64,000 bases of DNA. It comes from Earliella scabrosa. Its lineage: Eukaryota > Basidiomycota > Agaricomycetes > Polyporales > Polyporaceae. Position numbers and translations under genes: made by a program. Under the pieces are notes generated by a model. That model saw only the letters and a list, made by a program, of their open reading frames with translations. It searched no databases and was not told the origin of the DNA. Within the stretch, counting starts at the first letter, position 1. Each line of letters starts with the position of its first letter. Shown here piece after piece: positions 1-64,000 of the stretch. The stretch spans positions 248,001 to 312,000 of the forward strand of contig JABYQQ010000008.1 in NCBI GenBank assembly GCA_022605405.1, in the 5' to 3' direction.

Positions 1-367
1 TTGGCACCGCCCGCACTGCCACTGCCCTCGTCGACGCGATCGCGGGATTGATCGATCGCGGGATTGATCGATCGATGTTGAATGTCAATGAACATTGGAC
101 CTCATCAGACCTAGGCCTCGTCTCGTACTCGTACTCGTACTACAGGCAAGTCACGGTAAGTAACATTAATCAAGTTCTCAACGAGCACCATCCCCCGTTG
201 GGCGGTGACTAGTACACGTTGGCTGCATGCCCGCGACGTGCATGGGCATCTCGTGCTGCGTGGCGAGAGAATCCGACCGTCATCGGCATGGCTGCCAGTG
301 GCCCTGGATGCCCATGACCACGATGCGCGGTAAGCGATCGTGTACATCCGAGTACACGCGTGGACAA
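1..367. other. gene-poor left edge
   Basis: No gene is recognised here. The stretch contains a 16-base unit repeated twice in tandem (39-70, unit starting ATCGCGGGATTG) and a short CTCGTA hexamer run (about 122-140). It lies downstream of the minus-strand gene that ends at 368. Confidence 0.5.
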
Positions 368-2109
368 CTAGACGACATTCTGTCGCTCTGCCGCAGTCCG
401 GCAACTGTCCACCTCGCTCACAGAGTTGCTAGAATGACGGCTATGAGTATCAGGGCACGCGATATTCAGTTGACGATCCATAACATACCGGGTTTCATCC
501 TTGTCTTTCGCCTCGTCTTCCTCAAGTTCAAGTTCATCAGGCTGTGGGGTACCGCGTCGAGGCCACAGGGAATCCGTAAGGCGGCGGATGGCAGAACGGC
601 GACGATGATTAAGGCGACCTCCAGACTCCAAGTCCTCCACCGCTGTCGACGCCCCGGTTGCGCCGGCTAAGTTGGAGATCTTCTCACCTTCGTCGTCTGA
701 CTGATCGTCAGGAGGAAGGGGCTCTGCGTCGCGCGTCCTAACGACCTGTCAGTCATGACAGCATGATAGCGTACCAGCGGCACATACCTCATATATGCGA
801 GGAAGGCTGCGTATGCCGTACGTGCGTCGGTAAAGAGCGACTCCAGGAGCTTCCGGTCACTATCGTTCAGCTCGCTGGCCTGTTCGGTCAACGACGCGGG
901 GAAGGGCTCTGGAGACCGTTCTCCCGAATGAGCCATCTGTGAGATCGCCTCGATCACCGTACTCTTCCACAAACGCCATGTGCGCGTGTCGTTGGGGAGA
1001 AGGTCGTGCAGGACGTCCTCCAAAGTGACCGCGTCCATGTCCTTTGACTCGGATAGTACAAGCAGTACGAATACGACCACGGTGGTCCTCGTGCCTAGCT
1101 TGTATTTCAGCATGCGCGGCTTCTTGAGCACTTGGTTAACCAAAATGCGGCGCTGGATGCTCTCCTTGTCTAACGAGGACAGATAGGAGTTGTAGATCCA
1201 AGATACCGCAAGCGAGCACAGGAACATGATCTGTCCGAAGATCTCTCCTTGCGGGACAACGAGTAACTGCACAAGAAATTGCACAGTGAGAAGTAGCGAA
1301 GAGATGCCGATGTTGATGTGTTTCGGTGCGCTCTTGTACTCCAGCGAGAACTGGCCTCTGGTTATGGGGTTGACGGCATCCTCACGCCCTAGGAGGATCA
1401 CCATCTGCCCCCCACTTTCCAGAATGCCGTCGCCGGGGGGCGAACCAACCGCGGATTTCGGACGTGTAAACGTGAACACGCCCTGGGCGATGAGCCAGCA
1501 GCTCGCTCCGCTGCAGAGCATCCCCAAGACTATCATGTAGAAGCATAGCCAGTCTTGTGTGAGGGCGCACATGACAGCGGTAGTAACGGAGGCGAGGATG
1601 GGGATCACAGCAACGTAGCTGGAGAACCGCTCGTTGTGCGGATGGAAGACTTTGCGCGACCGGTGATGCAGATGTGCGACGGTGACTGTGGCGGGCGTGG
1701 TCTCGCGAGCGCCCGCTGGGATAGCCCACGCCTCCTCTGGCCGGTGTTTGCACTCCTGGAGAAGGAGGTGCGCGAGGTGACCGGTTTTCGACATCACGGT
1801 ACCCGACCGCACTCCCCGATACCTAGGACCGGCGGTCCCATCCAGTTCGAAGAGGACGGCAGGATCAATGGGGGATCCGGGGTAGAGTCCGCCAAAGAAC
1901 CGAGACCTGGCTGCGAGGCGCCCATAGCGCTTCGCGATCTCGTAGCTCCCTGGGGAGTTGTACCAACCCAACCATTTCCTGCCCTTGTAGATGTGGACTG
2001 TGGACATGGCTGAGACGGCGACGTCACCGCCGAAGAAGCCGGCCACGCCGGAGATGTCGAGGTTGAGGTCGGAGTCTCGCAGAGGAATATGATCGGGAGA
2101 AATGAACAT
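368..2109 (-). CDS. multi-pass membrane protein, tandem paralog 1 of 3 (function unknown)
   Basis: Unrecognised family shared with the genes at 3307-4770 and 6029-7273. My model has three exons (2109-788, 737-489, 440-368), giving about 547 residues; introns 787-738 (50 bases) and 488-441 (48 bases) both start GTATGT. The N-terminus has the family block DISGVAGFFGGDVAV, then GRKWLGWYNSPGSY, a globular stretch, two or three hydrophobic segments around residues 170-220, a conserved D/GDGILE..VILLG segment, two more hydrophobic segments (LLTVQFLVQLLVVPQG..FGQIMF), the LGTRTT motif and LLPNDTRTW. Unlike its siblings, it gains an acidic, charged C-terminal tail (about 110 residues, EEDEAKDKDE) from the last two exons. 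A TATA-like GTATATAC lies about 125 bases upstream on the minus strand. Family membership and hydrophobic segments are seen directly; any transport or signalling role would be a guess. Confidence 0.7.
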
Positions 2110-3306
2110 TTTGCGTCGTCGCTGAACGGGGAGAGGGCAGTCGGAATATTCGTAGTTGTGAGGGTGTAGACTCGGCTCGGGGCAGAGGCGAGGGGTGCAC
2201 TGGGCTGCAGCGTTGGAGGTTCGGCCAGGCCGAGTATATACGAGCGATCAGCGTCATTGGGCGGGCCTCATGTCGATGCTTCTCGTCCACGCACGCTCTG
2301 AGCGCGATTTGGGACCAACGAGGCTGACGTCCAGATTCGTCGAAATGCTCGCCGGAGTTTGGCGAGGGCTCGACATAGCATGTCTGCTACATCGATCGAT
2401 GCGATGTTGATTCTGCCTCGCGCAGCAGCGTGGACCTCTAGAAGCATGGGCGGCGTAGCAGTGTAGAAGAGGGGCGTGTGTGGGAAGAGGCTGCGACATC
2501 GATAAGTGAGTTCTGCCATTGTCCTGTCAGTGTACAGAGAAACCTTGTCCACACGAGTCCTGAAGATGACAATGCCAGGACGAGAGGTCGAACAGAGCCT
2601 AATACGACATGGTGATTGAGAGGGTCCAGGTTGTACAAGGTGTACGCAGCTTCGGCGCGGTGGATGAAAGGCGCCGCTGCCATCAGGCAGTGCGAGAAGC
2701 ATAAACACCACATTCGACGTGAGTAAAACCCAGCGCTCCGAGTCCGAATCCACCGCTGTCATGTCGTGGGCGGTGTGGAACGTAATATTACGCTCAGCGG
2801 CCATGAGCTCAGTCAGACTCGTACACTCCTCCCAACTAGAAGTCCTGGTTCACAGCGGTCAGGGCTTCTGAGTACCGTATACCTAATATGGGGCATAAGA
2901 AGTATGTATCCCGCATGTCAGAAGAAACCTTCACGTACCCTTGCATCAGCATTGACTGATCATGGGGCCCACGAAGGTCGGGACAGGTTTCCGGACAGTC
3001 TGGGCGTGCAGCAGTGTCAACTTTGGTTCTGTGAATGCCATGAGCAGATTGAAACACGGACTTGGCACTGGAACAACAAACATTACTCGACAAGTACAAG
3101 CAGTCGGCCGCATGAGATAGCTATTCGTAGCACATGCCAGTATCCAGATTCAGCCACAAGTAACAGCGAAGGTACGGATCGACATTATTAGCATGGAGAC
3201 TCATCCTGGACACGACGACCGTCGACGCATTCAGACCGCGACGAAGCCACTTTGATTGTGAGGGATCGCAGAGGCTGCGTCGGAGCTTAGCCTGTAAACA
3301 GCGAAA
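2110..3306. other. intergenic stretch with promoter of paralog 1
   Basis: Separates paralogs 1 and 2. It holds the paralog 1 promoter (palindrome TCGGCCAGGCCGA at 2221-2233 next to a TATA-like site at 2234-2241). A 178-codon open frame on the minus strand (2268-2804) shows no recognisable domain and I do not call it a gene. Nothing else is seen. Confidence 0.4.
2221..2241 (-). promoter_or_regulatory. TATA-like site and palindrome upstream of paralog 1
   Basis: GTATATAC at 2234-2241 on the minus strand lies about 125 bases upstream of the ATG at 2109, followed directly by the 13-base palindrome TCGGCCTGGCCGA. The siblings also carry TATA-like sites upstream, so inducible TATA-type promoters are plausible. 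Confidence 0.35.
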
Positions 3307-4770
3307 TCAAGTTAGCGCAGCCCTATATCGAGTGAACGAGTATGCTGACTTCGACGACGGGGACGCGTCTCTGCGATGTGGACGTACTGTATCAGTATGC
3401 GAGAGTTCAGAGAGTTGCCTGAGTGAGACGTACCCTTGGATGCGCTTGTACAGCTGAACCGCGGCATCGACGTCCTCCAGGAGGTTCTTCAGAAGTGGAG
3501 TCTTCCTCGATTGGTCGAGGGAGTGGTATCGGGACGATAGGGCAGGTTTCTCCAGGTCCATGATGTGCGGAAGAGTCATTTCCCTCCACAGCCTCCAGTC
3601 GGATGTGTCGTTGGGGAGCAATTCGTCCAGGACTTTGATGAGTGCCGTCTTCATCTGCTCCGGATCCGGGGTCTTGGACGACAAATGTGGGAGGAGGCGA
3701 AGTAATAGGAAGACTGACATCGCAGTTCGGGTCCCAAACTTGTACTTCGTCTTCCGTGGGTCCTTGAGGATCTTCGTTGTGACGATCTGCCGTTGGAGGC
3801 TCTCGCGGTCGATCGAAGCCAGGAAGGCTGTATACATCCACGATGCCGCGAGTGACGCCAAGAACATGAGCTGGCCAAAGAGCGTCCCGAGGGGAATGAC
3901 GAGTAGTTGTGCGAGGAATTGGATGGTGAGGAGGAGGGCGCAAATGCCAATCAGATGGTATTGTGGCTTCCCACGGAACTTGAGCGAGAACTTGCCCCTG
4001 GTGATCGTATTGACCGCGCCCTCCTCGCCGAGCAGCAGAATGACATCCTCTCCATCACCACCGAGGATGCCATCCCCAAGGGGTACTCCCTCAGCGGGAG
4101 TTGGGTGGCTCACGCACAGATCACCTGAGCCGATGACGAGGCATGACACGCCGCTGGCGAAGGCGCCGTACAGGATCAAGGCGAATGAGAACCAATCGTC
4201 GGCGACAAGCACGCACAGAATGCATGCGAAGATGGTGACGAGGATGGGAAAGAAGGCGAGGTAGGTGGATAATTCGCCGCTGAGAGCTGGGTGTAGTTCC
4301 GGTTCGACGGGGGTGTAATGCAGGTCGACCACTGTCAAGGTCGCCACCTTGCTGATTCTTCCTCCAGCAGTGTTGCCGGGCTCGACATTCGCTTTCCTAC
4401 ACTCCTCCATGAGCAGGTATCCTAGTTGACCGGTCTTGCCCAATATAGTCCCCGAATGGACTCCGCGAAAGGCGGGTCCGTCCTTTCCATCCAAACCAAA
4501 GAGAACGGCGGGGTCAACGTTCACCCCGGGATAGAGGCCATCCCACAGCCGCGAGTCGCAGAGGACACCGTAGCTCTTGGCGATGTCGTAGCTTCCGGGG
4601 GAGTTATACCAGCCGAGCCATTTCCGACCACGGTAGATGTGAACGGTGGACATAGCTGCTACGGCGACGTCGCCCCCGAAGAAGCCCGCTACTCCGGAGA
4701 TATCGAAGTTGTACTTTGACTTCACGTTGTCGAGTTCGGTGAGCGCATGATGGAATATCGCGATGGGCAT
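3307..4770 (-). CDS. multi-pass membrane protein, tandem paralog 2 of 3 (function unknown)
   Basis: Closest sibling of the gene at 368-2109. I start it at the ATG at 4770 (MPIAIFHHAL), because paralog 1 also starts about 20 residues before DISGVAGFFGGD; an in-frame open region runs further upstream but reads through the TATA-like promoter. One intron of 63 bases with GTACGT..CGCAG ends near the 3' end leaves about 466 residues; being a multiple of three and stop-free, it could be retained. Conserved blocks in order: DISGVAGFFGGDVAVAAM, GRKWLGWYNSPGSY, hydrophobic pair around residues 170-215, GDGILGGDGEDVILLLGEEG, hydrophobic pair LLLTIQFLAQLLVIPLG, KYKFGTRTAMSVFLLL and LLPNDTSDWRLW. No enzyme motif is seen. 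The short C-terminus lacks the acidic tail of paralog 1. The sequence supports family membership and membrane topology only. Confidence 0.7.
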   Translation of the reverse strand: MPIAIFHHALTELDNVKSKYNFDISGVAGFFGGDVAVAAMSTVHIYRGRKWLGWYNSPGSYDIAKSYGVLCDSRLWDGLYPGVNVDPAVLFGLDGKDGPAFRGVHSGTILGKTGQLGYLLMEECRKANVEPGNTAGGRISKVATLTVVDLHYTPVEPELHPALSGELSTYLAFFPILVTIFACILCVLVADDWFSFALILYGAFASGVSCLVIGSGDLCVSHPTPAEGVPLGDGILGGDGEDVILLLGEEGAVNTITRGKFSLKFRGKPQYHLIGICALLLTIQFLAQLLVIPLGTLFGQLMFLASLAASWMYTAFLASIDRESLQRQIVTTKILKDPRKTKYKFGTRTAMSVFLLLRLLPHLSSKTPDPEQMKTALIKVLDELLPNDTSDWRLWREMTLPHIMDLEKPALSSRYHSLDQSRKTPLLKNLLEDVDAAVQLYKRIQGYVSLRQLSELSHTDTVRPHRRDASPSSKSAYSFTRYRAALT

Positions 4771-6028
4771 GGGGATGATTGGATGATGGGGAAAGGTGTG
4801 CAGCGAAGATGCGAAGGAAGCTGAGGTTGGAGTACTGCAGGCTTGCAATATATATCTACACAACAGTCTGGATGACTTGACATGAACCGCGCGACGAGAC
4901 CACCGTGCACTACGGATACGTACACCAGCACGCATAGCCAGGCGTGGGCTGTCACATCGAGTCCGCAGTTGCGCGAGGTATCCGGCAGGTGGTAGTAGAG
5001 CACCTAGTGTCGGACCAGCTATTACTGTAGTACCGTGACGCTGTCAAGATGGTTGTAACACTGCTATAACCCGTAATCAGACTCGGAGCTTGACTCAACA
5101 GGCCAGGAAAATAAACTCGCGGGTTCGACGTCTGACCTGCTAACTTAGCTGGCGACCTGTAATCAGGGCCATCTTCTCCAGCGTCGATGATTCATTGGTA
5201 GCAGTTATCGTTGATGAATCTTGCGTCCATTAAGTCGGGGTGACGCTGCCAGGTCCGACTGTGGCCCGGGCCCGGGTTGTCTCCCCTAGGCAGACGATGG
5301 GACCTACTGAGGGGGGATAGACGGTCCTTAGGGCCCGGGCCACATCCGGCAACTACGCAGCTTGAACGGACTCGGAGCCGCACCTCATTGACAGTCTTCT
5401 GACGGAGATTAACAAGGTGTGGGTGGACTGCTCGCGCAGCCAGAGCAGGCGAAGGGCAGAGGCGGACGGCTAGGTTCAAGTAGCGTTACCAGGGAATTTG
5501 GTCGTTGAACAAAAGGTGGCGGTCCGCCGGCCGACTCCGACAGGCGCCTATGTACCACGGTTGGGGTCTCCTCTAGGCTCTGGGTCTCCTGCCAGGCAAC
5601 TTGTTGGCCAACACTATGTACATGTAGCAACAATCCGCGCGGAGCGAGCTATCGCTCTCAAGGACACAATGCAATATCTTTATTTGTACTCGACCGGGAC
5701 TTGAGATACATCAGCTGGTTGGAGTCGATTAAGGACCAAGAATCGAAATCACTGGAACGTATGACTGCGCGGGCCAGCCTCAGCCAGAGGAAACCAGATC
5801 AATCACGATTTAGGGTAGTAGGACAGAAAGTCTAAGGAGTCAAGGCCATAGGGAGGGCAAACATAGCACAGATACAGCTCAGATGGTGGCCACAACCAGA
5901 ACGCACCTCTTCGGTCTGAGGGGTACATCGTTCGTGTTTGTATTACAATCTACTCAGTATCAGTAAGGTCGGGTATCATAGCAGAGGGTATTGTGCACAA
6001 CAAACTGTACATGAATCCAGGTGTCCTC
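4771..6028. other. intergenic stretch with GC palindrome
   Basis: Between paralogs 2 and 3. It contains the paralog 2 promoter with a TATATAT run near 4849-4857 and an inverted repeat with 13-base GC-only arms (see 5261-5343). No reading frame with recognisable coding content is seen. Confidence 0.45.
5261..5343. repeat. GC-rich inverted repeat (hairpin)
   Basis: Arms GTGGCCCGGGCCC (5261-5273) and GGGCCCGGGCCAC (5331-5343) are exact complements with 57 bases between. The similarity continues weakly inward (a CCCC run facing a GGGG run), so the whole 83 bases may be a small foldback element or a decayed one. Confidence 0.5.
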
Positions 6029-7273
6029 TCAGTACTTCGATGCAGTAAACTTCGCGTATGCCTCCACGGCGGCCTGTGCATCGCCAAAGAGCGTACCAAG
6101 AAGCTTCGTCTCGTTGGCATTGAACGTAGACGCGGTCTCGCGCTGCGCACCCACGAAAGTCGGCTTCTCGTCGCGCAGCCTGCGGGCCACCGTCTGGCGC
6201 CATGTGTTCCAAACAGGAGTGTTGTTGGGGAGGAGGAGGGCAAGTTGCTCCTCGACGTTCGTCGGCTTGAGCACCTGCATCAAAAACACCGCCGCAGTCG
6301 TCCTCGTGCCGAGGCTGTAGCGACTCATCATCGGTGCCTTCAAGAGGTCCTCGAGTACGAGGCGCTTGTGGGCTGCCTTCTCCTGCGACGCGACGTAGGC
6401 GTTGAAGATCCAAGAGATGGTCATGGAGAGGAGGAATATGAGCTGGCCCATGATCGTTCCGAATGGGACGCAGAGAAGTTGAACGAAACACTGGACCGTC
6501 AACAATGTACCCCCGAGCTTAGTTCTCTTGAGTGCGCTCTCGTTCTTGAATCGAAGTGTGAAGCGTCCGCGGGTGATAGAGGCGACGGCGCCTTCCGTAC
6601 CCTTCAGGATAACCATTTCGTTTCCAATTTCAAGATACCCATCACCAGCGGGGGCACCCTGGGTGGTAGCGGGACGAGTGAAAGTAAGGTCTCCCTTTTG
6701 GAGGAACGTCGACGCTGTCCCGTTAACGAGCATGCCCAAAATGATCAGACCCATCGTCTTGTAATCACCAAGGACACCGCAAGCAGCGGCAGCGGTGGCA
6801 CTTGCGGCAATAGGAACAATGACGGGTGCGTTAATCCTCGCCACTGGGTGTGCCTCGCTCTCGGGCGCGCTTGGGAGGTCAACGACAGTGACAGAGATGG
6901 GAGCCGTGACACGGCCCTCGACGACCTGGATGGGAAGGTTCCTCGTGCACTCTACGAGGAGTTTGGCGATGGGGCCAGTTGTGGGCATGACCGTGCCAGA
7001 GAACGTCGCGGTATACTTCGGGCCGTGAGTCGCTTCCGAAGTGGACGTCAAGGCGGTGGGTTCGGCGCTCACACCGGGATGGACGCCATCCCAAACCAGG
7101 GCCTGCGATAGCGCAGCATAGCCCTTCCCGGTCCCGTACGTGCCGGGCGAGTTGTAGAGGGCGGGAACACGGCGGCGTCCGCTGACGTATGCAGCCTGGT
7201 GAGCTCCCAAAGTCTGCTCGCTACCAGCGAAGCCTAGGAGAGAGCTGGTGAAGAAGGTGTGTGATTGGTCCAT
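6029..7273 (-). CDS. multi-pass membrane protein, tandem paralog 3 of 3 (function unknown)
   Basis: Single-exon gene of 414 residues, the most diverged intact sibling. It keeps YNSPGTYGTGKGYA, GDGYLEIGNEMVILKGTEGA, the hydrophobic pair LLTVQCFVQLLCVPFG..GQLIFLLSM, RYSLGTRTTAAVFLM and LLLPNNTPVWNTW, ending AYAKFTASKY. The DISGVAGFFGGD block near the N-terminus is missing, replaced by a serine- and alanine-rich start. About four hydrophobic segments (residues 130-185 and 235-280) suggest an integral membrane protein. A TATAAA lies near 7471-7476 on the minus strand, about 200 bases upstream. Base composition of codons is strongly GC-ending, as expected of an expressed gene. The antisense open frame across it (plus 5993-7111) is a shadow. 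Confidence 0.72.
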   Translation of the reverse strand: MDQSHTFFTSSLLGFAGSEQTLGAHQAAYVSGRRRVPALYNSPGTYGTGKGYAALSQALVWDGVHPGVSAEPTALTSTSEATHGPKYTATFSGTVMPTTGPIAKLLVECTRNLPIQVVEGRVTAPISVTVVDLPSAPESEAHPVARINAPVIVPIAASATAAAACGVLGDYKTMGLIILGMLVNGTASTFLQKGDLTFTRPATTQGAPAGDGYLEIGNEMVILKGTEGAVASITRGRFTLRFKNESALKRTKLGGTLLTVQCFVQLLCVPFGTIMGQLIFLLSMTISWIFNAYVASQEKAAHKRLVLEDLLKAPMMSRYSLGTRTTAAVFLMQVLKPTNVEEQLALLLPNNTPVWNTWRQTVARRLRDEKPTFVGAQRETASTFNANETKLLGTLFGDAQAAVEAYAKFTASKY

Positions 7274-7470
7274 AGATGGCGTGGATGACTTGGTTGAGTG
7301 GCGAGATCTGTGGCGATTGGTTAGAGCTGAGATCGACTCTGTGACGAGCGATACTCACCGGAAAGCTCAGGGACGAGAGATCAGAAAAGCAGGGGTAAGG
7401 AGTAGCAGCGAGGGTGGAGGGGAGGGACAGAAGTGCGACGTGAAAGAAGGTTTGCTTGCTGGACCCCGCG

Positions 7471-7476
7471 TTTATA
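7471..7476 (-). promoter_or_regulatory. TATA box upstream of paralog 3
   Basis: TATAAA on the minus strand followed by CGCGGGG, about 200 bases before the ATG at 7273. The distance would allow a long 5' leader. Confidence 0.35.
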
Positions 7477-7789
7477 CCATGGCAAGTCTGTGTGAAGTTT
7501 ACAGAAGGCGGTGTCGAGTCTGCTGACAGCCTGACCAAAGACAGCGCCCGACCACAATGAGGTTCTATACCGATTTCCAGCTGCCAGCGGCCGTAATTGC
7601 CACCTGCCCCGCCTCCTTGCTTCCGACTGTGTATTCTGTTATTCCTGTACAACAAAGGTTTGCTTTTGTCGGGTCGCCAGGTGCAACAGGGCGGCATGCG
7701 ATGCAAGCAACTCTCCAAAACAACTGCTCTAAACGTCGACTCAGAGGCTGTGCACAGTTCGTATACGGATAGCCTCGTAAACAAACCAT

Positions 7790-8310
7790 GCTTGATCAAT
7801 ATCTGTATCCGTCTCATTCTTCGCCACATATGCCGCAAAGGCTTTATATGCAATGCTTGCGTCTTGAAGACCCTTCTCAGCGAGAGGCTGTCCTCACCGC
7901 TGTACAAGACCTTTCATCCAGTCATCCGTCGTGAAGCACAGCTGCCTTCTAGACTCGATCTGACTTACTGCCGCCTCGTGCCACAGCTACCACACCAGGT
8001 GTCGCTCAGAAGCAACGCCTTACGTCGCGCAACTGAAAGCTGGAAGCACGAAGACGGCCGTGGACGCCCTGCCCCCGTCAAACATACGGTTCCCAAGGAT
8101 GTCCGCATTTGATGCGCTGCAGCAGATTCGATTTGCTGTGCACGAAAATTTGCCGGCAATTGAGCTAGATGGAGGAGAGAACATCTGACCGTGGTATGTG
8201 CCCTGCGGGACGAAGACGAACTGCAAAAGGAACTGCAGTCCGAAGAAGACTGAGCACCTGGTGTCTTTGGACGTTCTCGAACCGCAGGGAATGCGGGCGC
8301 GGGGAAGGGA
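7790..8310 (-). pseudogene. decayed fourth copy of the tandem membrane-protein family
   Basis: Minus-strand fragments in two or three frames match the family in the right order. LQFLLQFVFVPQG followed by HGQM matches VQFLVQLLVVPQG..FGQIM. GGRASTAVFVL matches LGTRTTVVVFVL. LLLSDTWCGSCGT matches LLPNDTRTWRLW. Near the 3' end KGLQDASIAYKAFAAYV matches the family end (LFGDAQAAVEAYAKF). Frame changes and stops (for example TGA just before the last block) separate them, and the N-terminal half is not found. This is a broken copy. Boundaries are approximate. Confidence 0.65.
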
Positions 8311-8345
8311 TGCGGCAAGAGCCCTGTCAGAAGCACGCATGCTCA

Positions 8346-9439
8346 CGATGGGTCGAGGGTGTGCGCTCTCGAGTCACCCGTGAGCCGTAGGAAGAGCGTG
8401 TTCCTGGACCACATCGTGGCAGTACACGCGTTCAGGATTGCCCATGGCCAGCCTAGTGTATGCGAGACCCATGACACAGGGCCCCGTCGATGATCATCAC
8501 GCCGCCATAGATATCACGATACACCACAGTATTATTGGGGCGAGAGTAGCTGAGATGAAGGAGATGACACTTCATCTGGATACATAGAGGATTCCTAGGA
8601 CGCTCGTCGTATTGAATTCGCGCCCAAGGTTCACAGCCGTCACGCCAACAGGAAACGATATCCTTCCATGGGTTGGCGTGGCGTCTGCATACCACAACTC
8701 TCCATTAGCATGACATCACGGGGCCCATGTACGCAGGAAATAGGATGCCTGCCCACCCTAGACGCAACAGTGCAGGAAAGTGAGTTCAGAAAGAACATCG
8801 GCTGTCCTGGGCAGTGTGCTCCAGAAACTGGGTCCTGAACCTAGCCGGTTGTCCGCAACGAACGTGTAACGACACACGGGCCTCCAGAACAGTTGTACCA
8901 GCCTCGTCAATTGGGCTGTGCATGGGCATAGGATAGCACCATGCGGCATCGGCACTCAAGCAGCCCGCCCATGGAGAGTGAGGCAATTAGAAGGTGGGTC
9001 CGGAGTGGGAGGAGAGGGGCACACTCCAATGAGGGTGTCCAGGTGATCCCGTAGAAGGCATACCGCACCCCATACCCAAGGCGGTATATGTATAGGTTAC
9101 GGACCATGCATCTCGACCGGCTCGAGCACCCTCTGTGACGAGGCAGTGTGACAGCTCGTACTCGCATTCCCTAGAAGAGAGGGTAATGATAGAATATGGA
9201 ACGCACCATTCAACCATGCTGTGGTCCGGGGAACAGACGTTATGAACGCGTAGTGGCGGTTGTGAACGTGTGTCTGATTGGAGATTACACGGCGCGTCCT
9301 GGAGGTGGCAGGGCTCAACGTTGCAAACTTCCATTCGGAAACGCACCTACTATCCCTCAAAGCGCAGAAATTTCAGCGACAGTCCAATTGGTGCTACATT
9401 GGGCTACAAATACAGCGATCGGCAACTTTCGAGATTTCG
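8346..9439. other. gene-poor stretch
   Basis: About 1.1 kb between the pseudogene and the NUDIX gene. Open frames here are short and of uncharacteristic composition; no domain, RNA gene or repeat is recognised. Confidence 0.5.
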
Positions 9440-10525
9440 TCACTTCGTATGACGGAGTTTCTCCGCGAGGTCGAACCCGGATGCTAGATGGTCGAGCCTA
9501 GCATCGATCACGTAACCCTGAGCAATGACAGTCAGCCAGTGTACGCGGTGTGCAGGGATACGACTGCTGACCTTCTCCTCGTATTCTGTAGACGTAAAGA
9601 TGGTTAGACGGAGAGCCTGACAGATGCACTGCCTATGTGGGTCGAACCTTTGAACACGGCAGTCAACTTGGACAGCTCAACGATGCGGGCGGTGATGAAC
9701 TCTCCAGGGTCGAGCTTCTGGGTGGGCATCTCGAGCTTCTCTGGGAATGGAACATCGACCATGACCAGCTTCATATTGGCATTGGTCATGCCTGGAGCAT
9801 GTGAGAACCTGATATGATAGCGGGAGCAGTTATGCAGACATACCTGGGTCGGACACAAGAAGCGGAGATGATTGGAGGATACTGGTCGCCTTGAACCCTG
9901 TCTCCTCCTCAAGTTCGCGAATAGCGGTCTCTTCCGGAGACTCGCCCTCACTGATCAATCCTGCGAAGACACCGTTCGATGAGGACCACCACGACAGACA
10001 TTGTGGTTGTGCATATAGACCCACCCGCGGGGAGTTCTATGTGGGCCAAATATCAGAACAGACCGACGCCGGTCGCGAGCCGTGCATGACTTACCGACAA
10101 CATAGCGATCCACCGGTGGCCGGAACTGCTCGATGATGATAGTGGAAGGCGCAAATGCACCTGATTCCGAGCGGAGAATGGCGAGAATGGCCACAGCTAG
10201 GTAGGCGTCGTCGAAATCACAGGACTACAGGTGTGGCGGGAGAGACTGACCATCCACGCCGCCAGACGAGCGCGTCGGCCGTTCCGCAAATTCCCAAAGC
10301 CGCTGGAGCACGCGATCAGACATGGGGAAAGTCGGAACGATGTGGCGGACGTGCCTCCTTTCCTGTGGGATCCTTGTACGTGCATTTCTTGAGCTTGACC
10401 CACCTGAAATCGAGAAACACGGAGCCCCGATGTCAGTTGCCTCGGAATGCGGGTGAGCCGACGGAGACTGACTTTGCGTCGGAGGTAGACAAGTCCTCGA
10501 CGGAGACGACCTTGGAGTCGGGCAT
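9440..10525 (-). CDS. YSA1: NUDIX hydrolase, ADP-ribose/ADP-sugar pyrophosphatase (YSA1/NUDT5 type)
   Basis: Hydrolyses ADP-ribose and related nucleoside diphosphosugars to AMP and sugar phosphate. The spliced protein is about 208 residues. It contains [22 protein letters not shown] and VDRYVVELPAG, then the Nudix box GX5EX7REUXEEXGU (residues [18 protein letters not shown] complete the motif), DPGEFI, and the typical end [15 protein letters not shown]. All are hallmarks of the YSA1/NUDT5 group. I count eight introns; the second appears to be GC-AG (GAG|GCACGT). The two final small exons (EYEEK and the one from GYVIDAR to the TGA at 9440-9442) lie outside the longest open frame. An in-frame upstream ATG at 10627 would add an Arg/Ser/Leu-rich leader that looks mitochondrial, so dual targeting is possible. 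The gene is divergent from the malate dehydrogenase gene at 10797. Confidence 0.88.
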
Positions 10526-10796
10526 CGCGTGCGAGCTGAGGTAGATGGTACGGCGGGCTGAGCAGACGAGAGGCGGGTGGCGGAGGAGCGCACTGTGGCT
10601 GCGGTAGCGGACAAGTTGAAGGAGCATGAGACGCGTCGACGCTCGTTCGGACCGGAAGACGCGGACCCCGGCTCTGCAGCGGTCACGTGCGTGTGTGGAG
10701 ATAGACTTCGCGATGAGCGGGTGGAGGCCCAATCCGCATCTTGGCTCTCGCCCTCATCTCGCCCTATCCTCCGCATCGCTCGTCCCGACACTCACA
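10526..10796. promoter_or_regulatory. shared promoter region between NUDIX gene and malate dehydrogenase
   Basis: The two ATGs face away from each other across 271 bases. No clear TATA box is seen; the 3' part is CT-rich just before the malate dehydrogenase ATG, as is common in fungal promoters. Confidence 0.4.
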
Positions 10797-12301
10797 ATGG
10801 TAAAGGCAGTCGTTCTCGGTGCTGCAGGTACGTGGGTCTACCTACAGGAAGTATAACTGAAGCTCATCGGACTCGATCAGGCGGTATCGGCCAGCCCTTG
10901 TCTCTTCTCCTCAAGAACAACCCCCTGGTCACAGAGGTGTGTCTTGATGCTAGCATCCATGGCCCTCGTATAACTCACACATGCAATGTGTAGTTGAGCC
11001 TCTATGATATCGTGAACACTCCCGGTGTGGCGGCCGATCTCTCGCACATCTCCACGCCTGCAAAGGTTACGGGCTACCTTCCCCCCGACGATGGTCTCAA
11101 GAAGGCTTTGACGGGAGCTGAAATCGTTGTCATCCCTGCGGGTGTTCCGAGGAAACCAGGAGTACGTACCGTATAACTGTCTCCGCATTCGTACGCTCAT
11201 GTATGCGCTCAGATGACGAGGTCAGCATTACAACCCCACACTGTTGAAAATAGCATGAATTGACTGAACAAACGTACGATGCAGGGACGACCTGTTCAAG
11301 GTGAGCATGTCGTACGCGTGCAGAGGGCCATCGCTGACGATGACAAGATCAACGCCGGTATCGTTCGTGATCTTGCTACCGGTATCGCGACCACAGCACC
11401 GAAGGCGTTCGTCTTGGTCATCTCTAACCCCGTCAACTCCACCGTTCCCATCGTTGCGGAGGTCTTCAAGAAGCACGGCGTCTTCGACCCGAAGAGGTGC
11501 GCGTCGCGCCATTTCACTGCAATATCATTTGCTCCAGTCTGCTCATCACATCCGTCCGCAGGATCTTCGGCGTTACCACCCTAGATGTTGTCCGCGCATC
11601 CACCTTCGTATCGGAAATTCTGGGCGACCTGTCCCTTGCACCCAAGGTCGTTGTTCCCGTTGTCGGCGGCCACAGTGGTGTTACTGTATGTGTCATCTCG
11701 CAGACCAATCACAACACACCCATTGATCACATACCTTCCATAGATCGTTCCTTTGCTATCGCAATCCTCCCACCCCCTCCCGTCCGGCTTCGCTCAGGAT
11801 GAGCTCGATAAGCTAACCAACCGCATCCAATTCGGCGGCGACGAAGTTGTCAAGGCGAAGGATGGTGCCGGCTCTGCCACGCTCTCGATGGCGTATGCTG
11901 GTGCCGAGTTTGCAGAAAAGATCATTCGTGCTGTGAAGGGTGAGAAGGGCATTGTTGCGCCGTCTTTCGTCAACCTCGCCGCGGACAAGGAGGGCGGTGA
12001 GGCGCTCAAGAAGGAGATCGGCAGCGACCTTGACTACTTCTCTGCTCCCATTGAGCTTGGAGTACGTGCAAGTTCATGATACGCAAGGATGACGCGCTGA
12101 CGAGGCTTGAAATTAGGCGGACGGCGTGGCATCGATCAAGCCGCTGGGTAAGTTGACCGACTTCGAGACTGGACTCATCAAGGCTGCTGTCCCAGAGCTC
12201 TTGAAGAACATCGAGAAGGCATGTGTGATTCTCGAGATACTTATAAGCAGTTACTCACTGTTCGATAGGGTGTTTCCTTCATTGAGCCGTCCAAGCTTTA
12301 G
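10797..12301 (+). CDS. MDH: NAD-malate dehydrogenase with C-terminal -SKL (peroxisomal/cytosolic type)
   Basis: Oxidises malate to oxaloacetate with NAD. Ten exons (10797-10827, 10881-10936, 10994-11161, 11213-11220, 11285-11300, 11348-11496, 11562-11685, 11744-12061, 12117-12218, 12269-12301) give 334 residues. Seen directly: the dinucleotide-binding GAAGGIGQPL at the N-terminus, the substrate arginine loop [22 protein letters not shown], and the active-site GGHSG. There is no mitochondrial presequence from the chosen ATG. The last exon encodes only [10 protein letters not shown] and a TAG; SKL is a canonical type-1 peroxisomal targeting signal, as in yeast Mdh3. The intron before it is GC-AG (AAG|GCATGT), while the other introns are GT-AG. 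An in-frame ATG further upstream would add an unconvincing leader. Convergent with DDX41. Confidence 0.93.
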
Positions 12302-12467
12302 GGGCGTCAGGGTGTCATCAACCGGTGCAAGGCAGAGAACAGAAGTCATAGTAGTGTCGTATTGTGTAAACGTAGAGTGTAGAATTTGCACATGCTTGTG
12401 CTGTATCTGCGGGCATATCGGGACGAGGACACGAGGAGAAACGCCGCTCGAATTGAGAGAACGACGG

Positions 12468-14738
<2,271 letters not shown>

Positions 14739-14984
14739 GGCGGCAGGAGTGGATGGACTGTGGTCGACGACGAGCCTGAGCACGAGACGCGCCCAGGAAG
14801 TCGGGGCTGCGAAGCGCTGGGCGGGTGCGCGGGCCGAGAGGCTGAGGCAGGAACGGATGAGATCATCGAGCGAGGACGGCGATCGTGCAGCGTCGACCAT
14901 ATGGCCCCCGCCGCGCAGCCATGGCCTCAAATTCTCTCATATCACCGATAACATCGCAGGGACCAGTGCTTCTCCCCGACCACC

Positions 14985-16378
<1,394 letters not shown>

Positions 16379-16487
16379 GACCATCAAAACCATTACAACC
16401 GCGACGATGTGCGAATGAACAGCAGAATGTAACCGATACATGTAACCTTAACAGTAGCAATATGTAAAAGCAGACACGTAGTAGAAC

Positions 16488-19162
16488 TCAGTGGTATGAC
16501 TTCTTGGCCCGCTCGATATGCGCACGCAACTTTTGCTGCTTTTCCCGCAAGGACGCCTTCTTCTTGCCCCGTACAGCGCCGCTCGCAAGGATCATCATCA
16601 GAGGCTTGTTGCGTGCCTTCTCCCGGTTTGTCGAGCTGCTCGGGGCGGCCTTGTTCTTCTTCCCCTTGAGCGAGCCATACTTCTCGCGACCCTCGCGACC
16701 CTTCTCAATCGAGGCAATACGCTCGGCGTAATCGGCTTTCGCTTTCTTGCGCGGGCCGAGGATGTCGTTCTCGGAGATGAACGTGTCCGCGAGGTTCCCG
16801 TCCGAGGAGGCGAGGAGAGACTTCTTCTGAGACTCGAGAGAGGCGAGCTTCCGCTTCGCGGCACTCCCTCCGCCGCGTTCGATGGCCTCGTTCGCTGCTT
16901 TGATGCGAAGGTCGTTGAGGAGAGCGAAGTCTGCAGGCGTGAGGATCTAGAAGGCAGACGAGATGGATGAGCTCAACAGAAGCAAACGTGTGTCTAGCGG
17001 ACATGCCTTCGTAGTTGCAAGGGTTGATATCCGCTTGACCGCCTCTTCTGCGGTCTCCTGCTTCTCCTCCCCCTCTTCGTTGTCTGATTCCTCTTCTGCA
17101 TCTTTAGATTTGCCCTTGCCCTTACGTTTCGCCTTCCTGTCGCCCTCGTCTTCGCTGTCGCTGATCTCGAGATCCGAGTCGCTGTCCGAGTCGACACTGA
17201 TCCATCCATCGGAAGACTCCTCGGAGGAGTCGGTCTCGACATCCCAACCTTCCCATGCCGCCTCGTCGTCCTCGTTGTCGTCTCCGGAAGCAGCACCGTC
17301 CTCCTCGCGCAATTTCTTGAGGTGGTCCTCGAGGAGCTGCATGGAACAACCTCAGCATAGAATTAGAAGCGAGCGATCCGGCTGTACGCACCACCAGGCC
17401 CTCGATATCGACCGCTGCTTCCGCGCTATGACCGAAGGGCAATGGCTGACTGCCCTTCGCTATGCCCATGCTGGCCTCCTTGCCTCGCTCTCTCCGCTTA
17501 AGCATACCTGGGTTGACCTCCCGGAACAGCTGGAGCAGACCGCGCGCCGCGGCGGTGACCGCCTTGTCACGGCTTTTCCTGTACTCGATCAAATCTCCGA
17601 GTAGGTCCTCCTCCATCGCCCACGGCTGCCGCCTGCACACCTCGCGTATGGAGTTGATGCCCGCTGCGATGACCTCGCTGCCAACACCTGGGTGGACAAA
17701 CTCCTGGGCGATCTTGCGGATGACGGGCGTGAGCGCGTCCGGGGGTGTGAACTCGTGCACGGATTGTGCGAGAGCGACGAGGATGGAGGGGATTCGGAGC
17801 TGGTGGTACGTGAGGTACTTCATGATGTAGGTGTAGAAGCCGAGCACGCAGAGCTTGTGGCCGCCCATGACACGCGAGAGGAGCTGCATGATGAGGATCT
17901 TGTGGTCGAGCGAGAAGCGTTTGTCGTACTTGTTGAGGATATCGTAGAGCTTCTCGCCGAACGTCTGGGGATCATTGAGAAGCTGAATAGCGGGGAAGTT
18001 CGGGTTGGCTTCATCGGTTTTCTTCTTCTGTTTCTGTTCATGGGGTCAGTACGACGGGTACAACCGAAAGACAGCGATGACCTGGGATAACTCACTGCCT
18101 TGATGGCCTTGACCTGCTTCTGCAACTTCTTGTCCCCACTCCTAGTCTTCTTGTTAATCTCCCTACGATGCTGAAGAGACTTCACGTCTGGCAACTGGAG
18201 CACAGGCTTAGACTCATGCTCGAATAGGGTGAAGTGCACATACATCCTCTTCCTCATCATCACTGTCCTCCTTCTCTTCATCACTCCCGAGGAAGAAGTG
18301 CAGGGATGCACTTTGAACCTTTGTTACGGGATGGAAGCAGCCGAGAGCGATGATAGAGACCGTCTTTGCATCGTTCCTGCGTCGATACGGCTTGAGGAAC
18401 CGACTGATATGGGTGATCGAGGGACGCACCAGATGCCCTTTCTCCACAGTTCTTTGGTGAGTACCACTGCCCACATTGCCTCTCCCCCATTGCCAGATGA
18501 GCCCGCCGCAGCGCGGAGCTTGCCCTTGTCCCCAACAACCTCAGCGTCCATCCCCCGTTCGACCATCCCAAATAGCATGGCTTGTACAGCACGGTTGAGT
18601 TTGTGGTTCTTGGTGCGGAGGTTCGCCGTTCGAATGTCGGACAGGATGGTTCTCCTGATGAATGCGCGCAGGGAGGACGAAGTGGTGCGGGGAAGAAGGG
18701 GAAAGAGGGTTTGCAGGAGACTGTAGAGGGTGCGTTAGGGTCGGATGCAAGGGTCGAAGTGTGAGACGCACGAGATGGAAGTAATGACATCCTTGTTGCG
18801 TAGCATGACAAGGTTTTGGACTAGGGACTTGCGAGTGTCAGGCGAGAGGGTGCCATAGCTTTCGAGGAGAAGAGTGGAGATCTGCGACGGGAATTCCGCC
18901 GTCTCCTTAGGGTAGCATTGTGCGACCTGAGCGTGGTCAGTGCGATATCATTGCTGTGAGGAAAGAAAGATACCTGGGCGATGAACGAGACTAGCTCGCG
19001 GAAGTGCTGAGCATTCTCGTCCGGGTTAATCTGGAAGATTTGACGGATGCTGTTGTAGTGGTTCCATTGCTGGAGGAACTCCTCCTTGTAGGCGGGCGGG
19101 TCACGCTTGATCAGGTTCTGAAGCTGAGGCAAGTTTGAGGTGAGGAGAACACCGCGACCCAT
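16488..19162 (-). CDS. SDA1: SDA1 ribosome biogenesis protein
   Basis: SDA1 is a nucleolar/nuclear protein needed for 60S subunit maturation and export. The start [20 protein letters not shown], followed by [15 protein letters not shown], matches the SDA1 N-terminus, and helical repeat-like sequence continues through the middle exons ([40 protein letters not shown]). A strongly acidic region ([20 protein letters not shown]) precedes the conserved basic C-terminus: [20 protein letters not shown], then [15 protein letters not shown] and a lysine/arginine-rich tail ending RAKKSYH at the TGA at 16488. At least six introns. The real last-exon frame differs from the longest open frame drawn there. 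Confidence 0.92.
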
Positions 19163-19433
19163 GGTGGACGATGTGCGAGTAATAGAGTGCTAGTGCTTCC
19201 ACTGCCAGTACTTGCTACACCGGGCGCTTCAGAAAATTCTTGCCGCCTCCGGACATAGCGGACCGTGACCGGGAACAGACCTCGCGCGAAGTTCGAACGA
19301 CAATCTGAGCAGAAGGGAAACAGAGGGAGCAGAGGGCCAGGCTCCAGCACGGGTGCTCAGAGCGGGAATGGACTGAATATCAGGTATCTTTCAATACAGC
19401 AAGATGGTAGTGATACATGGGTATACATTGCTC

Positions 19434-20365
19434 TCATGAGCTCGGGGCGACGGTTTCAGCTGGCGCAGGGCTCGAGTCGGTCTTCGTCGACGCGGGGACA
19501 GCATCCTTCTTCTCCGCCTTCTCAGATGTAGGAGACGTGACTCCTCCTCCTCGTCCCCTGCCCCGTCCGCCTCCCCGTCCGCCCCCGCGGACGGCACCAC
19601 GGATGTTGATAGACTGCTGCGGTTTCTTCTCGCCGTCTTCTGCGCCTTCCTCTTTCTTTGGCTTGTTCCATTCACGCGTCGGCTTGCCGGAGTCCCATTC
19701 ACGGTTCTGAATCTAGAGCAAGCAGGGTCGATACGACGCGAAGGCACGGATCGCCACCGTGGTCTCACCTTGTCCAGCTTACGGCGAGCATTTTGCTCGC
19801 GAGCCTTGTCCACGTTCTCCTGGACCTTCTTTGCTTTGGCCTGCTTGACCCGTTCAGCCTCCTGCATCTTCTTGTACTCGTCTTCGTCCGCTTGGACATC
19901 CTGCATGGATCGTCTCGTCTCGCCGGCCCCATAATGTGACACCGATATGTGCACATACCGCTCGCCGTTGCTTGATCTTCTCGTTTTGTTCCCTTATACG
20001 CGCCATGCGCTCCGCCAGCTCTTCCTCGCTAGGCTTCTCCTATGAGGTCGTTCAACACTACACCTCTGCTCAAAGCAGGGACAAGGACACACTCGTTGCG
20101 CCCCACCGGTCTTGACGCGATCGGGATTCACATAAGGCTTCTTCTTCTCCTTGGGTTCCTTCTTGGACTCGGTAGCATCCTTGTCATCGCTGACGGGTTG
20201 ACCATTCGCGGCACCCTCGGAAGTGGAGGACGCGCCATCCTTGGATGGCGAAGCGTCCTGCGCGGGAGGCTCAGCGTCGGCTGGGGCTGGGTCGTCCTTG
20301 ATCTTGAGGGCGTCGAGGTCGAGACCAAGGGAGTTCGAGGCCGCTTCGGGGTTGCTGTCGGCCAT
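19434..20365 (-). CDS. coiled-coil, RGG-repeat protein (CCDC9-like), probable RNA-binding
   Basis: Conserved-looking fungal protein of uncertain function. From the ATG at 20365: an acidic, low-complexity N-terminus (MADSNPEAASNSLGLDLDAL), a basic stretch KKEPKEKKKPYVNPDRVKTG, a helical charged region (EELAERMARIREQNEKIKQR; then ADEDEYKKMQEAERVKQA), the motif REWDSGKPTREWNKPK, and a C-terminal RGG box (RGAVRGGGRGGGRGRGRGGG) followed by a Ser/Thr/Pro tail ending VAPSS at 19434. RGG boxes commonly bind RNA and are methylated on arginine. Similarity to animal CCDC9 rests on layout and is tentative. An in-frame ATG at 20515 would add 50 residues. It is divergent from PGK. Confidence 0.65.
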
Positions 20366-20524
20366 GAATGGGAGAGAAGGACGTGTCTCGTTGGGCGACT
20401 GAGGCCGAGGAGACCGAGACCAGAGCTGGCGAGACGCGAAGGAGGACGAGGGAGAGACGCGCGCGACGGAAGGGCACTCGGAGATGAGCTGGAAGATGCC
20501 GAGCCGTGACTTCATCGAATGGCC

Positions 20525-20609
20525 GACGCGATATAAGCCCGCCTAGATCGACTACGCTCGGTCCACCATCGATTTCCCCGCGAGTGCTCCCCCTCTCCTC
20601 TCAACCACC
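20525..20609 (+). promoter_or_regulatory. PGK core promoter: TATA-like site and CT block
   Basis: ATATAAG at 20531-20537 lies about 75 bases before the PGK ATG, followed by a pyrimidine-rich stretch (CTCCCCCTCTCCTCTC) ending at ACCACC|ATG. TATA plus CT block is typical of strongly expressed fungal glycolytic genes. Confidence 0.5.
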
Positions 20610-22235
20610 ATGTCCATCGCCAACAAGCTCTCCATCACCGACCTCGACCTCAAGGGCAAGCGCGTCCTCATCCGCGTCGACTTCAATGTCCCCATGCAGG
20701 ATGGCAAGGTCACCAACCCCGCCGTACGTGCTCTCCGCGTCTCTTTCTATCTAAGCGACTCACATCCGGCCTACAGCGTATTGTAGCTGCCCTCCCCACT
20801 ATCAAATACGCCATTGAAAATGGTTCGTTCTCCTAATGGCCACCGCTCAAGTCATGACCTCACCAACCTGCAGGCGCCTCCAAGGTCGTCCTCATGTCCC
20901 ATCTTGGCCGTCCGGACGGCAAGGTCAACCCGAAGTACTCGCTCGAGCCTGTCTCCCACGAGCTCGAGAAGCACCTCGGCAAGCCCGTCACCTTCGTGAA
21001 CGAGTGCGTGGGCCCCGAAGTCGAGAAGGCCGTGAACGAGGCTCCCGAGGGCGCAGTCGTTCTCCTCGAGAATCTCCGCTTCCACATCGAGGAGGAGGGC
21101 TCGTCCAAGGACAAGGACGGTAAGAAGACCAAGGCCGACCCTGCGAAGGTTGCAGAGTTCCGCGAGGGTCTGACCAAGCTCGGCGACGTCTACGTGAACG
21201 ACGCGTTCGGTACCGCCCACCGCGCGCACTCGAGTATGGTCGGCGTGAAGCTCTCCCAGCGCGCTGCAGGCTTCCTCATGAAGAAGGAGCTGGACTACTT
21301 CGCGAAGGCTCTTGAGCACCCCGAGCGTCCCTTCCTTGCCATCCTTGGTGGCGCCAAGGTGTCTGACAAAATCCAGCTCATTGAGAACATGCTTGACAAG
21401 GTAATAGGAAACTATACGGACCGTTGAATCACTCTCATATCATCTATGTTAGGTCAACTCTTTGATCATCTGTGGCGGCATGGCCTTCACCTTCAAAAAG
21501 ACACTCGAAAACGTCAAGGTAAGTCGAGGCATCGCATACGACGTCTTCAGTTCTGACTGTGAGGCGTTAGATCGGCCAATCTCTGTTCGACGCACCCGGA
21601 TCAGAGAAGGTCGCTGCGCTGGTCGAGAAGGCCAAGGCGCGCAACATCAAGATTGTCTTCCCCGTTGACTACGTCACGGCTGACAAGTTCGACAAGGATG
21701 CGAAGGTACGTGGGTCTACTGGCTTCCATTGCGTACCAACTCCTCACTCCCAAAGCCAGACTGGTCAAGCTACTGATGAGGAGGGTATTCCCGACGACTG
21801 GATGGGTCTCGATGCTGGCCCGAAAAGCCGCGAACTGTTCCGTCAGACTGTCCTTGAGTCGAAGACAATCCTCTGGAATGGGTGAGTAGTCGTTCATGTA
21901 TCTCGAGCAACAACACGCAGACCTTACGACGAATGCAGTCCTCCTGGTGTCTTCGAATTCCCCGCATTCGCTGCCTCGTCAAAGGCTCTCCTTGATGCCA
22001 CTATCGAGGCCGCACAAAAGGGAGCCACCGTCATTGTTGGCGGTGGTGATACCGCGACCGTTGTCGCGAACTACGGCGCGGAGGACAAGCTCAGTCACGT
22101 CAGCACCGGCGGTGGTGCCAGTCTTGAGCTGCTCGAGGGCAAGGTGTGTTGTGACCTTCATATCCTGTATTCCGGAAAACTCAACGTGGCCTGTAGACTC
22201 TGCCTGGTGTCGCCGAGTTGAGCGAGAAGCAGTGA
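20610..22235 (+). CDS. PGK1: phosphoglycerate kinase
   Basis: Glycolytic enzyme that makes ATP and 3-phosphoglycerate from 1,3-bisphosphoglycerate. Eight exons (20610-20723, 20777-20822, 20874-21400, 21453-21518, 21571-21705, 21760-21881, 21939-22143, 22197-22235) give 417 residues, the normal length. Seen: the RVDFNVPM substrate motif, [58 protein letters not shown], and the nucleotide-binding [11 protein letters not shown] and [13 protein letters not shown]. It ends GVAELSEKQ. Very GC-ending codon use fits high expression. Convergent with eRF1. Confidence 0.97.
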
Positions 22236-22555
22236 GTGGATGATGAGTCAAGAGAAATTATCGAGAAGTCATTTGTTGTATCTCTACTAGGACTTGGACA
22301 GTTAGGCTGTAATTGCTAGTCATTAGACGTGTCCATAGATCTATGAAGGACATCGCCTGAACGCCCTGCCCATGCACAGGGGCAAGCTTGCGTATTTCGC
22401 CAATGACTAGAGTTGATATGCTGTTGAATGTCATCGTTAGACTCTCGCGTGATCTGTCGTGACACAATTGATGGCATTTTCGTAGATACTGGATACTGAG
22501 TGTTCACAAGGCTACAACTGAGATGATCGAATAGCAACGACAACGGATGATACTA

Positions 22556-22980
22556 TCACAACATGTGCGTCGAGAAACAAATACACAATGTGGGACGATT
22601 GAGAGATCTGCACAAGATCAGCAAAGAAGTAAATAGAGAATTGAGGGGAGGGACGCGCACCTTGACGTGATAGACACGTCTCGTATGAGTGACGATGGCG
22701 CAGGGAGCATCGCCCAGTCTCCCTTGCCATACTTGTCGCCGCTCTTCAGCGGCATGACCATCCTCGTGATCTTCCTGCCTTCGACACCGTACGCAATCTC
22801 TCCGTAGGACGTGACCGGCCGCAACGGCGAGCTTGCGTCAATCGCCTTATGCGTCGACAGGACCACCTTCGTGGGTACAACCTCTCTAGACCCGACGCTC
22901 ACCCCCGACATCCCTCCGCCCCCCGCCCCACCCGGCGTGCCCAAGCCTGGCGGGGCTCCAGAATGGAGCCACCAGATAAG
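22556..22980 (-). other. in-frame extension of eRF1 past its stop codon (candidate readthrough product)
   Basis: After the eRF1 TGA (22983-22981) the same frame stays open for 120 codons to a TGA at 22620-22618. If a well-formed 53-base intron (22660-22608; GTGCGC, CTGAT branch, GTGCAG) is removed, it runs 123 codons to a TGA at 22558-22556. The sequence begins LIWWLHSGAPPGLGTPGG and continues with coding-like stretches such as VTSYGEIAYGVEGRKITRM and KSGDKYGKGDWAMLPAPSS, with GC-ending codons like those of eRF1. No known domain is recognised. A separate overlapping gene is possible, but the only ATG-led version starts inside this frame. Confidence 0.55.
22608..22660 (-). other. predicted intron downstream of the eRF1 stop codon
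   Basis: Donor GTGCGC, branch-like CTGAT about 13 bases before the acceptor, acceptor TTGTGCAG, 53 bases long, typical for this genome. It lies about 320 bases after the eRF1 stop, beyond the usual 50-55 base limit that triggers nonsense-mediated decay. Listed high-to-low because it lies on the minus strand (span 22608-22660). Confidence 0.5.
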
Positions 22981-22983
22981 TCA
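22948..22983 (-). promoter_or_regulatory. candidate stop-codon readthrough element (TGA-C plus hairpin)
   Basis: The eRF1 stop is TGA followed by CTT. Ten bases downstream GGCTCC (22970-22965) pairs perfectly with GGAGCC (22959-22954) across a 5-base loop, and an outer TGG can pair with CCA (22950-22948). A leaky UGA-C context with a stem-loop 8-10 bases downstream is the arrangement reported at several eukaryotic readthrough sites. Confidence 0.5.
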
Positions 22984-24554
22984 GATGTCATCGTCGTCCG
23001 ACATGAACTCGTCGTCGTCGTCATCAACGCTCTGCAGGTTGGTGAAGTCAACCTTGTACCGGAGGAGACCGCCGATGCCACCGAAGCCCTTGACGAACTG
23101 TGCGCCCTCTTGCGAGCGGTTAGTAACGAACTCGAGGTTGGCACCGAACTCCTTGTACTTCTCCGCGAACCACTCGAGGAGCGACTGCGGGTCGCAGACC
23201 TTCTCCATTTCGAGACCGGTCGACTTGTCGATGAATCGTTCGCGCTCCTTCTCTTGCTCCTTGTTCACGTGAATGACGACCTCCTCTACAACGCTCCGTT
23301 GAGTATATGCGTGTGTCCGGTAAGCAAGCTCCACATACCGCCGGCCGCATTCCGGAGCACATATCGGGTGATGTCAAGGTTCTCCCATACAATCAGCGTC
23401 TCCACGGCACCAAGTTCAAGCGCCTTCAGGGTGTCGTCGATACCGAAGCAGTACTTGCCGGTATCCTGGCTGATCTCGTCGAAGTACTTCTGGATCAGCT
23501 TCTTCTCCTGCACGAATTTGACGTTCGAGAGGGCCTCCGCGGCAAGTTCAATGGCCTAGGATAGGGAGTGAGCTCCACAAACCTCGAACTGAACAAAGTG
23601 CGTAGCATACCTGGTTGAAACCGTTCTCGCCACCGTAACTCACGTCGACCACCTTGATGACCTTGGCAGCCAAACGAGGGTCGAACATGTCGCTCTGGCT
23701 GAGCTCGGTCTTGAAGTCCGCGCTACCCGCGAGGACAAGACCAGTCACGTTGACTTTGTCGTTGGTAATGAAGTGCTGTACGGCCAGTTCGGCAACCTTC
23801 CGCACGTAGTTGTGGCGCTTCTCGTCACGAAGACGCGCGAAACGCAATGCGGACTGACCACCACGGCCGTGCTTCTTGGGGAGATCGACGGTGAATTTGT
23901 GGATGACTTCGCGGGTGTTACCAGCAACCGTGCCGAACAGAGTGCCGTTACCGTCCATAACGATGAAGCCGAACTTCGAGTCAGACTCGAGAAGTTCCTG
24001 AAGCGCCTCAGTATGGAACTTGTTGTCGCAGAGGTATAGGGAACTGTCTGTGATGTCAGATGGCGGTAAAGGAAGTGACATCGGTGCAACATACGTATTG
24101 ATGGGCTTGTGGGGCTCAAAATCGAAGGACACCTTCTTTTCCTTGCCTTCATCCGTGAGGATCGTTCCGACGAACAGGACCAGGCCATTCGGCGGTACAC
24201 GGTTGTACAGCTTGAGTCGCTGCTGGGTCGAAGTGATGGCTGCCAGTACAGACAACCGATTGACTCGGGATTTGATGTTGGATGCCGTGCCGTACTCTTG
24301 CGTCAACATGGCGGATACTCGAGATATTTGGTCCTAGGCTGACGTTGAGTCGATCGGACATCGATCTTATCCACTGGAGCACACCTTTGGGGGGATGATG
24401 AGGGAGATCATAGAAGTCCCCGCTCTAATTGCGCGATGAGTCTAAAGTCGTTGAATAACGATGGAGGAGCGTACCCTCTGGCGGCGTCGAGGCTCTTGAT
24501 GAGCTTCTTGACCTTCCACATCTGAATGTTTTGCTCCGCTGGGTCTTGACTCAT
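22981..24554 (-). CDS. SUP45: eukaryotic peptide chain release factor 1 (eRF1)
   Basis: Recognises all three stop codons and triggers peptide release with eRF3. The start [20 protein letters not shown] and the first introns splice cleanly ([15 protein letters not shown]). Seen: the stop-codon-recognition motifs NIKS ([11 protein letters not shown]) and YxCxxxF-type KYCFGIDD, and the peptidyl-hydrolysis GGQ motif in [20 protein letters not shown]. The C-terminal eRF3-binding domain follows ([19 protein letters not shown]), and an acidic end [14 protein letters not shown], where other eRF1 proteins also end. About seven introns. Oddity: the frame continues open for 120 codons after the TGA; see separate entries. 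Convergent with PGK, divergent from POP7. Confidence 0.96.
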
Positions 24555-24918
24555 CTTGGCTCAAGAAACGTCGTCAACAAGGGAACACTTTTGTACAGAG
24601 ATAAACGCAGGGACAGAAGATGAGAGGCGAAAGCAAGAGACGGGGCGGGGAGTCTGCGAGGTAAACAGATCCTGCCAGGCGCATGCTGGTCAAAATTTCG
24701 GCCACTTGTCACGATGGGCGCCAAAATAGACTTATCTTCCCTGATGGCCACTTATTGGCAGTGATAAGCCACCTATCGTTTCAAAAGGTTTCCAATGGCG
24801 CAACATGTCCGGCCCGGCCACAGAATTGAACGTAACCAAGTTTGTGTGCACTCTCACTCCGTCTCTCCTCCCTACTACTGTCCCTCTTCGTCCTTCTGGT
24901 GATCTTGCAGCGGCGGCT
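24555..24918. promoter_or_regulatory. shared promoter region between eRF1 and POP7
   Basis: About 360 bases between divergent starts. It has direct repeats of the kind GCCACTT/GATAAGCCACC around 24710-24775 and a CT-rich stretch before the POP7 start. No clear TATA box. Confidence 0.35.
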
Positions 24919-25758
24919 ATGGCAAAGCGCAAGCGTGATCCCGTACCTGAGGCAGGTGACGCCGCTCAAGCGAAAAGAGTTCGCCTTCAACCGAATGTGA
25001 CACCGGTGCAGATCGAGCAAGGCCCTAGCGACCATCCTGCTGCTGAAGTTGGCTCTGGCAAGGACCAAACCGCGACGTGCGAGGAGAGGAACAACAGGCA
25101 GGAGCTGTCCGGCGCCCATGAAGGCGACAGAAAGACCTCGACGCACAGCGTACGGAAACTAGTCCCGCCGCGTCCTTTCCCCACCGTTCCTGTGTCCGTA
25201 TCCGCCACAGGGCCCCGGTCAGCGCACAATGAAGGCAAGAACCACATTTGCATCACACGACGCACAGACCTCGCTGCGTACATGAGACGCTGTAAAGACG
25301 TTCTGCTCAAAGACGGGTAAGTCAACTCCTACGTGAGCATATTGTCACTCAACGCGTTTCCGTGTAGGTACACCTCGCTACATCTAAGCGCAATGGGTGC
25401 AGCCATCCCCCATCTCATGCAGCTTGCCTTGTCCCTCCCTCCCATCCTTCCCTATCCGCAAGACGAGATCCATACCGACGTCATGACCGGTACTGTTGAG
25501 GTACAAGACGAGCTCATTCCTGAGGACGATGAAGAAGACGTTTCCTACCGCACCCGAGGCAAGTCAACTGTGACCATTGTTATCCGGGTGGGAGATGGTG
25601 TGGACGGGCCTGCTGGGGATGGAAGGAATAACGGTGGGCGCAATCGTGGAGCAGCCGCCGGCGGAACAGTTCGACATGTGGGTAATCAGGATCGGAGAGG
25701 AACTGCCCGAGGTCCTGAGAAAATTGTAATCCGTGAAGAAGACATGGATGAAACATGA
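24919..25758 (+). CDS. POP7: RNase P/MRP subunit POP7 (Rpp20, Alba-like)
   Basis: Subunit of the tRNA-processing RNase P and RNase MRP, binding RNA together with POP6. Two exons (24919-25316, 25368-25758) give 262 residues. The N-terminal 110 residues are low-complexity with a basic KRKRD near the start. The Alba-like fold is recognisable from NHICITRRTDLAAYMRRC and GYTSLHLSAMGAAIPHLMQL. The family signature follows (TGTVEVQDELIPEDDEEDVS, then RTRGKSTVTIVIRVG). The C-terminal glycine/asparagine/arginine-rich tail is longer than in yeast. An in-frame ATG at 24805 would add 38 residues; I prefer 24919 because the upstream segment looks like a CT-rich leader. Confidence 0.85.
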
Positions 25759-26352
25759 AGCTTTGAAGATGTGCGTGTGTTGAATTTTCACTTCATCGCT
25801 GATGACCACGAACCCTTTCGTCAGGTGGAGTGGTCAATGATTGCTTCGACCGCTCATATACGCACGCTTTTCATACACCTTCTGTGTAGCGTATCCTCTA
25901 TACCGTAGTCCACCTTTACAAGTCGTTCAAACAGCGATTGACTATGGGGCGCCTCACCTCAACAGTTGATGGTGCACAGACCCGAATCTCGGGCTATCGG
26001 AACGCTTCGTCTTGTGTAGCACGCGAAGTGTTCGTCGACTGACTGGTATGTAGTTGGTTTCCGTGTTACTCAGCATTATTGGATATAAACTTTCGCGCTG
26101 GTATGTATCAGCTACGGCTGAGGCCTGCATGTGAGCCACAGCTGCACGGTGGCAGAACTAGTACAAATAACTGTGACCCCCGAGTCACGGTAGTGTGTCC
26201 ACTTATTGAATATTGAACTCTGTACATGTGTCTCATGGACTCCAGGAGGCACTATCATATATACTTGCCTAATTTGTCACCGGCTAAGATGGTATGTCCT
26301 CGAGGCATCGGAGCCTTGCTTTGTCTTCTACACACACCTTCTCGTCCCCAGC
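25759..26352. other. intergenic stretch
   Basis: About 590 bases of lower-GC sequence. No gene, RNA or repeat is recognised. Confidence 0.5.
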
Positions 26353-27710
26353 ATGGAGACCCCAGACGCCACACCCACAGAGCAGCATGTCGTCGTGGAT
26401 AAACAACAGCAATGGGAGACAGAGGTCGAGTGCAGACCTGTACCGGACCCCGTACCTCATCCCGAGCTATCACACCTAAGATCTTTGCCCCCATTGGCAG
26501 AGCTGACGAGATCCGCTTCGTCTCCCTCCCTATTCTCTGCACTCGACGACCATTCCACAAATACCACACGGAGACAGCGGGCTACCTCCCCCCCACCTCA
26601 CTACAACCCATATCCATATAATCGGTCCTGGACACTCCATCGATTCGTGACTGCCGAGGAGCAGAGACAGTGGCATAACCGGGAGGACGAGTGGTTGAAG
26701 TACACGAACGGAGAATGGAACCTGGACCTTCGCCGTCGGATCTGGAACAAGCTCGTTGCAGCTATCAGGCGGAAGCAGTATGCAGCGAAGAAGCAGTGGG
26801 AGAACCAGCAGGTCCACGAGAAGCCACCCGCCGTGCCCCCAGCCCCAACCGAGCTCGAGCATGAGCGTCTTCCCGTCGACGCCGAGTCACCCATCGACCA
26901 TCGTTTCGACTTGGAGTTCATGACTGTCGACAACCAAAAGGGCTTCCCTGTCAGAGCCCTATTGTCTGGACGACGTGCGATAGAGAGGATGATGCAGTCA
27001 GCGAAGGGCAAGGTATTTGAGAACTATTCTCAGGACAACATATGGGTCCGCATCAAGGTGGGTCCATCCTCCCGTCGAGTACCCTCGAAGTAGTCGAGGT
27101 AAGGCTGGGTGAGCCGTCAAGACTGATCGGTGGATTGAACAGTGGCCTGCGTATCCTGATCACGAACCCACTCGCTCTATCCTTGTCACCTCCCGTCGTG
27201 CGGGCACGAGTGGTCGTAGAAAAGCATGCACATGTCTCGAGATCGCCGTTGCTCTCTCAGCCCTGATCACTCGATATCACCAGGTCAGTCCTTTGTCCTC
27301 TGGGCATACAGTGTTATGGAGCTCACTACGTTTTGCGCACGTAGGAGGTTTCCGCCATGAAGCCTCACCCGGCATTCACCCATCTCGCGCTTGGAAAAGG
27401 AGCAGATCGTATATCCCTCTATGGACTACGCATGATGGGTATCCGCGCTTCGGAAAACGGCATTTACGACCTCGAGCTGGAGCTCGATTCAGTCAAGGAA
27501 GAAGAGGACGACAAACCGGTTACCCTAACAGATACCATGGAGGGATCGTCAGATCAGGTCAGGATCATTGAACCTCCTTGGCCCTGCATCTTGCCTGTTG
27601 TTTGTACTGTCGGACCCCCGCCGAAGGTATCTGTGGATCAGTACTTCACTCATGTTGACCCGATGGCTATGTCCAGACATGCCTTGCCCGTCTGGCAACA
27701 GCCCCAGTAG
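26353..27710 (+). CDS. hypothetical protein, no recognised domain
   Basis: Three exons (26353-27057, 27143-27283, 27345-27710) join in frame with good splice sites to give 403 residues. The N-terminal 80 residues are Pro/Ser/Glu-rich and look disordered. Residues about 95-165 are rich in Trp, Arg and Lys (RSWTLHRFVTAEEQRQWHNR, then WNLDLRRRIWNKLVAAIRRK) and probably helical. The remainder (WPAYPDHEPTRSILVTSRRA, HPAFTHLALGKGADRISLYG) is more hydrophobic and mixed, with an acidic VKEEEDD patch. No signal peptide or membrane span is seen. I do not recognise a family; probably restricted to related fungi. Confidence 0.65.
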
Positions 27711-28233
27711 AGCTAGATTCGGAACTTGGAAGTGTTGTACCCTTGCTCACAAACGCCGACTGTAATCCCCTGTCAAGTGCCTGACAGTCTGAGACGAGAA
27801 GACCTGATGCGGTTGAGAAGCTACGTGCACGTGAATCTAGGTACTCTCTCCTACGAATCGTCACAAGGTGTCGCACATGCTCTAGTGAGTCATCGAAGCT
27901 GCTGCTCCCTTGTTCCTTTCACAATTCAGCTCTCAGGCACTTGTGCGTGTGGAATGCGGTGCTTACGGTCGCTCTGAGTCCGTGTAGGCCGAAGGTCAGC
28001 CGAAGGCGCCAGAACGCTAGAGAGAATACTTGCAGTGCGCCTCTGTGCGCGATACTGGGAACTCTATGATCATAGCCACGCCCACCATGATACTCACTTT
28101 GATTCAGGAGCCGAGTTGTAAGTTCCAGGCACTGTGTGGATCCCCATCAAATCTTTGTGTCCAGCCCCCTTGGTGAGCCTCTCACACTCAGACCTACGCA
28201 CTAGATATTAATCATCCGCACGCACCTAGTGCG
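27711..28233. other. intergenic stretch
   Basis: About 520 bases before the HET-domain gene; several unrelated short open frames. Nothing supportable is seen. Confidence 0.45.
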
Positions 28234-30318
28234 ATGCGACTTTTACACACGGGAAGATTGGAATACAAATGGTTTAGCGACCCACTTACCGTCGACTACG
28301 CCATCCTGTCACACGTGTGGTCGCAAACGGGGGAGCAGTCGTACCATGACGTTCTCCTTCTACTCGAACGGTCCGAAAGCGAGGTCAGCAACGACATCCC
28401 AGAGCATATTTCGGAGAAAATCGCGCAATTTCGTGCCTGTGCTCTGGCCGATGGCTACGACTGGATTTGGATAGATTCTTGCTGCATCGACAAGTCAAGC
28501 AGCGCTGAGCTCTCTGAAGCCATCAATTCAATGTATAAGTGGTACGCCTCTACTTCCCAGTGCTACGCCTATTTGCACGACGTCGACGACGCAGATGATC
28601 CACGAGAACGGCGGTCGGAATTTCGTGCCTCGAAATGGTTCACACGCGGTTGGACTCTCCAGGAGCTCATCGCACCGTCCACTGTCACCTTCCTGACGAA
28701 GAATTGGCGCCCTATAGGTACCAAGCACACCTTAGCTGGTGTTGTGCGGGAGATCACGGGCATTGACGTTGGTATCCTGAAGGGGACTGAGTCCCTTGAG
28801 GTTGTCAGCGTGGCCAGGCGGATGTCATGGGCAGCGCGGAGAAAAACCACACGAGTGGAGGACGAGGCGTACTCGCTGATGGGTATGTTCGACATCCACA
28901 TGCCTGCTATCTACGGGGAAGGGCGTCGCGCGTTCCTTCGCTTGCAGGAGGAGATCCTCAAGCAATATCCCGACGACACGCTGTTCGCATGGGGAGATGC
29001 CTTATCGCTAATCACCTCCGAAACTATCAAACTTCTCACCCACTCAGACAACCCCCCTGACTACCATGGACAGCTATTTGCTCCGAGCCCAGCTAGCTTC
29101 GAGTCCGCCGGAGAGCTGTGGCCCATCTCACAGGAGACTCTGATGCAAAGGTTGGGCAGGCACGACCCGGCGTATTACCCTCCTCCGACATACTCCGTTA
29201 CCCGATACGGGGTCCAAGCTGAATTGCCCATCCTCTCCTTCCCGAGGACGTACTCGTTTTCCAAGAACGGGCTGAAACTTGGATTTTTGCTTTGCGAGGA
29301 TTCTGCGGAGAACCTGTTCGCGTTGGTCCTGCGACCCGCTTCGATCTACACCCAATACCAGCCATCCCGTCCAGGCCCCCAAGACCCCTACCTCGTCGGC
29401 ACCCGCGCGCACTCGTCCTCAGGGGCCGAATTCACGGACAATTACCGTCTGGTGACGCTATCGGGACCTCTGTTGCAACATTTAATGAGCCTGTGGTGTC
29501 TCTCCGTGACGCTCGAGATCACCCACATGCCACGAGGGGGCCCCCTCGTGAGACTGAATCCCCGATGGAACGTCCAGACACATCCCCATGCTCATCCCGG
29601 CAAGTGCACCATCTTCATGCCAAGCTGGCGTACGACGGAGCTTGCTGCGCACGGCATCGCCGTGCGGAAGCTTGTCATGGATCGTCCCTCCACTTCCAAA
29701 TCCGCATGGTGTCCTCGTAGACACATCTTCATTCTCTCGCATCAAACTGGTGCCGTGAGGATTGTAGTCGGGTTCTGCGAGCACTGCAGCAGTGCCGACA
29801 TCGTGGATAGGCAGGTTGGGAGTCTACGACTACAGGTACAGAGCTGCTCGTCAAAAGTCATTCCCCCCACCACTCCTGCCAACCTCTGGTTCGGCGACCA
29901 TCCCGTGTCCGCTCGTGGCCTCGATCATGTTCACCAGTGGCCAAGGCGCAAGGGATCGGCGTACATGGAGTTCACGCTTGGTGGCGGCGCGACAGGGTCA
30001 AGTACACAGGTCATGCGGCTTAGCATCACATTCCCAGAGTCACCATGGGATCTTGTGCTCACCCTAGACGTTGAGATCCGCACACTGGGTCCCGCCGACT
30101 TGCGGACCCGTCGCACTTCAAGCGATCTCAGCCTCACGGGAGATTCTGAGAGCGCGGACTACGATTTGGATACAACAGACGGAGAGGGGATGGATGAGAA
30201 TGACCGCAGCGGAGGAGATGGGAATGGCCTGGCAGTGGCAGGAGACGAACTTTCTTGCGACGACACCAATACCAGAGACGCTGGAAGTCCTCGTCTAATC
30301 CTAGGTTCAATCGGATGA
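28234..30318 (+). CDS. HET-domain protein (heterokaryon incompatibility-like)
   Basis: HET domains trigger programmed cell death or growth arrest on recognition of non-self in filamentous fungi; in basidiomycetes their roles are largely unproven. A single exon encodes 694 residues. The HET block is at residues 1-150: MRLLHTGRLEY, DYAILSHVWSQTGEQSYHDV, DGYDWIWIDSCCIDKSSSAE, INSMYKWYASTSQCYAYLHD and WFTRGWTLQELIAPSTVTFL. These match the three conserved HET motifs (ILSHVW, DT/SCCIDK, RGWTLQEL). RVEDEAYSLMGMFDIHMPAI and YGEGRRAFLRLQEEI follow, typical of the NACHT-less HET group. No NACHT, WD40 or ankyrin region is seen after it; the C-terminal half has no recognised domain and ends in an Asp/Gly-rich tail. 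Lack of introns contrasts with its neighbours and suggests a retrocopy-like or young accessory gene. Confidence 0.9.
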   Translation: MRLLHTGRLEYKWFSDPLTVDYAILSHVWSQTGEQSYHDVLLLLERSESEVSNDIPEHISEKIAQFRACALADGYDWIWIDSCCIDKSSSAELSEAINSMYKWYASTSQCYAYLHDVDDADDPRERRSEFRASKWFTRGWTLQELIAPSTVTFLTKNWRPIGTKHTLAGVVREITGIDVGILKGTESLEVVSVARRMSWAARRKTTRVEDEAYSLMGMFDIHMPAIYGEGRRAFLRLQEEILKQYPDDTLFAWGDALSLITSETIKLLTHSDNPPDYHGQLFAPSPASFESAGELWPISQETLMQRLGRHDPAYYPPPTYSVTRYGVQAELPILSFPRTYSFSKNGLKLGFLLCEDSAENLFALVLRPASIYTQYQPSRPGPQDPYLVGTRAHSSSGAEFTDNYRLVTLSGPLLQHLMSLWCLSVTLEITHMPRGGPLVRLNPRWNVQTHPHAHPGKCTIFMPSWRTTELAAHGIAVRKLVMDRPSTSKSAWCPRRHIFILSHQTGAVRIVVGFCEHCSSADIVDRQVGSLRLQVQSCSSKVIPPTTPANLWFGDHPVSARGLDHVHQWPRRKGSAYMEFTLGGGATGSSTQVMRLSITFPESPWDLVLTLDVEIRTLGPADLRTRRTSSDLSLTGDSESADYDLDTTDGEGMDENDRSGGDGNGLAVAGDELSCDDTNTRDAGSPRLILGSIG

Positions 30319-30811
30319 GTGCCTAGTAAGCAGGTCATACATATCTCACACTGTATCACACTAAGAGCATGCGCGGACATCTGCTTCGGGTCACTGGCAG
30401 TCGAGTAAGACTTGCCTGCGTCCCAGCCCGGACTATGTAGTATCTTCACTGTATTTGTACGTACTGTGACTAGCCTGAGTAGGTGTAATATCGTCAAAAT
30501 CTTCGTCGATGCTGCTGAGAATTGTGACGTTTCTGTACGTACCGAGGCTGGCAGTGGATTTGTGTCATATCGAGTGGGTCATCAGTCCCTGGAGGTCGAG
30601 TCGATCTGGATCTACCTAAGCCGGGCGCCGGAAGAATGCATAGCCGTTTCTGGCAGACCTGGCGTCAATGCTCCCCTTGCGCTGAAGCGTGGCTGGTCAA
30701 ACCTCTCACCGGTCCTCAGACTTGTCCACTCACGACATCGCGAACGCCTTCGCAAGTGCATTTCTTGCTTCGCGTCGCGTGCGAGCGACTCTTTCAGTGT
30801 CTTTCTCGTCC
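30319..30811. other. intergenic stretch
   Basis: About 490 bases between the HET gene and the histone demethylase. It ends in the presumed demethylase promoter; no gene or repeat is recognised. Confidence 0.45.
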
Positions 30812-33378
30812 ATGGCTCCTTCTCGTCGTCGTACGGGGAGGTCAAAGAAGACGCCGGACCCTGCGGGCGTTACCGCCGATGACGATTCGCAGGGACAAGG
30901 CGTACAGGACGCGGAGGAATGTGCACAGACACAGGACGACAAGTGTCCGGCTTGCAAAGCGGGCCAGACGAGCGACGCCCCGACTGTGGCGGAGAAGGAG
31001 AAGTGGGTTCGATGTGACGCGTGCAAGACTTGGTTCCACTGGAGATGTGTTGGCGAGGGAGGTGACCTTGATGCGGTGGACAAATGGTGCGTCGCCGCAA
31101 GAGAATGCCACGTCTATGCACTTGAAAGTCATCTGCGGTTACTGCGATGCGCCACAGGTTCTGCAGACCCTGTCTAGATGCAAATCCTGCGCGTGTGGTG
31201 ACCATGAAACCGCCTACGCGCAAGTCCACACGGAAGAAAACACAGCGCGACTATGCAGGCCTCAACTCCGGTCAGGAGGCGGACCCTAGTCGGTGGCTAC
31301 GTATGATGGAAGGGAAGGTTATCAAGAAGGACCCTTTCAAGCGCATGAAGGGTAGTGAGGTCGGGATTGAGTGGTTGGAGAACGACGACGATGCAATGAA
31401 GGAGCCAATAGTCGTCGAGACCGAGGAGGGGCTTGGGATGAAGATGCCGCCATCAGGCTTCACAGTGGACGACGTTGCAGAGGCTCTTGGAGAGGACTAT
31501 CCGGTGGAAGTCATTGGTACGTACGCTTTGTGGTCATTGAGTAGCATGTCGCACAATCCGTCCGAGAATGTCGGAAATCTAATCGCTGCCCCGCATGCAA
31601 CACCGCAGATGTCGCGACGCAGTCTAATGTTCCACACTGGACCCTTGGCAAGTGGGCTGAGTACTATGACACTGAGCCGTCGAAGCGAGACAAGATACGC
31701 AACGTTATTTCGCTAGAAATATCCGGCACAGAGCTAGCAGACAAGGTGTTGCCTCCACGAATCGTGCGCGAGCTAGACTGGGTGGAGAAGTTCTGGCCAA
31801 ACACCAAGAAGGGCCGTGGGCACACTTATCCAAAGGTCCAGCTATACTGCCTCATGGGTGTTGCTGGCGCGTGGACTGTGAGTCAATTTTTGCCACAAGG
31901 TTCTAGAACGCTGACTTAGCTCTAACTTCAGGACTGGCATATCGACTTCGCTGGTTCCTCGGTTTACTACCACATCCTGCGTGGTGCCAAAGTGCGTCTC
32001 GGTGTGTGTACACAGAATGTTGTTGACCAATCCTTATGTGCACTTCTTAGGTCTTTTACTTCATTCGTCCGACGCCCGCCAATCTCGCTGCCTATGAGCG
32101 CTGGTCTGGCACTGAGGTACAGAACCATTCGTGGCTGGGGGATATGTGCGACGAAGTCTTCAAAGTGGAACTACAGGCCGGCAACACCATGATCATCCCT
32201 ACAGGCTGGATACACGCCGTGGTCAGTGCGAGTATCTGGGCAATCTTCACAAGTACTGAAGCGATCTCAGTATACTCCTATGGATACGCTCGTCTTCGGA
32301 GGCAACTTCCTACACTCTTATAACGTCTCTACACGTGAGGCTAGATCGTAATGTTTGATGGTGACCCGTACTGACGTTGAACCTTAGAGTTGCGCGTCCG
32401 GGAGATTGAGATTGCCACACACGTCCCTAAGAAATTCCGATTCCCGTACTTCGTCAAGTATGTGTCGCATGACTCTAGGATGGTTCGGTGTACTGAACTT
32501 CCTGCAGGCTGTGTTGGTACGCCGCGGAGAAGTATCTACGCGATCTCAAAGCGAAGGAGGAATTTCCGCCGCGGATCTTGGAGGGTATCGAGGCGCTGGC
32601 GGATTTCCTCGTGTCTGAAGCTCGTACCATGGAACGCGGGACAGATTCGGCGAAGAGACAAGCGAAGGACGAGGTGCCGGGTGACCGAATCAAAGATGCA
32701 CCTGCCTTGGCGAGGGAGTTGCGCTGGAGGGTTCGACATGCCGCTGGCTACTCAAGCGATGACGACGGGCGCAGTCACCGGGGTGCGAAGACTAAATCGG
32801 TAGCCAATGGAGAACCAACGATGAACGGCAGCAACAGCAAGCGGAAACGCAGTGCCATGGACACGGGCGAAGACAGCGCCGAACTCTTCCGTAACTTCAA
32901 ACGTCCTGAGTGGGAGCATGTGGAGGAACGACCGACAGAGAGGGCGACTAGGGTAGTGAAGGTGCGACGGCCGGCATCGCAGGGCTGGGCCGAGGATTGG
33001 GCGCGTGGGACTGATGAGCTGTTGGGCGGGGACGACGGGGAGTCTGCGCAGGTTGAGTCCAGACGCGACGTCATCGTCAAGGTCAGACGGACGGCGAAAG
33101 GACTTGAGAGACAGAGGGTGGAGAGAGTACTGGAGGAGTGGGTGTGGGACGGAGGCCTCAATCCGGCAGATGCACCGTCTGCTCCCGCAAAGACCGAGGC
33201 GGTGGACGTCACCATGGGCGAAGACGGACCACCTGCTGCCGCCAGCGCTGACGACGCGCACGAGGATACGAGGATGGAAGAGGGCTCCCCCGTGCCCTCG
33301 GACGCGGACACGAGTTCAGGTGCTGCTCGTGTTGGGATGGTGAACGGGTGCTCGGGTGCAGTTCCGGACAGCAGTTAG
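30812..33378 (+). CDS. JHD1: PHD finger + JmjC histone demethylase, JHD1/KDM2 type
   Basis: Fe(II)/2-oxoglutarate-dependent demethylase; JHD1 family members act on methylated H3K36. The N-terminus ([13 protein letters not shown]) is basic. The PHD finger is complete across the first intron: [16 protein letters not shown] and WFCRPC. A linker ([19 protein letters not shown]) follows. The JmjC part has [32 protein letters not shown] (iron ligands His and Asp in HxD), [15 protein letters not shown], and [13 protein letters not shown] (third iron ligand His), then [20 protein letters not shown]. The C-terminal third is charged and low-complexity. At least six short introns. The ATG at 30812 follows ACTCTTTC..CCATGG and fits; upstream in-frame codons look like leader. 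Confidence 0.88.
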
Positions 33379-33720
33379 GATCGTATTGTTATCATTATTC
33401 CTTTCCTTGCCGTTTCGGCTGTACGTACTTGTAGAACGACATAATGGAGGATGCATCGAAAGGAGCAGCCGGCGCAGGAGAGGCCTGCTGCAGTGGCCGA
33501 CGTCGACGGAGGAGTGGACCGGCAGAGTGGGACTCGGAGGACAGCTATCCGACCATTGGGCTGTGCTGCTTCTTGACCTCTCCCAGTCAATCTCGCATCT
33601 CCGCTCACCTCGTCTCGTCGCCTCTTCCGTCTTGCCCCCACACTCCTTCCCTTCGCGTCCTGCTGCTTTCCGGGTAGTGTCTGTTGTGCGCAGTGTCCTC
33701 GCTCCTTGCCCTCGTCCTTC
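33379..33720. other. intergenic stretch / SKT5 promoter
   Basis: About 340 bases, pyrimidine-rich (CTCCTTCCCTTC) toward the SKT5 start. No gene is recognised. Confidence 0.45.
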
Positions 33721-36238
33721 ATGTCCCAGCACCAAGAAGATCATTACTCGCCCCCACCTACCGACCGTCACGCTCGTCGCCAGGGGCTTCCTCCCAACAG
33801 CGAAAATTGGGCCAATGCTCAGCTGCAGGACGAACCGCTCAGCTATGATGCACCTCCGTACGAGGAGTTCCCAGGTGCCGGCGATGGTCAGGATAACAGT
33901 GAGCTGCCCCACACCTCACCTTGCTGAACGTCCTGATTCATGGACGCATCGTGACGTCTATCACACCGACTGGCAGTAAATCCCCCGCTCATGCGTCACC
34001 CAAATCGCTCCGTTCCTACTATCAACACGCAGATGCACCCCGATCACTATGCGTCGGAGGACACTGTCCCCCCACTTCCCTCGCACTTTGACCCCAACGG
34101 GCTTGCCGATCAGTTTGGGAACATGCACGTAGGACATCGGGGCCCGCCCATGCGAGGACCTCCCCTTGGGGATCCTATACCTCGCGCTGGAACATCCATG
34201 TCTGTGCGATCTATGCAGTCTCCTCAGCACATGGGTCCGCCTCACTCCGGTGGACTTCCCGTGTCACCAGACCAGCATATGCGACGTTACCCTCCCGGAC
34301 GCGCTGATGCCGCAATGCGCTCCAACTCGGTCGCTTCTGCGGGGAGCGGGAGCGTGAATAGTGGCTATACGAGCTATTATAGCGGCGAGGGCCAGGATGC
34401 AGAGACTGACATCACCAGTCTATACTCGTACGATGATCCCACATTCCAACCGAATCAGCACCACGGATACCCCGCTGGTCAGATGGACGGCGTTCCCCCT
34501 GGACGAGGCTATCCCCCTCCCGCACCCAACTGGAACACCCATGGTCATGGCCATCAGCCCTATGTTCCTCCCCCGCAGAACGACTTCAATCATCTATACG
34601 CAGCCGCTTCTGATGTCCTCGGAATGGGTCCCCCTCCTGGTGCGCCTCCTCCCGGTCCCCCGGGCCCGCCCGGGCCTCCCATGCATAACCATCCGCCTCC
34701 TCCCGGCCCTTCCGCGGGTCCATACCCTCCGCCGGGTCCGTCACAAGCCCCATACCCACACCCAGGACCCTCTCCTTCGCCATATGCCCCGCAGAACTAC
34801 GGTCAAGGTGTTCCAGCAAGTCAATCAGTTCCATACCTCGGCCCTGGTCCGTATCAACCTGGCCACGGCGGCTATCCCTCTGGTTCTCAGACTAGTCTGA
34901 CGAGAGGTACCTCAAATGCATCCTCGTTCCAGACGGCCCCTCCCTTGCCTCCCATGCCTCCTGAGGAAGCCGAGTTCGAGATGAACAGGCCACGATTGCA
35001 GCGCTCCGAGACTACTGCGTCGGTGAATCCTCGCACACAGAAAACGAAGGCAATCGACTTGAGCGCACCACCGTACACCAAGGAGTACATCGACCAGTAC
35101 CGTCAACGAATCAAGGATGATCCTGACCCGGAGGCGCAGTTCCAGTATGCGAAGTATCTCATTGATGCAGCGAAGAAGCTCGGAGGGGATGCAAAGGAGC
35201 AGCGTGGGCTGAGGAAATATCGGGACCAACTCATCAACGAGTCGCTGAAGGTCATTCGACGACTTGCGACCCAAGGCGAGCCGTACGATGAAGCGCAATT
35301 CTTCCTTGCAAACTGTCACGGTACCGGAATGCTCGGATTGCAAGTGGACCACGAGCGCGCATATCACCTCTATCTTCAGGCCGCGAAACAGAATCATCCA
35401 GCAGCATGCTATCGAGTTGCGGTCTGTAACGAGATCGGCGCGGGTACGCGTGCGGACCCACAACGGGCCGCGGCCTTCTATCGAAAAGCTGCGTCGCTGG
35501 GCGATACGGCGGCCATGTACAAGCTTGGCGTCATATTGCTCCGTGGGTTGCTGAAGCAGCCACCGAATCCCCGAGAAGCGATCGGATGGCTTCGTCGTGC
35601 GGCGGAGCAGGCAGATGAAGAGAACCCCCATGCATTGCACGAGCTGGCGATGTTGTACGAGAATCCGACCAACGGAATCGTACCCCACGACCCTGCCTAC
35701 GCGAAGGAGCTCTATACTCGTGCCGGCCACCTCGGCTACACCCATTCCCAGTTCAAGCTCGGACAGGCGTACGAGTACGGGTCGTTGACGTGTCCTGTCG
35801 ACCCTCGACGGTCCATCGCGTGGTACACAAAGGCGGCGGAGAAGGGACATTCGGAGGCCGAGCTTGCGCTGAGCGGGTGGTACTTGACTGGAAGCGAGGG
35901 AGTGTTGAAGCAGAGCGACTCGGAGGCGTATCTGTGGGCGAGGAGAGCGGCGAACAAGGGCCTCAGTAAGGCGGAGTACGCTGTTGGATATTACGCCGAG
36001 GTTGGGATCGGAATCAAGCAGGACGTCGAGTTCGCGAAGCGGTGGTACATGCGTGCAGCGGGTAAGCTGGAGTTATTCACCCATGCAGATCTATACTAAC
36101 GCGGCGCTCACTGTTGCAGCGCAAGGCAACAAACGTGCGATGAACCGTCTGACGGAGATGAAGCGGAACGGGAACAAGCGGGCGAACATGGCACGGCCGA
36201 CGCGTCAGGACGCGAAAGACGAGTGCGTGATTGTATAG
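33721..36238 (+). CDS. SKT5: SEL1-repeat chitin synthase regulator (SKT5/CHS4 type) with CAAX box
   Basis: Activates and localises chitin synthase III at sites of wall growth in yeasts. Three exons (33721-33898, 33977-36061, 36120-36238) give 793 residues. Residues 1-370 are low-complexity, rich in Pro, Gly, Tyr and His with PPGPPGPPGPP-type runs. Residues 390-760 hold about seven SEL1 repeats (for example DPEAQFQYAKYLIDAAKKLG; YDEAQFFLANCHGTGMLGLQ; HPAACYRVAVCNEIGAGTR; DTAAMYKLGVILLRG; PHALHELAMLYENP; SKAEYAVGYYAEVGIGI). The end, QDAKDECVIV, is a CAAX box; the last residue Val is unusual but allowed, and prenylation would tether the protein to membrane, as known for CHS4/SKT5. Start chosen at the ATG at 33721 after a CT-rich leader. 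Confidence 0.88.
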
Positions 36239-36593
36239 CGCGAGTGAGTGCGGAGGCGGATGTGCGAGGCTCGAGGTTCCGTACGTGTATACCTGATACC
36301 AGTGTGGATGAAGCTCAAGACGGATAGAATCCGGATGTGTTTATTATACGGCCAGGCGTTGCTGCTGTATTGCTCTTCTGCAGTCCTCAGGCCTCAGTCT
36401 TTGCCCGAGGTTTTCGAGTTGGGTCTGATCTTATCTAATCTCCCCCGCAAGCCCATTACGACATAACGTAGTTTCCTAATCCTTGTACACCATCTCCTAA
36501 TCCAACGTACCACCTCACACTCGTCGCGCGATCGCACGCGTACATCGCACGCGTCATCATTCAGAAAGACTGCCTCACGCAGATACTCAAGCC
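36239..36593. other. intergenic stretch
   Basis: About 355 bases between the SKT5 and PITH genes. A short stop-free frame (36248-36466) has no recognised content. Confidence 0.4.
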
Positions 36594-37517
36594 ATGGCCG
36601 ACACAGAGGTGAGCTGTGGACCCAAGATCGACAGGCATCCGAGCTCTGTGGCGCTGACCCGACGCGTCCTCGCACAGATCTCGCTGCTCGAACACCTCGA
36701 TACCTCACAGCTCAACTGTCTGAACGAGTCGCCCGAGCACACGCTCAACGGCATCGTCGCGAGCAAGAAGAGAAACACGGGCAGCGCATATCTCCTGAGC
36801 GAAGCAGACGAGCAGCTTCTGCTCAACATCCCCGTGCGTCTCCTTCGAGCCTTCATCGACGTCCTTCCATCCCCCAGCATTCCTGCACGTTCTCATGCGT
36901 GGCTTTCTCCTCTATGACCATTGACCGACCGTGCGTGCGTGGCGTGACGGGCACAGTTCAACCAGACGGTGAAGGTGCGCGCGATCGCGCTGCAGACGGC
37001 GAACGCGGCGCAGGCCCCGAAGACGATCCGGCTGCTCATCAACCGGCCGTCGCTGACGTTCTCGGACGTGGAGGACGGGGACGACTTTCTGCAGGAGATC
37101 GAGCTGAGCGAGGAGGACGCGAGGGAGGGGAAGAAGATCCCGCTCCGGTTCGTGCGGTTCCAGAGCGTGAACAGTCTGCATGTGAGTGCCTCGACCCGGA
37201 TTCCTGTTTGCCCTCGAGTGGCCTGGCCTGGGCGACGGTGGTGGGTGTGTCCACTGGTGGCTAAATGTCGATGCTCGAGAGCGGAAGCGGACGCGGCGGT
37301 GGCGTGGTGGCTGACGCGTCGTTTCTCTTAGATTTTTGTGGTGTCCAATCAAGGTGGCGAGGACGAGACGCGTATTGACGCGATCGACATCTTTGGGGTC
37401 CCGGTTATGTACGTATCCTCATACACGCGGTACCCCTCACACTCGATAGCTGAGTGTTTTTGCATCCGTAGGGGCACAAGAGACGTGAGCGGACTGAAGA
37501 AGGTAGAGGACGAGTAG
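36594..37517 (+). CDS. PITH-domain protein (PITHD1/TXNL1 C-terminal domain)
   Basis: PITH domains bind the 26S proteasome in thioredoxin-like protein 1. Five exons (36594-36608, 36678-36833, 36957-37181, 37332-37408, 37472-37517) give 172 residues: a stand-alone PITH protein with no thioredoxin domain in front. The first exon encodes only MADTE. Seen: SLLEHLDTSQLNCLNESPEH, NIPFNQTVKVRAIALQ, APKTIRLLINRPSLTFSDVE, and the hallmark LRFVRFQSVNSLHIFV, NQGGEDETRIDAIDIFG. All splice junctions are in phase, which supports the model. Confidence 0.9.
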
Positions 37518-37669
37518 CCAAAATGCCGAAGCGAACCGCAACCGACGATGTAGCATATTGGAGACGGGCAACGATCACGACCACAAGCGGAGAACGAGCA
37601 GATCATTGGACGCGTGTATTCATACATCCGATAGAGATACCATACATAAGGCTGTCCAGAGCTGCTGGC

Positions 37670-39556
37670 CTACTTGCCGTCGATCTGCAGCCACATGTTC
37701 CACCTCTTCCTGGCCTCTTCGTCGCCCTCAAATACCCAGTTGACCTTGCGGACCTCGGAGAAGCCTTCGTCCACAGTCGGCTCTTCGAAGTCTGTGCGGA
37801 AGCTGTTGAACGCTAGCATAGGCAGGATGTCTCGCTTCGGCTGCAACGGCATGGACAGTGAACCTGGCGGATATAGGACAATAAAGAAACATGCTGATAC
37901 ATACCTCTTCGGCAGCGAGGGATGGTGGCAGGTTGAATGCACGGTAGAGATTGTTGTGCCACGCGAGCTCGAAGGAGCCGGTGAAGTGGAAGCATCTTTT
38001 GCGAGAGATGAATGCGGCACCCGAGGAAACATGTTCTGGGATTCCTACCTCACGGGAACGCGTTGCTTCTTCGCGAGATCGATGTAATATTTGCGCGTTT
38101 GCACGTCGCGGTTCGTGTTATCTGCACGGCGAGGTCAGTCATGCTCACTCCTGCTGATTCGCAATGGAGGTATAGACTTGCCAACTACCACGCTTTGCCC
38201 ATCCTTGAGCGCCTCGCCAGTCGCCTTGACGCACTTGTCGCGCGTCTTGAGCGTGTCTTGGTTGATGTGGGTGTATCCGGCGGAGGCGAAGTGCGCGCGG
38301 AAGAAGGACGTCTTGCCGAGCGCGGGGTAGCCCACGAAGAGGACGAGTTCCGGAGAAGATGGTGCGGGGAGGATGGGCGGCTCCGAGGGAACGAGACGAG
38401 GTTCTGTGTAGGATCGCGGGTGCTATTGGTGAGGGCGTATTGATGGCAATAACGGAAGAGACGTACCGTCCTTGGGGAGGGACGAGGGGTGGAAGCCGGG
38501 GAGGTCATACGGTGCGGCAGGAAGGCCGAGGAAGTACTCCTGGACAGCAATGTCAATGAATGGCCTTGGCCAGGGGTGGATGAAATTACTTCTGGCGTGA
38601 AGAAGGGGATGCCAATGTTGAGGGCCCATTTCCTGTCGGTGGAGGAGTGGTCGCCTTTGCGTCCGGCGGCGTCACCGACGAAGAATGATCCAGCGACATC
38701 TGACAAGGTGGTTTGTTGCAGTATGACGGGATGTTCTTGGCAGGGAGCGTACCTATTTGAACATTGTCTTGAGCAAAGATGCGCTCGAGCTCGTACCACA
38801 TGCCGGGGATTGGTTTGCGGTAGCCATCCTTCTCTGTCGCAGCGAAGATGCGGAAAGGGACGTCTTCCAACTGGAGGGTATTGTTCTCTTGGACGATGTG
38901 CAGCGGAGATAGAGAGTATAGAGACCTACGGCAGCGGCTATGAGAGGAATCTTCTTCTTCCAGTCGTTTATGAGAGCAGTTGTGCGGAGCGCTTGATTGG
39001 TGATGATGACGATGGAGTAGCTGAGAAGAACATGGATGCGGTCAGGGTCGGAAACGATGAGGGAACGAGAAGGAGGGGATACGTACCCGTCTTCGTGGAC
39101 CTGCCTGAGTTTGTTTGGCACGGATTTGCGCCACCACTCGAACTTCGGGGGCGCGCCCTTCTTGGGGAAGGTGGACTGGATGAGGCAGCCGTCGAGGTCA
39201 AATGCGGCGACCTTAGAGAGGCTCTTGGGCTCTCCGTTCACGCCGTGAAGACAGGAGCGCTTGGAACCGAGGGAGGGGGAGATCCAGCGGAATGTCGAGC
39301 TGGGATCGGCGGAGGAAGAGCCTGGCTTGGCAAATAGGGGAAAGACTGCGCAGACGGGTTGGTCAGGCGAGCGCAAGGAGGGAATGGGGACGGACGCTTC
39401 TGTGCTTTGTTGGATGGACCAGACGGAGGCTGGTCTGAGTCGAGGTGGGCGGCAGAGCGTTTCTTGGAGGCTGGGGCGATAGGCGGCGGACGAGGATGAT
39501 GTGAGCTGTCACCGCGGAATGTACTGAGCGAAGAGCGCACCCGAGGTCTTGGACAT
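37670..39556 (-). CDS. bifunctional polynucleotide kinase 3'-phosphatase (PNKP)
   Basis: Repairs DNA ends by removing 3'-phosphates and adding 5'-phosphates. The N-terminus is short and Pro/Ser/Lys-rich, without the FHA domain of animal PNKP. The HAD phosphatase part has AAFDLDGCLIQSTF (catalytic DxD), SIVIITNQ, PFRIFAATEKDGYRKPIPGM, and SFFVGDAAGR, with an intact second Asp pair. The kinase part has a P-loop in LVLFVGYPALGKTSF, then YTHINQDTLKTRDKCV and DNTNRD, ending KRWNMWLQIDGK at the TAA/TGA near 37670. I start it at the ATG at 39556 (MSKTS, then a 70-base intron to ASKKRSAAHL). In the DxD motif Cys replaces the usual Thr after Gly. Many short introns. Divergent from the glycosyltransferase gene. 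Confidence 0.88.
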
Positions 39557-39991
39557 GGTCGCCGCCGTACGAGCAGTGGCCCTTGCGAGGGAGAGAGCGG
39601 GCTGCAGACGTCCGAGAATGGCTGTCACTGTCGTTGGTGGACGAGAGACACGACGCGCGACGCGCCTCGGACCGAACAGGCCGGCTGCTTGGAGACGCGT
39701 CGGGAGACGCCGGGGACGCGTCTGTGGCGGAAAGTGAGCAGCGTGACAAGGTGACGACGGAGTTGACGTGAAGTCCGAGGGCAACGAAATGCGCTCCACC
39801 GCTAGAGCCGCAGCAGGCCGCTAGAACATGCGTCCCTGGACGCCCTCGCTCGTTTATCTTTCCGCCATGCCTTCCGACGCCCTCGCTCCCGACGCCCTCC
39901 TCCTCTAGGCTCTCCCCCGACGCCCTCGCTGCCCTCTCATCGCCGCCGCCTGGCCCCCGACACTCGTTCACCCGCACTCTCCTTCCTCCTC
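39557..39991. promoter_or_regulatory. shared promoter between PNKP and glycosyltransferase
   Basis: 435 bases between divergent starts. The middle contains a run of GACGCC-type repeats (CCGACGCCCTC... three or four times around 39868-39930), which may be promoter elements or simple repeat. No TATA box is clear. Confidence 0.4.
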
Positions 39992-41699
39992 ATGTCCGCC
40001 GTCTACTACCACTACCAGTCCATCCCAGACACTGACCCGTATCTCACACATCCCCCAACATCTCGTGCACACCCTCTCCGCCCTAGAGTCCGACGCCGTC
40101 CCTTCCACCTCCGCCGTTCCACTTGCTTTCTCGCAACTGTCCTCATCCTCATCTCGTTGCTCTCCTACTACCACGCCCGGATCAGCAGCCGTATCTTCTC
40201 TCAATCATCCAACTCGTCCTCTCAACCAGAGCATTCCCAACATCCCCGCCCTCCCCATTTCGACCATGGCGCACATGCTCATATACCCCATCACAAGCAT
40301 ATACCCAACATCTCCCCAACAACCGCCTCTCCACCACCCACACAATCTCAGATCCAAAATGTATCACTCCCTCATCTTAGACCAAGTCCTGTCGTCTTTT
40401 CTCTCATCATGTTCTCCGAAGACTCCGCCGCCGAAGGTGCTGTCCTCATCAAGGTCTGTCTACGCTTCTCCCACCCACTATCTCAAGTGGCACTCATCTA
40501 TCGTCCGTGGTGCAGTCCATTATCATGCACAGCTCCAGCCCATTGGCTTTCCACATCATATGCGACGATTCGGCACAGACCTATCTTGAGAAGCGTCTCG
40601 TCCTCCTCAAGCATCCTCAACACGATGTCTCCGTACGCTTCTACCGCATCTCACATGAACGCATGGCCGCGCGCATAGAGCGAGAGGGTGCTCTTCATAC
40701 AGATCACGCTGCTGGCGTTCGTAAGTCTTGCTTTGCCATACTCGTTTCAACTGCGCCTCTAATGTATCTCCCACCTGCAGCCGGACTCATGAAACTCTTC
40801 GTTCACGAGATCCTGCCCTCGACCGTGGAGCGGGCCATCTTCGTAGACACAGACGCCTTCTTCATATCCGATCCCACCCAGCTCTGGGACCGCTTCGACG
40901 CGCTCGAACCAGGCGTCGCAATTTCTATGCCTTCTCATCCCGATCAAGACGAGCCCCAGTGGCACCACGCCAACCGGATCTGCAGCTGCATCATGCTCTT
41001 GGACCTCGCCCGTCTCCGCGACCTCCGTCTCATGGATTCTTTGCACTATCGCGAGGACCAACAAGCCTCGCGCATCCCCGCGCTCGCGCCTCCAGCTTTT
41101 GAGGCCCTCTACGGCAAGCCCGTGCCCGACGGCTCCAGCGGACGGATGAAGTATGACGACGTCAAGCTGGGCGACCAAGGCTACTGGTGGGCCATTGTCA
41201 GCCACAGGCCCGAAATCTTCCAGCACCTGAGCTTCGACTGGGAGATGTCCAGCTGCTTGATGGACCTGTACAACTCGGGCTTGGGGGAGGATGACGTAGA
41301 CGAGCAGACGGAGGCCAGCCGGCAGGTGCACACGGACAAAACGCTTGAGGAGGGTCGCGCAGTCCTTCCGAAGATGCTTCACTTGTGCGTTCATGCTTCA
41401 TTCTGGCGTGAGGAATGGGGACCTGACGGCTATTGTATCATCGTAGCAACTGTCTCGACGGCGTGAACCGTTACTACGAGTGGCCTGGCTGGTCGGACCC
41501 GAACAATGGCCTTGCGCAGCGGTGGCTTCCTGCGCTGCGCTACCACGTTGGCTTCAAGTGGATTTGGCTCAACGTCCCGGGATCGAATGCAACGCTCTCT
41601 ATGGACGCGCTGTATGACGTGAAGTTCGAGGACGAGCTCTTTGCGGAAAGGCGCCGTGCGTCACAGGAATACGCACAGCTTGATGCTGATGCTGTATAG
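39992..41699 (+). CDS. GT8-type glycosyltransferase, type II membrane protein
   Basis: Four exons (39992-40453, 40516-40720, 40781-41384, 41447-41699) give 507 residues. A short cytoplasmic tail with an Arg cluster (RPRVRRRPFHLRR) precedes one membrane anchor (CFLATVLILISLLSYYHA, about residues 45-62), then a Ser/Pro/His-rich stem, as in Golgi transferases. The catalytic domain shows VFSLIMFSEDSAAEGAVLIK, PLAFHIICDD, GLMKLFVHEILP, and the metal-binding DxD in AIFVDTDAFFISDP, typical of GT8/LARGE-like enzymes. CSCIMLLDLARLRDL and DQGYWWAIV also match GT-A folds. The donor and acceptor sugars cannot be told from the sequence. Confidence 0.82.
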
Positions 41700-42032
41700 A
41701 TTTAGAACGTCTTTCCGGCGTTAGAGACGTAATGATCTTGTATGCGAGCCTGGGGCTTGCGTCCACTTGTATCTCTAGTGGTATATACTCTCGTCCATTC
41801 TTGGAATAAGTATTGCCCTCCGGGCGGCTCCTGTCCACTTTGTGAAAGAGTACTCAATCACGGACTTGGATTACATGTAAGTTGTCTCAAAAGTTGAAAT
41901 GGTGTGGTTCCAGTCACGTCCACATGCAAACACTGTGAAATTTCTGTATCTTTCCTCATAGTACTAGGCAAGATAAACAAGGTACGACAGCGAAGTCAAT
42001 CTCCCATTACATGAGTACATCTTAATCTCAGC

Positions 42033-42051
42033 GGGAGGTCTCCGACCTCCC
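42033..42051. repeat. short perfect hairpin
   Basis: GGGAGGTC / TCC / GACCTCCC: an 8-base stem with a 3-base loop, downstream of the glycosyltransferase gene. May be a chance palindrome. Confidence 0.4.
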
Positions 42052-42097
42052 TCCAATGGTACTAACTTTACCTACTACTGAAGTCTTAACTGTAAGG

Positions 42098-42280
42098 AGT
42101 CGGCAGCACGGCATCCACGTGGCAAATTGATCCACGACTTTGCATCCCCTCATCCACGACAAGGGGGGCCAGCGCTAACGCCGATATTCGGCAAAGCGGC
42201 AGCCATGTGGCGGATTGATGCACAACGTTACATCCCCTCATCCACGACTGGGGGGCCAGCGCTAACTCGATCGGCAATAC
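42098..42280. repeat. degenerate tandem repeat, about 84-base unit
   Basis: Two diverged copies share blocks in order: GGCAgCACGGCATCCACGTG / GGCAaaGCGGCAgCCATGTG, then CATCCCCTCATCCACGAC and GGGGGGCCAGCGCTAAC. A third partial copy begins at TCGGCAATACGGCA near 42269. Confidence 0.6.
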
Positions 42281-42339
42281 GGCACACTAATCATACGGAC
42301 ATCACCGAGGGCACTAGTTTGATACACGACCCAACCTAT

Positions 42340-42609
42340 TACTGTACTGTTCAATCCAAAGCGGCGCGTCACATGTCACAGGACCTCCATCCGCGCCGTT
42401 CTGAGGTGTCGGTCACAAGTCACAGAACATCGGGCCGCTTGGGAGCTCGGCTTTCGGGCGTCTGGCCTGCCAAATATGGCAAATTTTCGGGCGCCTCCGG
42501 CGCCCAAAGCCCTCGGTCACACTGTTTTGGGGGTCGCGCCGCGCCGCTTTGACAACTCCCGGCGGTCACAGGTCACACCCGGCGCCGCTTTGGATTGAAC
42601 AGTACAGTA
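42340..42609. mobile_element. MITE with 26-28 bp terminal inverted repeats and TA duplication
   Basis: The ends are exact inverted repeats of 28 bases (42340-42367 and 42582-42609; inside the flanking TA the arm begins CTGTACTGTTCAATCCAAAG). Each end is flanked by TA, the target duplication of Tc1/mariner-type elements, giving a 266-bp element. The interior is non-coding, with a GGGCGCC/GGCGCCC hairpin and several GGTCACA-type repeats; no transposase is present, so it would be non-autonomous. Confidence 0.8.
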
Positions 42610-42813
42610 CTTGTTTGAAGACCTGTCCACTAAAGTGTCCAGGAATACAGGCGTACTGGTTCGACGCATCATATAATGACTTGTTCCCAAGCAGCTCGTG
42701 AAAAGCAAGACCGAGTACGGCGACAATCTGTCACCACAATGTCGCCAGCAAGTCAGAGGTGCGGAATGGTTGGTACCTGCGAGCTTCAGCGTTCGTAGGT
42801 ACCTGCTTGGCAT

Positions 42814-44795
42814 TCAGTCGACAGGGTCACAAACCACCGCGATATCGTCCTTCCGCGCCTTATCTTCGCTCGCGCGGTCCTCAGGGTCCTTTTCAACGAC
42901 AGACGAACGCGCGCCGTCAGCGATCTTGCGCTCCTCAGCGAACGCCCTCGCCAAGTCTTCCCATGCCAGACCCTTGTCGATGTTCACGAGCGGCCAGAGG
43001 CGACAGAGCGCGACATACACCGTCCCTGCGACCGCGGCACTGACGTACCACCCGATCTGGTCGCACCGCGTAGCCCCCGCGGGGACGCCGACGCCGAACG
43101 TGCCCACAAAGCCGACGAAGGGGATCATCATCCCGCACAGGTACGCGCCGAGGGCGTGGAGGTTGAAGCCGTGGAAGTACATGTAGCGCGCGCCGGGCGC
43201 GGAGGAGTAGGCGTCGGCGAGGTGGAGGTTGCCGCGGCGGACGAGCCAGTAGTCGGCGATCATGATCGCGGCGGTGGGGCCCATGAAGATGCCGTAGCCG
43301 TCGAGGAAGGCGAGGAAGCCCGAGGCGGAGGCGAGGATCTTCCAGGGGAGGAGCGCGAGCGAGAGGAGGCAGCAGAACCACATCCCCCGTGTGAGGTTGA
43401 CGTAGGTCGGGAAGAGCGCGGTCATGTCGCTCGCGAAGGGGAGGAGGTTCGCGCCGAGGATGGTGCCAAAGTTGAAGAGCGCGGAGGAGAAGGCGAGCAG
43501 GAAGACGCCGAGGCGGGCGGGCGGGGTCGAGGAGCGGGCGAGGATGGCGTCGTAGACGTCCCATTGGTTCCAGAGGGTGACGCCCCATGCTTTCTGTAGG
43601 CAGGAGGTGCCGAAGATGCCTATCATTCCGCCCTGTAGGACGATTCGTTGTTGGGATCTCGCGTATAAGGATGGGAAGCAACACTCAAGACTCACCACGG
43701 CAGCAGGGAATGGGACAAAGACGATGTGCATCCACATCGTCGCACTGGGATCCGTCGCATACCGAGCAAAATCAGGCATGTTCGCAATGAACGTCGACTG
43801 TACGAGACGGAGCTTAGCTTGAACCGGGCGACGAGGTTGCAGGATGCTCACCCAGTTGCCCATTAAAGAGTTGATGGAGCTCACGATGAGCCATGCGAGA
43901 GCTGAGCCACGGGGAGGGACCGATGTTGTGGATAGAGCGGTGTCCGAGGCAAGTTGTCCATGACTCTGGACCAAGCAGTAGATGAGGAGACCGAACATAG
44001 AAGGGGGAAGCGTCCACGCCTTGAACGTGTACAGCCACTTCAACTTGTTTGGTCGCAATGAGCAGAACGGGAGTTCGATGGCCCAAAACAGGAGGGAATC
44101 TTTGCAAGGTCGTTCCGACAGAAGGAGGGAATTGAGTCCCTAGATCATCCCATCGCTTGCCGACAATGCAGCGCAGCATGGTGGACATGTATGCGCCACC
44201 TTGAAAATCTGCTTAGGTTAGGACTACGAATCTTACGATAGGAGAGCCAGACTCACTGAGAATTGAGACCCGCAACATGGCACATGCCCCACGAGTGATG
44301 ACCGGCCAATAGTGGCCATACATGCCAAAGCATGTTCGGAGTATGACCGGGTAGCCAACATGGTAGTTGGCAGCGGCTCTTGAGTTGAACGCCATGCAAA
44401 GGCCAGCGACAGATGCAGCTATCCATACGGCGATCGTTGCTTGCCACCATGTCAGTCCAGCCCCGACGATACTCGATCCCAGTGTCCTGCGTACGGGAAG
44501 CGGAAGTTAGGAGGAGAGACTTCCCCTACGCTCGTAGATACGACACGCACCAGTTCCCGAAACCCACTCCAAACCAGAACAAACAGAAGTTGTACCACCT
44601 CCAGTTCACCATGTGTGGTGGCGACGGTTTGAGGTCCTCATTCGTCCACGAATGTCCTCCGCGAGCGTTGCCCTCCGTGCGGACATACGCCAGAAAAGCT
44701 TCCTTGGAATGGAATGCTTGGCGTAGTCGAACGGCCCAGCTACTAACGGCGCGCGCGGGGGCAAGCATTGGTGGCCTACGGGGGTGCCCTGCCAT
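42814..44795 (-). CDS. NCS1-family nucleobase/allantoin-type permease
   Basis: Plasma-membrane symporter of the nucleobase:cation symporter-1 family (uracil, uridine, allantoin, thiamine or related substrates). Starts at the ATG at 44795. Conserved marks: GHSWTNEDLKPSPPHMVNWR and WFGVGFGNW at the N-terminus, then the first membrane helices (TIAVWIAASVAGLCMAFNSR, AAANYHVGYPVILRTCFGMY). A small exon contributes FQGGAYMSTMLRCI. The long last exons have NMPDFARYATDPS, GTILGANLLPFASDMTALFP, FLDGYGIFMGPTAAIMIADY, and WLVRRGNLHLADAY. About 12 hydrophobic segments and a charged cytoplasmic C-terminus (KDPEDRASEDKARKDD). About six introns. Substrate cannot be decided here; closest in style to the FUR4/allantoin-permease branch. 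Confidence 0.88.
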
Positions 44796-45487
44796 CTGGG
44801 TAGGTCGTGATGGTGATTAAGAGCATTGGTGAGCCAGATTGTACTATATCTTGCAAGCAGAGATAGGAATGACGGGCTGCCGGGCCTGTAGAAGGAGACC
44901 CATATGACCTGAGGTGACGATAACGTGAGTTCGGGCAGTGCGGGGCGACTCAGAAGTACTCACACGACGTGCATGCCCCGAAAAGGGGGATTGTGATATG
45001 GACGTGATTTTCCGGGATGCGAAAACCTTTCACTGGATTAGCGGGCGCTTAGGGCGCGGGAGCGGGAAAGGTTTTCGCAGCCCGGAATATCACAAACATA
45101 TCCCAATCCGCCTTTATGGCGCATGCACGTCGTGTCACGCACGCTGCTCACCTGTCGACTTGATATGCTTCTTCTCCGATATAGATGTTGGGTGGGTTGC
45201 TCATGAAGATACACAGGATGTGATGTAGCGATGGTTGCTGCGGCTACATCTTGAGGCCGTGTACTTATGATATGGCAAGGATGGGAGTGATGTGACAAGC
45301 AACGAGGTTAAGAGAAGTTCCAGCCAATACGATACGGTACCGAAAGAAGAATCGTATCCATGTTGCTCATGACTTAGCGGCAGGGTCATCTCGTTTCCTA
45401 TACTCACAGGTGAACGGCATGTCGATGATCTAAAAATACAGACTGTACATTGAAGATATGAAACATCGTCACCGGTGGAAGGATGCC
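44796..45487. other. intergenic stretch with a foldback element
   Basis: About 690 bases between the permease start and the YJU2 3' end. It contains the 174-base palindrome at 44962-45135, described separately. Confidence 0.55.
44962..45135. mobile_element. 174-bp foldback element with 70-bp inverted arms
   Basis: Arms 44962-45031 and 45066-45135 are both exactly 70 bases, with 60 matches and no gaps (outer ends ACACGACGTGCATG, inner ends GCGAAAACCTTTC). The 34-base centre is GC-rich. TCAC sits at both outer ends, a possible short target duplication. Non-coding. A transcript would fold into one long hairpin. Confidence 0.75.
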
Positions 45488-46522
45488 CTAGACAGCAGCT
45501 TTCGCTTTGCCTTTTAACTTGATGCCCAGCGCATTCTTCTTCCCCTCAAGCTTCTTCCGCTTCAGCGCGGGTGCGCCTATGGATGATGCAGCGGACAGCA
45601 ATGCTCTCGCTGAGTCCGGTAGGAGACTTTGGAGATCTGGCTCCTGTGCGCCGGCCTTCCGCTTGACGGTGATGACCTTGTCTGCGCCGTCGGTCCGGCT
45701 CGACCCTGCACCGTTAGAGGAAGAAGCAGACGCATCCGGAGCGGGAATCTTGGCAAAGACTTCTCGCACCAGTTTCTCGTCCTCCTCTTCAAGCAACTTT
45801 CGCTCCCTATCCTCCTCGCTCTCGATCTCCTCCATGGCTAGACGCTCGAGCAGGTCGACTGACTGACCCACGCGTTCGTTGCGGGCGTTCCGTGCACGAA
45901 TGTCCTGCAGGGCGTCGAGGATGTCCATCTCGCGCTTGGAGTCGACTGTGCGGTTCTCCAGAGCTTTCATGGGATTGTTCTCCTCTTCTTCGAGCTTTGC
46001 GAGCCGGTCCTCTTCCTCTACTGCCTTCTCCTCCCGCCATGGCTCGAAATTGCGAGAAGCACCGTGTTCGGCGGCATAGTCGGTGTTCTTGGGGTCTGTC
46101 TTGAATGTGATCTCAGCAGAGCAAAGCGTGCTGGAAGCACAGTGAGGAGACGGTAAGAGCATGAAGACGTTATAAACACACCATTTGATGTAGAACCTGA
46201 AGATCTTGATGCCATAGTAATCCTCGCCCTCGACCGTCTCCTTCCGTGCATTGAACTTCTTCCCTTTGTAAATGTATTCGCCGCATGTGTTGCAGCGCCT
46301 GGGGATTAGATATCAGCGGAGGACTACGAGAGGAGAGATAGAAGCTTACATTGAGAAGGGCGCCATGAGACGTACGACCTGTTGGGAGTTCTTGGGTTGT
46401 CTCCGACGAGGGATGAGAGACGGATCGAAGTCCGGGGGGAAGTACTTGTTGAGAACTACAAGACGAAGTTAGTCACTGGTCACACTATACAAAGCAAAAT
46501 ACGCACCCTTTCGCTCAGACAT
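45488..46522 (-). CDS. YJU2: YJU2/CCDC94 splicing factor (CWC16 family)
   Basis: Component needed for the first catalytic step of pre-mRNA splicing, associated with the Prp19 complex. The first exon encodes MSERK; then [20 protein letters not shown] follows in frame. The CWC16 zinc-type pairs are visible: [20 protein letters not shown] and [16 protein letters not shown] (CxxC ... CxxC), then the signature [20 protein letters not shown] and the acidic, coiled-coil tail. It ends in a Lys/Arg-rich segment [20 protein letters not shown]. Four or five introns, one splitting the second CxxC. Divergent from NBS1. Confidence 0.94.
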
Positions 46523-46778
46523 GGTGTAGGAGGACTGACAGGGACGGAGACGAAGGTAAGGCTGGAGGGGATGGTCGTAGCTGAGAGCAAGCTGAGCAAT
46601 ATGACCAGGCGCCCGCTAGGAGCATCGCTTGGGCGGCTCTGAATCGTCCGGTCCACGGTCCGGCGCCGGTGTGTGACCCTGAACGCGTCGCGTCGCGTCA
46701 CAAAGAGCGCCGCCCGCAGCTCAACCGGCCAGAGCTGGACCAGATTGCTCCTGCTTGCCCACAAGTGTCGACAGGACG
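46523..46778. promoter_or_regulatory. shared promoter between YJU2 and NBS1
   Basis: 256 bases between divergent starts, GC-rich around 46640-46720 (GGCGCCGGTG, CGCGTCGCGTCGCGTC). No TATA box is evident. Confidence 0.4.
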
Positions 46779-49700
46779 ATGTGGGTCCTCACTGGGCCAT
46801 TTGACGAGGACCACTCGGACGGCCAGGCCCCAGACAGTGCGTACACATCTCCCCTCATCTCTCACTCGCACTCACTCGCCCTGTTGCAGAGAGTAAGCTG
46901 CTCAAGACCGGGCGCGAGTACGGCGTCGGCCGTAGGGACCAGCCACTCCAGATCAAGAGCAAGGCCATCTCAAAGCACCATGCTGTCTTCGCCGTCGCCG
47001 AGTGCTCAGAGGAACAGGCCGTGCGTGCCCCCTGTCTGCCCCCCCTGCGTCGCTCACGCTCGTCCCACAGGCCGACCCCAGCTTCGTCCCCACCCTCACC
47101 TTTCACAATGTTACGGACCGCGCTCGCCCCGTCGAGCGCCCCTCTCTTGCTCGTCCCAGGGTCATCTGTCAACCAAAGTCCTCGATGGAGCTCGAGCACG
47201 GCGATATTGTCCATCTCTCGGCTAGCATCTTCGTCAGGTATGTCTCCTCTCTCTCCACCCTCTTCCAGCGTTTCAATCATCTCGGCCGTCCAGAGTTCGC
47301 TGGGACAAGGTTTGCTGCTATGCCGCTCCTGCAAAGGGCGTCCCCTCTATTTCCGCTAAGGACTGCGCTCTACTAGGTATGTCTCTAGCTTTGGTTACTT
47401 GACTGCTGGTTCACCTCTCCCAGGAATCCATCTTGTCCCTACCATTCATCCAGACGTTACCCATCACCTCACTCCCACTTATACGCTCGATCCTGCCCTC
47501 GCGACTTCACTTCTGTCCGTTGCGACTCTCGTCAAGCCCGAATGGCTCAATGCCGTTCTCTCCGCCGCACACGCTGAAGCCGGCGAACTCAGCTCCCTCG
47601 AAGAGGCTTACAACCTCCCACCCACCAACAAATATCGTCCTACCTTCTCCCCATCCCTTCCTCCTCGACTCAAGAAGTACAATGCTTGGGAACCCAATGA
47701 AGAGCGCTTAGGTATGTTTCGCGCCTATAGATTCGTCTTCGTTGGCGAGAAGGGTGCAGAAGCCCAGAGCGCTCTGAAGGAGCTGGTTAGAAGGGGGGAA
47801 GGGGAGTATGAATGTTATGCGGCCAACGGCGGGAGGGATGGGCTCAGAAAGGTCCTCTCGAAGGGGAAGGCGCGCGGTACGACCCTCGTTCTTGTCGCTA
47901 CTCAAGGAACAATCGTTGCTGCGGTCGGGAAGGACGGCTGGGCAGATCTAGTCGAAGAAGCGAGAAGGTGAGCCCCTTTGAGATTGTCACTCCTGCTTCT
48001 TGCAGCTGACGACAGTAGCTTTGAGCTAAACTTCATACCGCCTGAGAAACTCGTCGAAGCCGTCATGTTTGCGGACTTATCTTACCTCGCCAGTGAGGCA
48101 GCAGATGGTAAGTATCCGCAATGCCCGTAAGGATAGTTTGGCGATTGATATTGTGCAGCACCAGACGAATCTGTCCTACCGGACGTTATTCCAAACACAA
48201 TTGAGGACGAGCCATCTGTTGTCACATCCGCTCCGCCCCCAGTCGTACCCGACCCGGAACCCGAGCCTCAGCCCGCTCCAGCCCCGCGAAGAAGGCTCAC
48301 GCGTCGAGCAACATCGAGAGCGCCGTCTCGCGCACCATCCGAGCCTCCTGCTCCAGTGCCGCCTCCAGATCCAGAGCCTGCGCCCGATCCGCAGCCGGTC
48401 CAACAACCGGTGGACGTTGTCAAAGAACCTCCGCCGCCCCCCGCTCAGCCTCGCAGAGTGCGTGATTCGGTGTAGTCCAGTCAAGACATTGACTGATGCA
48501 CATATAGACATTGGTACGACGAGCTGCACGCCCAAAGGCCGTCGATAATGACGACTCGATGGACGTCGACTCAGCTCGCGCGTCCGTCGAACCCGCTGCG
48601 TCACAGGAGCCTATCAAGCGCTCTGACAGCGTGGTGCGTTCCTTCTGGCTCATCGAATGTTTGTGTATCTCACTGACTCATTGTTCGGCGATCGCATGGT
48701 TGCAGCCCCCGACACCTGCCCGCCCATCACGGCTGAAACGCCGGGTAGGTACCACGCAACCAAGCGCCGTCAGCGGGATGTTCCCCGAGAGTGCAGACGT
48801 ATTCATGCCCGACACCGCGGAGGAGCCGAGGCATAAGCGGTACAAGTCCCTCTTCGAGCAGAGCGACCCGGACAAGGTTGCGGGTATGAGCATCGACGAG
48901 TATGGCAGCCAGCTGCAGTTCCCGGGTGCCGAGAGTGAGACGCAGTACGAGCCCTCGGCGCTGGGCGCGTTCGCTACAACGACGATGCAGACCATGGGCA
49001 GCCGGAGTGGCACTAGCGGCGGACTCGGCGTGGTTCCTGAGGAAGAGGAGGAGAGTATGGCTGCGGTGGCACAGATACAGAGTCAGAGTGTGGGGGAGAC
49101 TCAGGCGAGGGGGACGAAGAGGAAAACCCAGAGCGAGGATGTGGAGATGGAGGACGAGGACGCAGGACCGAGAATGAAGAAGCGGACCAGGATGGCTGAG
49201 GAGGAGGGCGAGGCGCAGACAGAGACACAGGCGCAAACGCAGCAGCCTGCGCAGAAGCCGATGTCCAAGGTTGTCACGCGCGTCGACATGGCTCAGTCGC
49301 AGGTGCACGTCAAGCCGAAGCCAGAGTCGAAGAAACAGAAGGCGCAGGCGCAGGCGAGTGCAAAGGGTCCGGACCGAGATGACGCGTTCTTGAAAGCGGT
49401 CGCGTCGACCCGCCGAGGCAAGAAGGCGGAGGACGACTTTGACCGCGAGTTCAACAATCTTCGCATCTCGAGGCCTGAGCTGGAACGACAGGACGAAGAG
49501 GAGGCGTACAAGATCCTGGAGGAGTTTGGAGACGATGGCGACGTGAGGGGGAATTTCATGGTCGTAATGGAGATGCCTCTTTTCAGGGAACCCGGCGAAA
49601 GATCCGCAGACTCGTTGAGGCGCGGCGAGGGTAGGTTGGAATGGCAGGGAAAACCGGATTTCAAGAAGTTTAAGAGGGTGAGGTTTCGTTCATCTCCTGA

Positions 49701-50423
49701 CCTAGGGTGGCAATGTTGATGTATGTACTCTTCAGAAAGCACTCGGGGAGCGACGCCAGCCCGTTGAACTTGTCGTGGAGGAGGATAATGACCTCGGGAT
49801 TGGCTCTCGTGAGTACAATCGTGCGGTGTATTGTAGCATCCCTACTAACTATGCTTGCAGAATACTGGAAGGGCTCATCGCAGGCTGCGCCGCCTTCGCA
49901 ATCGCAATCTCGTACCATTTCCCAACCCAAGAGCAGCACAACGCAGAAATCCACACAGCGCAGTACTAAGGAACGGCCTACGCTTGTCTCCGACTCCGAC
50001 TCTGATGACAGGCCGCCAGCGAAGTCCGCGCGAGGCAAGAGTCAGGCAAAGTCCCAAGCCCGGACGAACTCGAAACCACCTAGCACGCAGTCGACCGCCA
50101 CGCGGACGCGCGGGAAGGCCTCGCAGAAGCAGCCACTTTTCATCGATTCCGACATCGAGGAGGATGACAAGGACGATGACTTCCACATGGGGTCGGATCG
50201 GGATGTCGCAGGCAACCGCGATGATGAGGAGGATGAGGAGGATGACATTGGTGCAACGCTTAAATCACGGTCTTCTGGACGAGGAACGCAGGCCTCCGCG
50301 CGAGCTAAACCCTCGGCTGGTCGGAGTACGAGGAAGGCACCGGCTATTGTGGTGGATGACGACTCGGATGATGGGGCGACGTTTAAAGCGTTTGGAACTC
50401 GGTCGCGAACGAGACGGCGGTAG
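46779..50423 (+). CDS. NBS1: NBS1 (nibrin), MRE11-RAD50-NBS1 complex subunit
   Basis: DNA double-strand-break sensor that binds MRE11 and recruits checkpoint kinase Tel1/ATM. Starts MWVLTGPFDED; the first intron splits the FHA domain, which shows TGREYGVGRRD and SKAISKHHAVFAV. BRCT-like repeats follow (IHLVPTIHPDVTHHLTPTYT; ALATSLLSVATLVKPEWLNA; FRAYRFVFVGEKGAE). A Pro/Arg-rich hinge, a basic PSRLKRRVGTTQPSAVSGMF stretch and long low-complexity regions (Gln, Glu, Ser) lead to the MRE11-binding part near EMPLFREPG and DFKKFKRKALGERRQPVEL. The C-terminus has alternating acidic and Ser/Arg runs and ends GTRSRTRRR. At least eight introns. Identification rests on the FHA-BRCT-FKKF order and is quite sure. 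Confidence 0.88.
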
Positions 50424-50498
50424 GGTTTGGTCAGGCCCAAGTACTTCTTGTGTTGCAATATAATGTTCAATCAATGCTATGATACATCCTGGGACATC

Positions 50499-51823
50499 CT
50501 ATTCTGTCCAGTCACTTCGCTCTGAAGCACCCGATCCCACGTCCCCGTCCGATTCGGACGCGTCCGAGTCCAAATCGGACGTATCTGCTTCGTTCATGGC
50601 ATGCTTCCACCTTACATGTTCGGGAACTTCATCTCGTTGGAAGGGCTTCAGGTACGCATTCTTCTGGTCCTCGTCCTCTGCTGTTAACACGATCCGTACC
50701 GCCTTTGTGTACAGGTTGAACAGCGTCAGTCGGAGGCGGAGCGCATCAAGGGGGTCGCGTATGTGGAACGTCAACTTCGTGGTGGGTTCTGTGGGGTTGG
50801 AGCAAAAATAGTCCTTCAAAATGCGTAGATGTGTGATCAGCCGATCGGAATACTCCATCTTGACCGAGACTTACCTTCGTCGTAGCATACTGACCGTCCT
50901 CGCTACCCCATCCGACCGACAGCGAGACAATGTCGCGATCTATGAGAAGGCCGAAGACGACCTCTTGCTTCATGTGGTACAGGCGGTAGGCGGCCAGGGC
51001 AGACTTCATAGTCATTACGAGGTGCCCACGGTGATCCAAATCCTCATCCTTGATGTACTCCGCGATCAGCATGGGCAACTTGATGTCCTTCCAGATGCCG
51101 ACTCCGTCCTCGTCGTCCGCTTCGACAGAGAACTCGCTGCCCCAAGCTTTGCTGGTTGCTGACCGGACCTTGGTCTCATCCATGAGGTGGAAGGGTGCTC
51201 TTGCCACGGCAAAGACAACGTCAGGAGTTACATAGCGTGCGGAAGGGATGTCATCCCGATCGCCAGGGCATGTCTCATCGTGTACGGGGCGGTGTGCGTG
51301 GACTGCTTGATTGAATCTGTCAGGTGTGATGAGCGGTTCGAATCGGAGGAAGCGGGAGGGGGCACTGACGAGATGGTGTGACGAGCGTATTTCTTTCCTT
51401 TGATTGCTTCATTATCCAGGTCCGCCACAAGCCGCTCCATGAACCGATTGAAAACAACTGCGCAGTTCTGTCGGGTGTTACAGTTGCGCAGTTCAAGGGC
51501 ACGAAGATCGGCCGTGAGACACACGGCTCGATGGACATGCAGGCGGGATATATCTGTCGGCAGATCGGCTTGGACGCGATTGAGTCCACCGTGGACGTGA
51601 TGCTGACCAGCTCATGGAAGACATCTATCTCTCGCTGCGTTGGCAGCGAGACAGTGAAGTCATTGTCCTGGAGCAATGTCTAAGATTAGTTCGCGTTCGG
51701 AGAAAGGTCAATGGATACTCGAACCTTTCCCGGCTGGGCGACAGCAAGCCAACATGGGATTCCGATGTCTAGTAGCGAGGCGACAGCTTGGAATACTTGT
51801 GACGGAAGTGCGTGGCAGCTCAT
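50499..51823 (-). CDS. hypothetical protein, copy A of a diverged tandem pair
   Basis: Unrecognised. Exons I can join: SCHALPSQVFQAVASLLDIG..PGK; LLQDNDFTVSLPTQREIDVF; NCAVVFNRFMERLVADLDNE; HTISFNQAVHAHRPVHDETC; ARAPFHLMDETKVRSATSKA; and the final exon DYFCSNPTEPTTKLTFHIRD to the TAG at 50499. The copy shares a diagnostic block with the gene at 52162-53367 (MKSALAAYRLY here, MKSALAVYRQL there; and LTLFNLYTKAVRIV with LLIAFYSRALTIV). The tail is Asp/Ser-rich. The 5' end is uncertain: I use the ATG at 51823, and part of the exon chain near 51560 is weakly supported. No signal peptide or domain is seen. Tail-to-tail with NBS1. Confidence 0.5.
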
Positions 51824-52161
51824 ATTGAAATGCTGTATGTTGCGAGAGAGCATCCAACTTGATATGAACCAGTGAGCGTCGTACTAGTATGCGGCGCTGC
51901 CTTGAATTAGCAGGCAACAAATATTCGGAACAATCGATGGCACATACTGCGTTCCGGGTCTATCTGCGTATGTCAACCAGGAGCATCTCGATAGTATATC
52001 GTCGTTGGACGATGACCGCCACGTCGTCGATGCTCGGATGGACGGACATTGTGAAAGCAGTAACTGTATTTGTTGTGTGTGCTTCAAGATGAGTTTGCGT
52101 AGACGGAAAAGCTCGATAGTTTGATGATGAGGGAAGGTCGTACGAGGTGAGATTACCTCCG

Positions 52162-53367
52162 CTATGATATCCGGACCGTGGTCACTGGCACGATCGTCAA
52201 TGCGCGGCTATAGAACGCGATGAGCAGATATACAGAACATGATGGTACATCACGCACATAATTGGACCAGTTATGTCGCAGTGCTGCTGGCACGCCTACC
52301 ACTAGTCGCATATTGCCATTAGTCACCAGTCCGCCAAGTACTGGCACCGTAAGTCCCAGTTGGCGATAGACGGCTAGAGCGGATTTCATGACGATTGCGA
52401 GGTGGTGAATGTGGGGGCATTGTCCGGCGGGGACTATGACGTGTTCGAACACGAATGTCGGCACAAGGACCGCGTCCTTATCCGGAGACAGAGACACATG
52501 GCACTGTAGATCTTCGACAGCACGCTTGTCCTTGAGCGTGGTATAGACAGCGGCGTCGACGATGCAGTGATCTAGTCTTCGACGTGATCCGTCGACGACG
52601 ACGGCCGAGAGGTCCGAGTTGTGAGTGGCCCACGCATGTCCGAACCTGCAATACTTGTGAGGCACTGACCGATTGAACGAATCATGGCACATACCGTAAC
52701 TCGAAGTCACACTCTCCCGGAGGAGTATCCATCAAGAGATGGAGCAGGAAGTAGTCAAATGGCAGCCGGATGGAGAGCCCAGGGTAGGGTGGACAGATTG
52801 CATTGCTGGGGCGAAACCGGAACTCGAGAGCCAGAAGTAACATACGTCGCAGATTGGCGATAAAGTCTTCGTTCCAGAGGCAACTGTCTGCCTCAACCAC
52901 CCAAGCGGATGAATGTGTACCGTTGATGGCGGTGATCATGAACGAGTTGAAAGTTGCCATGAAACCCTTGCGTGTGCGCAATAAGGGCTCTAGTCTGTCG
53001 AGGATGAGTGGCTGTAGATCCCTTCAGTTGGTGTCGCCAGGAAACGATAACTGGGCAAACGTACGGATGACAGTGCGCCCCGCGGGAACTCCACTCTAAG
53101 CCACTCCCGGAGTCGCTGGAGACCAGGGTGTGTGTCCTCATCCCAGGTGGTGGGGAGGTCCGAGTCGCGAATCACCAAATAAAACCCATCGGGAGAAGTC
53201 ACTCGATAGATTCTCGTCGTACACGAGCTTATACGACTGTTGGACGCATGTTACAGATGAGCGACAATAAGCACTGACCGCATCGTTGGGTCCGTGTATG
53301 CACTGGTTTTTGGTGGCGAACGCGACGCAGTGCGGACAGTTGCGGGGAGATAGTCATCGCTGCGCAT
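52162..53367 (-). CDS. hypothetical protein, copy B of a diverged tandem pair
   Basis: Unrecognised. Four exons (53367-53279, 53236-53065, 53011-52695, 52645-52162) splice in phase with GT-AG ends to give 353 residues. N-terminus MRSDDYLPATVRTASRSPPK; the middle has SPDGFYLVIRDSDLPTTWDE, WLRVEFPRGAL and MATFNSFMITAINGTHSSAW. The C-terminal third has LSPDKDAVLVPTFVFEHVIV, IVMKSALAVYRQLGL and VYLLIAFYSRALTIV, the region shared with copy A. No signal peptide, membrane helix or known motif. The divergence between copies suggests an old duplication under weak constraint or rapid change. Divergent from DHX35. Confidence 0.62.
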
Positions 53368-56707
<3,340 letters not shown>

Positions 56708-57035
56708 TCCTTGTCTTGCACTGTGTAGTCGGTCTACGTGATCAGAAAACATGCATTTTTTTGGGTTCCTTGTTTTACGCCCTGGAGGGCCGCGTCCTAT
56801 GGTAGGCGTAACGGTACATGGTAGCTAGCGTGTGCGAAAGAACGACGGGGGAGGATCTCTGGACAAGGGTAGAGGTGAAAGGATTAGGTCGAGGCGGACG
56901 ACCTAGAACATGCAATTCTCTACTCTGTTCGTCGAGTTCGCCGTGCCGACAATTCGCTCACAAGTCTACAATTAGTATGCTGTCCACAGCTCTACAGTAC
57001 AGGTATCACCGCGACACCGCGATCCCGAATCATCA
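56708..57035. other. convergent 3' ends
   Basis: About 330 bases between DHX35 and MCD4 3' ends. No gene or repeat recognised. Confidence 0.45.
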
Positions 57036-60000
57036 CTAGGACGCCTTGTTGGCGCGGTTAGCCGATCCTCTCGGTTGTCCTGCCATAAGGAGTTCGCCCA
57101 CTGCACATATACCCGCAGACCAGACTAGCAGGAGGGAACTAATGCAGAAGAAGCTGATCGTCTGTCCGATTTCGAGCCATGAACCTGTATCCGTCACGTT
57201 TAGGAAGAAGGTGATCGTCATGACTGCAGTTAGCCACCAGGTTAGTTAGCATGGACAGGAAGTTACGGATGGGATGTGGAGAACACTGACTGTCCGTGAG
57301 CGTAAGAGCGACAAGGAACAGACTGAAGGGTGGCAGATCAAGTCGTGCGTTCAAAATAGAGAAGGCGATAGCTAGGATGATGTATGGTGCTACGATTTTG
57401 AATATCTACGAGGTGCAGGAGTCAGCTTGACGAAAAATCTAGCAGACATGAACACACGTACTAAAAGGGCCGCCATGAGGAACGGATTAAAGATGGGAAC
57501 AAGGCGATAAACGGGTTCCAGATAGAATGACCTACAGCCGGCCAATCAGTGGGGCAAAGGGATATATTACCAAGGGACCACTCACGAGATGGATGCAACA
57601 CTGGAGTGAGTGAATCAGTGGTTATACTTCGTGCAAGCAACACAGACGACTCACTTTCCCGTCCCGAAGAATGCAACTTGAACAAAGAACAGAAAGAAGA
57701 CCGCGACGCGGAGATCATCTGCCTTCGGTCGATATGTGCGTGCGTCTTTGCTCGTGTCCTTGGGATTTTGAATATGCGAGTGAGCGCGCAAGACGCTCTC
57801 AACTTCGACCCATAGGACCAGTGTCAGGGAATACACGACATAGAAGAGACCCTCTACGGCGATAGCCAGCCAGACAAAGCATGCACCGAATCCGAGAAAG
57901 AAGCTTAGCAGTCGGGCTTGTGGGTTACCTCTTCCTACACGGAGCACAAATGGTAGGAATGCCGTGCAGACTGCGCGAAACCAGTATAAGGTGTTCCTTT
58001 CGCATGAGACAGTAGGGGATAAGGCTTACGAAACAGTGCCCATCCGATATAGCGGAACAATGGCGCGACACCCTTCTTGTCTCGGAGATCCCGCACAATG
58101 ATATGAACGAGGATAATGCTCCATCCGAGGTTATTGAGCTGAACGATCAGCGTTAGCATGACACAGCAGGTGTCTTCAGATTTACTGACCAGGAGGAAAG
58201 TAGCTGTCTTGAATAATGACCTATCTTGGTCGTTCTGGAAGTGCAGCCGTCGAATTCCCAGAACACCTAGGGCATACATGGCAGCAGTACCTGATGTGCT
58301 AACTCGGCGCTGTCAGATTAGATATTCACGTAGTGGTACAGATGACTCACATGCCAATCAGGTTCTCCTCTTGATGCACGCTCAGCAATGGAAACACCGC
58401 GGCTCCCAAACAACAAACGGACCATGCAAACATCAGTAGCAGATTCCCATTCCGTACTTTGCTCGGCCAGAACAAAGGCCAGCCAACACCAATATTGAGA
58501 AACCACGCGCTCCAGATTGAGCGGTGAGTGTAGCCAGCCTGGATTGGTAAGTCAGGCGGCCGAGCTCCTAGTCAGACACAAAGTAATACTCACAACCATA
58601 CTCTGCAATGCAGCAACGACCAGTACGCCACGCAACACAGGTCCGACTACTGATCCCGGTTGTCCTTGACGAATATACTGCCAGAGCGGCTTGCTAGCGC
58701 GAGCAAGAACATGGTCCCAGAAGTAGCATGGGAAGGCGATATAGATATAGAATGTCCACGGAGAATGCTGCCTTGCAAAGAGGGCCCAGAATAGCACCAG
58801 GATAGACGCTGCCACGGCATGAAATGGGGATTGCGGCTGACCGGTTTGAACAGGGGATGGTAGCAGAATTGAGACAGCCCCGAATGCAATCCAACCGAGA
58901 TATGCGGCGATGACAATTCCTCGGATCATAGTGCGATCATAGCTGGAAAGTTTGGTCATTACGACTAAGCTTGTCAATAGGCGTACTACTCACGTTTGCA
59001 GGTATCGAAGACCTTCGAGCGTGCGGGAGATGAAGTCCTTCGCTCGAAGCCTAACCTGGTAGTAACTCCTGTTGTCAAGTAGTTCCTCCATTGCTGCCAC
59101 TTCATGTGCTCCTGGCAACACCTCCAGGCCTTCGAATTGCGCGAAGTATGCGTACGGTCGATAGAAGAGCGAATGGGATTTTTTCTCATCTGGAAAGACA
59201 ATGGAGAGGTCAACATAGGAAAGGCACCATCGAAACAGGCGCAACGCACAGTGCTTCACGCGATAATGCTCTAGGATCACCTGAATAATCGTCTAGACTG
59301 TTTGCTCCTGCGGTTCAGGGCATAGTCATACCTTTGCATTTATTAAGGCAGCTTCCGCCTGCGTCTTCTCGCCCGCTTGCGCAGACAGGTATCCCGGCCT
59401 GATTGGGTCGACATCGGGCAAGACGCCAACAGAATTGATGGGCCAGTTGACACCAATGAGGGCGGACATGAGCGCAGCGACATCCGCTTGCTCGACATCG
59501 CGACGTAGCAGATGCGACAGCCCAAATGGCCTGGAGTACGCGTCGTGTGAGGAGGGACTACTATCTGGTAGGGGTCCACGGATGCCTTTGCCCCATGCAA
59601 TTAGCGGCGTGCGGGTGTTATCCGGATCTAACAATTCCAAGAGTAGGTCATGAGCGAGTCAATATGTTCGAGACGGAAAAGCAGACCTTACCGCCGTCGC
59701 CGTGGTTCCCAATTTTGGACATACCATGGTCTGCGGTGAAGATGAAGGCAGTCTCGTCATCCCGGTAGAACTCCCGGAGTAGTTCTTCGGTTTGCTTCAC
59801 GATCTCATCCACGACCTGAATGTTCGCCATATATTCCTGTCATGGCACGATGAGCATGCTCGAATGGGCGCGTGAATTTGGCGACTACCTTGGAATGGGG
59901 TCTGTATGAGTGCCCTGTTGTATCCAAACCAAGTAGATGGAGGAAGAAAACGGTTTTGTCATTCCGGAGACGTGCATCCAACGGGGGATTTGTGGTGGCA

Positions 60001-60859
60001 TTATGCAACAGAGTGCGCAATTGGTCGAGGACCCAGACATCCAGTGCGGTTGCATCTAAATACATACTGTTATCCCCATCTACGGGTAGAATGCGTTCGA
60101 AGAAGACGCACCTTTAGTGAAGTCCTCCTCGTCCTCGTCATAACACCACATCTCCACCTTACCAGGCGTAGCGCCCCGCGCAAACATAGGCAAGATGTCA
60201 GGAGAGCCGAAGGAGAAGGTCGCACTGGATTGGTTGAACACGGAGTCGAAGTCGACCTGATCGTTGTTCAGCCACGATGATCCACGTACATGTCGGACCG
60301 CTCACTGGATTCGTCTTCCAACCCTGGATGCGCGAAGTGGTTAATGCCAAAGCGTCGTAGCTGCACACGACACACCTTGGTCACTGCGGACACATCTTCA
60401 TACATGCCGCCTATCCGCAGGTTGAGCTTCGGGGGGAGTACGAGGGTGCTCAGATCGAACAGAGCACATACCGATGAGGGCGACATGACCAGGTCTACTC
60501 TCTGTAGGCACGCGCGTATGCGATATTCCAAACGCGCCCCTTGTCTCGATGATGGAACGCAAGTGCGGCGCGACAATCTCGGGTGCCTCAGGGATCATAT
60601 GGAAACCATTCTTTGCGAGAAGGAGGTCCGCGCGTAAGCCATCCCCTTATGCACAGTCAGCGCACGCAGACACGTTCACGGTGGGCGACATACCCACTAT
60701 AAGCACAAGCCGTTTGGCCTCTCCCGTCCCCAGTGAGTGCTGTTGCATTCCATGGACGACGGGGCTCGTGAAGTAGCAGTCGAAGACTGTGCCGATGTAG
60801 ACGAGGTGGAAGACGAGGCCTATGAGGAGCAGTCTCCAAACAGAGCCAGTTGTCGCCAT
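57036..60859 (-). CDS. MCD4: GPI ethanolamine phosphate transferase 1 (MCD4/PIG-N)
   Basis: Adds phosphoethanolamine to the first mannose of GPI precursors in the ER membrane. The start at 60859 gives a signal-anchor-like N-terminus ([20 protein letters not shown]) and [10 protein letters not shown], a hallmark of this family. The lumenal alkaline-phosphatase-like domain shows [29 protein letters not shown] (catalytic Thr), [35 protein letters not shown], and [20 protein letters not shown]. The rest is a multi-span membrane region ([53 protein letters not shown]) ending with [18 protein letters not shown] and a short basic end. At least twelve introns. Divergent from MIC19. Confidence 0.93.
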
Positions 60860-61076
60860 TGTTGTCGAGCTGGCTGTTATGTCCGACGGTGCATGTGCGC
60901 GGTCTCTCAAAGACGGGAAGGGTCAAACGTGGTGGATTGCAGGACGTGTCGAGCCGCAAGCGGTGAGAGCATGACGGACCGTGGACGAACGCCGGAACAG
61001 CGCGTCTTGACCGCCACCGTGCTCACCTCTTGCTCACCTCTTCCATCCTCGCTCGAACAACTCGCCGGTCGACACG
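60860..61076. promoter_or_regulatory. shared promoter between MCD4 and MIC19
   Basis: 217 bases between divergent starts. CT-rich (CTCACCTCTTGCTCACCTCTTCC) just before the MIC19 ATG. No TATA box. Confidence 0.4.
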
Positions 61077-61770
61077 ATGGGGGCCTCTCAGTCGTCGCCG
61101 CAGGACGAGAAGGTGTTTGTTCCGGACACCTCGTTGCACGTATGTCGCCCTACCAGCCCTGGCTTGCCCCCTCTCACCCTCGTCAGTTCTCGGAAGATGT
61201 CGTCAATCAGCTCGTTGACCAGAAGGCATCCCCCGCCATTCCCCACGAACGCCAGCTTACCATAGACGCACACATCCGCTCACGAATAGAATCGGAGCTT
61301 TCTCGTCTGCACCAGGAGGAGGAACGCGTGCGGGACGAGATTGAGCGCGCCTTGGAGAAGGAGAACCTCGACCGCGAACGCGCTTTGGCTGGCGAGGAGA
61401 GCGCATCTGATGAGGCTGGTCCCGCAGGCTCCGTCAAGAGTAGTGCGGCTCTCATGGGCGACCTCGAAGAACTCCGTCAAAAGGTAGAGAAGTACCATGC
61501 CCGGCAGAACTCGGAGGAGCTCTCCACCGTCCGCGCCAAAGGCGAAGAGGTCGTCCTGTGCTACAAGTGCGTGCTATTCACGTTTCGCTGAGTTAGTGTG
61601 CTGAGCAGCGAGCAGGTCACATCCCACGACTACTCTTGACTGCTGGAAAGCCGTGGAAGAGTTCAAGGCGTCCGTCGCGCAGGTAGAGCAGGTGCGCGGT
61701 GAAGTTGCTGATCCAATGGTGGACTGCGCTCAGATATTGCATTTAGCGATACGTCAACTCCCTACGGTAG
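61077..61770 (+). CDS. MIC19: MICOS subunit MIC19 (DUF1690/CHCHD3-like)
   Basis: Inner-membrane MICOS component that shapes cristae junctions. Four exons (61077-61139, 61187-61566, 61616-61691, 61747-61770) give 180 residues. MGASQSS is a classic N-myristoylation start (G2, S6), as known for this family. The middle is a long charged coiled coil (RSRIESELSRLHQEEERVRD; VEKYHARQNSEELSTVRAKG). The C-terminal CHCH-like part has VLCYKSHPTTTLDCWKAVEE (two Cys, 10 residues apart), and it ends VEQRYVNSLR. Splicing is in phase at all junctions. The second Cys pair of a full CHCH domain is not seen, as is common in fungal MIC19. Confidence 0.9.
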
Positions 61771-61996
61771 TGTTACAGCTCCAATATAGTCCAGGGATAC
61801 ATTTGAGTCATTATTGTTCGTTTCTACGGTGATACACTAAGTCAAGACTACCGCGCGAAGTCGTACACAATCGTCCGTCAGCGTGGGCCATGTACAGGTG
61901 AGTAAGGATACCAAAGCGTCGCAGGTTCATCAAGTGTCCGTGATAGTCCGTTGCCCAACATAAAGATAGTCCGCGGTATGGGCCCTCTTCAGAGTT

Positions 61997-63089
61997 TCAC
62001 CGTCGCGACTCCTCGTCTCCGCCATATGCATAACCGACAGATTCCCATGCTTGGTCGTCAAACTGCGAGTAGATCGATCCAGTGCTGTACTCCGACAAAC
62101 GGTTACCGGAGGCCGTGGACGTTCGGTACCGGTTCCACGGCAGATAGCTCGCAAGGAGCGATCTGCGACTCCCTTCGTTCGTCAAGGCCATCAACAGGCT
62201 GGATGGGACCCCTGTCTGCCGTTCCTCGATGGCACTCTGGGTGGAGTACACTGAGCCGGAGCTCAGCGTCGATGCTTGATGCATCAGACGGTGTTCGGTG
62301 TACGTAGAACGTTCCGAAGGTGCGAAGGAAACCGGAGCTCGCTCTCGCTGAGAACTCCTACGAGGAATGGGCGGAGGCAGCCCAGGTTCCGGCTTCTTCG
62401 GCATGTCCTTGAGCTGCGCAGAAGGCGTTGGGGGTCGAGGGGTAGGGACCGGTGGAACGGATTTTTCTCCCTCTGTGAGTTCGTTAGTTGCGCTCTCCCA
62501 ACATCCACTAGTCATCCCACTTACCAAAGAGACTCTGCTTGAGCTCTGCAGTACCGCGGAGAGTCGACTGACTTGAGGCAGGTCCGTGGGAGGCAAAAGT
62601 GACTTTGCGCCCGTGCGAGTCGCGTATCGAGAACGCGGGCCTGTACTGGCTCGCGGGGTACGACAGACCTGAGGCGTTCTTGCGCGTATTTTCCCTGACC
62701 TCCAAGAACGCCAACTGCGAGAAGGAGTTCGAATCAGTCACTACCGAAGACCAACACAAGAGGAAGATTCGACGCACGGCTTCTTTCCGTTCTTTGGCTG
62801 CCCTCCGCTTGATGCACCTTCCCCACCATGTCCAGCCGACGACAGCGACAAGCGCAAGCACTACGCCCGCTGCGGTACCGCTCGCAATTGCTGCCACCGG
62901 TACATCCGAGCCCCTTGACTGGATGACCGCACCGACGGTCGGCAGGCCTGGAGCGCCACCGGTGGTAACTGTGGTCGTGAGGAACGTCGGAGAGGCCGGA
63001 ACGTTCACGGTGACGAAGACAGTGCGCGACGAAGAGCGGGAGGGCTGCTCCTCATCGGCGGCAGAGGACGAGGTGGAGGGAGGAGCCAT
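61997..63089 (-). CDS. single-pass membrane protein with Ser/Thr-rich ectodomain (unknown function)
   Basis: Hypothetical. N-terminal Ser/Thr/Pro-rich segment (PSTSSSAADEEQPSRSSSR, then TVFVTVNVPASPTFLTTTVT), one membrane span (VPVAAIASGTAAGVVLALVA), then a basic stop-transfer (GRCIKRRAAKERKEA) and a long cytoplasmic tail. The tail is Pro/Ser-rich with possible SH3- or WW-binding segments (PVPTPRPPTPSAQLK; LPPPIPRRSSQ) and a Tyr/Ser-rich C-terminus (YSTGSIYSQFDDQAWESVGY). A 63-base intron after KEA (GTGCGT..TCGCAG) is stop-free and in phase, so intron retention is possible, and a second intron lies in the 62500 region. This layout recalls fungal cell-wall or mucin-like sensors, but no WSC or other sensor domain is seen, so function stays open. 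Confidence 0.65.
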
Positions 63090-63484
63090 CGGGGCGACGG
63101 GGGAGTGGACGAAGCCCGGGGCTGAAAAGCAGCAAGGAAAAGCCTCGTGGGGGAAGCGTAAGGGTAAGGGTGATATAGATTATCGGGTGCTGTCAGACAA
63201 GGCTCGAATTTTGACCAGCCTCGTGTCCGGGGCCTGTCTGCATCTCGGCCGCGCCTTTCTCACCGCGCCCCGTGCGGCGAGTTCGAGAAGACGCTAGGAA
63301 GACATAGAAAGCAATATACAAAGGTACCGCCAGGGGCGCTCGCACGGAACCAAGTGCTGCTCGCCGACCGAATGAATACACGCCGACGGCAAGCTTTGAT
63401 CAGTCTGAATCAGATACAGCGCAAGAGACAATCCTATCAGCTACGACTAGACTAGGCGGTACACAAAGCACGCAGGCCTCCTCA
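63090..63484. other. intergenic stretch
   Basis: About 395 bases between the membrane protein start and the CDC5 3' end. No gene or repeat recognised. Confidence 0.45.
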
Positions 63485-64000
63485 TCATGCAGCAGCACCC
63501 TCTTCGGCCTCCATCGCCGCAAGAGCTTCCTCGTTCAACGCCTCCGCCTCCGCCATCACCCTCTCCTCGAGCGCAGCCACTCGCGAGGCCGCATCCCGCC
63601 TCTCCCCGTCCAGCTCCGCGTAACGCTCCTGCAACCGCCGTTCCCGCTGCTCGAGCTTCTCCACCTCTTCCTTCAGTGCCGCTAACCTGATCGGCCCCAT
63701 CGCGGTCTCATTCGTCCGCAGCTTCGAGAAGCTTTCATACTCCAGCTTCACCTTCTGCATCTCCGCAAACGCGTCCGTGATGCGTTTCGCGAGCGCCCCA
63801 GAACGTGCTTGGTAGCCTCCCAGGACAATGTTCAGCTTCTTCTCCGCCTTCCCTGCCTTGCTAGCCTCCTTTGCCATCGCTTCACGGTATGCCTCGAGCT
63901 GAGCACTGTAGCCAGCCACACGCGCCTCGTGGGAGATGGAACTAGGCTCCACCCAGGAGTTCGAGGCCACGTCGTAGACCAGCTTGTTCCGCATGTGGAC
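63485..64000 (-). CDS. CEF1: CDC5/CEF1 splicing factor, C-terminal part (continues beyond window)
   Basis: Partial; the frame stays open to the right edge. CEF1/CDC5L is a Myb-repeat core component of the Prp19 splicing complex. Visible here: NKLVYDVASNSWVEPSSISH, EAYREAMAKEASKAGKAEKK, LNIVLGGYQARSGALAKR, FSKLRTNETAMGPIRLAALK, and the coiled-coil RRLQERYAELDGERRDAA, ending in an Ala/Glu-rich tail at 63485. These match the conserved C-terminal region of the family. The Myb repeats would lie outside the window. Confidence 0.88.
   Translation of the reverse strand, partial: VHMRNKLVYDVASNSWVEPSSISHEARVAGYSAQLEAYREAMAKEASKAGKAEKKLNIVLGGYQARSGALAKRITDAFAEMQKVKLEYESFSKLRTNETAMGPIRLAALKEEVEKLEQRERRLQERYAELDGERRDAASRVAALEERVMAEAEALNEEALAAMEAEEGAAA

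Follow-up and report, generated by a model that had tools for sequence, protein, structure and literature searches.

The eRF1 gene of the agaricomycete Earliella scabrosa has a UGA-CU stop, a coding-like downstream frame and a candidate 3' UTR intron, and is tentatively predicted to be controlled through readthrough and decay

A stretch of 64,000 nucleotides from Earliella scabrosa (contig JABYQQ010000008.1, positions 248,001 to 312,000) was analysed and is referred to as the window, and all positions are given in its numbering. An eRF1 gene encoding 437 amino acids in six exons was located on the minus strand at 22981..24554. The exons were placed by eye, preserving the eRF1 sequence, at 24554-24475, 24424-24385, 24333-24095, 24043-23611, 23555-23339 and 23285-22981, the last including the stop codon. 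The predicted protein matched the NCBIfam family TIGR03676 (aRF1_eRF1) with 443 bits, which identified the gene as eRF1. It matched the eRF1 of PDB entry 1dt9 with an E value of 4e-216, and the eRF1 structures in PDB were aligned over residues 4-435. A single eRF1 gene was detected when the 51.7-Mb assembly was searched. A second eRF1_1 match, on contig C5, was rejected as another eRF1. It had no eRF1 match and corresponded to pelota in two pieces, each below the family cut-off. In addition, the assembly gave 38 hydrophobin matches, with hydrophobin-like genes clustered on contigs C8, C19 and C38, and at least 150 matches to DUF6533. These two families are indicative of fungi and of agaricomycetes, and their presence gives the genome an agaricomycete-like look. 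An eRF1-like stretch was also observed in a MAG filed under Verrucomicrobiaceae (JAIYDP010000269.1, L026:3001-3288), where it was 52% identical over query residues 1-84. This contig is probably a eukaryotic contaminant.

The preliminary description of this DNA had proposed that eRF1 controls its own mRNA through readthrough of its stop codon and decay caused by a downstream intron. It had placed the normal end of the protein at an acidic tail followed by TGA and then C. This was confirmed: the protein ended with ...FMSDDDDI, the TGA was found at 22983-22981 (minus), and the next bases were CTT. The exon 6 sequence had 912 relatives at E ≤ 1e-10, of which 120 were listed. The acidic tail ended all 120 of the listed relatives, with a length of 25-30 residues compared to 26 here, and a fused tail past the eRF1 end was absent from all 120. 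Since the listed relatives all end at the same acidic tail, we took the TGA as the true end of eRF1 and not as a sequencing error. One database protein, P0002, was exactly identical to eRF1 exon 6 but departed from the translation of the end of intron 5 at three residues. These three differences indicated that P0002 probably came from a diverged lineage.

At the stop of 22981..22983 (minus), UGA was followed by CUU, and the sequence therefore contains UGA-CU, the core motif of readthrough. Such a UGA-CU is reported to suffice for readthrough in the basidiomycete Ustilago maydis (PMC4207609). In human cells, a readthrough of 0.27% is given for the stop UGA CUU G, compared to 2.29% for UGA CUA G (PMC4359377). 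From these two values, the eRF1 context was considered leaky in kind and perhaps weak. In 264 kb of the genome, 5.4% of 8889 TGAs were followed by CT, and the TGA-CT context was found in 0 of 19 TGA-ended control ORFs. By its sequence context, UGA CUU fits the leaky stop of the proposed circuit, although CUU is perhaps weaker than CUA.

A 6-bp hairpin 10 bases past the stop had also been described. It was present, and it can alternatively be drawn as a candidate hairpin of 7 bp with a UUC loop at 22954..22970 (minus). A stem of at least 6 bp was found in 5.6% of 3000 shuffles and at 3.9% of 888 random TGAs. When 70 nt around the stop were folded, the result was better than for most shuffles (z −1.9, with 6 of 200 shuffles as good), and six of the seven hairpin pairs were formed. 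When 151 nt were folded, the minimum-energy structure lacked the hairpin, had a z of 0.03 and was no better than shuffles. The hairpin was weakly significant. No Rfam family reached its gathering score within 22200-24700.

The reading frame past the stop stayed open for 120 codons unspliced and for 123 codons when 22660-22608 was removed, as the preliminary description had stated. The first part of the candidate readthrough extension, defined by open frame and codon choice, comprised 106 full codons and two bases at 22661..22980 (minus). Its end, of about 16 codons with in-frame tandem stops, lay at 22553..22607 (minus). The tandem stops were TGA at 22558-22556 and TAG at 22555-22553, adjoining each other. 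The unspliced frame ended earlier, at a TGA (22620-22618) inside the candidate intron. The first methionine of the extension was codon 24, at 22911. By chance, shuffling gave an open frame of 120 codons in 2.3% of 5000 sequences, a sample of 15,335 stop codons gave one in 3.9%, and 2 of 41 control ORF ends stayed open for at least 106 codons. Structure prediction of the 120-residue extension from two sequences gave a mean pLDDT of 40.7, which was uninformative.

The codon content of the extension was then compared with that of real coding pieces and of shuffled sequences. The GC content at the three codon positions was 0.57, 0.57 and 0.75 (shuffle p 0.008), and this periodicity was sharper from codon 24 (p 0.0003). 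Synonymous codon choice was scored with the amino-acid sequence and the local base composition taken into account, and 1500 dinucleotide shuffles served as the null. The extension had a synonymous z of 3.11. Of 136 real coding pieces, 65% scored no higher than this, and only 1 of the 1500 shuffles was as high. The other five frames of the region gave z values from −0.87 to 2.07, and ORFs in other frames of real genes were as high as the extension in 5 of 123 cases. The signal came mainly from codons 41-105. The earlier claim that the extension shares the GC-ending codon choice of the gene was upheld by the third-position GC of 0.75, but the synonymous signal was weak over the first 35 or so codons and became strong only at around codon 41. 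Readthrough must translate the first 23 codons, and these gave a z of 0.39. This value was uninformative, with 22% of 705 real 23-codon pieces no higher. After codon 24, the z was 3.41, and inside the candidate intron, where there are few codons, it fell to 0.2. The raw codon frequency score of the extension was 0.048, which was at least as high as only 24% of the 136 coding pieces, and 11% of 654 mid-sized ORFs matched it. The coding-like character of the extension is the strongest single point for the circuit.

A gene on the plus strand over the extension was considered and rejected. Two plus-strand ORFs had no Pfam match, and the synonymous z of the antisense frame was 2.07 compared to 3.11 for the extension. 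The corresponding synonymous p values were 0.024 for the plus-strand frame and 0.002 for the extension. The antisense frame had one stop inside and a raw codon score of 0.149. Because this raw score was above that of the extension, a plus-strand gene was considered unlikely and no more than that.

Splice-site scoring gave a candidate GT-AG intron of 53 nt, GTGCGC...CTGAT...GTGCAG, at 22608..22660 (minus). Its score was 14.1 bits, the best on its strand in 741 nt for lengths of 45-70. The 12 introns of the eRF1 and phosphoglycerate kinase (PGK) genes scored 9.2-20.7 and were 50-57 nt long, compared to 53 for the candidate. An equally good intron was found in 55% of 400 shuffles for lengths of 48-60 nt and in 75% for 45-70 nt. 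On the opposite strand of the stretch, an intron-like match scored 14.6 compared to 14.1 for the candidate. Under a poorer branch-point model, an 83-nt stretch at 22489-22407 outscored the candidate, and 49% of shuffles matched the candidate. The well-formed intron that had been described about 320 bases past the stop was present as a candidate that scored like real introns but also like shuffles, and it was no better than chance. Among the 12 introns of eRF1 and PGK (20724-24474), the best branch-point-like motif was CTCA in nine, not CTRAY, and donors fitting GTRNGY were found in ten.

The layout of frame and intron was examined jointly. The candidate junction lay 320 nt past the eRF1 stop, compared to the more than about 50 nt that the circuit would require, and the spliced frame ended 52 nt past the junction, at a TGA directly followed by TAG. 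A frame that was open through an intron this good and for at least 24 nt beyond was found in 102 of 3000 shuffles (3.4%). When introns weaker by 3 bits were allowed, the same layout was found in 12% of shuffles. If the candidate intron is real, the predicted readthrough frame passes its junction. Splicing that would skip the eRF1 stop was rejected. The best candidate for it, at 23098-22956 with a score of 13.8, was 143 nt long, far above the 50-57 nt of the eRF1 and PGK introns, and shifts the frame. Only one of the ten listed stop-skipping candidates kept the frame, with a score of 6.6.

The PGK gene lies convergent to eRF1 on the plus strand. Its TGA stop at 22233-22235 overlapped the sequence GTGAGT at 22232, which fits the splice donor consensus. 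A 59-nt GT-AG stretch reaching to 22290 would skip this stop and give the C-terminus ...SEKQTWTVRL. The 59-nt stretch was searched for a CTNA(C/T/A) branch-point motif, and none was present. To our knowledge, VRL does not count among the standard peroxisome signals. In fungi, peroxisomal glycolytic enzymes are reported to be made by alternative splicing and readthrough (PMC4207609).

The preliminary description had called for an alignment of the extension in relatives. This was made at the protein level only and gave a single near-identical match with no fusion to eRF1. The match, P0001, is a protein of 97 amino acids from a 592-base contig. It was 98% identical to the extension, with two residues different. 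The match started at the methionine of 22911, and the 13 residues encoded inside the candidate intron were unchanged. No further homologue of the extension was found in Pfam, NCBIfam or the protein database. None of 271 candidates for a fusion of eRF1 with the extension reached E ≤ 1. Among the 120 listed of the 912 exon 6 relatives, ten were at least 92% identical, and they came from contigs of 562-2210 bases. Finding only P0001 despite these ten close relatives on short contigs counts against wide conservation of the extension protein, and it is still compatible with a shared layout. Neither viral_contigs nor genome_contigs, each scanned once, yielded DNA of a fungal relative. A weak match between the extension and the delta subunit of coatomer (E 0.0042) was attributed to chance, as the stretch is rich in Gly, Ala and Pro. 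Two weak matches in the own genome besides the locus itself (E 0.25 and 0.86) were also judged to be chance.

These features can be arranged in the following circuit. Some ribosomes would read through the leaky UGA-CUU, possibly aided by the GC-rich structure just downstream. These ribosomes would continue in frame across the junction left by the spliced 3' UTR intron and terminate 52 nt further on, at the tandem stop. In doing so they would clear the exon junction complex (EJC), and the mRNA would be spared. When eRF1 is plentiful, ribosomes would stop at UGA, the junction 320 nt downstream would stay marked, and the mRNA would decay. Domains of Mago_nashi, UPF1_Zn_bind and Smg4_UPF3 were found encoded in the assembly above the cut-off. 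With these three domains present, decay linked to the EJC could in principle operate. The circuit proposed in the preliminary description was in part supported by the UGA-CU context, the coding-like codons, the frame past the candidate junction and the EJC and NMD domains. The tandem stop at the end of the frame and the finding of a single eRF1 gene also speak for it. On the other side, the intron was no better than chance, and the extension had no detected relatives except P0001. The weak hairpin, the low synonymous z of the first 23 codons, the unremarkable raw codon score, the higher raw score of the antisense frame and the low readthrough of UGA CUU G in human cells also count against the circuit. 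Self-control of the eRF1 mRNA through readthrough and 3' UTR-intron decay, as reported for Neurospora and plants, is a tentative reading that we place slightly short of an even chance. The circuit in this fungus is a prediction at that same level, and we infer from the sequence the splicing, the readthrough, the decay and the dependence on the eRF1 level. In a stronger form, the extension would be an amino-acid-constrained, translated tail of eRF1 as well as a shield from decay, making a low-level isoform whose amount would report termination efficiency. We regard this form as very unlikely.

One alternative is an ordinary 3' UTR that is GC-rich, open in the eRF1 frame by chance and carrying a chance intron-like motif, with only the usual leak at the stop. 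The chance rates were 2-4% for the open frame, 4-6% for the hairpin and 55% for the intron motif, and two of the 41 control ORF ends were open for at least 106 codons. The lack of homologues beyond the near-identical P0001, the 151-nt fold that resembled shuffles and the low raw codon score also agree with it. However, the triplet periodicity (p 0.0003-0.008) and the synonymous choice (1 of 1500) fit translation, and the UGA-CU context and the joint layout, at 3.4%, also speak against an ordinary 3' UTR. We consider it rather unlikely. If the region is translated, readthrough might still proceed without splicing, through 120 codons to the TGA at 22620-22618, and would give an extended eRF1 or protection from long-3'-UTR decay. 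The intron lacks statistical support, and the 13 intron-encoded residues were unchanged in P0001, as this explanation would expect. Against it, the title of the N. crassa paper reports that a 3' UTR intron acts on eRF1 in that fungus, and the codon signal fades inside the candidate intron (z 0.2, few codons). It is quite unlikely in our estimate.

The extension could also be a small ORF of its own, or a second cistron, that starts at the ATG of 22911 (codon 24) and is translated independently of eRF1, from its own or a shared transcript. The rise of the codon z from 0.39 before codon 24 to 3.41 after it is in line with such an ORF, and the match to P0001 begins at the same methionine. However, P0001 came from a 592-base contig, and the point where it begins is therefore a poor guide to true initiation. 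The ORF is in the frame of eRF1 with no stop between them, and it has no family and no further homologue. A small ORF of this kind was judged decidedly unlikely.

eRF1 is said to be among the fungal cases of 3' UTR introns and NMD treated by Zhang and Sachs in 2015, and Kurilla et al. in 2020 reportedly proposed the circuit for many fungi. Autoregulation of erf1 in Neurospora crassa by readthrough and 3' UTR-intron NMD is given in the title of Kurilla et al. 2020 in FEBS Lett, and 3' UTR introns and NMD in fungi are the topic of Zhang and Sachs 2015 (both cited in PMC10578600). The N. crassa gene is, like the one described here, a fungal eRF1 gene, and the title of that paper names readthrough, a 3' UTR intron, decay and autoregulation. 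The circuit is reported as shown there, whereas it is predicted from sequence here, and N. crassa belongs to a different phylum. The preliminary description had cited the plant circuit as a precedent but had not mentioned the fungal one in N. crassa. The N. crassa report makes the mechanism likelier here and its novelty smaller. In Arabidopsis, readthrough of the eRF1-1 stop is described as shielding the mRNA from decay (PMC9293766, citing Nyiko et al. 2017). The logic by which readthrough protects the mRNA is the same, and that gene is a plant gene in which it was demonstrated by experiment. As described in PMC9293766, a footprint survey saw none in the Arabidopsis eRF1-1 extension. The UGA-CU context is shared with readthrough in U. 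maydis and animals, where the extensions studied carry peroxisome signals (PMC4207609). In contrast, the extension here would end with HML when spliced and LLC when unspliced, neither of which is of the SKL type.

Among the top-ranked titles of the open-licence literature, no basidiomycete or agaricomycete instance of the circuit was found. What was observed agrees with a known circuit occurring in a new lineage, of which this gene would at most be a new, predicted example. If the prediction is true, the feedback of eRF1 through readthrough and decay would extend past an ascomycete and plants to an agaricomycete. This would suggest that one sensor of termination efficiency is either deeply conserved or was invented repeatedly. 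In such fungi, UGA-CU readthrough would then have a regulatory role as well as one in peroxisomal targeting.
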